NCBI RefSeq assembly: GCF_014230465.1
Contig: NZ_JAAXCY010000001.1
Span: forward strand, 186,001 to 250,000
DNA from: Pseudomonas cremoris
GTDB lineage: Bacteria; Pseudomonadota; Gammaproteobacteria; Pseudomonadales; Pseudomonadaceae
DNA: 64,000 nucleotides
Reading direction: 5' to 3'
Shown here: piece by piece, positions 1 through 64,000 of the stretch
Layout: each line of letters begins with the position of its first letter
Numbering within the stretch: the stretch's first letter is position 1
Notes under the pieces: model-generated
What the model was told of the DNA's origin: nothing
Seen by the model: the letters and a program-made list of their open reading frames with translations, nothing else
Databases searched by the model: none
Program-made: the position numbers and the translations under genes

Positions 1-1
1 T

Positions 2-562
2 GGTTTTCTCAATGCTGTTTTTGCTCCGGGCTGGCGACAAAAAGTAAAATTGTTAGGCAAAATCATCCGACTCAATACACCGTTCGGGCTGTTGTATTGG
101 GGCTGCTGGTACGTTTTCCTTGGCTACCACCTGTATACCTGGCTAGGTTCAGTCATGGGGGCCGACATTCAGAGTTCCGCGACCACGCTGGCGTTAATGA
201 ACATCGTCAATCATGCAGTGGTTATTCTTATCGCACCCAATATGATACGGCAGTTCTGCTTGTTCTTTATAAGTTCCAACATGCACTATTATGGCGATGT
301 TGCGCCGCGCAATGCCCTGCAGCAAACCCAGGTAATGAACCCTTGGTGGCTGTGGCCATTCCAGCTGTTTTGTTTCAACTTTGGCAGTACCCACAGCATT
401 CATCACTTTGTGGTAAGAGACCCGTTTTATCTTCGCCAGATGACGGCGCCTTATGCCCATAAAGTCATGGCGCAAGCCGGTGTCAGGTTCAATGACTTTG
501 GCACCTACAAACGGGCAAACCGCTATTCCATGGAGCATTCGCACACTCGGCCACGGGGATAA
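2..562 (+). CDS. Fatty acid desaturase family protein, C-terminal part (5' end outside window)
   Basis: The frame is already open at base 2, so the true start lies upstream and only about 186 C-terminal residues are present. Two hydrophobic stretches come early (around LLYWGCWYVFLG and a later segment before NMIRQF). They are followed by the membrane-desaturase histidine box GSTHSIHHFV, which matches the third HxxHH iron-binding box of PF00487. Family members use a di-iron centre in the membrane to introduce double bonds or hydroxyls into acyl chains. The first two His boxes would lie upstream and cannot be checked. The TTG at base 50 is an internal codon, not a start. Specific substrate unknown. 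Confidence 0.7.
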   Translation, partial: GFLNAVFAPGWRQKVKLLGKIIRLNTPFGLLYWGCWYVFLGYHLYTWLGSVMGADIQSSATTLALMNIVNHAVVILIAPNMIRQFCLFFISSNMHYYGDVAPRNALQQTQVMNPWWLWPFQLFCFNFGSTHSIHHFVVRDPFYLRQMTAPYAHKVMAQAGVRFNDFGTYKRANRYSMEHSHTRPRG

Positions 563-708
563 ACACCTCACACATTATCTACTTGATAAAAAACCGACAT
601 CACGTTGTCACTACTTGCCTGGCGGCAAAGTATGCCTGTCGCTTGGCAACTTTAATATAGGTTATGAAAGCATCAAGGGTAGCACTTCAACTACAAGGAG
701 TTCGAGGC

Positions 709-1854
709 ATGAAAGCGCAAGGGATGTGTACAGAAAAGTTCGAAGCGGTCAAGCAGGCCTTCGAAGACATGTTTGATGATCCGCAGGAACGCGGGGCCGG
801 GCTCTGTGTTCAAGTAGATGGGGAAATGGTGGTCGATCTGTGGGCTGGTGTGGCGGATCAAGAGGGCAAAAAGCCTTGGACGCGCGATACGCTGGCCAAT
901 ACCTTTTGCGCTGTAAAGCCCTATGTCGCGGTGGCCATTCTGATGTTGGTCGAGGCGGGCAAGCTGGAGCTGGATGCGCCTGTTGCCCGTTACTGGCCTG
1001 AGTTCGCCCAGAACGGGAAAGCAAAAGTCACCTTGCGTCAGGTGATGAGCCACACTGCCGGCCTGCCGGCGCTGCGAACACCTGACCACAACCCCATGAT
1101 GTATGACTGGGAGCATATGGTTCAGGTACTGGCGGCCGAACCGCTTTGGTGGGAGCCTGGAACAGACCTGGGCTACGGCACTAGCACCTTTGGCTGGATC
1201 CTGGGTGAGTTGATTCGCCGGGTGGACGGACGAGATCCCTGCGTCTTTATCCACGAAGAGATCCTTACCCCTCATGACCTCGACGTTCACCTAGGCGTGG
1301 ACGAACAACACTTTCATCGTATCGCGCGCTTCGACAGTGCCACGGGTCGCGTCGGCGATCCTTACTCGCAAGCGTTGCGCACAGTGCTAAAAAACGAGCC
1401 CGCGCATATTGCAACCTACGCCTTCACCAACCCCGGAATGGTGCCTAGACGTACCAGTGACCCGCGCTGGTGGGCCTATCGACAGCCAGCGGTGTGCGCG
1501 CATGGCACGGCTCACGGCTTGGCCGGTTTCTATAGTGCATTGATGGCAGGCCACTTCATTGGTCGCGAACTGCTCAGTGAGTTCACCCGTGAGCACAGCC
1601 ATGGCATGGATCGGATATGGATGCGCCCGATGCGTTATGGATTGGGCTGCATGCTGGAGCAGCAACGCGACCCCACGGCCTCCCACGCAATGGGCCCGAG
1701 CACATTTGGTCATATCGGGCTTGGCGGTCCGATAAGTTTCGCTGATCCCGAAAGGCGAGTAAGTTTTGGTTTTGTCACCACGACTTCGGGCGGCCATATG
1801 ATGATTGATCCGCGCCCCAGCCGGCTCTCGTCCCTTGTGTATGCGGCGCTTTGA
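709..1854 (+). CDS. Beta-lactamase-fold hydrolase (EstB/class C-like) with Cys in the nucleophile motif
   Basis: This 381-residue protein belongs to the serine beta-lactamase-like family (PF00144), which covers esterases, D-aminopeptidases and class C enzymes. The start at 709 is chosen because AAGGAG sits 8 bases before it; an ATG at 664 lacks such a site. The fold signatures are clear: FCAVKP where SxxK is expected, followed by LVEAGKLELDAPV, then MSHTAGLP, and a late FGHIGLGG replacing the KTG/HxG motif. The residue at the usual catalytic serine is Cys67, with Lys70 intact. No signal peptide is seen, so it is probably cytoplasmic. It is unlikely to be a drug-resistance enzyme; an esterase-like or diverged role is more likely. 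Confidence 0.8.
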   Translation: MKAQGMCTEKFEAVKQAFEDMFDDPQERGAGLCVQVDGEMVVDLWAGVADQEGKKPWTRDTLANTFCAVKPYVAVAILMLVEAGKLELDAPVARYWPEFAQNGKAKVTLRQVMSHTAGLPALRTPDHNPMMYDWEHMVQVLAAEPLWWEPGTDLGYGTSTFGWILGELIRRVDGRDPCVFIHEEILTPHDLDVHLGVDEQHFHRIARFDSATGRVGDPYSQALRTVLKNEPAHIATYAFTNPGMVPRRTSDPRWWAYRQPAVCAHGTAHGLAGFYSALMAGHFIGRELLSEFTREHSHGMDRIWMRPMRYGLGCMLEQQRDPTASHAMGPSTFGHIGLGGPISFADPERRVSFGFVTTTSGGHMMIDPRPSRLSSLVYAAL

Positions 1855-1884
1855 GTCGGTGCCAGTACCCCGTCGGGTAGCGGT

Positions 1885-2394
1885 TCAAACCGCGTTATGC
1901 GCGGCGATGTTGCGATATTGCCCTTTGAAATACAGCAATGGCTGAGCAGTTGCCGTTTCTTGCAGGTTCAGCGCTTTTACCTCGCCGATAACGATCAGGT
2001 GATCACCTGCAGCATGTTCCGCGTGAATTTCACAATCAAGCCAGTGCAGGCTGCCGACAATGATTGGATTACCCAGCGGCGACGCCTGCCAATCGACATC
2101 AAGCCATTTGTCGGTACCTCGCCGAGCGAACTGGTTGGAAATCCTGACCTGCTCACCCGATAGGATATTGACTGCAAAACGGCCCGCCTGGCGAATTTTG
2201 GGATAGCTGGCCGAACTGGACATGACGCTGAATGACACCAGTGGCGGGCTCATCGACACGCTATAGAACGACTGGCACGTGAAGCCAATCGGCTCGCCAT
2301 CAATGTGTGAGGTAATCACTGTGATACCGGATGCGTAGTGCCCAAGCGCTTCGCGAAAGCTCAATGGCTCGATAGCAGTACTGGAAAGTGACAT
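1885..2394 (-). CDS. Flavin reductase-like FMN-binding protein, third gene of the mesX-mesD unit
   Basis: This 169-residue protein matches the flavin reductase domain family (PF01613). FREALGHYASGITVIT is the typical opening, followed by GFTCQSFYSVSMSPPLVSF and an NILSGEQV-like segment. Such proteins use NAD(P)H to supply reduced FMN to a partner oxygenase. The start at 2394 is preceded by AGGA seven bases away; an upstream in-frame ATG at 2433 adds 13 residues with no homology look. It lies about 110 bases downstream of mesD on the same strand. The likely job, by inference, is to provide reduced flavin for the oxygen-dependent MesX reaction. Specific partner not proven. Confidence 0.8.
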   Translation of the reverse strand: MSLSSTAIEPLSFREALGHYASGITVITSHIDGEPIGFTCQSFYSVSMSPPLVSFSVMSSSASYPKIRQAGRFAVNILSGEQVRISNQFARRGTDKWLDVDWQASPLGNPIIVGSLHWLDCEIHAEHAAGDHLIVIGEVKALNLQETATAQPLLYFKGQYRNIAAHNAV

Positions 2395-2504
2395 AGCAAA
2401 TCCTGGATAGAGGGCACCACTCGAAAGTGTCACGGAGGGCCCACAGCGGATCGTTCATTTTTCAACCCACTGCGCCCCTCCCACACACCACTTTCGACGT
2501 CCGT

Positions 2505-3539
2505 TCAGCGCGAGTTCAACAGTTCTCGTCGGACTATTTCAGCACCTGCGCTTAACGCACTTAACTTGCCTCTTGCGACGCCACGAGATAAAGGGGCCAT
2601 GCCACAGTTGGTGCAAGGATAGAGTTTGTCGGCATCGACAAACTCAAGTGCCTTGCGCAAGGTATTGGCGACTTCCTCGGGTGTTTCAATAGTATTGGAG
2701 GCCACATCAATAGCCCCGACCATGACTTTTTTGCCTCGGATGAGCTCAATCAGATCCATTGGGACGTGAGAGTTGTGGCATTCCAGCGAGACGATATCGA
2801 TGCTGGATTTTTGCAGCTTGGGGAAGGCCTCTTCATATTGTCGCCACTCAGATCCCAGCGTTTTTTTCCAGTCCGTATTGGCTTTGATGCCGTAGCCATA
2901 ACAAATATGCACAGCGGTTTCACACTTGAGGCCTTCGATCGCCCTTTCCAGGGTGGCAACGCCCCACTCATTCACTTCATCAAAGAACACGTTAAAGGCG
3001 GGCTCATCGAACTGGATGATATCAACGCCCGCGGCCTCCAGCTCCCGCGCTTCTTGATTGAGAATCTTGGCGAATTCCCAAGCCAGTTTTTCGCGGCTTT
3101 TGTAGTGGTTGTCGTACAGCGTATCAATCATGGTCATTGGACCCGGCAGCGCCCATTTGATGGGTTGCTTGGTTTGCTGACGTAGAAACTTGGCATCTTC
3201 GACAAACACAGGCTTTTGGCGCGCCACAGCACCTACCACCGTCGGCACACTCGCATCGTAGCGATCGCGAATTCTAACGGTCTCACGCTTCTCAAAATCT
3301 ACGCCGCTGAGGTGCTCAATAAACGTAGTGACAAAGTGCTGACGTGTTTGTTCGCCATCGCTGACGATATCGATCCCGGCGTGTTGCTGTTCATGCAATG
3401 ACAAACGCAATGCATCGTGCTTGCCCTCAACTAATGCCTCATCCTGCAATTTCCAGGGTGACCAAAGTGTCTCGGGCTGCGCAAGCCAAGAAGGTTTAGG
3501 CAAGCTGCCTGCCGTTGAGGTAGGTAATAACTTCTTCAT
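2505..3539 (-). CDS. mesD: MesD-type core methionine synthase (MetE C-terminal family)
   Basis: This 344-residue protein corresponds to the catalytic half of cobalamin-independent methionine synthase and lacks the N-terminal folate-binding half of MetE. Zinc-site residues are visible as HICYGYG (His211, Cys213), SLEC (Glu253) and CTNCGMAP (Cys312). FDEPAF and the opening TAGSLPKP are also family marks. Short core-MetE proteins paired with a DUF1852 protein have been described as MesD and MesX, a folate-independent methionine synthase needing oxygen. Here mesX lies 27 bases upstream on the same strand, which makes MesD the preferred name over a generic MetE paralogue. Its methyl donor is not known from sequence. 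Confidence 0.85.
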   Translation of the reverse strand: MKKLLPTSTAGSLPKPSWLAQPETLWSPWKLQDEALVEGKHDALRLSLHEQQHAGIDIVSDGEQTRQHFVTTFIEHLSGVDFEKRETVRIRDRYDASVPTVVGAVARQKPVFVEDAKFLRQQTKQPIKWALPGPMTMIDTLYDNHYKSREKLAWEFAKILNQEARELEAAGVDIIQFDEPAFNVFFDEVNEWGVATLERAIEGLKCETAVHICYGYGIKANTDWKKTLGSEWRQYEEAFPKLQKSSIDIVSLECHNSHVPMDLIELIRGKKVMVGAIDVASNTIETPEEVANTLRKALEFVDADKLYPCTNCGMAPLSRGVARGKLSALSAGAEIVRRELLNSR

Positions 3540-3566
3540 TACAGATAACCTTGTACGTTTAATGAA

Positions 3567-4550
3567 TCAAAGCGTGCAGTGAGCCGACCATTGCTCCAAC
3601 GTCGCTTGATACGGTTTGATGAAGTGTTCTTCAACGAACCGTCCCTGCTCAACGGCCAGCCGGCTGCGCTCTTCTCGGTCATAGACAATGAGCGTCAATG
3701 AATAATCCTGATGCTTCAAACTGGGTTGATAGCATTTTCCGGCTGCAGAATTGGCGTTGTAGATTTCAGGCCGATAGATTTTCTGGAACGTGTCCATTGT
3801 GCTAATGGTACTGACCAATTCAAGAGTAGTGTAATCACCCAGCAAGTCGCCTGAAAAATAAAATGCCAGCGGCGCAACACTATTGGACGGCATGAAATAA
3901 CGAACTTTCAAACCCATCTTCTGGAAGTACTCGTCGGTTAACGAATACTGATCCTGCTCATACTCAACACCCAGCACGGGGTGATGGTTTTCAGTTCGGT
4001 GATAGGTCCTGCTACTCGAAACACTGAGGCAAATAACCGGTGGCTTATTGAAATGATCCGCATAGGCTTTCGAACTCACGAACTGCTTGAATAGTTTTCC
4101 ATGCAAATCACCAAAATTATCGGGCGTGCTGAATTCGGGCTTGCCTTGATTGTGCCCAAGCAACACCACACTGAAGTCATAATCGCGAACATACGAGGAA
4201 AAATTATTCCCGACAATGCCTTCAATGCGCTCATTGGTTTTTCGATCGACAATAGTCGTTTTCAATACTTCGATCAACGGCACGGCGTGGCCGCCATGGC
4301 CTTCATCAACGCCCATCTCAACGGAGATAATTTCAAGTTCGACAGCGTAACGATCGGCCGTGGGATTATCCCAATGCGCCAAGGCATTGAAACGGTTGTC
4401 AATCATTCGCAAGGTATTGCGCAAGTTCTCTTGGCGGCTCTTGCCTCTGGCCAAGTTGGCGAAGTTCGTGGTAATACGCGTATTTTCAGAGGGATGATAA
4501 TGTTCGTCGAAACGAATACGCTTGATGGAAAATGTAAAGGCTTCATTCAT
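3567..4550 (-). CDS. mesX: MesX, DUF1852 partner of MesD
   Basis: This 327-residue soluble protein is recognised as a DUF1852 family member. It opens with FTFSIKRIRFDEHYHPSENTRITTNFANLARG and carries conserved stretches such as GHGGHAVPLIEVL and YRPEIYNANSAAGK. In published genetic work on folate-independent methionine synthases, MesX is required together with MesD and oxygen. It is first in a minus-strand unit: mesX, 27 bases, mesD, 110 bases, flavin reductase. The order suggests co-transcription from a promoter in 4551-4793. The chemical role of MesX is not established; the nearby reductase suggests flavin chemistry, which is inference. Confidence 0.85.
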   Translation of the reverse strand: MNEAFTFSIKRIRFDEHYHPSENTRITTNFANLARGKSRQENLRNTLRMIDNRFNALAHWDNPTADRYAVELEIISVEMGVDEGHGGHAVPLIEVLKTTIVDRKTNERIEGIVGNNFSSYVRDYDFSVVLLGHNQGKPEFSTPDNFGDLHGKLFKQFVSSKAYADHFNKPPVICLSVSSSRTYHRTENHHPVLGVEYEQDQYSLTDEYFQKMGLKVRYFMPSNSVAPLAFYFSGDLLGDYTTLELVSTISTMDTFQKIYRPEIYNANSAAGKCYQPSLKHQDYSLTLIVYDREERSRLAVEQGRFVEEHFIKPYQATLEQWSAHCTL

Positions 4551-4793
4551 TTTAATCTGACACCCTAATGCCCGACACCCAATCGCCCTTGAGTGATTAC
4601 TTGGCGATTGATTCAGCGATATAAATAATATCTTTAATTAAGGTGCAGTGTAGGCTGACAAAAGCGTGCGTAAAACTGAATTGATTTCACTGACTCTTTA
4701 GCCCTGCTCATGATGGGCGACGCAATCATATGAAGAAGTCTCTAAAGCCGCCTGCTCTTACAACTCACCCTAGGGAACAGGCAGCCTTTTGAG
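4551..4793. promoter_or_regulatory. Intergenic region before mesX
   Basis: About 240 non-coding bases separate the histidine kinase stop from the mesX start, both genes running on the minus strand. The half next to mesX is A/T-rich (ATATAAATAATATCTTTAAT around 4619-4640) and is the likely promoter region of the mes unit. No SAM or cobalamin riboswitch fold was recognised by eye. The kinase-proximal part holds a terminator-like hairpin listed separately. Confidence 0.4.
4747..4785 (-). terminator. Possible terminator of the hybrid histidine kinase
   Basis: On the minus strand GCTGCCTG and CAGGCGGC can pair over 8 positions with one G-U wobble, and the stem is followed by TTTAGAG. The loop is long (about 22 bases) and the T-run short, so this may be a weak terminator or none. 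Confidence 0.35.
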
Positions 4794-6632
4794 CTACCTC
4801 CCCAACAACTCCCGAACCCTCCCTCCTAGCGCCTCGACCGCAAACGGCTTCGTCAACACCCCCATCCCGGCACCCAATTGCCCATACCCCATCACCGCGT
4901 TCTCTGCATACCCGGTGATAAACAACGTCTTCAACCCTGGCCGCATATCCATCCCCGCTTCGGCCATCTGCCTGCCATTCATGCCGCCTGGCAACCCCAC
5001 GTCTGTCACCAGCAAATCAATATGCACGTCCGAACGCAGCAGTTTCAGCCCGGCTGCGCTGTCCGCCGCTTCAATCACGGTGTAGCCCAATTCTCCCAAC
5101 ACATCCGCGAGCAACATACGCACGGTGGACTCATCGTCCACCAGCAACACGGTCTCGCCATGCTGCGCAACCTCCAATGTCGCCTGCCCGGGAGCCAGCT
5201 CATCACCCGACGCAGCGCCGTGGTGGCGTGGAAGGTAGAGGGACACGCATGTGCCCTCGCCCACTGCGGATTGAACATACACCTGCCCACCCGACTGCTG
5301 GGCAAACCCATAGATCATGGACAACCCCAACCCCGTGCCCTGGCCAATGGGCTTAGTGGTAAAAAACGGCTCAAACACATGCGCCATCACCTCGGGGGAC
5401 ATACCGGTGCCGGTGTCGGTAACGCTCAGGCGAAGGTAGGCGCCTTCGCTAAGGTCGTAGGCACGGGCGGCATCGTGGTCGAGCCAGCGGTTGCTGGTTT
5501 CCAGCACGATGCGGCCGCCTTCTGGCATGGCGTCGCGCGCATTGATGCACAGGTTGAGCAGGGCGTTTTCCAGTTGGCTGACGTCAACGAAGGCGGTCCA
5601 CGCATCAGGGGCGCCGGTGGTTTCGATCTGGATGCCAGGGCCGGCGGTGCGTTGGATGAGTTCGGCCATGCCGTACATCAGGGTGTTGACGTTGGTGGCG
5701 CGGGGCTCCAGGGTTTGCCGGCGGGAGAACGCCAAGAGGCGTTGGGTGAGGACTGCGGCGCGTTTGGCCGAACCTTGCGCGGCAACCATGTATTTGTCGA
5801 CGTCGCTGAGGCGGCCCTGGTGGATGCGGCGATTCATCAGTTCAAGCGCGCCGGAGATGCCGGCGAGCAGGTTGTTGAAGTCGTGGGCCAGGCCGCCGGT
5901 GAGTTGGCCGACGGCTTCCATTTTTTGCGATTGGCGCAGTTTTTCTTCGGCCTGCATCAGCATGGCGGTGCGTTCGGCCACGCGTTGCTCGAGGGTTTCG
6001 TTAAGGGCACGCAGTTCGGCTTGGGCTTCGCGCAGGGATTCGTCGGCGATGGTGCGCTCCAGCAGGTCAGCGGCTTGACGCGCGAGGATGTCGAGCAGGC
6101 GCAGGTCACGGTCGGACGGCTGGTGCGGTGTGCTCCAGTGGGTGGAGATCATGCCGAGCAGGCGGCCGTCACGAGAGCGCAACGGGGTGGTCTGGGCCGA
6201 ACGGATGCCTGCGCGGCGGAAGGCGATCAGGTCGTCGGTGCCGGCAATGTCGGCCCATTCTTCGAAATCGGGGATGATGGCGCGCTGGCCCAATTGCAGG
6301 GCCATGGTGCAACTGCTGTAGGCGAAGGGGCTCACCCATTGCCAGAACCCTACGGCCTCGGGCGGCAAGCCCCGTGAGCACAGCAGTTGCAGTTCACCGC
6401 CATGGCCAGAGGGATGGCCTTGGGGGCACAGCAGCTGCATGGTGCCGAACTGAGAGCCGGTGATGGACACCGCGGCGTCAACGATTTTGCCGTAGAGGGC
6501 TTCGAGGTCTTGTTCGCCGATCAGGTCGAGGCTGATGCGGTGCAGGAATTCGATGTCCGACAGCGCAGTTTCCGAGTCACGGGAGGCAACACGGGGAAAG
6601 GCTCCCGGAAAGGCGGTGCGTAGGGTTTTCAT
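4794..6632 (-). CDS. Hybrid sensor histidine kinase, GAF-HisKA-HATPase-REC
   Basis: This 612-residue protein has no signal peptide or membrane segment, so it is a cytoplasmic sensor. A GAF domain covers roughly residues 25-195. It is followed by a coiled linker (LREAQAELRALNETLEQRVAERT), a HisKA domain with phospho-acceptor His250 in LAHDFNNLL, and an HATPase with the N box LCINARDAMPEGG and G boxes DTGTGMS and GQGTGLGLS. A C-terminal receiver has the acidic pair in LLVDDE and the acceptor Asp in LLVTDVGLPGG. The layout resembles bacterial two-component hybrids of the NtrB-like HDFNN class. It has no partner regulator beside it, and the GAF ligand is unknown. Confidence 0.88.
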   Translation of the reverse strand: MKTLRTAFPGAFPRVASRDSETALSDIEFLHRISLDLIGEQDLEALYGKIVDAAVSITGSQFGTMQLLCPQGHPSGHGGELQLLCSRGLPPEAVGFWQWVSPFAYSSCTMALQLGQRAIIPDFEEWADIAGTDDLIAFRRAGIRSAQTTPLRSRDGRLLGMISTHWSTPHQPSDRDLRLLDILARQAADLLERTIADESLREAQAELRALNETLEQRVAERTAMLMQAEEKLRQSQKMEAVGQLTGGLAHDFNNLLAGISGALELMNRRIHQGRLSDVDKYMVAAQGSAKRAAVLTQRLLAFSRRQTLEPRATNVNTLMYGMAELIQRTAGPGIQIETTGAPDAWTAFVDVSQLENALLNLCINARDAMPEGGRIVLETSNRWLDHDAARAYDLSEGAYLRLSVTDTGTGMSPEVMAHVFEPFFTTKPIGQGTGLGLSMIYGFAQQSGGQVYVQSAVGEGTCVSLYLPRHHGAASGDELAPGQATLEVAQHGETVLLVDDESTVRMLLADVLGELGYTVIEAADSAAGLKLLRSDVHIDLLVTDVGLPGGMNGRQMAEAGMDMRPGLKTLFITGYAENAVMGYGQLGAGMGVLTKPFAVEALGGRVRELLGR

Positions 6633-6758
6633 GGGACTACCAAGGGAATGGCATTGAGCTATTAGCAGCGTATCAGCAAAGCTATGACCACGCGCTATAG
6701 GCAGACGTTCGGTGCTGATCGCAACAACGGTTGCCCCCTACGAACCGCCGCCCTGCCC

Positions 6759-7367
6759 TCAGCTGTGAATCGGCAAGGCCACCCCAAACAGCACAAAGAA
6801 CCCACCACACACCTTATTAAAGCGCCGCCCGGTTCGCGCCAGCCAAGGCCGGACCCGGTTGGCAGCGCTGGCTACCATGAATTCCACAAAAAACTCCACC
6901 ACGGCGTAGGTCAGCGCAATGGCAGCTGTTTGCGCAATGAGATTCCTGTGCGGGTCCAGGAACGGTGGGATAAACGCGGTGAACAACAGCAGCGCCTTGG
7001 GGTTTGAAATGGCTGACACCAACCCTTGGCGGAACAGCGACCATCGCCGCAGGCTGGGCATACCGGAGGTCTCCAGGCTGACGGGTGCGGATCGCCACAG
7101 CCCGAAGCCCAGCCAGATTAGATAAAGCCCCCCCGCAATCTTCAAGGCCGTGAACCAGGTGGCCGAGGCCTGGATCAGCGCGCCCAGACCCAAGGCGCAC
7201 AGCGACAGTACGAAGGCAAAGCCGAGCACGCCGCCGCTGATGGTGAACAGTGTTCTGCGCTGCCCGTAAATCGCGCCATGGGTCAGCGCCAGCAAGGCAT
7301 TGGGCCCAGGCACTACTGCGATGCCAAAGCAGGTAAACAGGTACAGCAACCAGGTGTCGAAGGGCAT
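6759..7367 (-). CDS. LysE/RhtB family amino acid exporter
   Basis: This 202-residue inner-membrane protein begins MPFDTWLLYLFTCFGIAVVPGPNALLALTHG, the hallmark of the LysE family (PF01810) with its PGPN motif. It shows about six hydrophobic segments. Family members export amino acids or related compounds by proton exchange. The start at 7367 has GGAAAG just upstream; an in-frame start at 7442 would add a polar stretch unlike the family. It is divergently arranged with a LysR gene starting at 7480, the usual pairing for this family, so the LysR protein probably controls it. Confidence 0.85.
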   Translation of the reverse strand: MPFDTWLLYLFTCFGIAVVPGPNALLALTHGAIYGQRRTLFTISGGVLGFAFVLSLCALGLGALIQASATWFTALKIAGGLYLIWLGFGLWRSAPVSLETSGMPSLRRWSLFRQGLVSAISNPKALLLFTAFIPPFLDPHRNLIAQTAAIALTYAVVEFFVEFMVASAANRVRPWLARTGRRFNKVCGGFFVLFGVALPIHS

Positions 7368-7479
7368 GGTCTTTCCGCTAGGTGTTGGTTCAAGCCAGCA
7401 TCTTGCGATGCGGACATTTCTCCTGAAAAGCGCATAATTCACGCAACAGCCATTCGATTAACGAATAGAGGTCAGCCCG

Positions 7480-8343
7480 ATGCCTTCCAGTGATTTGCAA
7501 ATCGATTGGCTCAAGTGTTTTGTCGCGGTGGTGGATGCAGGCTCCTTGTCCGGCGCGGCCCATGAGGTCAACCGTTCGCAGTCGGCCGTGAGCATGCAGA
7601 TGAAGAAGCTGGAGACCGCACTGGGGCGCCCCTTGTTGAACCGTGGCCCCAGGCACCTGCAACTGACCGATGACGGCCAAACGCTGCTCGGCTACGCGCG
7701 GCGCATGCTTGCACTGCATGCCGAGACTCAGGCGGCGTTTCATGGTGAAACGTTGACCGGGCGGATCCGCCTGGGTGTCGCCGAGGATTACGCGGCCAAG
7801 TACCTCACGCCCGTGCTCAAACGCTTCGCGCCGCGTTACGCCGGCGTCGATATAGAGCTGACCTGCGAACAGTCCACCGCACTCATCCCACGCCTGCGCA
7901 GCGGCGACCTGGATCTGGCGCTGGTGTCCAGAGACTCGCCGCAGAGCGGGACGTTTCTGTTTCATGAGCCGATGGTGTGGGTGGGCTCGCCTCAGTTCGA
8001 ACTGTGGCGACGAGACCCGGTGCCGATCGCCGTCTACGAAAGCGAAAGCCTGGCCCGGCGCTATGCGGTGAATTCACTGGCCCAGCAGGGGCGGCAATTC
8101 AAGGTGGTGTACAACAGCTCCAGCCTGGCAGGCCAGGTGGCGGCGGTTGAGGGCGGGCTTGCGATTGCGGCGATTACACAGTGCACGGTGCAGGCATCGC
8201 TTCAAGTGTTGAGCGGTGAGCACGGTTTGGGAAATATCCAACCCATGGAGGTGTCGATTCTGCGCAGCCGCGCCTCGCGTGGGTCCAAGGCGGTTGATAG
8301 CCTGCATGCGTTCATCATCAGTGCGTTGAGGCAGCAGGCGTAG
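7480..8343 (+). CDS. LysR-family regulator, divergent from the LysE exporter
   Basis: This 287-residue protein has an N-terminal winged helix-turn-helix (residues about 8-67: LKCFVAVVDAGSLSGAAHEV, SQSAVSMQMKKLE) and a LysR substrate-binding domain from about residue 90 (GRIRLGVAEDYAAKYLTPVL). AGAGGTC lies 8 bases before the ATG. The 112-base gap to lysE probably holds both promoters and its binding site. The ligand is presumably an amino acid exported by the neighbour; this is inferred from position only. Confidence 0.87.
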   Translation: MPSSDLQIDWLKCFVAVVDAGSLSGAAHEVNRSQSAVSMQMKKLETALGRPLLNRGPRHLQLTDDGQTLLGYARRMLALHAETQAAFHGETLTGRIRLGVAEDYAAKYLTPVLKRFAPRYAGVDIELTCEQSTALIPRLRSGDLDLALVSRDSPQSGTFLFHEPMVWVGSPQFELWRRDPVPIAVYESESLARRYAVNSLAQQGRQFKVVYNSSSLAGQVAAVEGGLAIAAITQCTVQASLQVLSGEHGLGNIQPMEVSILRSRASRGSKAVDSLHAFIISALRQQA

Positions 8344-8465
8344 TCGTGTGGCACATGAACATCAACGGGTACCGCCGCAATCCAGCCAACCGGAAGCTTC
8401 ATCGCTGCTGAAACCGCGCCCGCACCCTGCTAACCTGCGACGCTTGCCTGCATTCGGAGCGCTCC

Positions 8466-8828
8466 ATGGCCTTATCCAAACGCGACACCACCCGCATCGA
8501 ACGCGCCTTGGTCGCCACCCTCACCGACGCCTGCGAAACCGCCAAAGGTGAAATCCCGGGTTTTGAGTGGCTGACCCACACCGTCAACTACGCCAACTTC
8601 CCGCAAAGCCTGGCCATCACCTGGATCTTTGACACCCGCGCCAATAAAGAGCACGCCCTGGCAACTGGCCTGGACGCCCGCATGCGTGAACTCACCGCCA
8701 CCGCCCTGCGCGAGGCAGATATCCCGAGCGTGCCGTTAACGCGTTGCGTGCACTTCGACTGCGAAGAAGCCTGCCACGCTCAGCACGGCGGCAATTGGCG
8801 CTTGCGCCTGACCCGCTCAGCCAACTAG
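8466..8828 (+). CDS. Conserved hypothetical protein (120 aa)
   Basis: A small soluble protein of 120 residues that I do not assign to a named family. It starts MALSKRDTTRIERALVATLT and contains GFEWLTHTVNYANFPQSLAITWIFDT, a mixed alpha/beta pattern. Three Cys lie near the C-terminus (TRCVHFDCEEACHA), which could bind a metal or form a redox site, though this is speculation. GGAGCG precedes the ATG. The gene sits between LysR and an exported-protein gene, both on the same strand, with no clear functional link. Coding potential is good given codon usage like its neighbours. Confidence 0.7.
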   Translation: MALSKRDTTRIERALVATLTDACETAKGEIPGFEWLTHTVNYANFPQSLAITWIFDTRANKEHALATGLDARMRELTATALREADIPSVPLTRCVHFDCEEACHAQHGGNWRLRLTRSAN

Positions 8829-8897
8829 AGCCCGTCACCCAACTGCTGGATAATGCCCCACCCTGCTCCCCGCCCTTCGATAAGGAAGTCCCGCCCC

Positions 8898-10157
8898 ATG
8901 AAGTTGCCGTTTCCTGCTGCCCTGCTCGCCTCTGCCCTGATAGTGCCGGCTCTCGCCCACGCCGACGATGCCGCACTGACCGACACGCTCAAGGCCTTCA
9001 CCCGCTGCGACGCAAGTTTCTTCAGCAGCCTGAACACCCACCACAACGCCTGGCAGGCCTATGCGCCGCTCAAGCAGGAAAAGAACTTCACCTGGATCGC
9101 GGTCAAAAATCGCGCCGACCGCAACGCCAACGCGGTGCCGGTCAGCGCACCGCCCATCGCCGGGTTGAAGCTGCTGTCCTATAACGACGAAGTCACCGAC
9201 CTCGGCCCACTGGGTCTGTTCTATTACTGGGGCTTTATCGTTGACGGCGGAGTCGACGAGGTTGCCAAGCACCTCGCGCCACTGCTTGACCAACCCGGCG
9301 CGCTGCAAAAAGGCGAGGCCGAATATACGCGCAGTGAACTCAAGGTCGGCAACGGCTGGCAGTCCATCAAGCCGCAGCCGGGCAAAGCCCCGGGCCTGCG
9401 TCAAGTGGAGCGTGTGCTGATCGTGGAACCAGAAGGCAAGCAAGGTACGCAATCGCGCGTCAGTTGCTCGGTACAGGGCGGGGTCAACGCTGGGATCCTG
9501 GCGCAATTGCGGCCAGACATTGCGACGACCGATTACCCGCGCACCGTGGCAGAAACCAACATCAGCGACGTCGACGTACCCGCCAACGTGCTCAAGCACC
9601 TCGACTCGCCCCTGCTGCAGCCGAAGTTCAAGACGCTGAGCTACACCTACCTGTCCAAGAAAGGCGATGGCAGCAAAGACCTGCCGACATCGGTCACGTT
9701 CAAGGCCGAGGGTGGTTTGCTGGTGAAGAACGAGGTCTACGGCAACACCTTCAACGTGGATCGCCTGACCCAGGCCGACCTGATCCAGTTGAAGTCGAAG
9801 ATGAACGGCGTGGGCGATGGTCGCGTGCTGCAAACCCGCGACGTGCAGTTGAACGTGCCGGCCAGCTGGACGCCGGGCCAGACGCTGAGCGCTCAATTGC
9901 ACATGGTCAATGTGCCCGCCAAGCCCACTGACAAACCCGTCGAAACGACGTTGACCTGCAAGGTCGGCGAGCGCATTCCGGCGCGCCAAGTGTTTGCATC
10001 ATTGACCGGCGACGCTATCCGGCTGGCCTGCGACCAGGGCGACTACAAGACCTCCCGCGTGTTTATCGAGGACCTGGGGGTTGCGCTGACGCTGGAGTCA
10101 ACCTCGAGCCAGACCCATTATGTGAGTGAATACACGGCGCTGGACGTGGTGCGCTAA
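8898..10157 (+). CDS. Exported hypothetical protein (419 aa)
   Basis: The start at 8898 follows AAGGAAG at a 9-base spacing and opens a clean Sec signal peptide, MKLPFPAALLASALIVPALAHA, likely cut before DDAAL. The mature part is about 397 residues with no motif I recognise; a Cys follows early (FTRCDASFFSSL). Several segments look like beta-rich periplasmic domains (e.g. FKTLSYTYLSKK). No lipobox is present, so it should be periplasmic or secreted. Downstream solA-like oxidase begins 42 bases later on the same strand, so they may share a transcript, although their functions do not obviously connect. Confidence 0.75.
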   Translation: MKLPFPAALLASALIVPALAHADDAALTDTLKAFTRCDASFFSSLNTHHNAWQAYAPLKQEKNFTWIAVKNRADRNANAVPVSAPPIAGLKLLSYNDEVTDLGPLGLFYYWGFIVDGGVDEVAKHLAPLLDQPGALQKGEAEYTRSELKVGNGWQSIKPQPGKAPGLRQVERVLIVEPEGKQGTQSRVSCSVQGGVNAGILAQLRPDIATTDYPRTVAETNISDVDVPANVLKHLDSPLLQPKFKTLSYTYLSKKGDGSKDLPTSVTFKAEGGLLVKNEVYGNTFNVDRLTQADLIQLKSKMNGVGDGRVLQTRDVQLNVPASWTPGQTLSAQLHMVNVPAKPTDKPVETTLTCKVGERIPARQVFASLTGDAIRLACDQGDYKTSRVFIEDLGVALTLESTSSQTHYVSEYTALDVVR

Positions 10158-10199
10158 CCAACCGCTCTCTCAACGAAGCCTCTCAAGCGAGTATCAACC

Positions 10200-11363
10200 T
10201 TGGAACGATATGAATCGCTGGTCATCGGCCTGGGCGCCATGGGTGCCGCCACGGTGTACCAACTGGCGAAAGCCGGTGTAAAGGTCGCTGGCATCGACCG
10301 TCATCACCCGCCCCACACGTTCGGCTCAAGCCATGGCGATACGCGGATCACGCGGTTGTCGGTGGGTGAAGGCGCGCAATACGTGCCGATTGTGCGTAAC
10401 TCGCACCGTATCTGGCGGGAGCTGGAGGCACTGTCGGGGGAGGCGTTGTTCGAACAGTCGGGGTTGCTGGTGTTGACGTCATGGGAGGGCTTCGACCCTG
10501 GCGACGCAAGCGACTTCACCCTGCGCACCCTTGGCCTGGCGCAAACCTACGGCATCGAGCATGAAGTGCTGGATGCCAAGCAGATTCGCCAACGCTTCCC
10601 GCAATTTGCCCAAGTGGCGGACAACGCCATCGGCTATTACGAACCTGAAGGCGGATTTGTGCGGCCAGAGCGCTGCATTGACGTACAGCTCAAACTGGCC
10701 GAGCAACACGGTGCGACGCTGTACAAGGGCGAAACCGTCACCGATATCCGCTCGGACGCACACGGCGTCACGGTAACCACCGACCAGCGAATGCTGCAGG
10801 CCGACAAGCTGGTAGTGAGTGCCGGCAACTGGGCCGGCGGGTTGCTGGGTTCGCCGTTTGATCGGCTGCTCAGCGTCTATCGGCAACAGTTGTTCTGGTT
10901 CGAACTGGAACCGGGGGCGGAGCTGGAGGGAGTATCGCCCACGTACATCCTCACCCATGGCCAGGACGAGACCCACTATGGCTTCCCGGCATTGCCCGGC
11001 GAGGGCAGCTTGAAGATTGCCACGGCGCAATATCACACCGTTTCGACGCCTGAAACGCTGGACCGCAGCGTGTCGGCGGCGCAGGAACGGGAGATGTATG
11101 AACAGCAGGTGCAAGGCCGTATCGCCGGGGTGACGGCCAAGGTGATCAAGTCGGCAGTGTGTGCCTACACGGTGACACCGGACCATCACTTCATCATCGA
11201 TGAGCACCCGACGTTGCAGCACACCCTGGTGGTGTCGCCGTGTTCGGGGCATGGGTTCAAGCATTCGGCCGCGCTGGGTGAGGCGTTTGCCCAGTGGTGC
11301 ATCTACGGAAAGAGTGAGCTGGACCTGTCTTCGTTTTCGTTGAAGCGCTTCGAAGGCCAGTAA
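10200..11363 (+). CDS. solA: N-methyl-L-tryptophan oxidase / monomeric sarcosine oxidase family
   Basis: This 387-residue flavoprotein has the FAD-binding fingerprint VIGLGAMGAATVYQLAKAG at the N-terminus and SPCSGHGFKHSAALGE near the C-terminus. The Cys in the latter matches the covalent flavin-attachment Cys of the MSOX/MTOX family. These enzymes oxidatively demethylate N-methyl amino acids, giving formaldehyde, hydrogen peroxide and the free amino acid. The length matches the family (about 370-390). Initiation is at TTG, as no in-frame ATG precedes the FAD motif. Substrate choice between N-methyltryptophan and sarcosine cannot be read from sequence, so the symbol is tentative. Confidence 0.8.
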   Translation: MERYESLVIGLGAMGAATVYQLAKAGVKVAGIDRHHPPHTFGSSHGDTRITRLSVGEGAQYVPIVRNSHRIWRELEALSGEALFEQSGLLVLTSWEGFDPGDASDFTLRTLGLAQTYGIEHEVLDAKQIRQRFPQFAQVADNAIGYYEPEGGFVRPERCIDVQLKLAEQHGATLYKGETVTDIRSDAHGVTVTTDQRMLQADKLVVSAGNWAGGLLGSPFDRLLSVYRQQLFWFELEPGAELEGVSPTYILTHGQDETHYGFPALPGEGSLKIATAQYHTVSTPETLDRSVSAAQEREMYEQQVQGRIAGVTAKVIKSAVCAYTVTPDHHFIIDEHPTLQHTLVVSPCSGHGFKHSAALGEAFAQWCIYGKSELDLSSFSLKRFEGQ

Positions 11364-11399
11364 CGTGGGACACACGCCTGTCCGGCTCACAAAATGGCG

Positions 11400-12026
11400 T
11401 TACTTGGCGAATGCGTATTCGCCGCCCTGCTCCACCGCCTTGCGGTAAGCCGGTCGCGCCTGGAAGCGTTTTACCCACGCGGCCAAATGTGGATACGCCG
11501 GCAACTTGCCCTGCGCCCCGGCGACTTCGCCGATGAAGCTCATCTGGATATCCGCACCACTCAACGCCTCGCCGACCAGGTACGGCGCCTGCCCCAGCAC
11601 ATCGTTCAGGTAGCCCAGGTAATTGGCCACTTCCGATTCAATGCGCGGATGCAAAGGTGCACCCGCCTCGCCGAGGCGGCCGACGTAGAGGTTGAGCATC
11701 AACGGCAGCATGGCCGAGCCTTCGGCGAAGTGCAGCCATTGCACGTATGTGTCGTAGGTGGCGGTGGCGGGGTCTGGTTGCAAGCGACCGGCGCCGTGGC
11801 GACGGATCAGGTAGTCGATGATCGCGGCAGACTCGATCAGCACCTGGCCGCCGTCCTCAATCACCGGGGATTTGCCCAGCGGGTGGATGGCCTTGAGTTC
11901 AGGCGGTGCAAGGTTGGTTTTCGGGTCGCGCTGATAGCGCTTGATCTGGTACGGCAGGCCGAGCTCTTCGAGCAGCCAGAGGATACGCTGCGAGCGGGAG
12001 TTATTGAGGTGGTGAACAGTGATCAT
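11400..12026 (-). CDS. Glutathione S-transferase
   Basis: This 208-residue protein has a thioredoxin-like N-terminal domain (VHHLNNSRSQRILWLLEELG, then the cis-Pro/glutathione site KSPVIEDGG and the ESAAIIDYL motif) and an all-helical C-terminal domain from about residue 90. The early SRSQR region supplies the probable catalytic Ser, as in the bacterial beta/theta-like GSTs. The start has CGGAGCC upstream. It is convergent with the solA-like gene (36 bases between ends). Substrate unknown; generic detoxification or dehalogenation roles are possible. Confidence 0.87.
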   Translation of the reverse strand: MITVHHLNNSRSQRILWLLEELGLPYQIKRYQRDPKTNLAPPELKAIHPLGKSPVIEDGGQVLIESAAIIDYLIRRHGAGRLQPDPATATYDTYVQWLHFAEGSAMLPLMLNLYVGRLGEAGAPLHPRIESEVANYLGYLNDVLGQAPYLVGEALSGADIQMSFIGEVAGAQGKLPAYPHLAAWVKRFQARPAYRKAVEQGGEYAFAK

Positions 12027-12052
12027 CGGGCGGCTCCGCTGGGTGACAGTGA

Positions 12053-12172
12053 GTGACTGATCAAGAGACTACGCCACTCGCAGGGAGTGCCACGAAACAA
12101 ATTTCGAACTTCTCCATGGAAATCCTGGAAGAGGCGACGCTGGAAGCGTTTATTGCGAACGCCTTTGACTGA
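12053..12172 (+). CDS. Possible very small ORF (39 aa), uncertain
   Basis: A GTG-initiated frame of 39 codons lies in the 190-base gap between the GST and chemoreceptor genes and ends FSMEILEEATLEAFIANAFD. The C-terminal half has amphipathic helix spacing and sensible codons, but the ribosome site is weak and no homologue is recalled. It could equally be chance or the tail of a decayed gene. Confidence 0.2.
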   Translation: MTDQETTPLAGSATKQISNFSMEILEEATLEAFIANAFD

Positions 12173-12218
12173 TCGCCCCCTAAGCCAACTCATACACCAC
12201 TTCCGCAGGAGCGGGTGC

Positions 12219-14276
12219 TCAGCCCAGCCTGAACCTTGCGGTGTTATCACTCAACGCCTGGCTGCCCTTGCTCAGGGTATCCGCCGCCCGGTTCACCGCT
12301 CGCGCGCCCTCCAGCAAACGCCCCGCCGCCTGATCCACTTGCTGGATATTGCCGCTCACCTCATCCGCTGTCGCTGCCTGCTCCTCTACCGCCGTGGCGA
12401 TTTGTGCCAGGGTGTCGGTGACGTTCTGCACCGCGCCGGCAATCTCGCCCAACCGCGCGCCCAGCCCGGTGACGGACTCGGCATCGGTCAGCGCCTGCTC
12501 GCACGCCGCGCCCATCAGGTTCACCGCTTGGCTCACCGTCGCACGCAGGCTGTCCACGGTGCCGGCGATCTGCGCCGTGGAGGCCTGGGTACGTTGCGAC
12601 AGGCTGCGCACTTCATCGGCCACCACCGCAAAACCTCGGCCCTGCTCTCCGGCGCGGGCGGCTTCGATGGCGGCATTCAACGCCAGCAGATTGGTCTGCT
12701 CGGCAATGCCACGAATGGTGTCGACCACCGATTGAATCTGCTGGCCTTGCTGGCTCACTTGCTCCAGCGCGTCGGCCGTGTCGGTGAGGCGTTGGTTGAG
12801 CTGCTGGATGCTGGCCGTGGTGCGCTGGCTGTCACGGCTGCTGTCTTCGGCAATGCGCCGTGTGTGCTGCGCGCTGCCCGAGGCTTGCTCACAGCTGCGG
12901 GAGACGCCCATGGAGGTGGCCGCCAACTGAGTGGCCGCTGCAGCAATCTGGCTGATTTGTTGTTGCTGGTCTTCGACTTCGGTGAGGGTGCTGCCTGATT
13001 GCGAATTAAGGGTCTGCACGGCAGTGCCCAACTGCTGCGTTTCGTGGTTCACGCCCAACAGGCTGGTGCGCAACTGCAGCACCGCCACGTTGAGCGCGGT
13101 GCTGATGGCCGCCAGCTCATCACGCCCCTCCACCGCCACTTCCACGCACAGATTACCGTCACGCAGAGACTCGGCCAGGGTGGTAATGCCACTGGCACTG
13201 CGGCGGATGGACGCTTGCAGGCACATGAACAGATACAGCGCCGCTAACGCCAGCAGGCTAAAGGTGGCGGCCACCGGGATGAATTTCTGCAGTGAACGGT
13301 CACGGTAATAACCCAGGCGCGCATCCAGCGAACCCAGTGACCTGTTACGCAGCTCGCCCAGGCTGCCGAGCATGGCGTCGACACTGCTTTCGAACGCTGC
13401 CGTATCGAGCTTGATGCTGCCGCCAAACACGCCGTCGTCGAGCACTTTGAGTTCGCTGTCCAGGCGTTGCAGGCTGTTGTCGTACTGTGTGGTCCAGGGC
13501 TCCATGCCCGCATATTGCTTGGCTTTGAGCGAGGCGGCTGCCTTGGCCAACTGATCGCGCGCGTCACCGATGCGACCGCGCAAGTCGCGCATCTGCAAAC
13601 GGCTTTGCAGGGTGAACTGCCCCGAGGCGATGGACGACTGGCCGACACTGGCCATGCGGCCAATGCGTTCGATCAGGTCGGGGGTGTGCTGGGTGGAGAT
13701 CTGCATCAGCAGGTAGGTTTCCAGCCACGGGTCGAGGATCAGGCCGGCGTCCAGGGTGATCTGCTCGCGCAGGGTTTGCATTGCGGTCAGCGCCGAGGTG
13801 AAGCGGTCATAGCCGTCCGGCCACCACCCTACGGTGCGCAGGGATTGGGAATCCATGCCCTTGACGGTGGCTTGCAACGCCTCGAAGCGCACCAGGGTGT
13901 CGGCACTGGCATTCAGGGTTTTCAGCGACTCGCCGAGGGCTTGCAGGCTTTGCAGAATCTGCGGGAAATTCGCATCGACCTTGTCCATCGCCGCCTTCGC
14001 GGCAGGCGTTGGCGCATGCAGAATGTCCGCGGCTTTCCAGCGCGCCGCCAGGTTGCGCTGGGCCGTGAGTTGAGCGTCCAGCGTATCCAGCGCCAGCAGT
14101 TGGCGAACACCGGACTGCTCGCTGGAAATCACGGTGAGTTTGTCGCGGTAGTCCGCGCCGATCATCCACAGGCTGCCGGCCAGGGGCAGCATGAACAGGA
14201 AGAACAGGATCTGGAACTTGCGTGCAAAGCCGAAGCGCCCAAGCAGGCGGATACCCGGTGATAAAAGACTGTGCAT
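12219..14276 (-). CDS. Methyl-accepting chemotaxis protein
   Basis: This 685-residue chemoreceptor has an N-terminal membrane helix (about residues 20-42, [19 protein letters not shown]), a large mainly helical periplasmic sensor (about 43-335), a second membrane helix ([22 protein letters not shown]) and a HAMP linker. A long signalling coiled coil carries the invariant hairpin tip [26 protein letters not shown] lies before the ATG. It would pass ligand state to CheA/CheW. No CheB/CheR pentapeptide tether is seen at the C-terminus (NTARFRLG). The ligand is unknown; the sensor is not a Cache or PAS type I can recognise. Confidence 0.9.
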
Positions 14277-14524
14277 GTCCGACCACTCCCCAAAAACGAC
14301 CCACGCAATGCACCGCGGGACGAAGCCTTGAAACGACTAACGGCAAAATGCCATGTCATTGATTGGGAAGGGCCAAGCAAGATACGGGCCGCAGGTGCGG
14401 AGGCCGGAGATAGGCGCGGTGGCACGCTAAAGGTGCAGGGGTTGCGCACTGAAATGGGGCGAAAGCACTCAGCACCGAGTGCCAATTTGTAACCCCGCCA
14501 CAAATCCAATGCGGGAGGGGCTTG

Positions 14525-14613
14525 TGTGGGAGCGGGCTTGCTCGCGAATGCGGTGGGTCAGCTACAGTTGCATTGACAGGCACACCGCATTCGCGAGCAA
14601 GCCCGCTCCCACA
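14525..14613. repeat. REP doublet (REPIN) copy 1
   Basis: Two REP units in inverted orientation. The left arm reads TGTGGGAGCGGGCTTGCTCG and continues CGAATGCGGTG; the right arm is its complement ending in GCTCCCACA. The element is 89 bases and lies in the 360-base gene-free stretch between the chemoreceptor start and DUF3144. Nothing else was recognised in that stretch. Such elements are short, mobilised by REP-associated transposases encoded elsewhere. Confidence 0.9.
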
Positions 14614-14635
14614 TTTTTAATTTCACCCGACATTC

Positions 14636-14935
14636 CTACTCGGGTGTCTTTGCGAGCATGTACCGGCTGAAATTATTGATGTGATCATCCAGGTTGTCCT
14701 CCAGCATCATCCGGTACTGATCACAGAAGTACTTCAACATCGCTTCACGCGCATCGGCCATTTCTGCGCCGGACTTGAAGTTGCGTGCACTGGCCCAGGC
14801 GTTGAAACGCGTGGTGCCGAACATCATCGAGGCACTGACCTCGCCGAGGTTTTCACAGGTCTTGAGCTGCTCGTTGGACAGTTCGATATGCGCATCGGCG
14901 CGGTCGTAGAAGGCTTGGTCTGTGGCGTCGGCCAT
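14636..14935 (-). CDS. DUF3144 family protein
   Basis: This 99-residue soluble protein matches the DUF3144 family (PF11342) along its whole length: DQAFYDRADAHIELSNEQ near the start, then FGTTRFNAWASARNF and a helical tail with YFCDQYRMMLEDNLDDHINNF. The function of the family is unknown. It lies 28 bases downstream of the TrmK-like gene on the same strand, so it is probably the last gene of a regulator-trmK-DUF3144 transcript. A REP doublet just beyond its end may act as the transcript end. Confidence 0.85.
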   Translation of the reverse strand: MADATDQAFYDRADAHIELSNEQLKTCENLGEVSASMMFGTTRFNAWASARNFKSGAEMADAREAMLKYFCDQYRMMLEDNLDDHINNFSRYMLAKTPE

Positions 14936-14963
14936 TGCAGGGTTCCTTGGTAATAAAGGTGTA

Positions 14964-15659
14964 TCAAGCCAGCAGCGCGGTGATCCAACTGGCCTGCTGG
15001 GTAATCTCTTGCAGTTTTTCTAGCGGTACCGCCTGCCGTGCCTGCTCAAAGCTGGCCAGGGTCTTGTGCTTCTGGCGCAACAGGCGCCGCCACTTGGCCA
15101 GAAACACCGGGCTACGCGCCCGCATTTGCAGGGGGCCGAAGTACAGCTCTTCGGCGCTGTACTGCACCGGCCCGACGCGCTCAGCGACGATGATCTCGTA
15201 ATAAAAGCGGTTCTCTTGCAACAGCTCTTCGCTGAGGATCGAGTAGCCGTTGTCCATCAACCATTGGCGCAGCGGTTGTTCGCCGCCGTTGGGTTGCAGA
15301 ATCAAACGCTCATGGCCACTGAGATGCGCCTTGCCGCTTTCGAGGATGTCGCGGATCGTCTCACCGCCCATGCCGCAGAGGCTGATCGCGGTGATGCCGT
15401 CGTGCGGTTCGACAGCCGCCAGGCCATTGGCCAGGCGCACGGTGACCTGCTGCTCCAGGCCATTGTCACGCACGGTACGTTGGGCGGCATGGAAGGGCGT
15501 GGTCGCCACCTCCCCTGCCACCGCCGCCGTGATTGCGCCGCGGCGCATCAAGGCCACGGGCAGGTAAGCGTGATCAGAGCCGATATCGGCCAAGCGAGCG
15601 CCCGCAGGCACATTCGCCGCCACGCGCTCCAAACGCATGGATAAAGTGTGTTCGTTCAA
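14964..15659 (-). CDS. trmK: TrmK-like tRNA (adenine(22)-N1)-methyltransferase
   Basis: This 231-residue Rossmann-fold methyltransferase matches the TrmK family (PF04816). Motif I appears as ADIGSDHAYLPVAL and a later signature as ISLCGMGGETIRDIL, followed by LILQPNGGEQPLRQWL and a C-terminal helical domain. In Bacillus TrmK methylates A22 of tRNA with SAM. Initiation at TTG 15659 is preferred because NEHTLSMRLERVA aligns with the family N-terminus and GGAGAG overlaps the stop of the upstream regulator gene; an ATG exists at 15638. The gap to the upstream gene is 5 bases, implying coupling. Confidence 0.82.
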   Translation of the reverse strand: MNEHTLSMRLERVAANVPAGARLADIGSDHAYLPVALMRRGAITAAVAGEVATTPFHAAQRTVRDNGLEQQVTVRLANGLAAVEPHDGITAISLCGMGGETIRDILESGKAHLSGHERLILQPNGGEQPLRQWLMDNGYSILSEELLQENRFYYEIIVAERVGPVQYSAEELYFGPLQMRARSPVFLAKWRRLLRQKHKTLASFEQARQAVPLEKLQEITQQASWITALLA

Positions 15660-15664
15660 CGGCC

Positions 15665-16375
15665 TTACTCTCCGGAAAAACGGTCGCGACTGTTGGTCAA
15701 GTGCAGCACCATCGCGGCGCGGGCAGCGTCTGGGTCCTGGCGTTTGATCGCATTGAAGATCGCCTCGTGCTCCAGGTTCGCCAATTGCCCCAATTGGGCG
15801 AAGTCGGCACCGCCCCGCTCGGCAGCTTTCACTTGCGTACGGGGAATCATCGCGTTGCCCAGGTGCAGCATGATTTCGGTGAAGAAGGTATTGCCGGTGG
15901 CTTCGGCGATCAGTTGGTGGAAGCGTTTGTCTTCTTCCACGCAGCTGTCGTTATTGGCCAGGGAGGCTTGATAGTCAGTCAGCGCCTCACGCATGCGGAC
16001 AAGTTGCTCATCGCTTCTGCGCAGCGCCGCCAGGGCCACCGCCTGCACCTCCAGGCCCAGGCGCAGTTCAAGCATGCTGCGCACACTGGCGAGCGTATCG
16101 ACTTTCAGGCGTAGCCCGGATTGCGCCTGCGGCGCCAACGCAAAGGTACCGATGCCGTGTCGCGTCTCTACCAACCCCGACGCCTGCAACTTTGAAAGCG
16201 CCTCGCGGACCACGGTGCGGCTGACGCCATGCTCGGCAACGATGGTGGATTCGGACGGCAGTTTTTCACCGGGCTTCAACTGCCCCAGCAGGATGCGCTG
16301 GGTCAGTGCCTCGACCACGCCTTGGGCGAGGTTGGTGGAGCGTTTACGGACGGGGGTTCCGCGTTCATTGGGCAT
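15665..16375 (-). CDS. FadR-subfamily GntR regulator, probable regulator of glucarate genes
   Basis: This 236-residue protein has an N-terminal GntR winged helix (LAQGVVEALTQRILLGQLKPG, then LPSESTIVAEHGVSRTVVREAL) and an FCD ligand domain (LRLKVDTLASVRSMLELRLGLEVQAVALA, with HxxH-type metal residues later). The start at 16375 gives the normal N-terminus; an upstream in-frame start adds 47 residues of unlikely sequence. It is divergent from gudP-gudD across 339 bases that hold FadR-type operator candidates. Members of this subfamily (DgoR/GudR-like) sense sugar acids, so D-glucarate or galactarate is the likely ligand by context. Confidence 0.82.
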   Translation of the reverse strand: MPNERGTPVRKRSTNLAQGVVEALTQRILLGQLKPGEKLPSESTIVAEHGVSRTVVREALSKLQASGLVETRHGIGTFALAPQAQSGLRLKVDTLASVRSMLELRLGLEVQAVALAALRRSDEQLVRMREALTDYQASLANNDSCVEEDKRFHQLIAEATGNTFFTEIMLHLGNAMIPRTQVKAAERGGADFAQLGQLANLEHEAIFNAIKRQDPDAARAAMVLHLTNSRDRFSGE

Positions 16376-16460
16376 TGCGATGGGTCCACGGGGCTGGGCT
16401 GGATGGGAGCTTAACACCCCGTCCAGAGAGCAGGCGGGGATGAATAAAAAAACAATCAAC

Positions 16461-16471
16461 TTGTATGACAA
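16461..16471. promoter_or_regulatory. FadR-subfamily operator candidate
   Basis: TTGTATGACAA fits the FadR-subfamily consensus TNGTNNNACNA exactly. It lies about 90 bases upstream of the GntR regulator start, in the divergent region before gudP, suiting autoregulation or joint control. Confidence 0.6.
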
Positions 16472-16649
16472 CCAATATGATAGGGCGAAACAGCATCCCT
16501 CAGAACAAGACCGCATCCGGACGGATGTGCACCGACAAAACCCTCACACGACCCAATGAAATCGGACAAATAACCAAAACAAAGGCTACATACACAGTCT
16601 TATAAGAACAAATACACGGCTCACTGCATTGCGATCTCCAGAAATCTAC

Positions 16650-16672
16650 TTGTATGATATCTATCAACAAGA
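16650..16672. promoter_or_regulatory. Second related operator candidate, close to gudP
   Basis: TTGTATGATATCTATCAACA repeats the TTGTATGA half of the site at 16461 and contains an imperfect inverted repeat (CTTGT ... ACAAG over 16649-16671). It lies about 45 bases before the gudP start, a suitable place for repression. Confidence 0.5.
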
Positions 16673-16714
16673 CACACACACCCGCATAAAAATAATCAGG
16701 GGGAGTTTTGAATT

Positions 16715-18076
16715 GTGACTAATTCAAGCCATGCATCTGCCGCTTCAGAACAGGATTGCGTGCTCACGCGCGCCGTCAGCAAAGTGAAGGGCCATGTGCT
16801 CCCACTGTTCGTGATCATGTTCATCCTCAACTACATCGACCGGGTCAATATCGGCTTTGTGCGCACGCACATGGAACACGACTTGGGCATCGGCGCAGCG
16901 GCCTACGGCCTGGGTGCCGGGTTGTTCTTCATTGGCTACGCCCTCTTCGAAGTCCCCTCCAACATGTTGCTGCAGAAAGTCGGCGCACGCATCTGGCTGA
17001 CTCGCATCATGTTTACCTGGGGCATCGTCGCCACGCTGATGGCGTTCATCCAGAACGAAACCCAGTTCTACATCCTGCGTTTCTTGTTGGGGGTGGCCGA
17101 AGCCGGCTTCTTTCCAGGGGTGATCTACTACTTCACCCGCTGGCTGCCGGGAGTGGAGCGTGGCAAAGCCATCGCGATTTTCCTCAGCGGGTCGGCGGTT
17201 GCCTCGCTGATCTCCGGCCCGTTGTCAGGGGCGCTGTTGCAGATCGAAGGCTTTGGCTTCCACGGCTGGCAGTGGATGTTTGCCATCGAAGGCCTGGCCT
17301 CGGTAGCACTGGGGTTCTTTGTGTGGTTCTGGCTCGACTCCAAACCCCACGACGCCAAGTGGATGACCCGCGAGGAGCAAGACGCGCTGGTCAACGCCAT
17401 TGACCAGGAACAGCGCGATCGCGAAGCGCTGACCACCGTCAAACCGACCCTCGGCAAACTGCTCAAGGACCGCCAGATCCTGTTGTTTTGCGTCCTGTAC
17501 TTCTGCATCCAACTGACGATCTACGCCGCCACGTTCTGGCTGCCGAGCATCATCAAGAAGATGGGCGACCTGAGTGATGTGCAGGTGGGCTTCTTCAACT
17601 CGATCCCGTGGCTGATCTCGATCATCGCCATGTACGCCTTCGCATCGCTGTCGGGCAAGTTCAAGAACCAGCAGGCATGGGTTGCAGCAGCGCTGTTGAT
17701 TGCCGCAGCGGGGATGTTCATGTCCACCACCGGCGGGCCGGTGTTTGCCTTTGTCGCGATCTGCTTTGCGGCCATTGGTTTCAAGTCGGCCTCGTCACTG
17801 TTCTGGCCGATCCCACAGGGCTACCTGGATGTGCGCATTGCCGCAGCGGTAATCGCGCTGATCAACTCCATCGGCAACCTGGGCGGGTTCGTTGCGCCCA
17901 CCACTTTCGGCTTTCTGGAGCAAACCACCGGTTCGATCCAGGGCGGCCTTTACGGCCTGGCCGGCACCTCGGTGCTTGCGGCGATCCTGGTGTTCTTTGC
18001 CAAGACATCGCCCTCTGCCGTGTTGACCTCGCCCAGTGCCGTGCCAACCGGCGCCGCCATCAGCAAACCTCTTTGA
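16715..18076 (+). CDS. gudP: GudP-like glucarate/galactarate MFS transporter
   Basis: This 453-residue inner-membrane carrier has about 12 hydrophobic segments and the anion:cation symporter (ACS) family signature NYIDRVNIGFV in the first helix. A further family segment is GYALFEVPSNMLLQKVGARIWLTRIM. The ACS family takes up organic anions with protons. Initiation is at GTG 16715, preceded by AGGGGGAG at a 9-base spacing. It is followed 19 bases later by gudD, so the assignment to D-glucarate/D-galactarate uptake rests on both family and neighbour. Confidence 0.85.
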   Translation: MTNSSHASAASEQDCVLTRAVSKVKGHVLPLFVIMFILNYIDRVNIGFVRTHMEHDLGIGAAAYGLGAGLFFIGYALFEVPSNMLLQKVGARIWLTRIMFTWGIVATLMAFIQNETQFYILRFLLGVAEAGFFPGVIYYFTRWLPGVERGKAIAIFLSGSAVASLISGPLSGALLQIEGFGFHGWQWMFAIEGLASVALGFFVWFWLDSKPHDAKWMTREEQDALVNAIDQEQRDREALTTVKPTLGKLLKDRQILLFCVLYFCIQLTIYAATFWLPSIIKKMGDLSDVQVGFFNSIPWLISIIAMYAFASLSGKFKNQQAWVAAALLIAAAGMFMSTTGGPVFAFVAICFAAIGFKSASSLFWPIPQGYLDVRIAAAVIALINSIGNLGGFVAPTTFGFLEQTTGSIQGGLYGLAGTSVLAAILVFFAKTSPSAVLTSPSAVPTGAAISKPL

Positions 18077-18095
18077 ACCTGTCTAGGAACCTGCC

Positions 18096-19421
18096 ATGAA
18101 TACGCCCGTCGTCACCCACTTCCAGGTCATCCCCGTCGCCGGCCACGACAGCATGTTGCTCAACCTGAGCGGCGCCCACGGCCCTTACTTCACGCGCAAT
18201 ATCGTCATCCTCAAGGACAGCAGCGGCAACACCGGTGTGGGCGAAGTTCCCGGTGGCGAACGCATCCGCGAAACGCTGGAAGACGCCCGCAGCCTGGTGA
18301 TCGGCCAACCGATCGGCCAGTACCAGCGCATTCTCAACCAGATGCGCACCACCTTCGCCTCCAGGGATTCTGCCGGTCGTGGCCTGCAGACGTTTGACCT
18401 GCGCATCACCATCCATGCCGTCACCGCCATGGAAGCGGCCTTGCTCGACCTGCTGGGGCAATTTCTTGAAGTGCCCGTGGCGGCCTTGCTCGGTGAAGGG
18501 CAGCAGCGTGACGCGGTGAAGATGCTCGGTTACCTGTTCTATGTCGGCGACCGCAACGCGACAGACCTGGCTTACCGCAACGAAGCCGACGCCGATGACG
18601 AATGGTTCCGCCTGCGTCACGAGAAGGCACTCACCAGCGATGCGGTGGTGCGCCTGGCCGAAGCCGCCAAGGCCAAGTACGGCTTCAACGACTTCAAACT
18701 CAAGGGCGGTGTCTTGAGTGGCGATGAAGAAATCGAAGCCGTCACCGCCCTGGCCGAACGCTTCCCCGACGCACGCATCACCCTAGACCCGAACGGTGCC
18801 TGGTCCCTCAAGGAAGCCATCCGCCTGTGCCGCGACCAGCACAAGGTACTCGCCTATGCGGAAGACCCATGCGGCGCAGAAAACGGTTATTCAGGTCGCG
18901 AAGTCATGGCCGAGTTCCGGCGTGCCACCGGGCTGAAAACCGCCACCAACATGATCGCCACCGACTGGCGTGAAATGGGCCATGCGATCCAGTTGCAGTC
19001 AGTGGACATTCCCCTCGCCGACCCGCACTTCTGGACAATGCAGGGCTCGGTACGCGTGGCGCAGCTGTGCAATGAGTGGGGCCTGACATGGGGCTCGCAC
19101 TCCAACAACCACTTCGATATTTCCCTGGCGATGTTCACCCAGGTCGCTGCCGCCGCACCGGGCGATATCACCGCCATCGACACTCACTGGATCTGGCAGG
19201 ACGGCCAGCGCCTGACCAAGTCACCACTGAAAATCGAAGGCGGTTACGTGAAGGTGCCGGCCAAGCCAGGCCTTGGGGTGGACATCGACATGGACGCCGT
19301 GGCCAAGGCACACGAGGTGTACAAAGGCATGGGCCTTGGGGCGCGGGATGACAGCGTGGCGATGCAGTTTTTGATTCCGGGCTGGACGTTTAACAACAAG
19401 CAGCCGTGCCTGGTGCGATAA
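18096..19421 (+). CDS. gudD: Glucarate dehydratase
   Basis: This 441-residue enolase-superfamily enzyme converts D-glucarate to 5-keto-4-deoxy-D-glucarate. The N-terminal lid carries [20 protein letters not shown] and the barrel shows the catalytic KxK-type segment [17 protein letters not shown]. It also has the metal ligand Asp in [11 protein letters not shown], a second acid in EDPCG, and the His of the His-Asp pair in [12 protein letters not shown]. Length matches the family (about 440-450). No downstream aldolase or further pathway gene follows; a REP doublet lies immediately after the stop. Confidence 0.92.
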
Positions 19422-19456
19422 GGCAAACACAGATAATAAATGTGGATGCTGGCTTG

Positions 19457-19545
19457 TGTGGGAGCGGGCTTGCTCGCGAATGCGGTGGTTCAGCTAAAAA
19501 TGCTCAAGCTGACACACCGCATTCGCGAGCAAGCCCGCTCCCACA
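19457..19545. repeat. REP doublet (REPIN) copy 2
   Basis: Same arms as the copy at 14525 (left arm TGTGGGAGCGGGCTTGCTCG..., right arm its complement) and again exactly 89 bases. Only the middle differs. It separates the gudD end from the antitoxin gene end. Confidence 0.9.
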
Positions 19546-19562
19546 TTAGATCTTTGTAATGT

Positions 19563-19916
19563 TCAAATTCGCGCCTTAGGGGCCGCAATCGGCTGCACCG
19601 TCAACTCCACACCCAGCGCCAGCATGAGCTTCTGGACCGTCTCATAACGGGTTTTCGAACCGCCTTTGAGCGTCTTGTACAGGCTCTCCCGGTTCACCCC
19701 CGCCGCCTCGGCTACCTTGTTCACGCCTTGGGCCTTGGCAACTTCGGCCAGCGCTTTCATGAGTATCTGCGGGTCGTTGGATTTCATGCTTTGCGCCAGG
19801 TAAACGCTGATCACTTCCGGGCTGTCGAGGAAGCGCGAGGCCTCGTAGACGCTGGTGCCGGAGGTGTCCAGATCGAGGATTGGCATGTCCTCGGGTTTGA
19901 ATTTTGATTCGCTCAT
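19563..19916 (-). CDS. HigA-like antitoxin / HTH partner of RelE-type toxin
   Basis: This 117-residue protein has a C-terminal helix-turn-helix (VAEAAGVNRESLYKTLKGG) typical of the addiction-module antidote family (HigA-like, PF21716 type). An N-terminal stretch rich in acidic residues (FKPEDMPILDLDTSGTSVYEASRFLDS) probably contacts the toxin. It follows the toxin gene with a 1-base gap (TGA A ATG), the toxin-first order of higBA. It should neutralise the toxin and repress the pair by binding the upstream operator. Confidence 0.85.
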   Translation of the reverse strand: MSESKFKPEDMPILDLDTSGTSVYEASRFLDSPEVISVYLAQSMKSNDPQILMKALAEVAKAQGVNKVAEAAGVNRESLYKTLKGGSKTRYETVQKLMLALGVELTVQPIAAPKARI

Positions 19917-19917
19917 T

Positions 19918-20220
19918 TCATTGACCTCTCAGGGCATCGAGAATCTCTTTTGCCCGTTTGATTCCTCGTTTCTGGTCGGTTTTATCACTGCCCCACAGCA
20001 TCAGGTAGGCGGTGATGCCCGTGCGCACAAAGTAGATCCTGTAGCCGGGCCCGACAAACACACGCATTTCACTCAGGCCATCGCCTGCGGACTCGCAGTC
20101 GCCGAAGTTGTTTTCTTCGGCGCGGTCCAACCGGGTCAGCACCGCCGTTTTCCCCCACACATCCCTCATACCGTCGAGCCACGTATCAAACTCCGGCGTC
20201 CTGCCGATCAAGTTGGTCAC
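19918..20220 (-). CDS. HigB/RelE-like toxin
   Basis: This 100-residue basic protein matches the phage-derived Gp49-like / HigB addiction-module killer family (RelE superfamily). EFDTWLDGMRD begins it, followed by RIYFVRTGITAYLMLWGSDKTDQKRGIKRAKEIL, the typical C-terminal catalytic strand and Lys/Arg-rich helix. These toxins cleave mRNA at the ribosome. Initiation is at GTG 20220 with AGGTGG five bases upstream. The pair lies between a REP doublet and the deacetylase gene, apparently an intact, chromosomal module. Confidence 0.85.
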   Translation of the reverse strand: MTNLIGRTPEFDTWLDGMRDVWGKTAVLTRLDRAEENNFGDCESAGDGLSEMRVFVGPGYRIYFVRTGITAYLMLWGSDKTDQKRGIKRAKEILDALRGQ

Positions 20221-20230
20221 TGTGCCACCT

Positions 20231-20246
20231 GTAGCCTACTGGCTAC
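20231..20246. promoter_or_regulatory. Inverted repeat, likely operator of the toxin-antitoxin pair
   Basis: GTAGCC-TACT-GGCTAC is a perfect 6-base inverted repeat located 11-26 bases upstream of the toxin start, overlapping the ribosome-site side of the promoter region. Position and symmetry suit autorepression by the antitoxin. Confidence 0.5.
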
Positions 20247-20371
20247 TCCTTGTGAGTGCTAGCGAATTTTCAGTTCCGGCGATAACCGGTTGAAAAACCC
20301 TAGTCCAGCCCTCACACCAGGAGCGTGGTGATTCTATTAGCGCTTGTTTCCCTGCCACAGTGAGAGTGGAT

Positions 20372-21526
20372 TCAACGCTGGCGGCTCACAAATCCCAACA
20401 CCCTCTCCAACATCCGATCACACGCGGCCAACTGTTCAACGCTGATAAATTCATCCGGCTTATGCCCTTGCTCCATGCTCCCGGGGCCGCAGACCACCGT
20501 GGGGATACCCGCCTGATCAAACAGGCCACCCTCGGTGCCGAAGGCCACGGTGCCGAATTCCTGGGAGCCGCAGAACTGCGCAACCCACTCGGCAGCCTGG
20601 CTTTCCAACGATGTCGCCAACCCCGGATAACTGGACAGTTCACTGAAACTGATCGCCGATTGCGCACTCACCGCCTGCATCGCAGGCAGCAGGATTTGTT
20701 CGGCGTAATGCTGTAATTGCTGCGCAACCTGCCAAGGGTCCTGGGCCGGTAACGCGCGCACTTCAAAGTCAAAACTGCAGTTCTGCGGGACGATATTCAG
20801 CGCCTTGCCGCCGTTGATCAGCCCGGTCTGTACTGTGGAAAACGGGGGGTCAAAGCGTTGATCCAGATGCTGGGGAGCCTTCAGCCCTTCGCCAAGCCGC
20901 ACCAGTTCACTGATCAAACGCGCCGCATATTCAATGGCGTTGACACCCGATGGCGCATACGCCGAATGACACGCCGCACCGTGCACCTCGCAACGCACCG
21001 CCAGCTTGCCTTTGTGGCCCAGCACCGGCTTAAGCTCGGTGGGCTCGCCGATCACGCACAGCAGCGGCTTGACGGGTTGACCGTGAAACCTTTCGATCAA
21101 CGAGCGCACGCCCAGGCAACCCACTTCCTCGTCATAGGACAGCGCAATATGCACCGGCATGCGCAGCGGCGCCTTCACCAGCGCCGGCACGCAGGCCAAC
21201 ACACAGGCGATGTAGCCCTTCATGTCCGCCGTGCCCCGACCGTACAACTTGCCGTCTTTTTCGGTAAGTTCGAACGGCGCCACGCTCCAGCGCTGGCCGT
21301 CCACCGGCACCACATCGGTGTGCCCGGACAACACGATGCCCGGCACATCCGCCGGGCCGATGGTCGCCAGCAGGTTGGCCTTGCTCTTGTGCGCGTTGTA
21401 CACCAGTTCGCAGGCCACGCCGTGGTCTTGCAGGTAGGTGCGCACGAAGTCGATCAAGGCCAGGTTGGACTCGCGGCTGGTGGTGTCGAAGCGCACCAGT
21501 TGCGCCAGCAACTCGCGACTGTTCAT
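20372..21526 (-). CDS. M20-family deacetylase, ArgE-like
   Basis: This 384-residue metallopeptidase matches acetylornithine deacetylase. Metal ligands are visible in LSGHTDVVPVDG and GRGTADMKGY, the general base Glu pair in SYDEEVGCLG, and a later GEPTELKP metal Glu. ArgE removes acetyl groups from N-acetyl amino acids. It is the last gene of a six-gene minus-strand unit and overlaps DUF1028 by 4 bases. Because it sits in a transporter-linked catabolic unit, it more probably deacylates the imported compound than serves arginine biosynthesis; this is an inference. An argE symbol is therefore not given. Confidence 0.85.
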   Translation of the reverse strand: MNSRELLAQLVRFDTTSRESNLALIDFVRTYLQDHGVACELVYNAHKSKANLLATIGPADVPGIVLSGHTDVVPVDGQRWSVAPFELTEKDGKLYGRGTADMKGYIACVLACVPALVKAPLRMPVHIALSYDEEVGCLGVRSLIERFHGQPVKPLLCVIGEPTELKPVLGHKGKLAVRCEVHGAACHSAYAPSGVNAIEYAARLISELVRLGEGLKAPQHLDQRFDPPFSTVQTGLINGGKALNIVPQNCSFDFEVRALPAQDPWQVAQQLQHYAEQILLPAMQAVSAQSAISFSELSSYPGLATSLESQAAEWVAQFCGSQEFGTVAFGTEGGLFDQAGIPTVVCGPGSMEQGHKPDEFISVEQLAACDRMLERVLGFVSRQR

Positions 21527-22197
21527 CGGTCGTCTCCCGGCACCGCATAACCCGGCGCGATCTGCGGGTTGAGCGCGCGGTCGATGTAGTCTTGCAGTTG
21601 CCCGCGATAGGCCTGCCAGAGCTGGTCGAGTGCGCCGATGGGGTCTTCATCGGCCCAGTCGACGCGCAGGTTGACGATGGGCCACGAAAGGTCGTCGACC
21701 ACGATCAGCGCCGCCGAATGCACCGGCCCCGCTTCTCCGCCGTGAGCCTGACCGGTGTGCATCGCCGCAAGCAGACGGTCGGCAAGATGCCCCGGTGCGT
21801 CTTCAAACGCCCTCACCATCGCCTCGATCACCCCGGGATTGGCGAGCATATTGCCCGCTGCGACACACTGCTCACCGCTGACCGCGTGATGAATACCAAG
21901 GGTCTTGGCACCACTGAAATGCGCCGTACGCCCCAGGTGATCAATCACCGTCACCTGGCGATACTCGCTGTGTTCCTGTCCCGCCAGAGCGGCCAACACT
22001 TCACTGGGTGCCATGCCACTTTCGAGCAAGTCCAGTCCCTGCGGCCCCAGGCTCGGCAAGGTAATGTTCTGCGACGCTACCGCGCCCACGCCCGGCCGCA
22101 ACCACGGGCAACGTGCCCCCACAGCAATGCTCGACGAGCTGATGGCAATACCCAACTGGCCGGTTTCAGCGCAGCGGGCGACAACGGAAAAAGTCAT
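21523..22197 (-). CDS. DUF1028 Ntn-hydrolase-like protein
   Basis: This 224-residue protein matches DUF1028 across its length: MTFSVVARCAETGQLGIAISSSSIAVGARCPW at the start and the QNITLPSLGPQGLDLL segment. The N-terminal Thr after Met fits an Ntn-hydrolase-type fold, in which the exposed Thr/Ser would act as nucleophile. Function of the family is not established; it often lies near M20 peptidases and RidA proteins. Here it overlaps the deacetylase by 4 bases and follows the aldolase by 9, so the three are surely co-translated. A role in hydrolysing an amide of the imported substrate is possible. Confidence 0.83.
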   Translation of the reverse strand: MTFSVVARCAETGQLGIAISSSSIAVGARCPWLRPGVGAVASQNITLPSLGPQGLDLLESGMAPSEVLAALAGQEHSEYRQVTVIDHLGRTAHFSGAKTLGIHHAVSGEQCVAAGNMLANPGVIEAMVRAFEDAPGHLADRLLAAMHTGQAHGGEAGPVHSAALIVVDDLSWPIVNLRVDWADEDPIGALDQLWQAYRGQLQDYIDRALNPQIAPGYAVPGDDR

Positions 22198-22206
22198 GGG
22201 GTTTCC

Positions 22207-22938
22207 TCAGTCGAGCACGGAAGGGTCAGCGTCGATCATCAACTGCTTCATTTCTTCGAAGTGCTGGCGCGAAAAGTCCGCGATACCTTCCCAGCCCCGT
22301 GCGGTTTTTTCCGCCACTTCATCCGACAACACCCGCAGCGGCTGCCCGGTGGACCACGCCGTGACGAGGATCTGGCAGGCGCGTTCCAGGGTCCAGATAT
22401 CGTCGAACGCTTCGCCGATGGACGATGCCGTCACCATCACACCATGGTTGCCCATCAGCAGGCGGCTCTTGCCGTCCAGCAAACCGGCCAGGCGTGCACC
22501 TTCGGCCTCGGTATCGGCCATGCCGCCGTACAGTTCGTCCACGGCTACGCGGTTGAAATAACGCGCGGTGTTCTGGTCAATCGGCGGGATATGCGGCGTG
22601 GCCAGGCACGCCACCGCCGTGGTGTACACCGGGTGCAAGTGCAGCACCGCGCGGGTGTGCGGCAACAGCCGGTGGATCTGCCCGTGGATCGACCAGGCGG
22701 TGGCATCCACGTTCGGGTGATCGGCACAGGACGTGTCATCGGCGTTCAGCAACAGCAGGTCGCTGGCACGGATACGCGAGAAGTGCTTCCACTTCGGGTT
22801 GAGCAAAAACTGCTTGCCATCGGCCGACACCGCCGCACTGAAGTGGTTGGCCACCGCTTCGTGCATGCCCAGGTGCGCGATGATGCGAAAGGTCGCCGCC
22901 AGGTCGATGCGCGTCTGTTCTTCGTGGGATAACGCCAT
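22207..22938 (-). CDS. Class II aldolase/adducin family protein
   Basis: This 243-residue protein matches the class II aldolase family (PF00596), with GGAGA nine bases before the chosen ATG. Metal-binding His residues appear in VLHLHPVYTTAVAC and in MGNHGVMVTA, and the opening is ATFRIIAHLGMHEAVANHFSA. Members cleave sugar-phosphate type aldols (fuculose-1-P, ribulose-5-P) or decarboxylate keto acids. The substrate here is unknown. It lies between the binding protein (53 bases) and DUF1028 (9 bases) in the unit, suggesting cleavage of an intermediate formed by the dioxygenase. Confidence 0.85.
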   Translation of the reverse strand: MALSHEEQTRIDLAATFRIIAHLGMHEAVANHFSAAVSADGKQFLLNPKWKHFSRIRASDLLLLNADDTSCADHPNVDATAWSIHGQIHRLLPHTRAVLHLHPVYTTAVACLATPHIPPIDQNTARYFNRVAVDELYGGMADTEAEGARLAGLLDGKSRLLMGNHGVMVTASSIGEAFDDIWTLERACQILVTAWSTGQPLRVLSDEVAEKTARGWEGIADFSRQHFEEMKQLMIDADPSVLD

Positions 22939-22991
22939 GAATCGGTCTCCGCAGGGCGCGGCCGCAGCGGGCTGCGGCACGCGCTGTAGGC

Positions 22992-23822
22992 TTACTGCGG
23001 CATCAGCGCCGCGATGTCGGCATCAGTGGGTGCCTGGAAGTTGTACTTCTTGAGCAAGGCCGCGTATTCCGGGGTAGCGCGGTATTTTTCCAGGCCGTCT
23101 AGCAGGGCTTTCTTCACGGTGTCATTGCCCTTCTTCACGCCAAAGCCGTTGAGCACCGGGTAGATGAGGGTGTCGGAGGAAATCACCACGCGGCTGCCCA
23201 GCTTGTCGATCACGCCACGGGCCACGGCGGCGTCGGTAATTTGCGCTTCGACGGCGTGAGCCAACAGGGCCTGGGTGGTCTGCGGGTCGGTGCTGTACTC
23301 GCTGATCTGGATCGGTTTCAAGCCCTTGGCCACGCAGTATTCGGCCGACAGTTTGTTCATCTGCGCCAGCCACGAGGTGGCGCCCATGGAGCCGATCTTG
23401 TGGCCGCAGAACTCTTCTGGGGTCTTGGGCTGGAAGGTGCTGTCCTTGAGGGTCAGGATCGACTCGCCGCTTTTCAGATACGGAATCATGTCAATGACCT
23501 TCACCCGCTCTGCGGTGATGTACATCGACGAGTTGGTCACATCGAAACGCCCGGCTTGCAGGCCGGTGATCAAGTTGGGAAAGCGCGTGTCGAGGGTCTC
23601 GACCTTGCGCCCCATAACCTTGCCCAGGCCGTCCATGAACTCGATATCGAAACCTGCCGGCTTGTTGTTATCCATGTACTCATAAGGGAAGAAGGTCACG
23701 TCGGAACCGGCGATGATCTTGCCTTCCTGCTGGAACGCCGAGGCTGCCAACGAGGTCATTGCAACCGCTGCGCCCATCAGGCAGACGGCAATTGGACGAA
23801 CACGCATACGAAACGCTGTCAT
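22992..23822 (-). CDS. Family 3 extracellular solute-binding protein
   Basis: This 276-residue periplasmic protein has a signal peptide (MTAFRMRVRPIAVCLMGAAV..., cut near ASAF). It is followed by the SBP_bac_3 fold (PF00497): IIAGSDVTFFPYEYMDNNKPAGFDIEFMDGLGK and later RFPNLITGLQAGRFDV. These bind polar amino acids, opines and related nitrogen compounds. It lies 28 bases after the dioxygenase gene and pairs with the fused permease/ATPase 900 bases upstream. Placing the dioxygenase between the permease and the binding protein is unusual and ties the enzyme to the same substrate. Confidence 0.87.
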   Translation of the reverse strand: MTAFRMRVRPIAVCLMGAAVAMTSLAASAFQQEGKIIAGSDVTFFPYEYMDNNKPAGFDIEFMDGLGKVMGRKVETLDTRFPNLITGLQAGRFDVTNSSMYITAERVKVIDMIPYLKSGESILTLKDSTFQPKTPEEFCGHKIGSMGATSWLAQMNKLSAEYCVAKGLKPIQISEYSTDPQTTQALLAHAVEAQITDAAVARGVIDKLGSRVVISSDTLIYPVLNGFGVKKGNDTVKKALLDGLEKYRATPEYAALLKKYNFQAPTDADIAALMPQ

Positions 23823-23850
23823 GGTTTTTACCCGCAAGGTTTTAGGGAAG

Positions 23851-24723
23851 TTAGGCAGTGGCTGAATCTTGTCCGGCCTGTTGCACGAAGAACGAGGCGC
23901 CACGGGGTTTCTGCGGCAAGCGCATGTGGTTGTCCGTGGAGCGCACCAAGCCGCTCTCTTCACCGGCCACCAACAGGCCGGCGTGTGCACTGGGCAACGG
24001 GTTTTCGCCGAATGGCAGCGCGTCTTCAGCGGCGTATACGCTGATGAACAGAGTGCGCGGGAGTTCGGTCTCGTTAGGGCTGGAAGCATGCAAAAGACGC
24101 GTGTGCATGAAGCACACAGAGCCGGCGGGGCCGTAGCAGGCCACCGGTTGCTGGCAGTGTTCTGCAACGACGGCATCGTCCACGGAACCGGTGAAGCGCT
24201 GGTTCTGCCAGTGAGACCACAGCGGGCCCTTATGGCTGCCGGGAATCACATTCAACGGGCCATTTTGTGGGGTCACTTCGCTGACCATCAACAAGGCAGT
24301 AACGATGTCGTCGTTGCTGTGGGGCGTGAACAAGAAGTCCTGGTGCCACTTCACCTGCGTCGCGGTGTGGGGCAGTTTCGAGTTGATCTTGCTGTGGTGA
24401 AAACGCGCGCCATTGCCGCCGATAAGCTGCGCGGAAATCGCCGCCATGCGCGACTGCAACGCCACGCGCTCATACGCTGGGGAAATCTCGGTGGGCGAAC
24501 TGACCCGACGCAGCGACGGGTGATCGGCGCGGTGGTCACCCTCCAGGTCAAAGCGCTCGCGGCCATCCACGGTGGCGCCCCAACCCTGATCATGGCGGCG
24601 GCTTTCTTCTACCCACTGGTCGAAATCGTGCTGCAGGGCGGCGACTTCGTCCGGCGACAACACGTCTTCGACCACCAAGAAACCGTCGCGCTGGAATTGT
24701 TCGATGTGCGATTGCGAGATCAT
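23851..24723 (-). CDS. Phytanoyl-CoA dioxygenase (PhyH) family hydroxylase
   Basis: This 290-residue Fe(II)/2-oxoglutarate enzyme shows the iron facial triad as WHQD (His and Asp) and a distal His in TRLLHASSPN. A 2-oxoglutarate-binding Arg follows in LPRTLFI. It begins SHIEQFQRDGFLVVEDVLSPDEV, the family opening. AGGA lies before the ATG at 24723. Related enzymes hydroxylate amino acids, ectoine and other small molecules. It is not an ectoine hydroxylase by its motifs. It lies inside an amino-acid-type ABC transporter unit, so it most likely hydroxylates the imported compound. Confidence 0.85.
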   Translation of the reverse strand: MISQSHIEQFQRDGFLVVEDVLSPDEVAALQHDFDQWVEESRRHDQGWGATVDGRERFDLEGDHRADHPSLRRVSSPTEISPAYERVALQSRMAAISAQLIGGNGARFHHSKINSKLPHTATQVKWHQDFLFTPHSNDDIVTALLMVSEVTPQNGPLNVIPGSHKGPLWSHWQNQRFTGSVDDAVVAEHCQQPVACYGPAGSVCFMHTRLLHASSPNETELPRTLFISVYAAEDALPFGENPLPSAHAGLLVAGEESGLVRSTDNHMRLPQKPRGASFFVQQAGQDSATA

Positions 24724-24749
24724 TTTAGTTTTCCTGAACGTTAAAGAAA

Positions 24750-26267
24750 TCACGCCAGCGAGACGTCCTTGAGGAACGCCTCCACGCGTGGGTTGTGGCC
24801 GCTGCGCAAGGCATCCGGCGAGTCGTCGCAGACCACGCGACCCTTCTCCATGAACACGATGCGATCGGAGACCTTGAAGGCGAAGTTCATCTCGTGGGTG
24901 ACGATCACCATGGTGATGCCCTCCTCGGCCAGAGCTTCGATCACTTGCAGCACTTCGTTGACTTTCTCTGGGTCCAGCGCCGAGGTGGGCTCATCGAACA
25001 GCATGATTTGCGGGCGCATCATCAGGGCGCGGGCGATGGCTACGCGCTGTTGCTGGCCGCCGGACAATTGATGCGGGTACTTCCAGGCGTGGTCGAGCAT
25101 GCCCACCTTGTGCAGCAACGCGTACGCCTGCTGTTTCAGCTCGGAGGTTGCGCCCAGGCGGTGGTATTTGGGCGCCATGAGCAGGTTGTCGAGCACGCTC
25201 AAATGCGGGAACAGGTTGAAGCTCTGGAACACCATGCCGATGTTCAGGCGGTGCTCGGCGTGTTCGATGTACTGGGGCTTCTGCGCACCGACTTTGTTCA
25301 GGTGAATGAAGGGCTGGCCGTTGATCCGGATCTCGCCGTTGTCCAGTTGCTCAAGGCCGTTGAGCAAGCGGATCAGCGTGGTCTTGCCGGAGCCGGACGG
25401 GCCGATCACCGACACCACTTCACCGGGCTGGATCTGCAGATTCACCGAGCCGAGCACCTCGATATCGTTGTAGGCCTTGTGCAGCCGTGCGGCTTGCAGC
25501 GCAGGTTCGCCGTTGGTGATCGGGCGCTGCAACGCGGTGCGCTGTTGCATGGCCAATGCCAGCACTTCGGCATCCGGCACGCGGGAAACGTTGCGCTGGT
25601 TGACATCGAGAAAGCGCTCCAGGCGTTTGAGCAGGAAGTCGAACACGGTGACGATAAAGACGTAGAAGAACGCCACCGCCGCCATGGTTTCGATCACCAG
25701 GAAATTCTGTGAATACAGGCGCTGGCCGACCATCAGGATTTCGGTGAGGGAGATCACCGACACCAGGGAGGTGAGCTTGACGATGGAGATGTATTCATTC
25801 GCCAGCGAGGGCAACGCCACCCGCAACGCCTGGGGAATCACCACACGCCATTGGGTGCCGAAAAACTTCAGGCCCAACGCCCGTGCCGCTTCGCCTTGGC
25901 CTTTGGGGATCGAGAGCAAACCACCACGATGGATCTCGGCGACGTAGGCCGTTTCGCAGATCACCAGCGCCAACAGACCGGACCAGAACGGGTCGGCCAA
26001 AATCGCCGAAGTACCTGGCAGTGCTTGCGGCAGGTTGTAGATAAAGATCAGCAGCACCAACAACGGCAGGCTGCGGAACAACCAGATATAGCCACGGGCC
26101 GGCACGCTGAGCAGGCCGTGTTTGGATTGCTTGGCGAGCGCCAACAGAAAGCCGAGGCCGATGCTCAAGATCCAGGTCAAAGTACTGAGCTTGATTACCG
26201 TCCACGTCGCACGCCAGAACTCGGCATCGCCCAGCAAACCAAACATGTAATTCCAGTCGAATGTCAT
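24750..26267 (-). CDS. Fused amino acid-type ABC permease and ATP-binding protein
   Basis: This 505-residue fusion has an N-terminal HisM-like permease (about residues 1-225, five hydrophobic segments, with EAARALGLKFFGTQWRVVIPQA as the coupling loop). A C-terminal ATPase follows from about residue 255: Walker A GPSGSGKTTL, Q loop VFQSFNLFPH, signature LSGGQQQRVAIARAL, Walker B IMLFDEPTSALDP, and the H switch IVTHE. Separate subunits are the norm in the polar amino acid family, so the fusion is notable but known in Pseudomonas. The upstream boundary is set at the ATG at 26267. It works with the binding protein at 22992-23822. Confidence 0.9.
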   Translation of the reverse strand: MTFDWNYMFGLLGDAEFWRATWTVIKLSTLTWILSIGLGFLLALAKQSKHGLLSVPARGYIWLFRSLPLLVLLIFIYNLPQALPGTSAILADPFWSGLLALVICETAYVAEIHRGGLLSIPKGQGEAARALGLKFFGTQWRVVIPQALRVALPSLANEYISIVKLTSLVSVISLTEILMVGQRLYSQNFLVIETMAAVAFFYVFIVTVFDFLLKRLERFLDVNQRNVSRVPDAEVLALAMQQRTALQRPITNGEPALQAARLHKAYNDIEVLGSVNLQIQPGEVVSVIGPSGSGKTTLIRLLNGLEQLDNGEIRINGQPFIHLNKVGAQKPQYIEHAEHRLNIGMVFQSFNLFPHLSVLDNLLMAPKYHRLGATSELKQQAYALLHKVGMLDHAWKYPHQLSGGQQQRVAIARALMMRPQIMLFDEPTSALDPEKVNEVLQVIEALAEEGITMVIVTHEMNFAFKVSDRIVFMEKGRVVCDDSPDALRSGHNPRVEAFLKDVSLA

Positions 26268-26418
26268 CGTCGCTGTGCCCTGAATAAGTTGATCTACATC
26301 GATGGGTTGAGAGTCGTGGCGGGAGGGGGTTAGGGTCAATTCGTAAAAGCCGGGGCACTGGGTAGGCAGAACCTATGCAGCCAAAAACCACGCAGAAACC
26401 CGGTGAACGAAGATCAAA

Positions 26419-26507
26419 TGTGGGAGCGGGCTTGCTCGCGAATGCGCTCTGTCAGTGACTGATGTACTGACTGATACAGCGCATTCGCGAGCAAGCCCGC
26501 TCCCACA
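26419..26507. repeat. REP doublet (REPIN) copy 3
   Basis: Left arm TGTGGGAGCGGGCTTGCTCG and complementary right arm ending GCTCCCACA, again 89 bases. It lies in the 334-base gap between the LysR stop and the transporter start, both on the minus strand, and may separate their transcripts. Confidence 0.88.
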
Positions 26508-26601
26508 TTTTTGATCTCCGTTGTTCTGGGATCGTGCGCACCAGCCAAGATGGTGCACAGGCAAACCCAGCACACCGCACATGCCACTTATTGGTGCGCG
26601 T

Positions 26602-27576
26602 TCAACCCACCTCACTCATGACCCGCACCGCATGCGGGTCAAAAAAGCTCGGCGGCGCCATGCCGGGGATGTACTGGTCGGACACAAACATGCGGCAACG
26701 CTCGGCAAACGCCGACACCACACGCGACAGCTGCGTGTTGCTGGCAGTGGCGTAACCCAGTTGCATGGCCCGATGAGTGCCCGCCAGGCGCAGGCGGATC
26801 ACCCGCTTGCCGTCCTGGGACAGGTTGGATTTTGGCCGCGCATTCGCGAAGGAATAGCCAATACCGTTGCCCACCATGGCGCGCACCGTTTCGAGGTTGG
26901 TGGAGCGCATGATGATGTTCGGCGTGGTGCCGGCCTGGATAAACAGGCTGAGGAAATAGTCGCGGCTCCAGGGCGTGTCGAGCAGCACCACCGGGTAGGC
27001 CTCAAGGTCCTGCATGCTCACTGCCGGCAAGCTCGCCAGCGGGTGGTACTCACCGACCATCACATAAGGCGGCAACTGCGCCAGGGGTTGGAAGTCGATG
27101 TCCGGGCTGGTCACCAGGTCGTAGGTCAGGGCGATATCCAGCTCGCCGCTGCGCAGTTTTTCCAGCAGTTCCTCGTGGTTGCCCTCGGCTTGGGTCAGCC
27201 GTACGCCGGGAAACGCACGGCCAAAACCAAACACCAGTTCCGGAGTGATCATCGGCGCCAGCGACTCCAGGCAGCCCACCCGCAACGGCCCGCGCACGGT
27301 GTTCAGCGATTCGGAAGCGATGGTGTAGAGGTTGGTCATCTGCTCCAGGATCAACTTGGCTTCCTGCATCACCAACCGCCCCACCGCCGTCAGCGAAATG
27401 CCCTGGGCGTGATGCCGGATAAACAGCTGGATGCCCAGTTCCGCCTCCATATGGGTGATTGCCGCCGAGATCGACGGTGATGACACATGGATGCGTTCCG
27501 CCGCAGCACTGATGCTGCCGGCCTCGCCGGACGCGACAAAATATTCCAGTTGGCGCTGAGTAATACGACTGAGCAT
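26602..27576 (-). CDS. LysR-family regulator of the catabolic locus
   Basis: This 324-residue protein has the LysR winged helix (residues 7-66: LEYFVASGEAGSISAAAERI, SSPSISAAITHME) and a LysR effector domain (GPLRVGCLESLAPMITPELV). It runs divergently from the RidA-oxidoreductase-AroQ-monooxygenase group (184 bases between starts) and is upstream of the ABC transporter unit on its own strand. It probably controls both arms, though a REP doublet lies between it and the transporter. Its effector domain ends with a longer C-terminal tail (SFFDPHAVRVMSEVG) than usual. Confidence 0.87.
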   Translation of the reverse strand: MLSRITQRQLEYFVASGEAGSISAAAERIHVSSPSISAAITHMEAELGIQLFIRHHAQGISLTAVGRLVMQEAKLILEQMTNLYTIASESLNTVRGPLRVGCLESLAPMITPELVFGFGRAFPGVRLTQAEGNHEELLEKLRSGELDIALTYDLVTSPDIDFQPLAQLPPYVMVGEYHPLASLPAVSMQDLEAYPVVLLDTPWSRDYFLSLFIQAGTTPNIIMRSTNLETVRAMVGNGIGYSFANARPKSNLSQDGKRVIRLRLAGTHRAMQLGYATASNTQLSRVVSAFAERCRMFVSDQYIPGMAPPSFFDPHAVRVMSEVG

Positions 27577-27760
27577 TACGCCTTCACCTCAACAATGACT
27601 GTACCGGCAACATTGCACGGTTCATGCCGGGTAATAGTGCCAACCGATGAGGGGTACGGGGTTCGGTTTTTCCTAAGCACTACCCCGCATAAATGCTGGT
27701 TTCGCTAGAACGATGGCGGTGTGAAGCTGGTTTTATCCCGCTTCCGACGAGCCATTAGTC
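27577..27760. promoter_or_regulatory. Divergent promoter region between LysR and ridA-type gene
   Basis: 184 non-coding bases between divergent starts. Likely holds promoters for both directions and a LysR site. A clear T-N11-A repeat could not be fixed by eye. Confidence 0.35.
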
Positions 27761-28183
27761 ATGCCTACCCATACCCGCATCCGCATGTTCAACACCAAGC
27801 AGACCTACCCCAACCAGAGCCTGGACAACGACCTGTGCCAGGCCGTGCGTGCGGGCAATACCATTTATGTGCGCGGCCAGATCGGCACGGATTTCGAGGG
27901 CAATCTGGTGGGGCTTGGCGACCCGCGTGCCCAGGCCGAACAGGCGATGAAAAACGTCAAGCAACTGCTTGAAGAGGCCGGCAGTGACCTGAGCCATATC
28001 GTCAAGACCACCACCTATTTGATCGACCCGCGCTACCGCGAGCCGGTGTACCAGGAAGTCGGCAAATGGCTTAAGGGCGTATTCCCGATCTCCACCGGTT
28101 TGGTGATCTCGGGCCTGGGTCAGCCAGAGTGGTTGATGGAGATCGATGTGATCGCCGTCGTGCCGGATGACTGGAGCGTATGA
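27761..28183 (+). CDS. RidA/YjgF family protein
   Basis: This 140-residue protein matches the YjgF/YER057c/UK114 family, in which RidA hydrolyses reactive enamines/imines formed by amino-acid enzymes. It contains the family segments RAGNTIYVRGQIGTDFEGNLVG and AQAEQAMKNVKQLLEEAG, then KTTTYLIDPRYREPVYQEVG. The Arg of the RidA active site (usually in a C-terminal R-x-E segment before an acidic residue) appears as YREPVY. It overlaps the next gene by 4 bases. In a catabolic unit it probably clears an unstable imine intermediate. Confidence 0.87.
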   Translation: MPTHTRIRMFNTKQTYPNQSLDNDLCQAVRAGNTIYVRGQIGTDFEGNLVGLGDPRAQAEQAMKNVKQLLEEAGSDLSHIVKTTTYLIDPRYREPVYQEVGKWLKGVFPISTGLVISGLGQPEWLMEIDVIAVVPDDWSV

Positions 28184-29160
28184 AAGCCGTCATTGCCCGC
28201 GAGCCGGGTGGGCCTGAGGTGCTGGAGCTTGTGCAGCGCCCGGTGCCGACACCCGGGGCTGGCGAAGTGTTGATTCGCGTTGTGGCCGCCGGCGTCAATC
28301 GTCCCGACCTGATGCAGCGCAACGGCGCGCCGGTGCCGCCCGGCAGCACTGATGTGTTGGGCCTGGAAGCCGCCGGCATCGTGGTGGCGCTGGGCAGTGG
28401 CGTGGATGAATTGGCCGTGGGCGACCGCGTGATGGCGCTGCTCAATGGCGGTGGCTACGCCGAGTACTGCGTCGCCCAGGCCGCCCATTGTTTGCCGGTG
28501 CCTGCGGGGCTCTCGCTGGAGGCTGCCGCCGGGGTGCCGGAAGCAGCCTTTACGGTGTGGCACAACCTGTTTGAACTGGGCCGCCTGAGCAGTGGCGACA
28601 CCGTGTTGATCCATGGTGCCGCCAGCGGCGTCGGCAGCTTTGCCGTGCAATGCGCGCATGCCGCCGGTGCGCGGGTGATCGCCACCGCTGGCGGCCCGCA
28701 CAAGGTAGCGATGTTGCAAGCACTGGGGGTGTGGCGCGCGATTGATCGCCACCTCGATGACTTCGTCTGTGTGGTCAACGACTGCACCGATAGGCGCGGC
28801 GTGGACGTGGTGCTGGATAACATCGGCGGCCCGTACGTGACGCGCAACTTGGCGGCGATGGCGATGGGTGGGCGGCATGTGAGCTTGTCGTTCCTGCAAG
28901 GCGCCAACATCGAACTGGATTTGCAGGTACTGATGCGCAAGAACCTCAGCCTTACCTCCTCGACCCTGCGCCCCAAAAGCCACGCAGAAAAAGCCCGGCT
29001 GGCGGTGTGTATCCGCTCGCGCATGTTGCCCTGGTTGGCATCCGGCCTGGTCGCGCCGCAGCTCCACGCGCAACTGCCGCTGTGCCAGGCCGCCGATGCC
29101 CATCGCCTGCTGGAAGCCAATGCCAATGTCGGCAAAGTCGTGCTGACCGTCGCCCAATAA
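28180..29160 (+). CDS. NAD(P)H:quinone oxidoreductase-like MDR protein
   Basis: This 326-residue medium-chain dehydrogenase/reductase belongs to the zinc-free quinone oxidoreductase type. The N-terminal half has VLIRVVAAGVNRPDLMQRNG and VLGLEAAGIVVALG, and the Rossmann domain has IHGAASGVGSFAVQCAHAAGARVIATAGG. The catalytic-zinc ligands of alcohol dehydrogenases are absent. Members reduce quinones or alkenals with NADPH. ATG overlaps the RidA stop by 4 bases, and AroQ-like follows after 13 bases, so they form one transcript. Confidence 0.86.
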   Translation: MKAVIAREPGGPEVLELVQRPVPTPGAGEVLIRVVAAGVNRPDLMQRNGAPVPPGSTDVLGLEAAGIVVALGSGVDELAVGDRVMALLNGGGYAEYCVAQAAHCLPVPAGLSLEAAAGVPEAAFTVWHNLFELGRLSSGDTVLIHGAASGVGSFAVQCAHAAGARVIATAGGPHKVAMLQALGVWRAIDRHLDDFVCVVNDCTDRRGVDVVLDNIGGPYVTRNLAAMAMGGRHVSLSFLQGANIELDLQVLMRKNLSLTSSTLRPKSHAEKARLAVCIRSRMLPWLASGLVAPQLHAQLPLCQAADAHRLLEANANVGKVVLTVAQ

Positions 29161-29173
29161 ACTGGAGAGCCCC

Positions 29174-29614
29174 ATGACCCATCGCGTGTTTTTCCTCAAC
29201 GGGCCCAACGCCAACCTCTACGGGCTGGACAAGCTCGGCACCTACGGCAGCGAAAGCTTTGCCTGCATCGAAGCACGCTGCCAGGACCTCGCTGCCACGC
29301 TGGGCCTGAGCCTGGCGTTTCGCCAGAGCAACCACGAAGGCGTGCTGGTGGACTGGATCCAGGAAGCGCGCCTGCACGCCGACGCCATCGTGATCAACGC
29401 CGCCGGGCTCAGCTACAGCTCGGTGCCGATCCTCGATGCGCTGCTGGCGTTCGACGGCCCGATCATCGAAGCCCACATGAGCAACATCTGGAAGCGCGAA
29501 AGCTTTCGGCATCACTCCTACGTCTCCAAGGCTGCCACCGGTGTGATCGCCGGGTTGGGAGTGTTGGGTTATCAACTGGCACTCACCGCCGTGGCTGAAC
29601 TTTTAAACACATAA
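29174..29614 (+). CDS. Type II 3-dehydroquinate dehydratase paralogue with altered active-site residues
   Basis: This 146-residue protein aligns directly with type II dehydroquinases. NGPNANLYG, FRQSNHEGVLVDWIQEA, Glu99/His101 (IEAHMSN) and ESFRHHSY match. Tyr24 and Asn75 are kept. However, in Mycobacterium tuberculosis numbering the lid Arg19 is Asp19 and the usual His81 is Tyr81. Both belong to the established catalytic/binding set, so ordinary dehydroquinate dehydration is doubtful. The gene lies in a RidA/oxidoreductase/monooxygenase unit rather than with aro or qui genes. It probably acts on a related cyclic substrate or is a diverged dehydratase; this is inference. Named as paralogue, no symbol. 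Confidence 0.82.
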   Translation: MTHRVFFLNGPNANLYGLDKLGTYGSESFACIEARCQDLAATLGLSLAFRQSNHEGVLVDWIQEARLHADAIVINAAGLSYSSVPILDALLAFDGPIIEAHMSNIWKRESFRHHSYVSKAATGVIAGLGVLGYQLALTAVAELLNT

Positions 29615-29646
29615 ACCTCAGCCCAACCTATCGTCAGGAAATCTCT

Positions 29647-30897
29647 ATGTCAGTCGAAAAAATCAACACCCTGGTGGTCGGCGCTGGCCAGGCCGGTGTA
29701 GCCATGAGCGAGCATCTGTCCCTGATGGGCGTGCCGCATATCGTGCTGGAGCGCAGCCGCATCGCCGAACGCTGGCGCTCGGAGCGTTGGGACTCGCTGG
29801 TCGCCAACGGCCCAGCCTGGCATGACCGCTTTCCCGGCCTTAAATTCGAAGGCATCTCGCCGGAAGCGTTCCCGCCCAAAGAGCGCATGGCCGATTACTT
29901 TGAAGCCTATGTAGACAAGTTGCAGGCACCGGTACGCACCGGTGTGGACGTGCAATCGGTGGAACGCCACGTTGGCCGCCCAGGCTTCAAGGTAACCACC
30001 TCGGCTGGCGAGTTTGACGCCGCCAACGTGGTCGCCGCGACGGGCCCGTTCCAACGCCCATCCATCCCGAACATCGTGCCGGCCAGCGCACCATTGCATC
30101 AGCTGCATTCCTCTGCCTACAAGAACCCCAGCCAGCTGCCCGAAGGCGCCGTGCTGGTGGTCGGTGCCGGCGCCTCCGGCTCGCAAATCGCCGAAGAACT
30201 TCAAAAAGCCGGCAAGACCGTTTACCTCTCCGTGGGCGAACACTACCGACCTCCCCGCGCCTATCGCGGCCGCGATTATTGCTGGTGGCTGGGGGCGTTG
30301 GGCTTGTGGGATGAGGTCAAAATCCAGCCGAAGAAAAAGCACGTAGCGTTCGCGGTCAGTGGGTATGAGGGTGGCAAGACCGTGGACTTTCGCCGGTTGG
30401 CGCATCAGGGCATCAACCTGGTGGGCGTTACCCAGGAGTGGAAGGACGGCGTGATGACATTCCAACCCGGCCTGGTAGAGAACGTAGCCGAAGGGGATCG
30501 TGCGTATTTTGATGTGCTGCGGGATGCGGATGCGTATATCGAGGCCAACGGGTTGCCGTTTCCGCTGGAGCCTTCTGCGTGGGAGTTGTTGCCTGACCCT
30601 GAATGCCTGGTGAATCCGATCCTGAGCCTGGACTTGGTTGAAGCCGGTGTGACGACCATTCTCTGGGCGACCGGCTTCAAGTTCGATTTCAGCTGGTTGA
30701 AGGTGGATGCCTTTGATGAGAAAGGCGAGCCGTTCCACAAGCGCGGAATCTCGGCGCAGAGTGGGGTGTACTTCTTGGGGTTGCCGAACCTGGTGAACCG
30801 AGCGTCGTCGTTTATTTATGGGGTTTGGCACGATGCCAAATACGTGGCGGATCATATTGTTTTGCAGAATGACTATATGAACTACAGCAAACAGTAA
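29647..30897 (+). CDS. Flavin-containing monooxygenase
   Basis: This 416-residue protein has two dinucleotide sites: FAD-binding VVGAGQAGVAMSE at the N-terminus and NADPH-binding VVGAGASGSQIAEEL around residue 170. A central LHSSAYKNP segment resembles the FMO FxGxxxHxxxY linker, degenerately. Members oxygenate amines, sulfides or organic acids. It is the last gene of the right arm, 32 bases after the AroQ-like gene, with a normal stop at 30897. Its substrate may be the compound handled by the upstream enzymes. Confidence 0.86.
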   Translation: MSVEKINTLVVGAGQAGVAMSEHLSLMGVPHIVLERSRIAERWRSERWDSLVANGPAWHDRFPGLKFEGISPEAFPPKERMADYFEAYVDKLQAPVRTGVDVQSVERHVGRPGFKVTTSAGEFDAANVVAATGPFQRPSIPNIVPASAPLHQLHSSAYKNPSQLPEGAVLVVGAGASGSQIAEELQKAGKTVYLSVGEHYRPPRAYRGRDYCWWLGALGLWDEVKIQPKKKHVAFAVSGYEGGKTVDFRRLAHQGINLVGVTQEWKDGVMTFQPGLVENVAEGDRAYFDVLRDADAYIEANGLPFPLEPSAWELLPDPECLVNPILSLDLVEAGVTTILWATGFKFDFSWLKVDAFDEKGEPFHKRGISAQSGVYFLGLPNLVNRASSFIYGVWHDAKYVADHIVLQNDYMNYSKQ

Positions 30898-30993
30898 AAC
30901 AGGAAAGTCCTAAGCGGCCGTGCCTTGCTCCTTTGCCTACGCTTGCGTCAGAATCCGCCGGCTTGTGCGCTTGAGTGAGCGTCTCTAAGGTTG

Positions 30994-31192
30994 CCCGGTC
31001 GCTGAAAACTCAGTGATCGGGTTTAGTAGCCCTTGGTTGAATTACGTTTAGTGCACAAGCTTCATCAATCAGACATTCCTGTCTGTGCTTGATGGCGGCT
31101 GTGCGCAGGGCACCTTCGGGTGCGCCGGCTTTGCGTAATTCCCCGGTCTACTAACCTGCGTACAGCTGCCACCCTTTCGTTTAGTAGCGAAA
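30994..31192 (+). ncRNA. Structured leader RNA or small RNA upstream of DUF6124-type gene
   Basis: Folding by eye gives nested stems. A 12-pair hairpin at 30994-31021 (CCCGGTCGCTGA / TCAGTGATCGGG, loop AAAC) comes first. TTAGTAG 31023-31029 pairs with CTACTAA 31148-31154, enclosing GAATTACG 31039-46 with CGTAATTC 31134-41. Inside these, GCACA 31053-57 pairs with TGTGC 31100-104 around CATCAA/TTGATG and CAGACA/TGTCTG, and a UUCG-capped hairpin lies at 31110-31123. A last hairpin (31175-31192) shows TTTAGTAG in its loop, able to compete for CTACTAA. Such a layout suggests a regulatory RNA or element; class not recognised. Confidence 0.6.
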
Positions 31193-31222
31193 CGGTGTCA
31201 GCCCAACTCAGGAATTGCGCTC

Positions 31223-31540
31223 ATGTTCAAAGTCACGCCGAATCCTCCAAACCAACCAGACCTGAAGCTTAATCAGGCTGCGCATCGTGCGATTGATCGC
31301 TACCTCAATTCAGAAACCGCCCCACCGTTGCCACTCCCGAGTTTGTTCAGCGTTGCCGCTGACGTCAGCACTGAAACCCTCATCACCAACAGCTACGAAA
31401 CCTTTTCCTCGGTCACCGCGTTGTTACTGGACCTGTCGGAAGATTTGACGGGGAAGCAGCGCGATGTGGCGCTGGCGATTCATCAGTTGAGTGAGTTGGG
31501 GGTGTTGTTGATGGATAGGCTGATGGAGCGGGAGGCGTAA
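31223..31540 (+). CDS. DUF6124/DUF3077-type small protein (105 aa)
   Basis: This 105-residue protein begins MFKVTPNPPNQPDLKLNQAAHRAIDRYL and ends with a helical stretch (DVALAIHQLSELGVLLMDRLME). It resembles small Pseudomonas proteins of the DUF3077/DUF6124 group. Function is unknown. AGGA lies 12 bases before the ATG, and the gene is preceded by the structured RNA region at 30994-31192. That arrangement suggests either cis-control of this gene or an adjacent independent RNA. A GC-rich long hairpin follows its stop. Confidence 0.75.
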   Translation: MFKVTPNPPNQPDLKLNQAAHRAIDRYLNSETAPPLPLPSLFSVAADVSTETLITNSYETFSSVTALLLDLSEDLTGKQRDVALAIHQLSELGVLLMDRLMEREA

Positions 31541-31816
31541 GTAGCTCAAACCTAAGACCGTCAAGTCTATTGCCCGGCAGGTCTCTGAGTCGTCGTCGTT
31601 GCGTTGTGACGACTCAGGGGTCTGCGGGGCATGGTGCTTTCCAGTCGGGATATGTGATTACGTATATGCCGCTACGATGGGCAATAATATTTGCCCTTGT
31701 AACTGCGAGAGGCCGCTAACGGCCAGAAGTGGTCACTCACATTAGCAGCTTCCAACTCAGTTCACGGCACAGGATTATTTCTGTACAGAGTACGCCTGGG
31801 GTCGTGAGCAACCATG
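31541..31816. other. Gene-free stretch with palindrome GGCCGCTAACGGCC
   Basis: No open frame of weight was found. Besides the hairpin at 31572-31630, the stretch contains the palindrome GGCCG-CTAA-CGGCC at 31711-31724. I recall similar palindromes as common intergenic sequence in fluorescent pseudomonads. Confidence 0.4.
31572..31630 (+). terminator. Long hairpin after the DUF6124-type gene
   Basis: CTGAGTCGTC and GACGACTCAG pair perfectly, and outer GCCCGGCAG / CTGCGGGGC segments extend the stem. It could be a terminator, though no T-run follows closely, or a structured 3' element that pairs with the RNA-like region upstream of the same small gene. Confidence 0.55.
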
Positions 31817-32476
31817 TCAGCCACCCTTTCTTGGAGGCCCACGGAGAAATTTCTTTTTATTCTCACACCAGCGCCGGTAGGAAAACTTTACGTTAGTGCA
31901 GGCTTGAATTTTTCTCATGGCATCAATGATACCGTTACGATCCTTTATACCAACTTGTGAAATCTTATGATAAAGAAGGCTCCAGCCAATAAGAGCATCA
32001 TCCCAGTGCACAGTATCTCCTAGAATTGAAAATATGTAGGAAGGCATCTTAACTTTGGCGGATCGCCCTAATGCATGCTTTGCATGAATCGAAAGAGAGT
32101 TATCACCTGACCCACAAGCGGATATCGAAAGAGCAAGCTTTCCTTCATAACTGGAGTTTCCGAGCAGGGGCAGCAAGTTCTCTATCAGTTCATCCCATTT
32201 TACAACATCATTTCCGAATGCTACACACCCTGAATTCCCATGAGATGAAATATGTAGAAACAAAGGTAACGACGGGTATCTTTCGGCGTGACTCGAATCA
32301 GACGAGGCCAAATAATTAATTATTGATTTAAAGTCAGCTTTAGATTTGGCAAAAAACGAAATCGCTTGATGCCCCATAAGGTTACAAGTGGCCTTCAAAG
32401 CTTTTGCTTCGGATCGCCCATCGAATAGGTCAATTGGATTCGGACTTTCAATTATTACGATTCTGATTTTTGGCAC
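31817..32476 (-). CDS. Orphan protein with caspase/CHAT-like His-Cys dyad
   Basis: This 219-residue protein starts at GTG 32476, with GGAG about six bases upstream. It has the strand-loop pattern of clan CD peptidases: SLPLFLHISSHGNSGCVAFG (His79-Gly) and KLALSISACGSGDN (Cys121), with a WDEL segment between, as seen in CHAT/caspase-like domains. No other domain follows, and the end FLRGPPRKGG is low-complexity. The gene is A/T-rich relative to the neighbours, suggesting transfer. Clan CD proteases act in bacterial defence or cell suicide, but no effector partner is seen, so the role is open. Confidence 0.55.
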   Translation of the reverse strand: MPKIRIVIIESPNPIDLFDGRSEAKALKATCNLMGHQAISFFAKSKADFKSIINYLASSDSSHAERYPSLPLFLHISSHGNSGCVAFGNDVVKWDELIENLLPLLGNSSYEGKLALSISACGSGDNSLSIHAKHALGRSAKVKMPSYIFSILGDTVHWDDALIGWSLLYHKISQVGIKDRNGIIDAMRKIQACTNVKFSYRRWCENKKKFLRGPPRKGG

Positions 32477-32774
32477 AAAAACTCCAATCGGTAAGCGCTG
32501 AAAAGATCAAAATAGATTATTCCTCTCTAGACAAGCTCAGATGAACGATACAGAACAAACACTATCAGCCCCCTTGAAATTACATTGATAGAGGATGCCT
32601 CGCTACTAAAAAACAACAAGAATAAAGGTCTTGCCTAGTGGTTGAATTAAAATCCTAAATACCTCTTTTAGCCGGTAAAGGCCAACTTAACAGGAAAGTG
32701 AAAGGACGACCGTGAGCGCAGTTTACGGACGTCCTAGCGAGGAAGTCGGGCCGATTGGAACCGTGTTTGGCACT
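32477..32774. other. Gene-free A/T-rich stretch
   Basis: About 300 bases between the caspase-like start and the end of the next small gene. Contains the terminator-like hairpin at 32704-32734 and, on the left side, A/T-rich sequence suitable as the promoter of the minus-strand gene. No other structure recognised. Confidence 0.4.
32704..32734 (-). terminator. Hairpin downstream of 32775-33041 gene
   Basis: On the minus strand GGACGTCCGT pairs with ACGGTCGTCC (9 of 10 positions) over an 11-base loop, followed by TTTCACTTTCC. This would end the transcript of the small gene before the GTG start of the caspase-like gene. Confidence 0.5.
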
Positions 32775-33041
32775 TCACATATAAGTAGCTTTGATAAGCG
32801 CGATGATTGCATCTGCTTCTGGTTCTGAAAGATAAATTTTACCTGCCCCGTGACTAAGTATTATCTCGCCCTCGTGTTTATAAAAACCTTCAGCGGGGCT
32901 GCTGTCGTAGTGTTTTACGTACTGTATCGCCGTATCTTTTGGAATCCCAACTGTCCAGCCTGCAACGATCCAGACTCCAAGAGAATCGGCGGAGACTAAA
33001 ACTTTGTTTATATTTCGCTCGAATGATAGTTGGCGGCTCAT
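32775..33041 (-). CDS. Hypothetical small protein (88 aa)
   Basis: An 88-residue protein starting at the ATG 33041, chosen because AAGGA lies directly before it. It reads MSRQLSFERNINKVLVSADS at the start and ends EADAIIALIKATYM, with a middle segment containing EGFYKHEGEIILSHGAGK. I do not recognise the family. An open frame extends further upstream to 33245, but that part overlaps, in another frame, the tail of the neighbouring gene and looks like repeat sequence. Small size, low GC and clustering with other orphans suggest an accessory gene, possibly immunity-like; that is speculation. Confidence 0.5.
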   Translation of the reverse strand: MSRQLSFERNINKVLVSADSLGVWIVAGWTVGIPKDTAIQYVKHYDSSPAEGFYKHEGEIILSHGAGKIYLSEPEADAIIALIKATYM

Positions 33042-33138
33042 AAATTTCCTTATTCGTTGCGTAGCGTTTAATTTAAGGGGTGGAAGTACTGAAACGGCAA
33101 TCCTGCGAATAGAACCAACATGCGTATTGCGTGAGGGA

Positions 33139-33495
33139 TCAATCTCTTTGCTCCCTTTTGCTGCTAGGGAGCCTTGCCGGGGCGGAGCGGAGTTGCGTCT
33201 TAAAGCCTCGATTCCCTCTAGTCGCGACTCTGCCATAACGATCAATTGTGAAAATGGTTTCTTTGATTATGTTTTTGTATCCGTTCTCTACTTTAAATTC
33301 AAAAGAAACGAAATCCGACTTAAATACCCATTGTTGAGAGCCTAGCGCCAAGAAACTGAACTTTTCACCCTCTATTTCCAAAACGTGGGAATGCAATGCG
33401 CCTGTGTTACCGCCTCGGCTTGGAGGCCGCGGGGGTTCCTTAAGGAACAAACCATACGAAGTGATTTTTTTACTTTCTACTCGCAACTTATCCAT
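33139..33495 (-). CDS. Hypothetical small protein (118 aa), tail possibly not native
   Basis: Starts at ATG 33495 with AGGGA five bases upstream; an in-frame ATG at 33522 lacks a good site. The first 90 residues (MDKLRVESKKITSYGLFLKE..., FKSDFVSFEFKVENGYKNII) look like an ordinary A/T-rich gene. The last 28 or so (RGNRGFKTQLRSAPARLPSS) are Arg/Ser-rich and lie in sequence that is also open in another frame, which suggests the original C-terminus was replaced by inserted or repeat sequence. No family recognised. It precedes the 88-aa gene on the same strand by about 97 bases. Confidence 0.45.
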   Translation of the reverse strand: MDKLRVESKKITSYGLFLKEPPRPPSRGGNTGALHSHVLEIEGEKFSFLALGSQQWVFKSDFVSFEFKVENGYKNIIKETIFTIDRYGRVATRGNRGFKTQLRSAPARLPSSKREQRD

Positions 33496-33826
33496 GAGTT
33501 CCCTAAATTTACGGTTAAACATCCAGCTTGCTGGCGAGCAAAGGTGCAGCTTGTGCGAGTCGAGTACGCATACCGAACAGTGTTAGCTCTGACCATTTGA
33601 GACTAACGCCGGCGAAGCCATGTATCAATCCCCGCCAGCCTTCAATATCGGATTGTTTCTGGCCGGTAGCGGGCTTTCGTAAAGGGCAGTTTTGGGGCGA
33701 TAGCAGCCAGTCGTGACCAGCCGCTATCGACCCCAGCAGCCGTCACGATGACGCTTATTAAGAAGACTGATGTTTACCCCCCCCTCCCCGATTCGCACCG
33801 ACTCCCCCTTTCTGTGTAACTCGCCC
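33496..33826. other. Gene-free stretch with hairpin
   Basis: No credible gene. CGATAGC at 33698-33704 pairs with GCTATCG at 33723-33729, within a block (about 33640-33745) that I recall as a recurrent intergenic sequence of fluorescent pseudomonads; this recollection cannot be tested here. Just right of it lies the end of msrA. Confidence 0.35.
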
Positions 33827-34333
33827 TCAACCCCGCTTCGACAACTTCCACCCCGGCCGCACAAAGTGGCATGTATACCCATTCGGCACCCGCTCCAAAT
33901 AATCCTGATGCTCCGGCTCTGCCTCCCAAAACGGGCCCGCCGGTTCAATCTCTGTCACCACGCGCCCCGGCCATAACTTTGACGCGTCAACATCCGCCGC
34001 CGTGTCCTCGGCCACATCCCTTTGCGCTTCACTCAGGTAATAAATCGCCGAACGATAGCTAGGCCCACGGTCATTGCCCTGCCGATTGGGTGTGCTCGGG
34101 TCGTGGATCTGGAAAAAGAATTCAAGTATCTGCCGGTAGGTCATCACCGCCGGGTCAAACACGATCTCAATCGCTTCAGCATGGTTACCGTGGTTGCGAT
34201 AGGTGGCGTTCGGGACATCGCCGCCGGTGTAGCCGACGCGTGTGTGCAGCACGCCGGGGTAGCGTCGCAACAGGTCCTGCATGCCCCAGAAGCATCCGCC
34301 GGCAAGGATGGCGGTTTCAGTTGGGTTGGTCAT
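33827..34333 (-). CDS. msrA: Peptide-methionine (S)-S-oxide reductase
   Basis: This 168-residue enzyme reduces methionine S-sulfoxide in proteins and free form. The catalytic Cys lies in the invariant [10 protein letters not shown] motif near the N-terminus, followed by [31 protein letters not shown] and the [25 protein letters not shown] block. The start at 34333 has GGAAAG about eight bases upstream. The C-terminus (LSKRG) is shorter than in forms with extra resolving cysteines. No msrB is adjacent. It lies at the edge of the accessory block but has normal codon use. Confidence 0.93.
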
Positions 34334-34555
34334 GGTTTGTCTTTCCACTTAATGGATGAGTCGCGCGGGCCTGCGACGTGTCCTTACCTAATTCGATTAG
34401 GTACCCAGATCCAGTAAGTAGCATAAAAACCCAGCTCGATACGAGTGCTGTTGACCGGCGCCTCATTCAAGGATTTTCTCCTCTGCGCGCGCTCCCACAT
34501 CTACGATCGGTAAAAAGCCCTACAATCGCGCTCCCATACCTCACGGAGCGCAGCC

Positions 34556-34963
34556 ATGCCGCGCCTGTTTCCCTTGCTGCTACTGCTTTTGCCCGCCTTG
34601 GCACACGCCTTCCCCGCGCTTGAAAACACCACGCTCTACACCGAAAAGACCAGAGACTGCCGCGACGTCGACCTCTCCACCTGGCAACACCCTACCCGTG
34701 CCCTGCTGGAGAAAAACGACTTCAAGCTGGAGCGCATCCAGCTATGCAATGACGGGCACTTTCCGATATTTCAGGTACAGGCGCCCTACGATCCGCGCGG
34801 TGACACCAAGGATTTTTTCCTGCCTCTGTATGAGCATATGCGCAAGGCCAACGGCAAGTGGCCCTACGCATTGGTGGACAGCAGTGATGGGGTGGTGGTG
34901 TATGTCAGCTATCCGCAGGAGGATGGGATCTCCTTGAGGTATGAGGACTATGCGGTGCCGTAG
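34556..34963 (+). CDS. Small exported hypothetical protein (135 aa)
   Basis: A 135-residue protein with a clear signal peptide (MPRLFPLLLLLLPALAHA, cut before FPALENT). The mature part is about 117 residues with two Cys (TRDCRDVD and IQLCNDG) that could form a disulfide in the periplasm. It contains FPIFQVQAPYDPRGDTKDFFLPLYEHMRKANGKWPYALV, which I do not assign to a family. The gene is single, oppositely oriented to msrA and convergent with the 443-aa orphan gene. Confidence 0.68.
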   Translation: MPRLFPLLLLLLPALAHAFPALENTTLYTEKTRDCRDVDLSTWQHPTRALLEKNDFKLERIQLCNDGHFPIFQVQAPYDPRGDTKDFFLPLYEHMRKANGKWPYALVDSSDGVVVYVSYPQEDGISLRYEDYAVP

Positions 34964-34982
34964 GGAGTTGTATATCCCACTA

Positions 34983-36314
34983 TCAGGGCTTGTAGTTCTT
35001 CATCAGCTTGAAGAGATGGCCGGGCCAGATCCAGCGCGTTGCGGGCTGGTCGGGGGTTTCGCGAAGCGCATCCAGGAAAGTTCGCTTGGACGTGCTGGGG
35101 GCAGGCGTCAGCAGCGACGGGGCCTCGGTAGGAGCGGTTGGCTTGCTCAACCGGCCGGTGAGTTTGTCCAGCGTGTAGCCCTCTGACTTGCCGAGTTCGG
35201 TGAGGGTCCACACGCCGTCGACCTTACCCGCAAGCACCTTGGACGGAGGGAGCCTTATATGCTTGTACGTGGTTTGAACAATATGGTCCTCGTACCTGAC
35301 CTTTTTGTATGTAGCGAACTCACTGCCGAGTGGGGGTTGATTCGCGCCTTCATCGGAGAATTTTTTTACCATCCGCTCCAGGAAGGGTATGCCGCCAACA
35401 TTGGAGAACGCTCTGTGATCCGAACTCAGGATATATCGCAAAAAGTCTTGGTCGATACGGGTACTGGCGAGCGCTGATCCGTTCAGGATGCCTGCGGCAA
35501 TGACGGTGTCCGCTGGCTTGACATCATATGTCACTCGATACCCCTCCGCGTTATAGCCATTATTACCACTGAGCTGGCGACCGTCGCTGTAATAGCGAAA
35601 GGTGCTGAGTGACATAACCAATTGATCAACGTAGTGAAGGTCTGCACCTTCCGCTTGTGCATAAGCGTACATATCCGCGATCAGGGCACGATCATCACTG
35701 CTGAGGAATTCGTTGCGATTTTGAGTGATGTTGTGAAACGTCGCAGGTGCAAGGGCAACCGGCGGTTCACTATTGCCAAACAAGCGCGAAATCATAATGT
35801 CACGGCCATTAATGGAAAGCGGCTTCGGACTCGAATCGTCCAGTAGCTCCGCGGGTTGCATCGTTTCCCAAGCCGCACGTCGCTCGTTGATGGTAAAGGA
35901 GCCTCCTTCGTCATGAGCGATTAGATGGAGTTGATCACGCGAGAGATTTTTGAAAGGGTTACTGTCAGAGCCGTTGACGAATCCGGTCGCTTGCCGAGCA
36001 CGTACTAGAAGTTCCGGGTTTTGGGTAGTTGGAATTTCTATGTCGTGCTGCGATTTGCTAGCGAAATAGTTGTCGCCTGTAATCGGGTCAAGCAGATCTG
36101 CACTCTTCCCTCCTGCGCGAGTTTCAGCCCGCGTGGCCGCCTCACTCAATTGACGGGACAGGATCGACACGGTGGTGGTACCGCTATTACTTGCAGAGGT
36201 GGACGTACCCCTCTCACGCTCATCTGCCAGGAAAGCGGGCAAGGTAACAACGCTGTTGGCGTCGACTACCACGGGCCTGCTAGACGACGATATATAATGC
36301 GCGATAGTGATCAT
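34983..36314 (-). CDS. Orphan protein (443 aa) of unknown function
   Basis: A 443-residue protein without signal peptide or membrane segment. The N-terminal 60 residues are Ser/Thr-rich (GTSTSASNSGTTTVSIL), a composition that can mark secreted effectors but is not proof. The middle contains LSRDQLHLIAHDEGGSFTINERRAAWETM, which recalls an EF-hand-like or inhibitor-type segment, and the C-terminus contains PTAPTEAPSLLTPAPSTS, a Pro/Thr-rich linker. No secretion apparatus is in the window. It lies 73 bases downstream of the 36388 gene on the same strand, so they may be transcribed together. Family not recognised. Confidence 0.6.
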   Translation of the reverse strand: MITIAHYISSSSRPVVVDANSVVTLPAFLADERERGTSTSASNSGTTTVSILSRQLSEAATRAETRAGGKSADLLDPITGDNYFASKSQHDIEIPTTQNPELLVRARQATGFVNGSDSNPFKNLSRDQLHLIAHDEGGSFTINERRAAWETMQPAELLDDSSPKPLSINGRDIMISRLFGNSEPPVALAPATFHNITQNRNEFLSSDDRALIADMYAYAQAEGADLHYVDQLVMSLSTFRYYSDGRQLSGNNGYNAEGYRVTYDVKPADTVIAAGILNGSALASTRIDQDFLRYILSSDHRAFSNVGGIPFLERMVKKFSDEGANQPPLGSEFATYKKVRYEDHIVQTTYKHIRLPPSKVLAGKVDGVWTLTELGKSEGYTLDKLTGRLSKPTAPTEAPSLLTPAPSTSKRTFLDALRETPDQPATRWIWPGHLFKLMKNYKP

Positions 36315-36387
36315 GAGTATTCACCTTGCATAACTGCATGTAAATTTCCACGCAGAGCTCTTCTGCTCGCGAGCCTTATACACCCTG

Positions 36388-36894
36388 TTAGTACCTATAT
36401 CTGAATGTCACGGAGTCGACGCCCGCAGGACGCGCGTAGGGTGGCGTACCGCCTAACACACTATGATTGATGGTAACTTTTGAGCCATGACCGAAAGATT
36501 GGTTATTGAAAACCGTCAGGACTCCCGAAGAGTTCGGGTAGATCTCCTCGCAATTTTTTTGTGAGCTGAAAGGCTGGTAGTAACACAGTTCCACCTTTTC
36601 ATTGAGTGTCTGAGGGTAATAGGTTGTGCTCCATCGAATGTCTAGCAACTGCTTTGGATCGTTGAGTGTTCCCGCAGGAATATCAGGATACAGGACATTG
36701 AAATTTGCAAACCCGACACCAGGATGGGTAGCAGAGTTAGATAGCACAAGTACGGGACCGGGCGCCTCTGCCTTAGTAATAGAATACTCCGCCGCCAAAG
36801 CGACACCCTGTGTACACATCATCAAAACACCAAACAAGGCAAACAAAGACCGGCTTGCCATTGTGCTGCCAGAACACTCAATTACGTCTTTCAT
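36388..36894 (-). CDS. Small exported hypothetical protein (168 aa)
   Basis: Start at ATG 36894 has TAGGTG six bases away; other in-frame starts exist (36900, 36903 and an internal ATG at MASRSLF). The N-terminal part contains a signal-peptide-like segment (SLFALFGVLMMCTQGVALAA, cut before EYSITKAE). The mature domain has two Cys (VELCYYQPF, QKNCEEI) likely paired, and ends in DSVTFRYRY. Family not recognised; a beta-sandwich is plausible given the strand pattern. It is followed by the 443-aa orphan on the same strand. Confidence 0.58.
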   Translation of the reverse strand: MKDVIECSGSTMASRSLFALFGVLMMCTQGVALAAEYSITKAEAPGPVLVLSNSATHPGVGFANFNVLYPDIPAGTLNDPKQLLDIRWSTTYYPQTLNEKVELCYYQPFSSQKNCEEIYPNSSGVLTVFNNQSFGHGSKVTINHSVLGGTPPYARPAGVDSVTFRYRY

Positions 36895-37141
36895 AATCAT
36901 CACCTAAAAGTAGGAAGCCAACATTCAAGTTTCAAATCAATCCAGCTGTAAGATTCACACCACCACCATCGCACGATTGATTAACCAAACAAACCCACCC
37001 ACTTCCTAAAATCATGAAAGACAACTCCGTCAGACTTAGAAGTAAGAACAAGTAAGTAACTTCCTAGTCCCCCCGCCCCTCTACCCAAAACGGCGATTTC
37101 CGGGCATGCTGCGCCACCTCACTTCAAGGACGATAAAAACA

Positions 37142-38182
37142 ATGAGAGCCGCCTTCGCCGCCCTGTTCCTGACGTTCCTCGCCGCACCAGCCTTCGCCGA
37201 CGACACCCCCGTTGGCTTCCAAAACACCACCATTGCCGACCCGCAGAACAAGCGCCCACTGGAGCTGGTCGTCTGGTACCCCGCCACTACCACCGCCAAA
37301 CCCGAGTTGATCGCCGACAACGCCGTCTTCATCGGTGCCCTCGGCGTGCCCGACGCGCCACCGGCTGCCGGTGAGCATCCGTTGGTCGTGCTTTCTCACG
37401 GCTACGGCGGTAATTGGGGCAAACAGGTGTGGCTGGCCAGTTCCTTGGCGCATCAGGGTTATATCGTGGCGGCGGTCAACCACCCCGGCACTACCACCAA
37501 AGACCGCAGCCCGCTGGCTGCCGCACAGTTATGGCAACGCCCCGCCGACCTGAGCCGTGCCATCGACGCGGTGCTGGCCAAGCCGGAGCAATTTGGCGTG
37601 GTAGCGAAAAACCGGATTGCCGCAATCGGCCACTCCCTCGGTGGCTGGACCGTGCTGGAAATCGGCGGTGCGCGCTTCGACCCCGAGCTGTTCAGCCGCG
37701 ACTGCAACGCGCACCCAAAGTTGGGCGGTTGCATTGGCTACCACGAGATGAACCCAGCCAGTACGCCTGCCGGTAAAGCCAAGCTCGCCGCTGATTTGAG
37801 CGACAAGCGCGTCACCGCCATTGTCTCCCTGGACCTGGGCCTGTCACGCGGCTTCACCAACGCGAGCCTGGCCGCACTGCCGGTTCCAGCGCTGGTGATC
37901 GCAGGCGGTGTGCCGACGGACGATATGGACCCTAATCTGGAGTCCGCACACATGGTCAAGCGCATGCCCAAGACAGCGACCCAATATGTAGAGATCGGCG
38001 ATGCGACCCACTTCAGCTTTATGTCGATTTGCAAGCCTGGGGCGGTGGCGTTGATTGAAGAAAGCTCGCCGGGCGACGGCATGATTTGCCGGGATGGTGA
38101 GGGTGCGCGACCACGGGCGGTGATTCAGCAGCAGATTATTGAGTTGATCAGCGGTTTTCTAAGTAGGGCAACGCCGAAGTAA
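37142..38182 (+). CDS. Exported alpha/beta hydrolase (PAF-acetylhydrolase/dienelactone hydrolase-like)
   Basis: This 346-residue protein has a signal peptide (MRAAFAALFLTFLAAPAFA). The mature alpha/beta hydrolase has the oxyanion segment VLSHGYGGNWGKQ, the nucleophile elbow IGHSLGGW with Ser, an acid region, and a late His in GDATHFSFM. It resembles periplasmic esterases of the platelet-activating-factor acetylhydrolase group found in many proteobacteria. The start at 37142 is chosen because the signal peptide begins there; AAGGA lies about 11 bases upstream. It stands alone. Confidence 0.83.
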   Translation: MRAAFAALFLTFLAAPAFADDTPVGFQNTTIADPQNKRPLELVVWYPATTTAKPELIADNAVFIGALGVPDAPPAAGEHPLVVLSHGYGGNWGKQVWLASSLAHQGYIVAAVNHPGTTTKDRSPLAAAQLWQRPADLSRAIDAVLAKPEQFGVVAKNRIAAIGHSLGGWTVLEIGGARFDPELFSRDCNAHPKLGGCIGYHEMNPASTPAGKAKLAADLSDKRVTAIVSLDLGLSRGFTNASLAALPVPALVIAGGVPTDDMDPNLESAHMVKRMPKTATQYVEIGDATHFSFMSICKPGAVALIEESSPGDGMICRDGEGARPRAVIQQQIIELISGFLSRATPK

Positions 38183-38207
38183 AAGAAAAGCCTACCCAAG
38201 ACAAATC

Positions 38208-38223
38208 GCATCAAATACGATGC
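38208..38223. promoter_or_regulatory. Inverted repeat, candidate HipB operator
   Basis: GCATC-AAATAC-GATGC is a perfect 5-base inverted repeat about 50 bases before the hipB start; a further GGATGC half-site occurs at 38258-38263, just before the start codon. Position suits autoregulation of the hip module. Confidence 0.5.
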
Positions 38224-38270
38224 ACAAATAGAAAAATCAAAGAAAACGTACTGTATAGGATGCAATTGAT

Positions 38271-38516
38271 ATGGATGACTTAGGTCTCCTGATCAAAAAC
38301 CTGCGTAAGGCGGCTGGCCTTTCACAAAGCCAGCTCGCGCTTAGGCATGGTATGAGCCGCGCAACTATCTCGGGGATCGAGAACAACACTATCCCTGAGG
38401 TGGGGATCCGTAAGGTGGCCGCAATCCTAGAGGGGCTGGGATACGAATTGACCGCGACGCCTAAGCGTCGACGTAGAACGCTCGATGAACTGAAAACAGA
38501 AAGCGTCCATGACTAG
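38271..38516 (+). CDS. hipB: HipB-like antitoxin / XRE repressor
   Basis: This 81-residue protein is a Cro/XRE DNA-binding domain almost in full: LGLLIKNLRKAAGLSQSQLALRHGMSRATISGIEN is the helix-turn-helix core, and a basic tail (PKRRRRTLDEL) follows. It overlaps hipA by 8 bases, the expected translational coupling. HipB represses the pair and keeps HipA inactive. AGGA precedes the ATG by about ten bases. Confidence 0.85.
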   Translation: MDDLGLLIKNLRKAAGLSQSQLALRHGMSRATISGIENNTIPEVGIRKVAAILEGLGYELTATPKRRRRTLDELKTESVHD

Positions 38517-39744
38517 AGAACGCGACCGGCTGTACATCGGCGCCAGCGGCGTATCAGCCGGGATACTTGGGCGCAGCGAAGAAAACCAGCGAGACTCGGT
38601 GTTTGCGTATAACCCAGCGGTCGCCGAAAAGGACGCGGTGTCTTTGACTATGCCCGTGCGACTGAAGAGTTATACCTGGGCGTATGGCGTCCATCCGTTG
38701 TTTGAGATGCACCTCCCCGAAGGGCACCTGAAAGCGGAGCTCGTGCGCCGTTTCAGCAAGTCCGTGCGCGGCTTTGACGATTTCGCTTTACTGAGTATCG
38801 TCGGCCCGCACCAATTAGGTCGCATCAGCGTCACCCACACCACCGCGAATGAATCGTTACCTGAAATAAAGCTCTCTGATGTGCTGGTGTATGACGGAGC
38901 GAAAGATCTCTTCGACGATCTGATGAACACTTATGCAGCCTACTCAGGTGTCTCGGGCGTTCAACCGAAGGTACTGGTGCGCGATATTGGCGATACGGAT
39001 TCCGACGTTGCGCGCCTCACCCATCGTGGCGCCACGCACTTGGTGAAAGCCTTTAATGATTCAGACTTCGCGCAACTCGCAGCCAATGAATTTTTCTGCA
39101 TGCGCGCAGCCTTTCATACCGGTCTTGAAGTACCTGAATGCCAGCTAAGCGAACACGGTCGGTTTCTGGTGGTAAAACGGTTCGACATCGGTGACAACGC
39201 GTACCTTGGGTTTGAGGATATGTGCGTGCTGTCCGGATGGGGAACAGATAAGAAGTACGACGGCAGCTACCAGGGCTGCGCGAAGCTCATCAAGACCTAC
39301 GTCTCCCCTTCCCGGTTGACCAAGGCACTGGAAGACTTCTTCATGATGGTGGCGCTCTCGGCGGCGCTCCAGAATGGTGATGGGCATTTGAAGAACTTCG
39401 GGTTGCTCTATGAGGACTGTGCCGAAGATGCCGATATTCGACTTGCGCCAGCTTATGACCTCGTGACGACCACGGTGTATCAGGTGAACGACATTATGGG
39501 CCTGTTGCTCGGCGGCTCGAAAGCTTGGCCAAAGCGCAAGATGCTGGTCCAGTTTGGGCGCAGCGCGTGCAATTTGTCAGAGGCCCGTTGCAACGAACTA
39601 CTCGCCAACGTACACCGCGGCATGAATCGCGCGATGGCAGAGCTATCGGACTATAGAGACGCCCACCCAGCGTTTGAGGCGGTAGGCGAAAAGATGGCTG
39701 CTGCTTGGGCCACCGGGCTAGCGAGAAGTATTGAGCCGAAGTGA
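38509..39744 (+). CDS. hipA: HipA-like serine/threonine kinase toxin
   Basis: This 411-residue kinase shows the HipA P-loop-like GVSGVQPKV, the catalytic loop NGDGHLKNFG (residues 289-297: Asn289, Asp291, His293, Lys295, Asn296) and the DxD-type metal segment in APAYDLV. HipA phosphorylates glutamyl-tRNA synthetase, halting growth and promoting persistence; that substrate is inferred. Length is close to the E. coli protein (440). It begins within hipB, and the stop at 39744 is normal. Confidence 0.88.
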   Translation: MTRERDRLYIGASGVSAGILGRSEENQRDSVFAYNPAVAEKDAVSLTMPVRLKSYTWAYGVHPLFEMHLPEGHLKAELVRRFSKSVRGFDDFALLSIVGPHQLGRISVTHTTANESLPEIKLSDVLVYDGAKDLFDDLMNTYAAYSGVSGVQPKVLVRDIGDTDSDVARLTHRGATHLVKAFNDSDFAQLAANEFFCMRAAFHTGLEVPECQLSEHGRFLVVKRFDIGDNAYLGFEDMCVLSGWGTDKKYDGSYQGCAKLIKTYVSPSRLTKALEDFFMMVALSAALQNGDGHLKNFGLLYEDCAEDADIRLAPAYDLVTTTVYQVNDIMGLLLGGSKAWPKRKMLVQFGRSACNLSEARCNELLANVHRGMNRAMAELSDYRDAHPAFEAVGEKMAAAWATGLARSIEPK

Positions 39745-39815
39745 ACGTGCCTGTTTGAACGCGCGAGGCCAGCGGTGGTTTTGCAACGCAGATCCAACGG
39801 CTACTTGGAGTGATC

Positions 39816-41210
39816 ATGCATAACCCCAAAGACGCCGCCTTCGCCTACCAAGCGGTCTACCGCTACCTCGTCGAATTGATCGAGGCCAGCCCCGTGCAAG
39901 GCGACCACAAATTACCTTCCCTGCGCCAGCTGGCGCAGCGCCTGGGCGTGTCGGTGTCGACCACCAAATATGCCTACTCGCTGCTTGAGGATGAAGGACG
40001 GATCTACGCCAGGCCCAAGCTCGGTTACTTCACCCGTTTGATGTCGACGTCGTTATCGACTGATCGCTCAGCAGACCTGCTCGACCAAGTCTTCGCCAAC
40101 GCTCGCCAACCCGGCATGCTGGCGCTGGGCAGCGATGCACCGGCGGTGCTGTTGTCGTTGGAAAACCCGTTGTTGCTGATGGAACGCGAACTGGCCCGCC
40201 ATTACCCACGCGCCCTGACCCCGCATTATCTGCCGTTCGGCGAACCCGAATTGCGTACCGCGCTGGCCGAGCGCTACACCCGGTCTACGGACAATTATTG
40301 GCAGGCCGATGACGTGTATATCGGTGCCGACTTGCACAGTGTACTGGGCCTTTCGCTTCGCGCGCTGGAGCTGGTGGATACGGTCGCGTTGGTGGAGTCA
40401 CCGTGCTCCTGGGCGATCCTGCGTCAGTTGCAGGCGGCCAACATCCGCGTGATTGAAATGCCGCTGGACGCCCACGGGCGTTTCGACTTGGACGCGCTAC
40501 AGGGCATGCTTACCCGTGAGCCCATCCGCCTGGCGGTGCTGTCATCGACGGTGAACATTCCCCACGGCAGTCTGATGCCGGCGCAGGACAAGCAGCAGAT
40601 CTGCCGCTGGCTGGCGCAGCGAGCTATCTGGCTATTCGAAAACGACACGTACGGTGAACTGTATTTCCCTCCAGAACCGGCCCGTTACCGCGACTTCGCC
40701 GACCCGCAGAAGCTGGTGGTGTTTTCGACCTTCGACAAGGTAATCGGCTCGGAGGCGCCCTATGGTTATGTGCTCTGCCGAGGACAGGGCCAAGCCATGC
40801 AGCGCCAGTTCCTGGAGCGAGCATTTCGCCTCTCGCCGATTCGTCAGAAAGCCATCGCCAAGCTGTTCACTTCCAAGCGAATCGACGCCCATCTGCACAA
40901 GCTGCGAGGCTTGCTGCACGACGCCATGACCCGCATGAACCGCCTGTTGGCCGAACACTGCGCCGGCCAGTTCCACGTCATCATCCCGCAAGGCGGCGCC
41001 TGCTTCTGGCTGCAGGCCGCGCACCCGGTGGACATGCACCAAGCGCTTGAAGCGTTGCTGGCCCAGCGTATCGTGATCGTCCCCGGCGAACTCTTCAGCC
41101 AGCAAGGGGCCTGGAAACAGCATATGCGCCTGAGCTACACCCTCGATTGGAGCAAGGACATTGCCCAAGCGCTGCAACTCATGGCCGAGGCGTTCCGTCA
41201 GAGCCCGTAG
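39816..41210 (+). CDS. MocR-type GntR/aminotransferase regulator
   Basis: This 464-residue protein has an N-terminal GntR winged helix ([37 protein letters not shown]) fused to a fold-type I PLP aminotransferase domain. The likely PLP Lys lies in [24 protein letters not shown] lies five bases before the ATG at 39816. MocR proteins sense PLP or related compounds and control vitamin B6, taurine or GABA genes. The only adjacent gene is panB, tail-to-tail and overlapping by 13 bases, so its targets are probably elsewhere. Confidence 0.87.
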
Positions 41211-42013
41211 CAATGCTTCGCTTCAGGGAAACGGCCATGGCGCACGTCTTCGGCAAAGCGCTCGCACGCATCGCGGATCACCGCGCCGACGTCGGCGTAT
41301 TGCTTGACGAAGCGCGGCACATGGTCGCCGCCCAGGCCTAGTACGTCCTCGGTGACCAGCACCTGGCCGTCGCAGGCGGGTGACGCTCCGATGCCGATGG
41401 TCGGCATTTTCGAATCCAGGGTGATCTGCCGGGCCACGCCCTCAGCCACGCCTTCTAACACCAGGCTGAAAGCGCCCGCCTCCACACACGCACGTGCGTC
41501 CTCGGCAATCAGTGCACCGGTCTCAGGCGTGAGGCCCTGGGCCTTGAACCCGCCCATCACATTGACGAACTGCGGCATCAGCCCCACGTGGGCCATCACC
41601 GGAATTCCCCGCGAGACCAGAAACTCCACGGTGCCGGCCAATGCCGTGTTGGTCTCGAGTTTCACCGCGTCGCAACCGGTGCGCGCCAGTACCTGGGCGC
41701 AGTTGCGAAAGGCCTGTTCGTTGGATTCCTGATAGCTGCCAAATGGCATGTCGGCGATGACGCAAGCCAGGCGTGTGCTGTCGACCACCGCACGGGTGTG
41801 GCCGATGATTTCTTCGAGCTGCATGCTCAAGGTCGAAGCTCGGCCGTAGCCGACCATGGCCGTTGAGTCGCCTATCAGAATGAAGTCGACCAGTGGATCG
41901 ATCAGCTTGGCGATCGCGCTGGAATACGCCGTCAACGAGACGATTTTCTGCTGGCCTTTCATCGCGACCAGTTGGGGAACAGTCAGGCGTTTGGTACGAG
42001 TATGGATGCTCAT
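41198..42013 (-). CDS. panB: 3-methyl-2-oxobutanoate hydroxymethyltransferase
   Basis: This 271-residue barrel enzyme adds a hydroxymethyl group to 2-oxoisovalerate in pantothenate synthesis. Motifs seen are [42 protein letters not shown] (with the catalytic Lys-Glu region), and [16 protein letters not shown]. Here there is no panC beside it, unlike the usual panBC operon, so it may be an extra copy or a relocated single one. Codons are normal. Its 3' end overlaps the end of the MocR gene on the other strand. Confidence 0.88.
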
Positions 42014-42163
42014 CAGTGTCTTCCGTTATGCGCTGGAGGACCCGATTATTGGTGAAACGAATGCGCATTCAATGCACAGATCCTTGCTAAAAAGCGACCC
42101 AGGCAACAGCGGCAGTTTCTCAAGCTGGTATCATCGCGGCCTTCACAACCCCGGTAAAACGAC

Positions 42164-42325
42164 ATGAACCGCCAAAAGAAACTGCAGCAGCTCTTCAAGG
42201 CCAAAGCCAAAAAGGCCAGCGCCAAATTGGCGCCCAAATCCAAGGATCGGTACATCAGCAAAGCGGACCGGTTGAAACTCGAAGCTGAGGCCTCTGAAAC
42301 CCCGGTACCGCCTGCCGAGAGCTGA
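42164..42325 (+). CDS. DUF2986 family small basic protein (53 aa)
   Basis: A Lys/Ala-rich 53-residue protein beginning MNRQKKLQQLFKAKAKKA and continuing LAPKSKDRYISKADRL; this pattern is that of the DUF2986 family, whose function is unknown. The ribosome site is weak (GGTAAAA). It lies between the panB start (divergent) and the YeeE gene end (convergent). It is far too basic to be membrane-bound and may bind nucleic acid, which is speculation. Confidence 0.75.
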   Translation: MNRQKKLQQLFKAKAKKASAKLAPKSKDRYISKADRLKLEAEASETPVPPAES

Positions 42326-42332
42326 GGCGTAT

Positions 42333-43544
42333 TCAGCAGCCGGTCAAACCGACCTGCCGCCGCTCCCCCTCAAAGAACAACGGCCGCAACCGCACACCCA
42401 CGCTATTGCCGATAAACGCCGCCACCAGCCACACCCAGCCATGCAGGCTGCCCGAGGCGATGCCGCTGAAGTACGCGCCGATGTTGCAGCCGTACGCCAG
42501 GCGCGAGCCGTAGCCGAGTAGGAGGCCGCCGATCACCGCCGCCACCAGCGAGCGCGCGGGGATTTTCAGGCTGGGGGCAAAGCGCCCGGCCAGGCCTGCG
42601 GCCAACAGCGCGCCAAGGACGATGCCAATGTCCATGACGCTGGTGATGTCTTCCCACACCGGCGCAGCCAGGGCCTTGGCGTTGCCCGGCATCTGCCAGA
42701 ACGCCCAACTGGCCACGTCCACACCCAAACCGCTTGCTACCTTGGCGCCCCACAGCGCAAACGCCGAGGTGATGCCCCATGGGCGACCGGCCAATGCCAG
42801 CGTGGCGTAGTTGAGCAAGGCCAGGCCAATCGCGCCCCACAGCAGCGGCCAAGGCCCGCGCAGGAAGCGGCGCAAGCCGGTGTGTTCGCTGGTCACGCCT
42901 TCTTCAAGTTGGCCGTGGCGGCCTTTTTCCAGGCGCACCGTCACCCAAGCGATCAACGCGAATACTGTCAGGCTCAAGCCCATGGCGGGTGCCACGCCGA
43001 AGCTCTTGACGATGGACACTGCCGGGAACGACGGCAGCGCAAACCACCAATCCACGTGGTGTGTGGCGATCAACGAACCGCAGATGAAAAAGAACAGCGT
43101 CACCAGCATGCGCGCATTACCGCCGCCCACGGTGAACAGCGTGCCCGACGCACAGCCGCCACCCAGCTGCATGCCGATGCCGAAGATAAATGCCCCGAAC
43201 ACCACCGACACCCCGGCCGGCGCCACCAGCCCGACCACCGGTTGCCCAAACAAGCTGCCCGCCCCCAGTGCCGGGAAAAACAACAGCACCGCCAGCGCCA
43301 GCATCACCATCTGCGCACGCAAACCTGCGCCACGACGCTCATTGATGAACACACGCCAGGCCGACGTAAAACCGAAGGCCGCGTGGTAGAGGGTCAAGCC
43401 CAGTGCAGCACCGACCACCAGCAACAACACCTGGGAGGAACCGACGCTGTTCTGCAGAAACAAGGCGCCAAGCACCAGAATGATAAAGGCCACCAGCGGC
43501 GCAATGGGCTTGCGCGCGGGGGCGAGAGGAAGAGAGGTACTCAT
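42333..43544 (-). CDS. YeeE/YedE-family sulfur compound transporter
   Basis: This 403-residue membrane protein has about ten hydrophobic segments and both conserved Cys motifs of the YeeE/YedE (DUF395) family: GGGCASGTLF near the middle and YGCNIGAYFSG near the end. YeeE (TsuA) imports thiosulfate through a path lined by such Cys residues. No sulfurtransferase or TusA-like YeeD is encoded beside it, so the substrate is not fixed. The gene is divergent from an MFS exporter starting at 43628. Confidence 0.83.
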   Translation of the reverse strand: MSTSLPLAPARKPIAPLVAFIILVLGALFLQNSVGSSQVLLLVVGAALGLTLYHAAFGFTSAWRVFINERRGAGLRAQMVMLALAVLLFFPALGAGSLFGQPVVGLVAPAGVSVVFGAFIFGIGMQLGGGCASGTLFTVGGGNARMLVTLFFFICGSLIATHHVDWWFALPSFPAVSIVKSFGVAPAMGLSLTVFALIAWVTVRLEKGRHGQLEEGVTSEHTGLRRFLRGPWPLLWGAIGLALLNYATLALAGRPWGITSAFALWGAKVASGLGVDVASWAFWQMPGNAKALAAPVWEDITSVMDIGIVLGALLAAGLAGRFAPSLKIPARSLVAAVIGGLLLGYGSRLAYGCNIGAYFSGIASGSLHGWVWLVAAFIGNSVGVRLRPLFFEGERRQVGLTGC

Positions 43545-43627
43545 GGGGGTATCCCGGTTCGTTTGAATGTGGAGGATTGCGAGGGGGGCGAGTATAAACC
43601 CAGGGGCGGCTTATCTAAGGAGTATTC

Positions 43628-44860
43628 ATGCGTTTGCTCGGCACCTTCCGCTCCCTGCGCAGCACCAACTACCGTATCTGGGCCGCCGGGGCGCTGGTGT
43701 CCAACATTGGCACCTGGATGCAACGCACCGCTCAGGACTGGCTGGTGCTCACCCAACTCACCCCGCACAACGCTGCGGCGGTCGGTATTGTCATGTCGTT
43801 GCAGTTCGGGCCGCAGCTGCTGTTACTGCCCTGGACCGGTTTTGCCGCCGATCACTACGACCAACGCAAATTGCTGATCGCGACCCAGGCGACGATGGGC
43901 GTGCTGGCGCTGACCCTGGGTGTGCTCACCGTCACCGGCATCGTGCAGCTGTGGCAGGTGTATGTGTTTGCGTTTTTGTCCGGCTGCGCCTCGGCGTTCG
44001 ATGCGCCGGTCCGGCAGATTTTCGTCGCGGAACTGGTGGGCGAGAAGGACTTGTCCAACGCCATCGCGCTCAACTCCACCTCGTTCAATATGGCGCGCAT
44101 GATCGGCCCGGCGGTGGCGGGCCTGACCATCGCATCGCTGGGCACCGGCTGGGCGTTCTTGCTGAATGGCAGCAGCTTTTTTGCGGTGCTGGCCTCGTTG
44201 TTTTTCCTGCGGGTATCTGGCCAACACGCCAAGGTGCGCGCCTTGCGCACTAAAGGCAGCCTGACTGAGGGATTGCGTTACGTGTGGGCGCGGCCGGATT
44301 TGAAGGCGATTCTGCTGATGCTGTTTCTGATCGGCACCTTCGGCATGAACTTCCCGATTTTCATCTCGACCATGGCCGTCACCGTGTTCCACACCGACGC
44401 CCGTGGCTATGGCCTGCTGACCTCGACCCTGGCCATCGGCACCATCGTCGGTGCCCTGCTGGCCGCCGGGCGCGAGCGGCCGCAGTTCAAGTCGCTGCTC
44501 AACGGCGCCGCCATCTTCGGCGTCGGCTGCACCTTGGCCGCCCTGGCGCCGAACTACGGGTTGTTCGCGGTCGCGCTGGTGATCATCGGCGTGGGCGCCA
44601 TGACCTTCAGCAACACCACCAACAGCCTGATGCAACTCAGCACCGAGCCCGCCATGCGCGGTCGGGTGATTGCCCTGCGCGTCGGCGTGGCCTTGGGGGG
44701 CACGCCCATCGGTGCGCCCATCGTCGGCTGGGTTGCCGACCACCTGGGTCCGCGCTGGGCGCTGGCGGTCGGCGCAGTGGCGGGCATCCTCGCTGTAGGC
44801 GTGGCGCTCTATACCCTCAGACGCCAATTGGATCAGCCAGAAAAGCCCCCCTTGTTATAG
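43628..44860 (+). CDS. MFS exporter of the MFS_3 type
   Basis: This 410-residue transporter opens with FRSLRSTNYRIWAAGALVSNIGTWMQRTAQDWLVL, the signature of the MFS_3/TMS (PF05977) efflux family, and has about 12 hydrophobic segments. The family includes EntS-like exporters. No siderophore synthesis genes are near, so the role cannot be fixed. Its end runs into the G-rich operator region of dmeR (stop TAG at 44858-44860 overlaps a G-run). Confidence 0.83.
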   Translation: MRLLGTFRSLRSTNYRIWAAGALVSNIGTWMQRTAQDWLVLTQLTPHNAAAVGIVMSLQFGPQLLLLPWTGFAADHYDQRKLLIATQATMGVLALTLGVLTVTGIVQLWQVYVFAFLSGCASAFDAPVRQIFVAELVGEKDLSNAIALNSTSFNMARMIGPAVAGLTIASLGTGWAFLLNGSSFFAVLASLFFLRVSGQHAKVRALRTKGSLTEGLRYVWARPDLKAILLMLFLIGTFGMNFPIFISTMAVTVFHTDARGYGLLTSTLAIGTIVGALLAAGRERPQFKSLLNGAAIFGVGCTLAALAPNYGLFAVALVIIGVGAMTFSNTTNSLMQLSTEPAMRGRVIALRVGVALGGTPIGAPIVGWVADHLGPRWALAVGAVAGILAVGVALYTLRRQLDQPEKPPLL

Positions 44861-44910
44861 GGGGGTGGGGTATGCAATGATCCGCCCCACTATAGGTAGG
44901 GGGGGTATAC
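44854..44910. promoter_or_regulatory. Two G-tract operator candidates of DmeR (CsoR/RcnR type)
   Basis: Two runs lie before dmeR: ATAGGGGGGTGGGGTATG at 44856-44873 and TAGGTAGGGGGGGTATAC at 44893-44910. RcnR/CsoR-family operators have an interrupted G-tract (six or so Gs) with flanking TA/AT steps, as here. The second site abuts the dmeR start, which should allow repression when no metal is bound. Confidence 0.7.
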
Positions 44911-44912
44911 AC

Positions 44913-45188
44913 ATGGGTCACGTAGCCGCAAACAAAGACAATCTGATCAAGCGCGTCAAACGCATCGCCGGACAGATCCAGGCCCTCGAACGCGAACTGG
45001 AAGCCGACGCCGACTGCGCCAAGACCCTGCACCTGGTGGCCGCCACGCGCGGCGCCATCAACGGTTTGATGGAAGAAATCATCGAAGACCATGCCAGGGC
45101 TCACGTGGCCGACCCGTCCCTCAACGCCGAGCAACGTAGCCAAGGTGTTGAAGAACTGCTGGAAGCCATCCGCAGGTACTCCAAATGA
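44913..45188 (+). CDS. dmeR: DmeR/RcnR-family cobalt/nickel-sensing repressor
   Basis: This 91-residue all-helical protein belongs to the CsoR/RcnR family. The RcnR metal set is fully in place: His3, Cys35, His60 and His64 (counting from ATG 44913), the four positions that bind Co(II)/Ni(II) in RcnR. DNA-contact Arg residues lie in the first helices (IKRVKRIAGQIQALERELE). It overlaps dmeF by 4 bases, so the two are co-translated. Metal binding should release the G-tract operators upstream. Confidence 0.88.
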   Translation: MGHVAANKDNLIKRVKRIAGQIQALERELEADADCAKTLHLVAATRGAINGLMEEIIEDHARAHVADPSLNAEQRSQGVEELLEAIRRYSK

Positions 45189-46090
45189 TCGCCCTGAACA
45201 GCCACACACACGAACACGTGTTTCTCGGCGCCGCCCACGAAGAGAATGCCAAGCGCACCCTCTGGGTGGTGATGCTCACCGTGGTCATGATGGTCGCGGA
45301 GATTGTCACCGGGGCCCTCACCGGTTCCATGGCCCTGCTCGCCGACGGTTTTCACATGGGCACCCATGTGGTGGCCCTGGGCATTGCCGCGGCGGCATAC
45401 GCCTATGCCAAACGCCATGCAAACAACCCGCGCTACAGTTTCGGCACCGGCAAGGTGGGTGATTTGGGCGGCTTCGCCTCGGCGCTGATCCTGGCGCTGG
45501 TGTCCTTGGGCATTGGTGTCGAGTCGGTGATGCGCCTGCTCACTCCTACCGACGTGCAGTTCGGCACAGCCACATTGATCGCGGCGGTTGGCCTGGGGGT
45601 GAACGTTGTCAGCGCGCTACTGCTCGGCCAGGGTCAAGGCCATGATCACGACCACGGCCATGCCCATCACGGCCACGACAACAATTTCAAGTCTGCCTAC
45701 GTTCATGTCATCGCCGATGCCTTGACCTCAGTGCTGGCCATCGCTGCATTGCTGGCAGGACGTTACTTGGGTTGGGTGTGGTTGGACCCCGTGATGGGCA
45801 TCGTCGGCGCCATTGTGATCGCGCGCTGGGCCTGGACGCTGATGGGCACCACCGCCGGCGTGCTGCTGGACCAGACCGACGCACACGTCGCCGAAGAGAT
45901 CCGAGAGTTGGTGGAGCAGCCCGGTGATGCAACGATCACCGACTTGCACGTCTGGCGCGTAGGACCCGATGCGCATGCAGCCATTGTGAGCGTGATCGGT
46001 GGCGCTACGACGGACGCCGAGCTCATTCGCGAACGTCTCAAGCCCGTCCATGAAGTGAGCCACCTCACCGTCGAGTTCCGTGCGGCGTAA
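45185..46090 (+). CDS. dmeF: DmeF cation diffusion facilitator, Co/Ni efflux
   Basis: This 301-residue CDF transporter has six hydrophobic segments, the N-terminal metal site ADGFHMGTHV, the second site VHVIADALTSVLA, and a His-rich cytoplasmic loop (QGHDHDHGHAHHGHDNN). A cytoplasmic metal domain follows (LHVWRVGPDAHAAIVSV). The His-rich loop and the paired DmeR match rhizobial dmeRF operons, where DmeF gives cobalt and nickel resistance. Metal preference here is inferred from the regulator's ligands. Confidence 0.88.
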   Translation: MIALNSHTHEHVFLGAAHEENAKRTLWVVMLTVVMMVAEIVTGALTGSMALLADGFHMGTHVVALGIAAAAYAYAKRHANNPRYSFGTGKVGDLGGFASALILALVSLGIGVESVMRLLTPTDVQFGTATLIAAVGLGVNVVSALLLGQGQGHDHDHGHAHHGHDNNFKSAYVHVIADALTSVLAIAALLAGRYLGWVWLDPVMGIVGAIVIARWAWTLMGTTAGVLLDQTDAHVAEEIRELVEQPGDATITDLHVWRVGPDAHAAIVSVIGGATTDAELIRERLKPVHEVSHLTVEFRAA

Positions 46091-46120
46091 CAGCCGCTTA
46101 CTCCCTATCCAGGTGAACCC

Positions 46121-46300
46121 TTGGCCAAAGACATCGAAAACCCGTGCATTTCCATCTGCCAGCTCAGCGGCGACCTCTGCGTGAGTTGCGGGCGCAGCAA
46201 GGACGACATCCGCAAATGGAAGCGCATGAAGCGCCCCGAGAAGATGGCCGCCGTGCAACGCGCCACGCAGCGATTAAAGGCGTTGAAAAAGACCAAGTAG
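46121..46300 (+). CDS. DUF1289 family Cys-rich protein (59 aa)
   Basis: A 59-residue protein with the four-Cys pattern NPCISICQLSGDLCVSCGRS, typical of DUF1289, probably a small metal-binding domain. A Lys/Arg-rich helix follows (IRKWKRMKRPEKM). Initiation at TTG 46121 is inferred because AGGTGA lies five bases upstream and no ATG precedes the Cys motif in frame. It follows dmeF by 30 bases and could be co-transcribed, though DUF1289 genes occur elsewhere without metal context. Confidence 0.78.
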   Translation: MAKDIENPCISICQLSGDLCVSCGRSKDDIRKWKRMKRPEKMAAVQRATQRLKALKKTK

Positions 46301-46303
46301 CGA

Positions 46304-47092
46304 TCAGCCGCGCCCTACCGAGCCCGACACGGGAAGGTTGCCCAGCAGTTTCAAGCCGGTGCTTTTCACAAAGGTGTCGTAGTCCATAGGTTTCTGGATA
46401 CGCGTTTCGGCATTGGGCAGCACGTAAGCCCAGGCACGTTTGGACGAGGCGTCATACACCAGCTTGAACAGGCGCGTCGGCACCCAGACCTTGTTGTCGC
46501 CGATGGTGCTGTAGCCAGTGTCGAACAACGGCCCGGTAAACACATACACATCGCCGCCGGCACGCACGGCGAACTTGCGCACGTCGGCCTCGACCTTGCT
46601 CCAGATCTTGCGGTTGTTGGTGGGGTCTTGCGGCACCATGTTCGACAGCGCGAAAGACTGGGCCATGGCATTGGCATTCGGCGCATCGGCAGCCGGGGAT
46701 TGATGGCCACGGTCCATGTGTTGGGCGCGGTAGTCGCTCAACTCGGCGCGCCCGCCCTTGGGGATGCGCGGGTCGGCGTAGAACTGGTTGGTGCGCTCCT
46801 CGCCCTTGGCGTCTTTCAACTGCGCGGCGTTCAGGCGTTCGACCACCACCAGCGGGGTCTTGCTGGTTTGCGAATAGAGCACCGCAAAGTGATCGGAACA
46901 CAGCGCCAGGGGTTTCATATTCGCCGGCACGGTAGCGGTGTTGATGGGGGTCGCGGGAAACAAGTCGGCACAGGCGTCGAACGACAGTCGCTTTTCCTGC
47001 GTGGAATAAAGGTCGGGCAGGCTGCGGGCGCTGACCCCGGTGGAGAGCAAAACAAGGGCGGACAGCCCCACTGCAATGTTGCGAAGGCGCAT
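46304..47092 (-). CDS. Exported DNA/RNA non-specific endonuclease
   Basis: This 262-residue protein has a signal peptide (MRLRNIAVGLSALVLLSTGVSA) and the NUC1 family active motif MDRGHQSPAAD, where His is the general base. Downstream come SNMVPQDPTNNRKIW, with the metal-binding Asn, and GDVYVFTGPLF. Related enzymes are secreted or periplasmic and degrade DNA and RNA. Several Cys residues (FDACADLF, LALCSDHF) could be disulfide-bonded outside the cytoplasm. It is convergent with the DUF1289 gene (3 bases between ends). Confidence 0.87.
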   Translation of the reverse strand: MRLRNIAVGLSALVLLSTGVSARSLPDLYSTQEKRLSFDACADLFPATPINTATVPANMKPLALCSDHFAVLYSQTSKTPLVVVERLNAAQLKDAKGEERTNQFYADPRIPKGGRAELSDYRAQHMDRGHQSPAADAPNANAMAQSFALSNMVPQDPTNNRKIWSKVEADVRKFAVRAGGDVYVFTGPLFDTGYSTIGDNKVWVPTRLFKLVYDASSKRAWAYVLPNAETRIQKPMDYDTFVKSTGLKLLGNLPVSGSVGRG

Positions 47093-47186
47093 GCATTAAA
47101 TCTTCGAAAGGGAGTAAAGCGGCAGGCTCCGCCGTGCGGAGCCAAGTGGATGATATTGCAGGATTTATTGACAGGAAATTGTAAGA

Positions 47187-48404
47187 TTAGTGCCCGACCG
47201 CCGCAGGACTTTCCGCACTGCGCGCGCCGGGTTTGAAGCCATGCCCACGTGCGCCCCAGGCAATCGCAAACGACACACCGATCAACACCACCATCGCCCA
47301 GGGAAATGACGCCACGCCCCAGGTATCCAGCAACACTGCGCCGACCACACCGCTGCAGGCGATTGCACTGTTCCACGCCACCACATTCAGCGACAGCGCC
47401 ACGTCTGCGCCATCGCCTGCCGCGTCGGCCAGGGCAGTTTGCAGCAAGGTCGCGGCACCACCGAAGCTCAGGCCCCAGACGGCCACGCCGAGGTAGATCA
47501 CCTGGGGCTGATCGCCCAGCAAACCGAACACCACACTGACCAGCGCAAAGGTCGCCAGGCTCACCAGCACGGTTTTGCGCAGCAGTGGCTCGACCAATTT
47601 GGCCGTCAGCCAAATCCCGGCCAAAGCGGCAATGCCGAACACCAACAGCACCAGGTCAACCCGATCCGCCAACCCCGCTGGCGCCACGAACGGGGCGATG
47701 TAGGTGTAGAGAATGTTGTGCGCCAGCATCCAGGTGATCACCACCGCCAGCACCGGCCGCACACCCGGCGTGGTCAACACCTCTCCCAACGACAACCGCT
47801 GGTGCGCCGCTTGGGGGGCGAAGTCCGGGACCTTCACCAGCACCCAGACAATCAGCACCACCGTCAGCGCCGACATCAGGCCAAACGTGGTGCGCCACCC
47901 CACCAAGCCACCCAGCCACGTGCCCAGCGGCACGCCCAACGACAGCGCAATCGGTGTGCCCACCATCGCCAACGCCAAGGCCCTGCCCTGTTGATGCGGC
48001 GCGACCATGCGCCGGGCGTAACCGGCCAACAGGCTCCAGGCCAACCCCGCCGCGACGCCGGCAAAGAACCGCGCCACCAGGGTCACACCGTAGTGCGACG
48101 ACAGCGCGGTGATGGAGTTGAACAGCAGGAAACCGACGATGGTCAGCAACAGCACATTGCGCCGGCGCCAGCCACGGGTCGCGATGGTCATGGGGATCAC
48201 CGCCAATACCGAACCCAGCGCATACGCGGTAACCATCTGCCCGGCCATCGACGGCGAAATTGCCAGGCCCTCGCTGATCAACGGCAACAGGCCGGCGGGC
48301 AGGGTTTCGGTGACGATACAGATAAAGCCGGTCATGGCCAGGGCGAGCAAAGCGCCGATGGGCAGACGGTCGGATGACGCCGATAAGCTGAGCGAAGGTG
48401 TCAC
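47187..48404 (-). CDS. MFS drug/sugar efflux transporter
   Basis: This 405-residue transporter has about 12 hydrophobic segments and the opening LPIGALLALAMTGFICIVTETLPAGLLPLI, typical of the sugar-efflux/bicyclomycin-type (DHA1) MFS. The GRALALAMVGTPIALSLGVPLGTWLGG block is the family's motif C-like region in helix 5. It is divergent from a TetR gene, with paired inverted operator sites between them, so it is most likely induced by the TetR ligand. Substrate unknown. Confidence 0.86.
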   Translation of the reverse strand: MTPSLSLSASSDRLPIGALLALAMTGFICIVTETLPAGLLPLISEGLAISPSMAGQMVTAYALGSVLAVIPMTIATRGWRRRNVLLLTIVGFLLFNSITALSSHYGVTLVARFFAGVAAGLAWSLLAGYARRMVAPHQQGRALALAMVGTPIALSLGVPLGTWLGGLVGWRTTFGLMSALTVVLIVWVLVKVPDFAPQAAHQRLSLGEVLTTPGVRPVLAVVITWMLAHNILYTYIAPFVAPAGLADRVDLVLLVFGIAALAGIWLTAKLVEPLLRKTVLVSLATFALVSVVFGLLGDQPQVIYLGVAVWGLSFGGAATLLQTALADAAGDGADVALSLNVVAWNSAIACSGVVGAVLLDTWGVASFPWAMVVLIGVSFAIAWGARGHGFKPGARSAESPAAVGH

Positions 48405-48424
48405 GGGAAACTCCTTGAGCGGAT

Positions 48425-48500
48425 TTAAATACTGATCGATACAAATGTTGCAGGCGCACGCTGCACGTTGTCAACGACTTATGTATCGATTAGTATTTAA
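48425..48500. promoter_or_regulatory. Paired inverted operator sites between MFS and TetR genes
   Basis: TTAAATACTGATCGATACA (48425-48443) is repeated in inverse orientation at 48482-48500 with a single mismatch; each arm contains its own near-palindrome TACTGATCGATA. The two lie symmetrically, about 21 bases before the MFS start and 24 bases before the tetR start, so one protein could shut both promoters. Confidence 0.75.
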
Positions 48501-48524
48501 CTCGTTTTCCACAGGAGACCCGAC

Positions 48525-49229
48525 ATGGCACAAATGGGCCGCCCCCGTAATTTCGACCGCGACCAGGCCGTAGACCAGGCCTTGCACCTGTTCTGGCAGC
48601 ACGGCTACGACGCCACATCCCTGGCCCAGCTCAAGGCCGGCCTGGGCGGTGGCATCTCCGCGCCAAGTTTTTACGCCGCGTTCGGGTCCAAGGAGGCGCT
48701 GTTCGATGAGTGCGTGCAACGCTACTTGGCGACCTACGCCCAAGTCACCGAATGCCTGTGGGACGAAACCCTGCCGCCGCGCCAGGCCATCGAAACCGCG
48801 TTGCGCCAATCGGCACGCATGCAGTGTGAAGACGGGCATCCCAAGGGCTGCATGGTGGCCCTCGGCGTGATGAGCGCGCCGAGCCCGGAGAACGCGCGCG
48901 TAGCGGATGCGTTAACCCAATCACGCTTGCGCACCCGGGCTGGAATCGTAGCGTGTGTGGAACGTGCGGTGCAGGCCGGGCAGTTGCCAGACACGACCAT
49001 CCCGGCCGTTATGGCGACGGTATTTGACAGTTTCCTGCAGGGCGTTTCGATCCTGGCGCGGGATAACGTGCCGCACGCAACCATCGATGCGGCGATCACG
49101 GGGTTGTTGATGACATGGGACGCCGCAGCGTCTATCGCCCCGCCCATTCGTCACGACACGCCAGCAGAAAATCCAAAAACGCCCGCACGCGATGGGGCAC
49201 ATACCGCCCGTGGGGATACAGCAACGTAA
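48525..49229 (+). CDS. TetR-family regulator with extended C-terminus
   Basis: This 234-residue protein has the TetR helix-turn-helix (FDRDQAVDQALHLFWQHGYDATSLAQLKAGL, ISAPSFYAAFGSKEALFDECV), near the usual position 10-60. AGGAG precedes the ATG. Relatives are normally about 190-200 residues. Here the last 30 or so (PIRHDTPAENPKTPARDG...) are Pro/Ala/Arg-rich and overlap the 3' end of the convergent LysR gene by 98 bases, so the stop was probably lost and the frame runs into the neighbour. It likely represses the MFS gene via sites at 48425-48500. Confidence 0.83.
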   Translation: MAQMGRPRNFDRDQAVDQALHLFWQHGYDATSLAQLKAGLGGGISAPSFYAAFGSKEALFDECVQRYLATYAQVTECLWDETLPPRQAIETALRQSARMQCEDGHPKGCMVALGVMSAPSPENARVADALTQSRLRTRAGIVACVERAVQAGQLPDTTIPAVMATVFDSFLQGVSILARDNVPHATIDAAITGLLMTWDAAASIAPPIRHDTPAENPKTPARDGAHTARGDTAT

Positions 49230-50055
49230 ACGGGCGCGACCTTCCGCCAAACGGTTTCAACACTTCCACCAGGCTGCCGTCTGCCAGCTCCCGCTCGACG
49301 ATAAATTTGTACGTCTGGAACAACCCCGCCCCATGCTTGGCCAGTGTCACGCCACCCAACACATCGTCGGAACAGCTGTACCCCGCCGCCCCTGCGAACT
49401 CCTGCGCCGTGCCGTCTACCTGGAATAACCAGGGAATGCGCCGACCGTCGCTGGGCAATTCGTATTGAATGCACTCAAACCCAGGCAGATCCTCCAGTGT
49501 TTGCGGGATACCGGCACGTTGCAGATAAGACGGCGCCGCGACCACCACCAGTTCACCGTTCTCCAGCAGCCGTGCGATCAGTGAGGAATCCGGCTGGGCG
49601 CGCACGCGGATTGCCAGGTCGTAGCCTTCGGCGACGAAGTCGATATTGCGATTGCTGATGTGGATATCCACGGTGACCTGCGGGTACAGCTCGCGAAACC
49701 TCGGCAGCAGCGGCAGCAGACGATGGTGGGCATATGTCGTCGGAATGCTGATGCGCAACAGGCCGGAGGGCACCGCCTGGGCGCCCATCACTTCCTGTTG
49801 CGCTTCCACCAGTTGGGTAAGTGCTTGGCGGCATTGCTCGAAAAACGTCCGGCCACTGTCGGTCAGCCGAATGCTACGGGTAGTGCGCACAAACAGGCGC
49901 GAACCCAGACGCTCTTCCAGGCGCGAGATGCTGCGGCTCACCGCCGCCGGTGTAACGCCGGCGGTTTGCGCAGCGGCGGTGAAACTGCTGGCCTCGGCAG
50001 CAAGGCAGAACAGCTCGATGCTACCCAGCTGCAAATCTTCGAAATGGCGCTTCAT
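49132..50055 (-). CDS. LysR-family regulator
   Basis: This 307-residue protein has the LysR winged helix (IELFCLAAEASSFTAAAQTAG, TPAAVSRSISRLEERLG) and effector domain (GLLRISIPTTYAHHRLLPLL, then FVAEGYDLAIRVRAQPDSSLIARLL) in the subgroup of CrgA/DhcR-like single regulators. The C-terminus LLACRDEWAGR is normal, so the overlap with tetR is due to the tetR extension. It is not next to an obvious target; the nearest gene on its upstream side is the sigma factor starting at 50209. Confidence 0.87.
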   Translation of the reverse strand: MKRHFEDLQLGSIELFCLAAEASSFTAAAQTAGVTPAAVSRSISRLEERLGSRLFVRTTRSIRLTDSGRTFFEQCRQALTQLVEAQQEVMGAQAVPSGLLRISIPTTYAHHRLLPLLPRFRELYPQVTVDIHISNRNIDFVAEGYDLAIRVRAQPDSSLIARLLENGELVVVAAPSYLQRAGIPQTLEDLPGFECIQYELPSDGRRIPWLFQVDGTAQEFAGAAGYSCSDDVLGGVTLAKHGAGLFQTYKFIVERELADGSLVEVLKPFGGRSRPFTLLYPHGRYVPHRVRAFLDFLLACRDEWAGR

Positions 50056-50175
50056 GATTGATTACACCGAGTATCAGCCTAAAAGATAGACAGCCTGTTT
50101 ATCAGCCTTCTGCGCATAAATACAACGCTCGGTACTGGCCGCGCTTGCTTTCGCTGATGGCACACCGCTAATCTT

Positions 50176-50194
50176 GCGAATAATTCTTATCCGC
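50176..50194 (+). promoter_or_regulatory. Fur box candidate before the sigma factor gene
   Basis: GCGAATAATTCTTATCCGC is a 19-base near-palindrome resembling the Fur consensus GATAATGATAATCATTATC in its AATAA/TTATC arms. It ends about 15 bases before the sigma-factor start, as in fecI/pupI-type promoters. Confidence 0.6.
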
Positions 50195-50208
50195 AGACGT
50201 ACCTTCTC

Positions 50209-50730
50209 ATGTCGGCCAGCGAACTTCCCCTGAACCAGGCCGTCCATACGCTCTACACCGAGCACCATGGCTGGTTGTTCGGCTGGCTGCGAAAAAAGCT
50301 CGGGTGCCCACATAACGCTGCGGATTTATCCCACGATACTTTTGTAAGAATCCTCGCTTCCCGTGATGCGCTCGGCGGCATGCGCGAACCCCGCGCCTTT
50401 CTGACCACCACGGCACGCCACCTGATCATCGACCGCGCGCGCCGTCGCCAGTTGGAAGACACCTACCTGCGCGAATTGGCGCTGACCATCGAGATGATGG
50501 AGCAGTGCCAACAGTCGCCGGAACAGATCCTGGTCACCCTCGAAGCACTGGAGCAAATCGCCTTCGTACTCGACGGCCTGGCCCAGAATGCGCGACAGGC
50601 ATTCCTGCTGTACTTCCTTGAAGGCCTGCGTCAAAGCGAGATCGCCAGCCGCCTGGGAGTTTCCGAGCGCATGGTGCGCAAGCATCTGATGAATGCCCTG
50701 ATGCACTGCAACCACGCGTTAGACGTATGA
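50209..50730 (+). CDS. FecI-type ECF sigma factor
   Basis: This 173-residue ECF sigma factor shows region 2 (LYTEHHGWLFGWLRKKLGCPHNAADLSHDTFVRIL) and the region 4 helix-turn-helix (GLRQSEIASRLGVSERMVRKHLMNAL), the FecI group form. It is followed by an overlapping FecR gene and a TonB receptor with an N-terminal signalling domain. So it directs transcription of the receptor when the ferric ligand binds outside. The Fur box before it adds iron control. Confidence 0.9.
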   Translation: MSASELPLNQAVHTLYTEHHGWLFGWLRKKLGCPHNAADLSHDTFVRILASRDALGGMREPRAFLTTTARHLIIDRARRRQLEDTYLRELALTIEMMEQCQQSPEQILVTLEALEQIAFVLDGLAQNARQAFLLYFLEGLRQSEIASRLGVSERMVRKHLMNALMHCNHALDV

Positions 50731-51677
50731 GCACCGATCTCGACCAACAAGCGGCCAACTGGGTGATCCGCCTGAATGAGGGCAACCTCAGCGAGCGCGA
50801 GCAACAGCAATTCGAACGCTGGAAGGCCGCCGACCCTCGGCATGGCGCGGCCTTCGAGCGCCTGCAAGGCTTTGTCGGGCGCTTGCAGGCGTTGCGCCCG
50901 CAACAAGTGCCAGTGCAGGCCGCGCTGGAAGCCGCGCGGGTACGCCGCCGCAATCCGGCGGGTCGCGTGTTGCTGGGGGTGTTGGTGGCGTTGCCCGTGG
51001 CCCTGGCATTACGGGCGTATCCGCCGAGTTACCTGCTGGCCGACCAGCGTACCGCGCCAGCGCAATGGCAACAGGTCAACCTGGAAGACGGCTCGCAATT
51101 GACCTTGAGCGGCAACAGCGCCGTGGACCTGAACTTCAACGGCGAGCAACGCCAGGTGCGTTTGCTGCGCGGCGAGATCCTGGTGCAAGTGGCCCACGAT
51201 GCCACGCGGCCGTTCACGGTGGTCACCGACGACGGCCAGATGCGCGCCCTCGGCACGCGCTTTACGGTCAAGCGAGAAACCTCCAGCACGCTGCTGAGCA
51301 TGCTCGAATCCACAGTCTCCGCCACCGACGCCAGCCATCACGACGATGTGCGCGTCAGCGCCGGTGAGCAGGCACGCATCACCCCGGATGCGGTGAAACG
51401 GCTGGGCAAGATCGACCCTCGCGCCACCCAGGACGCCTGGCAACACCATCAACTGGTGGTGCAGGACCGACCGTTGCCAGAGGTGTTGGACGAGCTGGCG
51501 CGCCAATACGGCGGGCATGTGCAGTTCGACCGCGCACAACTGGCCGACCTGCGGGTGTCCGCCGTCTTGCCGCTGGATAATCCGCGCCGCGCCCTGCAAT
51601 TGATCGCCGACGGATTGCCTGTGCGCATCCGCGCGTTCAGTCCGTTGTGGCTGCAGATCGAGCGTCAGCAAAAATAG
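50727..51677 (+). CDS. FecR-type anti-sigma/regulatory protein
   Basis: This 316-residue protein has an N-terminal cytoplasmic FecR-N region (QAANWVIRLNEGNLSEREQQQFERWKAADPRHGAAFERL), one membrane helix around residues 72-92 (VLLGVLVALPVALALRAYPP), and a periplasmic FecR domain (LEDGSQLTLSGNSAVDLNFNGEQRQVRLLRGEILVQV). The end resembles the secretin/STN-type fold. It overlaps the sigma gene by 4 bases. It would carry the receptor signal across the inner membrane to the FecI-type sigma. Confidence 0.9.
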   Translation: MSTDLDQQAANWVIRLNEGNLSEREQQQFERWKAADPRHGAAFERLQGFVGRLQALRPQQVPVQAALEAARVRRRNPAGRVLLGVLVALPVALALRAYPPSYLLADQRTAPAQWQQVNLEDGSQLTLSGNSAVDLNFNGEQRQVRLLRGEILVQVAHDATRPFTVVTDDGQMRALGTRFTVKRETSSTLLSMLESTVSATDASHHDDVRVSAGEQARITPDAVKRLGKIDPRATQDAWQHHQLVVQDRPLPEVLDELARQYGGHVQFDRAQLADLRVSAVLPLDNPRRALQLIADGLPVRIRAFSPLWLQIERQQK

Positions 51678-51753
51678 TTTGGTGTACCGGGTTCCGCTTT
51701 TCACGACTGCCCCGTCAAGGAAGAAAGCACCTCAAATAACAGGAATTTCTTCC

Positions 51754-54165
51754 ATGTCGCGCCACCTCAAGCGTTCCCCTTTGCCCCTCGCCCTGGCGAT
51801 CAACCTCGCCAGCCTGACGGCCCTGAGCCTGGCCATCAGCAGCCCGGTGGCCGCACAAGAGGCAGCGCGTTATGCGATTGCCGCCGGCCCCCTTGGCCCG
51901 GCACTGAACCTGTTTGCCCAGCAGGCTCATGTGGCGCTGCTGTTCGACAGCAAGACCGTCGCCGGCCTGAATACCCGCGGCTTGCAGGGAGAATTCCCGG
52001 TCGCCCAAGGTTTCGCCCAACTGCTGCAAGGCAGCGGTTTGCAGGCCGTGCAAGGCGCCAATGGTTACGTGCTGGTGCCGCTCAATACCAGCGGCTCGCT
52101 GGAACTGGGCCCGACCGCAATCACCGGCCTCATCGAAGAAAGCAGCACCGAACACGTCAAGGGCTACGTGGCCACGCGCAATCTCAGCGCCACCAAGACC
52201 GACACCCCCATCATCGAGACCCCGCAATCGCTGTCGGTGGTCACCAGTGATGAGATCCGCGACCGCCAATCGGAAACGCTGTCGCAAACCCTCGACCTCA
52301 CGCCGGGTTTTACCAGCCAGCCCACTAGCTTCAATCGCACCTCGGACCGCTTCCGCATTCGCGGTTTCGATGTGGAGTCAGCCACCGGCGGCTCCCTGCG
52401 CGATGGCCTGCGCCTGCAAAACAACTCCTACGACGGCGTGCAGGAACCCTACGGACTGGAACGCGCAGAGGTGATTCGCGGCGCGGCGTCGGTGCTGTAT
52501 GGCCAACTGTCGCCGGGCGGTTTGATCAATACCGTGAGCAAGCGCCCAAGCCAGACGCCCTACCATGAGATCAACCTGCAAGCCGGGCAGAACGATCGCA
52601 AGCAATTGTCCGCCGACGTCACTGGGCCGGTGGGAGACAGCGAGACCCTGAGCTATCGCCTGACCCTGCTGGACCGCAAGAGTGACACCGCCGCCGACCA
52701 CATCAACAACGACAAGGTCTACGTCGCCCCGGCGCTGACTTGGCGGCCCGATGACGATACCTCGCTGACCCTGCTGTCGTTCTACCAGAAGACCGAGACC
52801 GGCTTCTCCGCGCCCCTGCCCTACCAACTGACCAAAGGCGTGGGCAGCGGCAAGTTCCAGATCGGCCGCCATGACTTTATCGGCGAACCCGACTACGACG
52901 AAATGAACGGCGAGATGTCGGCGCTGGGCTACGAGTTCGAGCACCGCTTCGACGAGCACACGCGCATCAGCAACAAGCTGCGTTACTACCAGTCGGATGT
53001 CACGTGGCGCTACCTGCAGGTCAACACGGGCGGTACCAACATCGCTACCGCGCAAACCACTGGCCTGCTGCGCCGCCAATACAGCGACCGCCAAGAGCGT
53101 TCGCGCGGCCTGGCCAGTGACACGAATATCGAGAGCAAATGGCAGTTCGGTGACTGGCAGCACACCTTCCTGCTGGGCTTCGATGGCTATGACACCAGCT
53201 ACGACTCCCACAACTTCCGTGGCACTGCGCCGGTGTTGAACCTGGCGACCTACACCTACGGCCAGCCGGTGGTGGTCAATCGCGACCCGGCCACCGACCG
53301 CGGTTCGCAGATCGACACGCTGCAAAAAGGCATCTACTTCCAGGACCAGATCAAGTTCGACGAACACTGGATCTTGCTGTTGGGCGGGCGTCATGACTGG
53401 GCAGACCAGCACACCGAACTGTTCCGCAACTCAGCCAAGAGCAGCCAAAGCGACGAAGCCACCACCTGGCGTGCGGGCTTGGTCTACAAGGCCGACAACG
53501 GCTTGGCGCCCTACATCAGCTACAGCGAGTCGTTCTTTCCGGTGGCCGGCACCAACAAGGCCGGGCAAGCGTTCATTCCCACCGAGGGCAAGCAATATGA
53601 AGTGGGCATCCGCTATCAACCCGAAGGCAGCGCCACGCTGCTGAGTGCAGCGGTGTATCAACTGGAGCAGAAAAACGTGCTGACCCAGGACCGCACCGAC
53701 ATCAACTTCTCGGTGCAAACCGGCGAAGTACGCTCCCGGGGTTTCGAGCTGGAAGCCAAGACCGAAGCCACCCCCAACCTCAGCCTGATCGCCTCCTACG
53801 CCTACATCGACGCACGCATCACCCAGAGCGAAGTGGCCAGCGAAATCGGCCAACGCAGCGAAGACACCCCCTACCACCAAGCCGCCCTCTGGGCCGATTA
53901 CCGCCTGGCTGCCTTGGGCGTCCCGCAACTGCGCATCGGCGGCGGCGCCCGCTACAAAGGCACCACCCAGGCCTCTGGCGTACCGTCATCGATGCCCGCC
54001 TACACCCTGTACGACGCCCGCGCCAGCTACGAAATCGACCCGCATTGGGAGGTCGCGCTCAACGCCAACAATGTCACCAACAAACGCTACACCTACTGCG
54101 AGTTCGCGATTTGCCGGTATGGGGATGAGCGGCAGTTGGTCAGTTCGTTGACCTTTCGCTGGTAA
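51754..54165 (+). CDS. TonB-dependent ferric siderophore receptor with signalling domain
   Basis: This 803-residue outer-membrane receptor starts at ATG 51754 (AGGA upstream), with a signal peptide (cut near AQEAARY). It is followed by the STN signalling domain (about 30-110: AAGPLGPALNLFAQQAHVALLF), a plug with TETPQSLSVVT- and DRFRIRGFDVES-type motifs, and a beta-barrel ending in the C-terminal Trp (LVSSLTFRW). It is of the FpvA/FiuA/FoxA-like, hydroxamate-type group, though the siderophore cannot be named. It completes a classic FecI-FecR-FecA-like cascade. It ends 6 bases from the convergent porin gene. Confidence 0.9.
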   Translation: MSRHLKRSPLPLALAINLASLTALSLAISSPVAAQEAARYAIAAGPLGPALNLFAQQAHVALLFDSKTVAGLNTRGLQGEFPVAQGFAQLLQGSGLQAVQGANGYVLVPLNTSGSLELGPTAITGLIEESSTEHVKGYVATRNLSATKTDTPIIETPQSLSVVTSDEIRDRQSETLSQTLDLTPGFTSQPTSFNRTSDRFRIRGFDVESATGGSLRDGLRLQNNSYDGVQEPYGLERAEVIRGAASVLYGQLSPGGLINTVSKRPSQTPYHEINLQAGQNDRKQLSADVTGPVGDSETLSYRLTLLDRKSDTAADHINNDKVYVAPALTWRPDDDTSLTLLSFYQKTETGFSAPLPYQLTKGVGSGKFQIGRHDFIGEPDYDEMNGEMSALGYEFEHRFDEHTRISNKLRYYQSDVTWRYLQVNTGGTNIATAQTTGLLRRQYSDRQERSRGLASDTNIESKWQFGDWQHTFLLGFDGYDTSYDSHNFRGTAPVLNLATYTYGQPVVVNRDPATDRGSQIDTLQKGIYFQDQIKFDEHWILLLGGRHDWADQHTELFRNSAKSSQSDEATTWRAGLVYKADNGLAPYISYSESFFPVAGTNKAGQAFIPTEGKQYEVGIRYQPEGSATLLSAAVYQLEQKNVLTQDRTDINFSVQTGEVRSRGFELEAKTEATPNLSLIASYAYIDARITQSEVASEIGQRSEDTPYHQAALWADYRLAALGVPQLRIGGGARYKGTTQASGVPSSMPAYTLYDARASYEIDPHWEVALNANNVTNKRYTYCEFAICRYGDERQLVSSLTFRW

Positions 54166-54171
54166 TGCCGC

Positions 54172-55401
54172 TCACCACAACGCCTGTGTGTACGTGATCA
54201 GCACCCGCACTTCATCCGCATCGCGACTGAAAGAAGAGCGGTAAGTTGCATCCCGTACCCGCAGGGCCAGGTTTTTAAAGGTGCCGCTCTGGATGACGTA
54301 CTTCACTTCAGTGTCGCGCTCCCACTCCTGGCCCTGCGCGGCACCGACCTGAGCCTCACTGCCGGAAATGTAGCGGCTCATGAAGGTCAGCCCGGGCACT
54401 CCCAATCGGTCGAAATTGAGGTCATAACGCGCCTGCCAGGAACGCTCGTGGGCCTCGGCAAAATCACCGATCTGCGAGAAGTTGACCAAGTACGCGTCGC
54501 TGCCCTCCACATAGGGAAAGGCACTGCGGCCGGCCATGCGCTGATACCCCACGCTGAATGCTTGTGCGCCCACGCCGTAACCGAACATGCCGCTGAACGC
54601 CCGGTTATCAATCGGCCCGCCGCGCGCAGCGCCTTGGTCAGTGCTGGAAAAAAACCGCATGTCTGCGCTTAACTTGCCCGTCCCCAAGGGTTGGGTCGCG
54701 ACCACCCCTGCAAAGTGCTGGCTGTAGACGTCACTCAATTGCGCGTAGTGATAACTGAACGTCAACTGCTTGCCGAACGTGCGGTCAAAGCCGCCCAGGC
54801 TCAAGTGATCGCCGGGGGCGTTGCGGGTAAACCGGTTGTTCTTGTTATTGAGCGTAATGTCCTCATAGCTCGTGTCGTTGCGCGCCTTGGCTTGCCGCAG
54901 TTGCCCGGCCGTCACCAACGTGTCGGCCAAGGCTTGGGACGTGACCAGCGCACCCTGGAACGACTGCGGCAGGATCATGCCGTCATTGGGCCGCAAGGTC
55001 GGCAGCGCGGGAATCAGTGAACCCACCTTCAATTCGGTACTGGCGACTTTGATTTTGCCGGTCACACCCAGCTTGCCGTATTGCGCAGCCGCCCGCCCAT
55101 CACTGCGTACCGGCAGCAAGCCGCTGCCGGTACGGTCGGGGCTGGAATCCAGACGCACACCGACCATGCCCAGCATGTCCACACCAAAGCCGACAACGCC
55201 CGGCGTATACCCGGATGCAAATTTGAGCATCAGTCCTTGCGCCCACTCATCACGCTTGGATTGCTGAGGGCCATCGCGAAAATCCCGATTGAAGTACACA
55301 TTGCGTGTTTCAAACGTAGCGTGGGAGTCGCTGAAAAAATCTGCCTGGGCCACGGCGCTGACCCCCACTAACAGCAGCGCGCCAAATCGAAGCGTGCTCA
55401 T
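54172..55401 (-). CDS. OprD-family porin
   Basis: This 409-residue outer-membrane protein has a signal peptide (MSTLRFGALLLVGVSAVAQA) and the OprD family start ADFFSDSHATFETRNVYFNRDFRDG, with the C-terminal strand DEVRVLITYTQALW. OprD/Occ channels take up specific carboxylates and amino acids. It starts five bases after the YdcZ stop, on the same strand as YdcZ and an amidohydrolase, suggesting uptake of a substrate that the amidohydrolase then cleaves. No similar porin is next to it. Confidence 0.9.
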   Translation of the reverse strand: MSTLRFGALLLVGVSAVAQADFFSDSHATFETRNVYFNRDFRDGPQQSKRDEWAQGLMLKFASGYTPGVVGFGVDMLGMVGVRLDSSPDRTGSGLLPVRSDGRAAAQYGKLGVTGKIKVASTELKVGSLIPALPTLRPNDGMILPQSFQGALVTSQALADTLVTAGQLRQAKARNDTSYEDITLNNKNNRFTRNAPGDHLSLGGFDRTFGKQLTFSYHYAQLSDVYSQHFAGVVATQPLGTGKLSADMRFFSSTDQGAARGGPIDNRAFSGMFGYGVGAQAFSVGYQRMAGRSAFPYVEGSDAYLVNFSQIGDFAEAHERSWQARYDLNFDRLGVPGLTFMSRYISGSEAQVGAAQGQEWERDTEVKYVIQSGTFKNLALRVRDATYRSSFSRDADEVRVLITYTQALW

Positions 55402-55405
55402 CGCC

Positions 55406-55885
55406 TTACAGCCCGCGAGGCAGCAGGCTGAGCAGCCGCTCGCCAAACAAGGTCAGGCACACGCCCAGCACCACCACCGACGCGCCGATCATTTTGATCG
55501 ACGCGGCGGGCCGCACCACTGCGCCGAGCCAGCCGAAGTGGTCGATGGCCAGCGACGATAACAACTGCCCGGCAATCACCAGCACCAACAGGTTGGCCAA
55601 GCCAATGCGTGGCGCCAGCCATACGGTGCAGAAAATGGCCGCCGCGCCTAATACGCCGCCCACCAGGCGCCAGCCCGGTTGGCTGGGGATCACACTGAGG
55701 GCGTCACTCAAACCACCGCGCAGGAAGGCCATTACGCCCAACAGCAGCATCCCGGTGAAGAACGAATAGAACGCCGCCGCCAGCGTATTGCCCGTCATGG
55801 CCCCAGCCAATTGGCTGTTGACCGCCGCTTGTACCGCTATTGCGATGCCAGCCAGAAAAGCCAGCGCGAAGGAAACCAGGACCAT
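55406..55885 (-). CDS. YdcZ/DUF606 DMT-family membrane protein
   Basis: This 159-residue protein has about five hydrophobic segments and matches the DUF606 (YdcZ) group of drug/metabolite transporters (MVLVSFALAFLAGIAIAVQAAVNSQLAG at the start, RPAASIKMIGASVVVLGVCLTL near the end). Members often occur as a half-size or paired DMT unit. The start at 55885 has AGAGGTG six bases upstream; the upstream ATG is equally in frame. It lies 12 bases from the amidohydrolase stop and just before the porin. Confidence 0.83.
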   Translation of the reverse strand: MVLVSFALAFLAGIAIAVQAAVNSQLAGAMTGNTLAAAFYSFFTGMLLLGVMAFLRGGLSDALSVIPSQPGWRLVGGVLGAAAIFCTVWLAPRIGLANLLVLVIAGQLLSSLAIDHFGWLGAVVRPAASIKMIGASVVVLGVCLTLFGERLLSLLPRGL

Positions 55886-55897
55886 GACAATCACCTC

Positions 55898-57301
55898 TTA
55901 CAGGGCAGGCAGTGGGGAAAAATGTTCAGCGAACGGGTCCGGGCGATAGCCGGCAGCGCTGAACAGATGCTCGCGGGATTCTTCGGTGGCACGTTCCAAC
56001 TGTTCGCGGTCCACACCCAACACAACCCCGCCGCGTTTGCGCAGGCGCCCGGCAATGATCACGGTGTCGATGTCGCTGCGTTCGGCCGCGTGCACCACGG
56101 TGCCCAGAGCGTTATTCGACGGATAGATACCGAGGTTGTCGGTGCGAATCAGCAGGATGTCGGCTTGTTTGCCCGGCGTGAGGCTGCCAATTTTTGCGTC
56201 GAGGCCGGCGCAGGCGGCGCCGTCGAGGGTGGCGGCTTTGAGCAGTTGGCGCGCGTTGACTAACGCTGGGACGTCGGGCTGGCCGTGAAAGCGTGCGCTA
56301 TGAGCCGCCGCGCGTTGCAGGTAGAACGCCACGCGCATTTCGCCAAACATGTCGCCGCCGTAGCTGCTTTCGTTGTCCACGCTGAGGCCGGGGTGCATGC
56401 CGTGGTCCACGGCTTTCTGCCAGGCGAACACGCCGTCTTCCAAACCGTAGTGGGCATCCGAACGCGGGCACACGTTGACCTTCACACCGGCGTCGCGCAG
56501 TACCGACCAGCCACGGTCCGGCAAACAGGTGCAGTGGTTGAAAATGTTATCCGGGCCCAGCAGGCCTTCTTGATGCAGCGCGTCCAATTCCGTCGCCATA
56601 CCTGCGCCAAAGAACTCGGTGACGATGCTCAAGCCCAACTCTCGGGCAACTGCCCATTGCTCGCGGTCGATCTGCGCCATCATGGCCAGGGTCACCAGCG
56701 CATTCGGGTCGGTGGTGTACTTGCCTTTCAAGCGGCCCAGGTCCTGGGGCCACTGGTCGGACTCCCAAGTACCCGACAATGGCGCGCCGGGTGCGTGCAC
56801 GGCGCGGATGCCCGCATCCTGCAAGGCTTCGATGGCCGCGTCGGAGTGCGCGCCGCTGCGCGCGTTGTGCGAGTTGTCGATGATGGTGGTGATACCGGCG
56901 TTGATGCAGCCAAGCGCGGTCAGCATGTTGCCGACGTACATGTCCTGCGGCCGGTAGTACTTGGCAAAGGAGAAGTGGGTAGCGTTGCAGTAGTCTTCCA
57001 GGCTCGGCGAGTCCGGGTTGATACGGCGCAATTGACCTTCCCAGGCATGCCGGTGGGTGTCGACCATGCCCGGCATCACGATCATGCCCTTGGCGTCGAT
57101 AACCTGGGCGCCCTCGGCGTCGAGGTGCGGGCCGACAGCTATGATGTGAGTACCGCGTACCAACACGTCGCCGTCGGCAAAATTGCCCAACGTGTCGTCC
57201 ATGGTCAGTACGGTACCGCCGCGGATCAGCAGCAGGCGTTGGTCATCGGGCAACGGCGCCAGGGCCGTGTTCAACAGGTCAAAACGGGCGGGGAACGACA
57301 T
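55898..57301 (-). CDS. Amidohydrolase (ATZ/TRZ-like)
   Basis: This 467-residue metal-dependent hydrolase belongs to the ATZ/TRZ-like amidohydrolase superfamily. The HxH motif lies in GMVDTHRHAWEGQ, with further metal ligands in FNHCTCL and the DNESSYGGDMFGE region (Asp). Members deaminate or hydrolyse purine- and triazine-like rings and related amides. It leads the minus-strand unit amidohydrolase-YdcZ-porin and is divergent from a LysR gene 113 bases away. Together they suggest uptake and hydrolysis of a small nitrogen compound under LysR control; substrate unknown. Confidence 0.85.
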   Translation of the reverse strand: MSFPARFDLLNTALAPLPDDQRLLLIRGGTVLTMDDTLGNFADGDVLVRGTHIIAVGPHLDAEGAQVIDAKGMIVMPGMVDTHRHAWEGQLRRINPDSPSLEDYCNATHFSFAKYYRPQDMYVGNMLTALGCINAGITTIIDNSHNARSGAHSDAAIEALQDAGIRAVHAPGAPLSGTWESDQWPQDLGRLKGKYTTDPNALVTLAMMAQIDREQWAVARELGLSIVTEFFGAGMATELDALHQEGLLGPDNIFNHCTCLPDRGWSVLRDAGVKVNVCPRSDAHYGLEDGVFAWQKAVDHGMHPGLSVDNESSYGGDMFGEMRVAFYLQRAAAHSARFHGQPDVPALVNARQLLKAATLDGAACAGLDAKIGSLTPGKQADILLIRTDNLGIYPSNNALGTVVHAAERSDIDTVIIAGRLRKRGGVVLGVDREQLERATEESREHLFSAAGYRPDPFAEHFSPLPAL

Positions 57302-57414
57302 GGGGTGAACTCCTCGGGCCAGGGCAACATTGCCGCTTGCCTGAATTGTCCGACCCGTGGGGTTTATTTAGAATATCGAAACATCTTCAAACATTATGAA
57401 GGAGCGCATACACA

Positions 57415-58314
57415 ATGCGCAGTCAGGATTTCCCCCACCTCAAGGCGTTTTTCAGTGTGGCCCAGACACGTAACTTCTCGCGGGCGGCGCAGTCCCTGGG
57501 GGTTTCGCCCTCGGCGCTAAGCCAGACCATCAAGGGTTTGGAGGAACGCTTGGGGGTCAGGCTGCTCAATCGCACCACGCGCAGTGTGTCGACTACCGAG
57601 GCTGGCACCCAGTTGGCCGAACGCTTGCGGGTAATTTTCGACGACCTGGATGCGGCCCTCGAAGCGCTCAACCACTACCGCGACACGCCCACCGGCACCC
57701 TGCGTATCTGTGCACCGCAGGTGGCGATGCTGCACTTTATCCAGCCGATCCTGCCGGCATTCCAGGCAGCGTACCCAGATATCCAGCTGGAACTGACCAA
57801 CGACGACAGCACCACCGACATCGTCGCCCAGGGCTACGACGCGGCAATTCGCCTGGGTGAGTTCATCGAGCAGGACATGATCGCCCTCAAGCTCAGCGAG
57901 CCGCTGACACAAATCGCGATTGCCTCGCCCGCCTACCTGCAACAGCGCAGCACCCCGCAGACCCCTGCCGACCTGCTGGAACACAGCTGCGTGAACTGGC
58001 GACGCTCCGGTGAAAGTGGGCTGTACAAGTGGCGTTTTTTCAACGACGGCACGCCGTTTGAGCTGAGCGTCAAAGGCTCGCTGGTGGTGAGTGATTGCGC
58101 GGTGGCGCTGCAATCGGCGGTGGACGGGCTGGGCATTACGGTGTGGATTCGCGAGTGGCTCAAGGCCGAGTTGGACAGCGGCGCCCTGGTGCCGCTGCTG
58201 GAAGCGTGGTCCACACCCTTCCCCAGCTTTTACTTGTACTACCCGAGCAACCGGCAGATGTCGTCGGCGCTGCAGGTGTTTATCGCGGCGCTACGCCAGG
58301 GCCATGCCAACTGA
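57415..58314 (+). CDS. LysR-family regulator, divergent from the amidohydrolase unit
   Basis: This 299-residue protein has the LysR helix-turn-helix (LKAFFSVAQTRNFSRAAQSLGVS, SALSQTIKGLEERLG) and effector domain (GTLRICAPQVAMLHFIQPIL). AAGGAG lies upstream of the ATG. It is divergent from the amidohydrolase gene (113 bases), the probable target. Its 3' end overlaps the convergent MFS gene by 24 bases. Confidence 0.88.
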   Translation: MRSQDFPHLKAFFSVAQTRNFSRAAQSLGVSPSALSQTIKGLEERLGVRLLNRTTRSVSTTEAGTQLAERLRVIFDDLDAALEALNHYRDTPTGTLRICAPQVAMLHFIQPILPAFQAAYPDIQLELTNDDSTTDIVAQGYDAAIRLGEFIEQDMIALKLSEPLTQIAIASPAYLQQRSTPQTPADLLEHSCVNWRRSGESGLYKWRFFNDGTPFELSVKGSLVVSDCAVALQSAVDGLGITVWIREWLKAELDSGALVPLLEAWSTPFPSFYLYYPSNRQMSSALQVFIAALRQGHAN

Positions 58315-59475
58315 TCGGCGCGGCCCGTACAGCACGGCCTTGGCCACGATTACCAGCAACGCCAACCCGGCAAACAACAGCCCGCACACCAGGGTGCCAG
58401 GCAAGCCATAGGTGTCGATAAACACACCACCGATCCACGCTCCCAGGGCGATGCCGGCATTGGCCGCCGACACGTATAGGCTGGTGGCAAACGACTGCGC
58501 CTGGGGCGCCGTTTCGGCCAGCCACATCTGCGAGATGATCATGCCGCTGGTGTGGATTGCGCCCCACAGCACCACGATCACCGCCATCGCCCCCACCGAC
58601 GCGTTGCCCAGGCTGTACAGCACCAGGTAGGCGACGCTCAGCAGAATCGGAAACATGACTACGGTGCCCACCAAATGGCTGGCCAACGCTCGTCCCGCCA
58701 ACACATTACCCAGCACGCCGCCAATCCCGAAGATCACCAGCATCAGGCTGATGGTCTCGGCCTCCAGGCCGGTCTCGCTGCGCAGGTATTCGGCTGCATA
58801 GCTGTACACCGCAAACTTGCTGGTGAAGATCAATACCGTCGCGACAATCGCCAGCCACACCGCCGGCTTTTTCAGGATCGACAACTGGCTGGCAAAACTC
58901 TGCGCCACGGTCACCTGGCGTGGCAGCCGCAGCCATAAGCCGACACCCGCCAGCAAGGTCGCCACCGCGCAAAACAGGATCGATGCCTCGTAGGAAAACC
59001 GCCCCGCCACCCACGCCGTGATCGGCACGCCAAATACCAGGCCCAAGGTGGTGCCAATAAACGCCACGGTGGTGGCGTGAGTTGCACGCTCCTTGGGGTA
59101 CAGCGACATCGCTGCGGCGAATGCGGCCGAAAAGAACACCGGATGCAACATCGCCGGCACCACCCGCAACGCCATCAGCGTCGAGTAGTTGGGGGCATAC
59201 GCCGACAACACACTGCACAACGAAAAGCACAGCAAGGCGCCGACCAGCACTCGCTTGCGATCAAAGCGCGAAAACACCAGCACCAGAAACGGCCCGCACA
59301 GCGCGACGATCAGCGCAAACAAGCTCATCAACAAGCCCGCCTGGGCCACACTGACCGCGAAGCGTTCGACGATCATCGGCAAGATGCCAACCACGCCCAA
59401 CTCCAGGGTGTAGAGGCCAAACAGGCCAAGGATGATGAAAGGCATCACGCTCATGGGTTTGATCGGCGCACTCAT
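58291..59475 (-). CDS. MFS transporter, arabinose/drug-efflux type
   Basis: This 394-residue inner-membrane transporter begins MSVMPFIILGLFGLYTLELGVVGILPMIVERF after a short leader and has about 12 hydrophobic segments. The MVLILAAGF-like family pattern seen in sugar-efflux transporters is recognisable in KERATHATTVAFIGTTLGLVFGVPITAWVAG. It overlaps the alcohol dehydrogenase by 4 bases, so both are co-translated. They are probably regulated by the divergent LysR gene at 60643. Confidence 0.85.
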   Translation of the reverse strand: MSAPIKPMSVMPFIILGLFGLYTLELGVVGILPMIVERFAVSVAQAGLLMSLFALIVALCGPFLVLVFSRFDRKRVLVGALLCFSLCSVLSAYAPNYSTLMALRVVPAMLHPVFFSAAFAAAMSLYPKERATHATTVAFIGTTLGLVFGVPITAWVAGRFSYEASILFCAVATLLAGVGLWLRLPRQVTVAQSFASQLSILKKPAVWLAIVATVLIFTSKFAVYSYAAEYLRSETGLEAETISLMLVIFGIGGVLGNVLAGRALASHLVGTVVMFPILLSVAYLVLYSLGNASVGAMAVIVVLWGAIHTSGMIISQMWLAETAPQAQSFATSLYVSAANAGIALGAWIGGVFIDTYGLPGTLVCGLLFAGLALLVIVAKAVLYGPRRSVGMALA

Positions 59476-60494
59476 CGGGTGAAGTCCACCACCACTTTGC
59501 CAAAGGCACCGCGGTTCAAGTGGGCGAAGGCTTGCGGCACCTGGTCCAGTGGGTAGGTCGCATCGATCACCGGCTCGATGCCGTGGTGCTCGACCATGCG
59601 CACCAGGTCTTCTAGCGCCCTACGTGGGCCGACCGCCACCGCGACGATGGACGCACGGCTGCCGAGCAAGGGCATGATCGGCGTGCGCAATTCGTCAGAC
59701 TCCAGCAGGCCGATAATCGACACACGACCGCCCGGCACCACGGCTTGCAGCGAACGCCCCACGTTGTCGCCACCGGCCATTTCCAGGATGTGATCAGCGC
59801 CACGGCCATCGGTCAGGGCCAACACGGCAGTGTGCCAATCCGGTGTAGTGCTGCGGTTGATCCCGTGGGTGGCGCCAAGCGCGATGGCCTGGGCGATTTT
59901 CTCGTCGCTGCTGCTAGTGACAATCACCTTCGCCCCGCTGGCCGCTGCCAACTGCACGGCAAACAGCGAAACCCCACCCGTGCCCTGCACCACCACGGTT
60001 TGTCCGGCGTGCAGGTGACCCAGTTCGATCAGCGCCATCCACGCGGTAAGGGCTGCAATCGGCAAGGTACTTGCTTGAACGGCCGTGAGATTGCTCGGCG
60101 CGCGTACGCACCAATCGGCCGGCGTGGCGACATATTCAGCGAGCATGCCCTGGATCGGCCCACCTTGGGTCGGCATCTGCGCCCAGGTCTGCGGATTGCC
60201 GTCGATCCAGTTGGTAATGTAGGTGGAGATCACCCGATCACCGACAGCGAAACGGCTGACGCCCTGCCCCACCGCAACCACCGTACCGGCCATGTCGGAG
60301 GCCGGTGTGAAGGGAAACGCCAGGGTGGCGGTCATGCCATTTTCAACCACTTGGGTATCGCGGTAGTTGAGTGAAACAGCGTCGACTTTGACCAGTACCT
60401 CGCCGTAACCAGGGGTTGGCAGTGGTCGGTTAATGAGCTGGAGGTTATCCAGGCCAAACGCGGAAATTTCCCAGCGCTGCATTGATTCGGACAT
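59472..60494 (-). CDS. Zinc-dependent alcohol dehydrogenase family protein
   Basis: This 340-residue MDR protein has DAVSLNYRDTQVVENGM at the substrate site, VGQGVSRFAVGDRVIS, and the cofactor fold VVQGTGGVSLFAVQLAAASGAKVIVTSSSDEK. The classic Cys at the catalytic zinc site is replaced here by the YRDTQ segment, so it is a zinc-independent quinone-oxidoreductase-like member. It leads a unit with the MFS gene and is 148 bases from the divergent LysR gene at 60643. Substrate unknown. Confidence 0.85.
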   Translation of the reverse strand: MSESMQRWEISAFGLDNLQLINRPLPTPGYGEVLVKVDAVSLNYRDTQVVENGMTATLAFPFTPASDMAGTVVAVGQGVSRFAVGDRVISTYITNWIDGNPQTWAQMPTQGGPIQGMLAEYVATPADWCVRAPSNLTAVQASTLPIAALTAWMALIELGHLHAGQTVVVQGTGGVSLFAVQLAAASGAKVIVTSSSDEKIAQAIALGATHGINRSTTPDWHTAVLALTDGRGADHILEMAGGDNVGRSLQAVVPGGRVSIIGLLESDELRTPIMPLLGSRASIVAVAVGPRRALEDLVRMVEHHGIEPVIDATYPLDQVPQAFAHLNRGAFGKVVVDFTR

Positions 60495-60642
60495 AACGGC
60501 GATCTCGGTGGGTGGACGGTAGCGCCGATGATAAGAGCCGCATACGCCGGGAATAAGTGGGTGAGCACTCCTCTATCTGCGGACGTTTTGGTCCGTAATG
60601 GCGTAAGGTAATGTTCACGTCAACACGCCACCGAGAGCGACC

Positions 60643-61527
60643 ATGGACAGCCTGAATGCACTGACGATTTTTGTATCCGTCGCCGAGACCCGCAGTTTCG
60701 TGGCCACCGGCCGGCAAATGGGTGTGTCGTCTTCTGCCATCGGCAAAAGCATCGCGCGCCTGGAGCAGCGCTTTGGCGTGCGCCTGTTCAACCGCAGCAC
60801 CCGCAGCATCACCCTGACCGATGAAGGTGAACGTTTCCTGCAACGCAGCCTGCGCATCCTGGGCGAGATCGAAGCCGCCGAGGCGGAGTTCTCCCAAACC
60901 AGCAGCACCCCACAAGGCCGTCTGAAAATCAGTTTGCCGCTGGTGAGCGAGCCATTTTTGCCGGTGCTGGCGCAGTTCAAGAAAACCTACCCCAGCGTCG
61001 ACCTGGACCTGACCTTCGATGACCGTCGCGTCGACGTGATCGAAGAGGGTTACGACGCAGTGATCCGCGCCGGTGACGTGCCGGACTCCAGCCTCACGTC
61101 ACGACTGCTGGGGCGCTATCAGATGATGCTGGTGGGCGCCCCGGACTACTTCCAACAACACGGCGTGCCACAACGGCCGCTCGACCTGTTGCAACACGCC
61201 TGCATCCAGTTTCGTTTTCCCAACACCGGCAAACTGCAAAGTTGGCCATTGCGCGGTGAACACGCCGACATCGACCTGCCCACGTCCATGGTCTGCAATA
61301 ACCTGGAAGCACGCATCTGCTTCGCTGTCCAGGGCATCGGCATTGCCTACCTGCCGGATTTCGCGATCCGCCCTGCACTCGATGCCAATGCACTGCTGCA
61401 GGTCCTCGATGACTGCTCCCATGGCGAGGTCTACCGGATCATGTGGCCGTCGGGCAAGCACCCAGCATTGAAGCTACGGGTGTTTATCGATTTTCTGAGA
61501 GCGCATTTGTTTCCCGAGCACACCTAG
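60643..61527 (+). CDS. LysR-family regulator, divergent from the dehydrogenase-MFS unit
   Basis: This 294-residue protein has the LysR winged helix (LTIFVSVAETRSFVATGRQMGVS, AIGKSIARLEQRFG) and an effector domain (GRLKISLPLVSEPFLPVLAQ). The 148-base divergent space to the alcohol dehydrogenase start suits a shared regulatory region. The stop is normal at 61527, and the next gene is 132 bases away. Confidence 0.88.
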   Translation: MDSLNALTIFVSVAETRSFVATGRQMGVSSSAIGKSIARLEQRFGVRLFNRSTRSITLTDEGERFLQRSLRILGEIEAAEAEFSQTSSTPQGRLKISLPLVSEPFLPVLAQFKKTYPSVDLDLTFDDRRVDVIEEGYDAVIRAGDVPDSSLTSRLLGRYQMMLVGAPDYFQQHGVPQRPLDLLQHACIQFRFPNTGKLQSWPLRGEHADIDLPTSMVCNNLEARICFAVQGIGIAYLPDFAIRPALDANALLQVLDDCSHGEVYRIMWPSGKHPALKLRVFIDFLRAHLFPEHT

Positions 61528-61658
61528 AACAACAAGCAGGCCTGCACCCACTTCGCGACATCCTCGTTCAAGCCACATTGGCGATGTCATGCGCAAGATT
61601 CTCAGGCGTTATAGTCTCTGGCCACACGCAGGTCAGGTCGTAGAGAACAGAGGACGTT

Positions 61659-62096
61659 ATGGCGAAATTCAAATGTTTTTTTCTTGATCATGCTCTCGAT
61701 GCAGAGCCTGACCTGCGGTTCTACGCGGAGTTCTTTCTGAACTATCAACCCTCGTTGTGGCAAAACGGAGGCGGCGACGGGGTGTTCAGCTTCATCAGCG
61801 ACGCAGGTGACAAGGCTGATCTGTCCGTCCTGGAAAATACGCACCTCGGCATTTCCGTGAGGTACAACTTCAGGGCCGCAGGCGAGCGTAAAGGGGTGGA
61901 GTTTTACGCCGTGGGCCATCCAGCAAAAATGCACCTGATCGAGGACTGTGGAGACGATCAATTCGTACCCGCCGGCTCATTTCTCCCGCCTGAGAAGGCA
62001 TGGCTGGCAGTAGAGGATTTCTTTACCCAGCCCCTGGAGAAATCGAGGCGAGTGGAGTGGGTCAGTTCTGCTGGGCTGGCAACAAATGACTGTTAA
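61659..62096 (+). CDS. Hypothetical protein (145 aa)
   Basis: A 145-residue soluble protein starting MAKFKCFFLDHALDAEPDLRFYAEFFLNYQPSLWQNGGGDG. It has a mixed alpha/beta pattern with FISDAGDKADLSVLENTHLGISVRYNF and ends near FFTQPLEKSRRVEWVSS. I do not assign it to a named family; an immunity-protein-like or SMI1-like fold is conceivable. AGAGGACG precedes the ATG. A strong bidirectional terminator lies just after it. Confidence 0.65.
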   Translation: MAKFKCFFLDHALDAEPDLRFYAEFFLNYQPSLWQNGGGDGVFSFISDAGDKADLSVLENTHLGISVRYNFRAAGERKGVEFYAVGHPAKMHLIEDCGDDQFVPAGSFLPPEKAWLAVEDFFTQPLEKSRRVEWVSSAGLATNDC

Positions 62097-62110
62097 TCAT
62101 TGCCGCAAAA

Positions 62111-62140
62111 AATAAAGGCGCTCCGCAGAGCGCCTTTATT
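62111..62140. terminator. Bidirectional terminator between the hypothetical gene and ibpA
   Basis: AATAAAGGCGCTC-CGCA-GAGCGCCTTTATT is a perfect 13-base stem with a 4-base loop, with A-rich bases on one side and T-rich on the other, so it can end transcripts from both strands. Confidence 0.9.
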
Positions 62141-62150
62141 CATTCGGGGA

Positions 62151-62609
62151 TCATTGCTGACTGATAGGCGTCAGATCAGCGTTTGCCCCACCCTCAATCG
62201 CAATGCGTTTTGGCTTGGCTGCCTCCGGTACAACCCTGAGCAAATCGATGCTCAACAGGCCGTTGGAGAGCCGTGCGCCATGCACTTCGATGTGGTCGTC
62301 CAGGCGGAACGACAACCGGAATGCGCGCTGTGCGATCCCCTGATGCAGGTAGGTAATGCCTTCACTGTGTTCACGTTTGCCGCCGGCGACAGTCAACACG
62401 CCTTTTTCCACCTGGATGTCCAGGTCGTCCTCCACCAGGCCTGCGGCCGCGATGACGATGCGATAGTGGTCATCCCCGTGTTTCTCGACGTTATGGGGCG
62501 GATACGCGGTACCGGCCTCGTTGCGCAGCGCCGATTCGAACAGGTCGTTGAAACGGTCAAAGCCAACGGAGTGGCGGAACAGGGGTGCCAAGGAAGCAGT
62601 AGTAGCCAT
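62151..62609 (-). CDS. ibpA: Small heat-shock protein (Hsp20/IbpA)
   Basis: This 152-residue alpha-crystallin protein binds unfolding proteins and hands them to DnaK/ClpB. The alpha-crystallin domain lies at about 40-125, with YRIVIAAAGLVEDDLDIQVEKGVLTVAGGK and QRAFRLSFRLDDHIEVHGARLSNGLLSIDLLRVVPE. The start has AGGAG a short way upstream, and the leader may hold a heat-sensing hairpin, listed separately. It ends just before the shared terminator. Confidence 0.9.
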   Translation of the reverse strand: MATTASLAPLFRHSVGFDRFNDLFESALRNEAGTAYPPHNVEKHGDDHYRIVIAAAGLVEDDLDIQVEKGVLTVAGGKREHSEGITYLHQGIAQRAFRLSFRLDDHIEVHGARLSNGLLSIDLLRVVPEAAKPKRIAIEGGANADLTPISQQ

Positions 62610-62720
62610 AGCAAAATCTCCTGAGTGTTCTCCAAGTGATTTAACTCGCGACCCGGATTCGGCGTCGCGTATTCCCTAGGTAGGTTCAGGGGGAAAAAAT
62701 TCAAGATTCACCGAAAAATT
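62610..62720 (-). promoter_or_regulatory. Leader of ibpA, possible ROSE-like thermosensor and heat-shock promoter
   Basis: The minus-strand leader contains CGCGAC...GTCGCG pairing (hairpin about 62655-62676). Near the start codon the ribosome site CAGGAG is followed by TTTTGCT directly before ATG, resembling the TTGCT element of ROSE thermosensors, which normally pairs with the ribosome site. A GTGAA-N13-CCCCC pair at about 62689-62710 weakly resembles a sigma-32 promoter. Both are tentative. Confidence 0.4.
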
Positions 62721-62861
62721 TTTCTTCGCCCATGCCTCGGAAAAGGAAAACAAAGCAGGCCTATCGCCACTTCTATATAGTAACGCTTCGCATTAAGCGG
62801 TTTGCCCAAGGTACGCGCGTCCTCTTGTCGACGGCGCGCGTCATCGTTCAGAAGGATCTTT

Positions 62862-64000
62862 ATGCAAGGCTTTACTCCCTCCCCGGCACGCCTGTTCGGT
62901 GTGCTGGCCGTGCTTGTTTGCGGCCTGTTGACGGCACACGCCAACGCCGACGGTACCGACCGTTCCCTGACCGTCGAAAAAAACATCCAGTCCTATGTGG
63001 TCAATGCCGACGGTAGTTTTGTACTGGATGTCGAGCTCGTCTCGCGCATCAACGAAGAGCGCGCGATCCAGCCCAACGCCCAGCGTTCGGTGAGTTTCAA
63101 CCGCACGTTGGAAACCCTCGACATCGCCGAGGCTTACACGCTTAAGGCCGATGGGCGCAAGGTCAAGGTCAGCGCCGACCAGATCAAGGAGCAACAAGAG
63201 AAGGCCTCGGTCGAAGCGCCGATGTTCCAGGACTCGCTGGTCAAGGTCGTGATTTTCCCGGAGGTCGCCGTAGGTGATCGCCTGGTCCTGCACTACCAGC
63301 GTCATCGCACCACACCGCTGTTTCCCGGGCAGTTCGAAGACCTCTCCGCGCCGGATTACTACCAGCAGGAAACGGTAACGCTCACCTACGACATGCCCGC
63401 CGATATGCCGCTGCATGCCGACTTCAAAGGCTTCAAGGCCTCAACGCCCGACACCGCAAAAGGACGCAAGGTCTACCGCTGGGAGCTGTTACCCGCCGAA
63501 AAAGCCCGCCCGGAAAACGGCGCTGTCGCGTACACCGATTACGGACAATTCCTCGCCGTATCGACGTTCAGCGACTACGCGCAATTCGCTCAGGCCTACG
63601 CTGCTCGCGCGCACGTCGAGGTGACACCGGCGATCACTAAGCTAGCCACCGAACTCACGGCCAAGCTGGACACACCCCACGCCAAAGCCCTGGTCTTGAG
63701 TGACTGGGTACGCAAGAACATCCGCTACGTCGCGGTCTACGTCGGTGACGGTGGCGTGGTTCCGCACGCTGCCCAGGCCGTGCTGGACAACCGTTATGGC
63801 GACTGCAAGGACCACGTCGCCCTGCTGGAAGCCTTGCTCAAGGCCGTCGCCATCGAAAGCTCGCCCGTGCTGATCAACTTCGGCAACGCCTACGTGCTGC
63901 CAAAGGTGCCGACACTGGGGTTGCTCAACCATGCGATCACCTACGTACCGAGCCTGGACCTGTACCTGGACTCCACCGCCACCCCCATCGCGGCGGGCTA
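62862..64000 (+). CDS. DUF3857/transglutaminase-like exported protein (3' end outside window)
   Basis: The frame starts at ATG 62862 (AAGGA about seven bases upstream) and is still open at the window end, so about 379 residues are visible. A signal peptide (PARLFGVLAVLVCGLLTAHANA) is followed by a DUF3857-type beta domain (NADGSFVLDVELVSRINEERA..., residues about 45-200). A transglutaminase-like domain follows, with the catalytic Cys in NRYGDCKDHVALLEALL and Trp-Val-Arg in LSDWVRKNIRYVAVYVG. Proteins with this pair are common exported proteins of unknown exact function. No stop or downstream gene can be seen. Confidence 0.85.
   Translation, partial: MQGFTPSPARLFGVLAVLVCGLLTAHANADGTDRSLTVEKNIQSYVVNADGSFVLDVELVSRINEERAIQPNAQRSVSFNRTLETLDIAEAYTLKADGRKVKVSADQIKEQQEKASVEAPMFQDSLVKVVIFPEVAVGDRLVLHYQRHRTTPLFPGQFEDLSAPDYYQQETVTLTYDMPADMPLHADFKGFKASTPDTAKGRKVYRWELLPAEKARPENGAVAYTDYGQFLAVSTFSDYAQFAQAYAARAHVEVTPAITKLATELTAKLDTPHAKALVLSDWVRKNIRYVAVYVGDGGVVPHAAQAVLDNRYGDCKDHVALLEALLKAVAIESSPVLINFGNAYVLPKVPTLGLLNHAITYVPSLDLYLDSTATPIAAG

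Follow-up and report, generated by a model that had tools for sequence, protein, structure and literature searches.

C4 RNAs in phages and bacterial chromosomes

C4 RNAs occur in Proteobacteria and phages according to the available part of PMC2864571. In the icd-ant system of the phages P1 and P7, the C4 antisense RNA is cut by RNase P and blocks translation, as described in the accessible sections of PMC5320573 and PMC8198154, and differences between the keys of P1 and P7 are stated to limit cross-reaction (PMC5320573, same sections). In Acinetobacter baumannii AB5075 the Group 1 RNAs comprise 21 chromosomal C4-like sRNAs with variable loops, which are transcribed and for which RNA-seq points to processing at GGW (PMC5320573); the accessible sections of that report assign no targets to them and tie them to no downstream coding gene.

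The leader analysed here lies in a window of 64,000 nucleotides, which is the whole stretch of DNA under analysis. It resembles the P1/P7 system (RF01695, RF03163) in its fold, in the order of the targets and in the placement of b' on the ribosome-binding site. However, the module of the window is chromosomal, belongs to a type present in many copies per genome, and DUF6124 or DUF3077 genes replace icd and ant. In contrast to A. baumannii, a target can be proposed in Pseudomonas, namely the next gene, by means of its matched Shine-Dalgarno (SD) region and key. The fast-changing key is here the SD-pairing b', whereas PMC5320573 names, in its accessible sections, a' as the specificity loop.

In a literature search that covered mostly papers outside subscription, DUF6124 was not mentioned and DUF3077 was found in another connection. 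Titles and beginnings of abstracts on C4, alone or together with Pseudomonas and including few subscription papers, did not describe the present C4 set. The setting, a chromosomal many-copy module targeting an adjacent DUF6124 gene, therefore appears to be new, as do its scale and the target rule. We consider it quite probable that the leader and its gene form a chromosomal C4 antisense module in which, by analogy with P1 and P7, C4 cut from the leader would block the translation of DUF6124.

Anatomy of the leader

The leader and its gene comprise the following features; C4 positions were taken from the alignment with the RF01695 model.

30963..30991 (+), putative promoter: TTGTGC at 30963-30968, 17-bp spacer, TAAGGT at 30986-30991
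30985..31037 (+), c4-a1b1 target region (RF03163), 39.7 bits, E 9.8e-9 in the relaxed search
30993-31022 (+), AAAC-loop hairpin inside the c4-a1b1 region, 13 pairs in the MFE structure
31022..31029 (+), a1, TTTAGTAG, upstream target copy
31039..31046 (+), b1, GAATTACG, complement of the b' loop, with which it pairs in the MFE structure
inside 31056-31094 (+), long arm, present in the sequence
31088..31176 (+), C4 antisense RNA (RF01695), 78.4 bits over the whole model
31093-31109/31155-31171 (+), C4 stem P1
31094-31095 (+), GG in P1, where phage C4 is described as being cut by RNase P
31110-31123 (+), C4 hairpin P2, UUCG-capped
31129..31142 (+), b' loop in P3, the SD-pairing key, with the core CGTAATTC at 31134-31141
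31148..31154 (+), a', CTACTAA, complementary to TTTAGTAG at a1 and a2
31180..31187 (+), a2, TTTAGTAG, in the loop of the hairpin 31175-31192
31210..31220 (+), b2, AGGAATTGCGC, SD region of the DUF6124 gene
31223..31540 (+), DUF6124 gene with ATG at 31223, 105 aa, PF19619 at E 3e-25, presumed target

Judged by its predicted pairings, the C4 RNA at 31088-31176 has a copy of its own target on either side, in the order a1/b1, C4, a2/b2 and DUF6124 gene on the forward strand. The RF01695 match covers model positions 1-87 of 87 and exceeds the family cut-off of 45 bits. The c4-a1b1 match remains under its cut-off of 46.7 bits; among 80 named DUF6124 loci, RF03163 was detected above the cut-off upstream of C4 in 27. 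Counted by eye, an uninterrupted run of 10 pairs, including one G-U, joins the b' loop to 31211-31220, and the duplex is predicted at -17.8 kcal/mol. No promoter was found at 30963..30991 by a strict consensus scan; base counts over the 138 of 187 C4 copies with a leader hairpin usable as an anchor gave T in 91% at -35, and T, A and T in 75%, 88% and 82% at -12, -11 and -7, respectively.

The region 30990-31225 folds with an MFE of -107 kcal/mol compared to a mean of -72.9 kcal/mol (sd 4.6) for dinucleotide shuffles (z -7.4), and none of the 200 shuffles was as stable as the native sequence. All structural elements named in an earlier sequence-only reading of this DNA were recovered. The long arm lies within 31056-31094 and the UUCG-capped hairpin within 31108-31123, and the loop of the last hairpin (31175-31192) repeats TTTAGTAG; the AAAC-loop hairpin is present as described, with 13 pairs in the MFE structure instead of the 12 given there. 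The pairing of CTACTAA with the upstream TTTAGTAG, enclosing GAATTACG/CGTAATTC, recurs in the MFE structure as the pairing of a'/b' with a1/b1. The small downstream gene is indeed of the DUF6124 type, and a leader with an antisense RNA inside fits the suggested cis-regulatory element or small RNA. The proposed two-state switch, with CTACTAA pairing with either copy of TTTAGTAG, agrees with the a'/a1/a2 logic of C4, the two folds being of similar energy in many copies; the alternative pairings of the window leader are explained by the C4 anatomy. The covariation that the same reading had suggested looking for is present within the C4 stem and between C4 and its targets. Its description of the RNA as possibly novel has to be given up: it had named a match to an existing Rfam family as refuting, and the Rfam search returned RF01695, which accounts for the structure.

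Furthermore, a riboswitch or RNA thermometer of a known class was rejected for this locus. The Rfam search returned C4 alone here, and a relaxed search of 30900-31300 up to E 5, which added the weaker c4-a1b1 and isrK matches, yielded no riboswitch, thermometer or other cis-regulatory match, in line with the earlier remark that known riboswitch classes were not recognised. The isrK match (RF01394) over the window leader reached 22.5 bits and is under the cut-off of 50 bits; a plasmid of Pseudomonas aeruginosa carries isrK next to C4, and in Burkholderia the two are listed side by side (PMC4603805). An immunity region of the P1 type (C4-icd-ant) was also rejected since the presumed target is a DUF6124 gene adjoining a monooxygenase gene and phage and plasmid collections gave no DUF6124 match.

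Two features elsewhere in the window were recorded in passing. An ordinary ROSE_3 RNA thermometer (RF02523, 56.5 bits) at 62604-62671 (-) lies just before the ORF 62151-62609 (-), which resembles a small heat-shock protein, as named by reading its sequence. The ORF 31817-32476 (-) has a match to Peptidase_C13 (caspase-like) below the cut-off, with 19.8 of 22.8 bits.

Predicted two-state folding and proposed mechanism

The proposed mechanism starts from one promoter, from which the a1/b1 leader and C4 would be transcribed, followed by a2/b2 and the DUF6124 gene. As in the phages P1 and P7 and in Acinetobacter, RNase P presumably cuts C4 from this transcript, the expected product being an RNA of about 77 nt. 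By the same analogy, a' and b' of the free C4 would pair with a2 and b2 of the DUF6124 mRNA and stop translation. In the uncut transcript the folding suggests that a1/b1 can occupy a'/b', which would leave the SD free; DUF6124 would thus be read mainly when free C4 is scarce.

Folding was compared in the C4 copies of four genomes (G006, G050, G063 and G020, the order in which values for the four are given throughout). In the MFE structure of the full leader a'/b' pairs with a1/b1 in 96 and the C4 stem forms in 72 of 173 copies; 13 of the 186 copies were excluded because P1 could form too few pairs. Between the two folds the median gap is 1.9 kcal/mol, and in the window the self-paired fold is favoured by 8.3 kcal/mol. 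According to this folding model the leader architecture is bistable in many copies.

Distribution of C4 and its linkage to DUF6124 genes

The survey sample consisted of 115 relatives, 71 of which belong to the same genus, Pseudomonas, as judged from named proteins and loci. C4 was detected in 71 of the 115 relatives at E 0.01 (69 above the family cut-off) and in 66 of the 71 same-genus genomes, with a median of 12 copies and at least 34 copies in ten genomes. DUF6124 was found in 54 of the 115 relatives, every one of them of the same genus and C4-positive; the five same-genus genomes without C4 are also without DUF6124, and the copy numbers of both correlate (Spearman rho 0.88 over 71 genomes). 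Searches of single genomes gave 42, 55, 47 and 42 C4 matches in the four genomes, with 39, 52, 47 and 41 above the RF01695 cut-off.

Searching with the DUF6124 protein yielded 652 relatives at E 0.001, and 533 DUF6124 relatives were found in named genomes. Among the best 80 of these 533, a C4 above the cut-off is located just upstream on the same strand in 77, the loci without it being L298, L311 and L320. In G006 and G050, 71 of the 97 C4s lie within 600 nt before a DUF6124 or DUF3077 match among the matches listed, which for DUF6124 were 30 of 32 and 41 of 41, respectively. Inspected by eye, the other 26 precede a third family of about 90 aa (15), a Bro-N antirepressor-like gene (6) or nothing clear (5). 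A profile scan of two sequences of each type confirmed Bro-N, and the two third-family sequences were without Pfam match. Ten of the 71 listed DUF6124 matches in these genomes have no C4 inside 600 nt; two of the ten retain a c4-a1b1 below the cut-off (41.8 and 23.9 bits) and two adjoin a PrrF sRNA gene. From these sequence data we infer that Pseudomonas may have multiplied a phage device into many locks, placed mostly on DUF6124 and DUF3077 genes.

Orthologous DUF6124-like genes that have no C4 adjoin PrrF (RF00444, ~161 bits) at L567 (G050) and L568 (G006), two loci of ~1.6-2.2 kb. These genes are possibly non-C4 members with another partner.

The DUF6124 protein and other C4-linked families

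The predicted structure of the DUF6124 protein is a helical hairpin (mean pLDDT 78, pTM 0.53). A Foldseek search of this model against the PDB gave no match at E <=0.001 among 238 at E 10, and the ferritin-like matches were set aside as they seem to be generic helices. DUF6124 had no PADLOC, NCBIfam or PHROG match and no match in phage or plasmid collections. It aligns with a three-sequence alignment of the DUF3077 type (hhalign probability 77, E 2e-5); the third family of about 90 aa aligns with neither DUF6124 nor DUF3077, and a single superfamily for all C4-controlled proteins was therefore rejected. Moreover, in 135 of 176 ORFs detected downstream of the 186 C4s of the four genomes, the motif [ND]P[PS] lies within the first 14 residues; it also fronts some Bro-N and third-family proteins. 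It appears to be an N-terminal tag that proteins with no other relationship have in common.

On the 39.6-kb viral contig IMGVR_UViG_3300012251_000037 a DUF6124 gene is present in two distant parts (L325 and L326), broken near codon 17-19 behind an intact C4 and with inverted words at the edges. This arrangement looks like a phage inserted into a C4-DUF6124 module.

Predicted preference for the own target and predicted crosstalk

In a permutation test of own versus permuted C4-target pairing, own b':SD pairing beats permuted pairing in all four genomes (z -12.7, -14.4, -13.1 and -13.6), as does own a':a2 pairing (z -14.0, -15.5, -15.8 and -14.8). The signal is weaker for b':b1 (z -3.9 to -6.1), and a':a1 barely departs from permuted pairing (z -1.2 to -2.7). 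At the P1 positions, standard pairs occur in 87-100% of the 186 copies, and most of these positions show several pair types, figures biased towards pairing by the structure-model search that supplied the copies. The GG where RNase P is expected to cut is the same in every copy (186/186).

Almost every module carries a b' loop of its own, with 41 of 42, 55 of 55, 47 of 47 and 42 of 42 loops distinct within the four genomes when loops one base apart are counted as distinct. Between modules not grouped as orthologues, 10 identical b' loops were detected; in 9 of these cases the modules belong to different genomes. Scored by b' alone, the own C4 ranks first, outright or with a tie, for 7/42, 9/55, 13/47 and 13/42 SDs, and by a' alone for 20/42, 23/55, 24/47 and 25/42; both arms combined gave 8/39 and 10/52. 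As the own C4 is seldom best by b' alone, considerable crosstalk is predicted. When the window targets were compared with 97 foreign C4s, a better score was obtained from 1 of the 97 on the downstream and from 15 on the upstream target. The keys are, by predicted pairing, private in a statistical sense only.

Changes of the keys between species

Matching of the flanks gave 69 reciprocal-best module pairs from two species pairs (36 and 33), of which four were removed for low ORF or P1/P2 identity. In the 65 pairs analysed, median identity is 0.93 for the ORF, 0.96 for P1/P2 and 1.00 for a', compared to 0.67 for the b' loop and 0.70 for the SD region. The b' loop identity is <0.7 in 35 of these 65 orthologous modules; in the changed pairs the own b':SD duplex has a mean of -14.9 kcal/mol versus -10.5 kcal/mol when swapped with the orthologue. 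Own b':SD was stronger in 61 of 70 swap tests (p 3e-10), the other nine not favouring the own partner, and b':b1 tracks its own partner in 47 of 70 (p 4e-4).

The 59 pairs with usable ORFs have a median protein identity of 95% and a median dN/dS of 0.10; the ORFs are under purifying selection. Their b' loop is unchanged in 22 pairs and mostly replaced in the remainder. Its distance exceeds the synonymous distance in 32 of the 59 pairs (Wilcoxon p 0.044) and that of the SD region does so in 35 (p 0.009), so that the excess over neutral change is modest. Moreover, P1/P2 identity in the changed pairs has a median of 0.87 versus 0.96 across all 65, which allows for an exchange of whole leader cassettes. 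Cassette exchange could explain the key swaps as well as a stepwise co-change.

A similar pattern was observed in a set of 25 window-like loci, consisting of the window, L128 and 23 of the 80 named loci, which are relatives with partly proven orthology and include at least one paralogue as L266 and L268 share one assembly. Eight truly different b' loops occur in this set (nine were counted, the loop of L128 having been cut one base short); the own b':SD mean is -15.5 versus -9.7 kcal/mol when swapped, and 7 of the 9 loops are best on their own SD. L128 (G018) occupies the same site after the monooxygenase gene and has a different b' loop with a matching SD. Outside Pseudomonas, at 10 loci from five other genera, b' matches the SD after C4 in 9 of 9 complete C4s (by eye). 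Exceptions to the uniqueness of the keys were found in G086, where a b' stretch is common to L581 and L584 and its core to L583 and L585; the a' of these loci differ.

Compared to its counterpart in the window, the ORF of L128 is shorter by about 44 codons, which are missing after codon 8. Seven further relatives with another follower after the monooxygenase gene (L129-L135) have no DNA in common with the window beyond that gene, and thus no insertion boundary could be read.

Comparison of the copies and species demonstrates the predicted C4 fold, the two flanking targets, the complementarity of b' and SD and their matching changes. It is conceivable, if tentative, that the wholesale replacement of keys (b' loop, b1 and SD together) between species, with the guarded protein barely changed, reflects diversifying selection on recognition alleles that would avoid cross-silencing among sister copies or fend off incoming modules or phages; a phage immunity device might thereby have become a genome-wide self/non-self system of translation.

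Alternative explanations

The leader might act purely in cis, with a'/b' pairing intramolecularly with a1/b1 or a2/b2 and no need for free C4. The self-paired fold is the MFE structure of the window by 8.3 kcal/mol, and the upstream pairing of a'/b' in 96 of 173 copies is also in line with such a leader. However, the conservation of P1 pairing (87-100% of 186 copies), the C4 stem as the MFE structure in 72 of 173 copies and the invariant GG at the RNase P site speak against it, and the C4 of P1/P7 and, by RNA-seq, that of A. baumannii are separate processed RNAs in the accessible sections of PMC5320573. A purely cis-acting leader is hence improbable. A module resembling type I toxin-antitoxin systems, with a harmful DUF6124 protein and C4 as the antidote RNA, would account for the small ORF, the antisense RNA on its SD and the many paralogues with differing RNA matches. 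In Sib/Ibs, several paralogous pairs each have an antisense RNA on a small ORF, and the C4 modules are alike in having paralogous RNA keys on small ORFs. Unlike in families of this type, C4 shares strand and promoter with its target; furthermore, the DUF6124 model is a helical hairpin and not a membrane peptide, and PADLOC gave no match. We consider this explanation rather doubtful.

That chromosomal C4s act mainly in trans on incoming phages with C4-controlled antirepressors is an idea raised for Acinetobacter (PMC5320573, accessible sections), and C4 does serve phage immunity. Among 54 distinct IMG/VR pattern matches, 14 have a b' loop in common with the four genomes, but most of these are followed by small chromosomal genes of the same types, about five of the 54 are unlike C4, and 27 lie <1 kb from the end of the retrieved stretch, as bacterial flanks of prophages would. 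Since, in addition, the class of targets with the best match is the gene that follows C4 within its own module, a main role against phages seems quite improbable. A decaying prophage remnant without present function would agree with C4 being first known from phages, and with a few clearly degenerate copies, namely the five of 97 C4s in G006 and G050 that precede nothing clear by eye. The ORF dN/dS of 0.10, the matched key changes, the C4 upstream of 77 of the best 80 of 533 DUF6124 genes and the absence of DUF6124 from phage and plasmid collections make this the least credible explanation, and we regard it as highly improbable.

Significance

With the chromosomal C4 module as the preferred reading, chromosomal C4 RNAs gain a simple and testable target, the adjoining gene, and DUF6124 and DUF3077, two families of unknown function, gain a common mode of control. 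Each cell would harbour natural antisense/SD pairs by the dozen, with coordinated swaps as their way of changing. The C4 set may offer a ready-made model of RNA specificity, of crosstalk and of how new regulator-target pairs arise.
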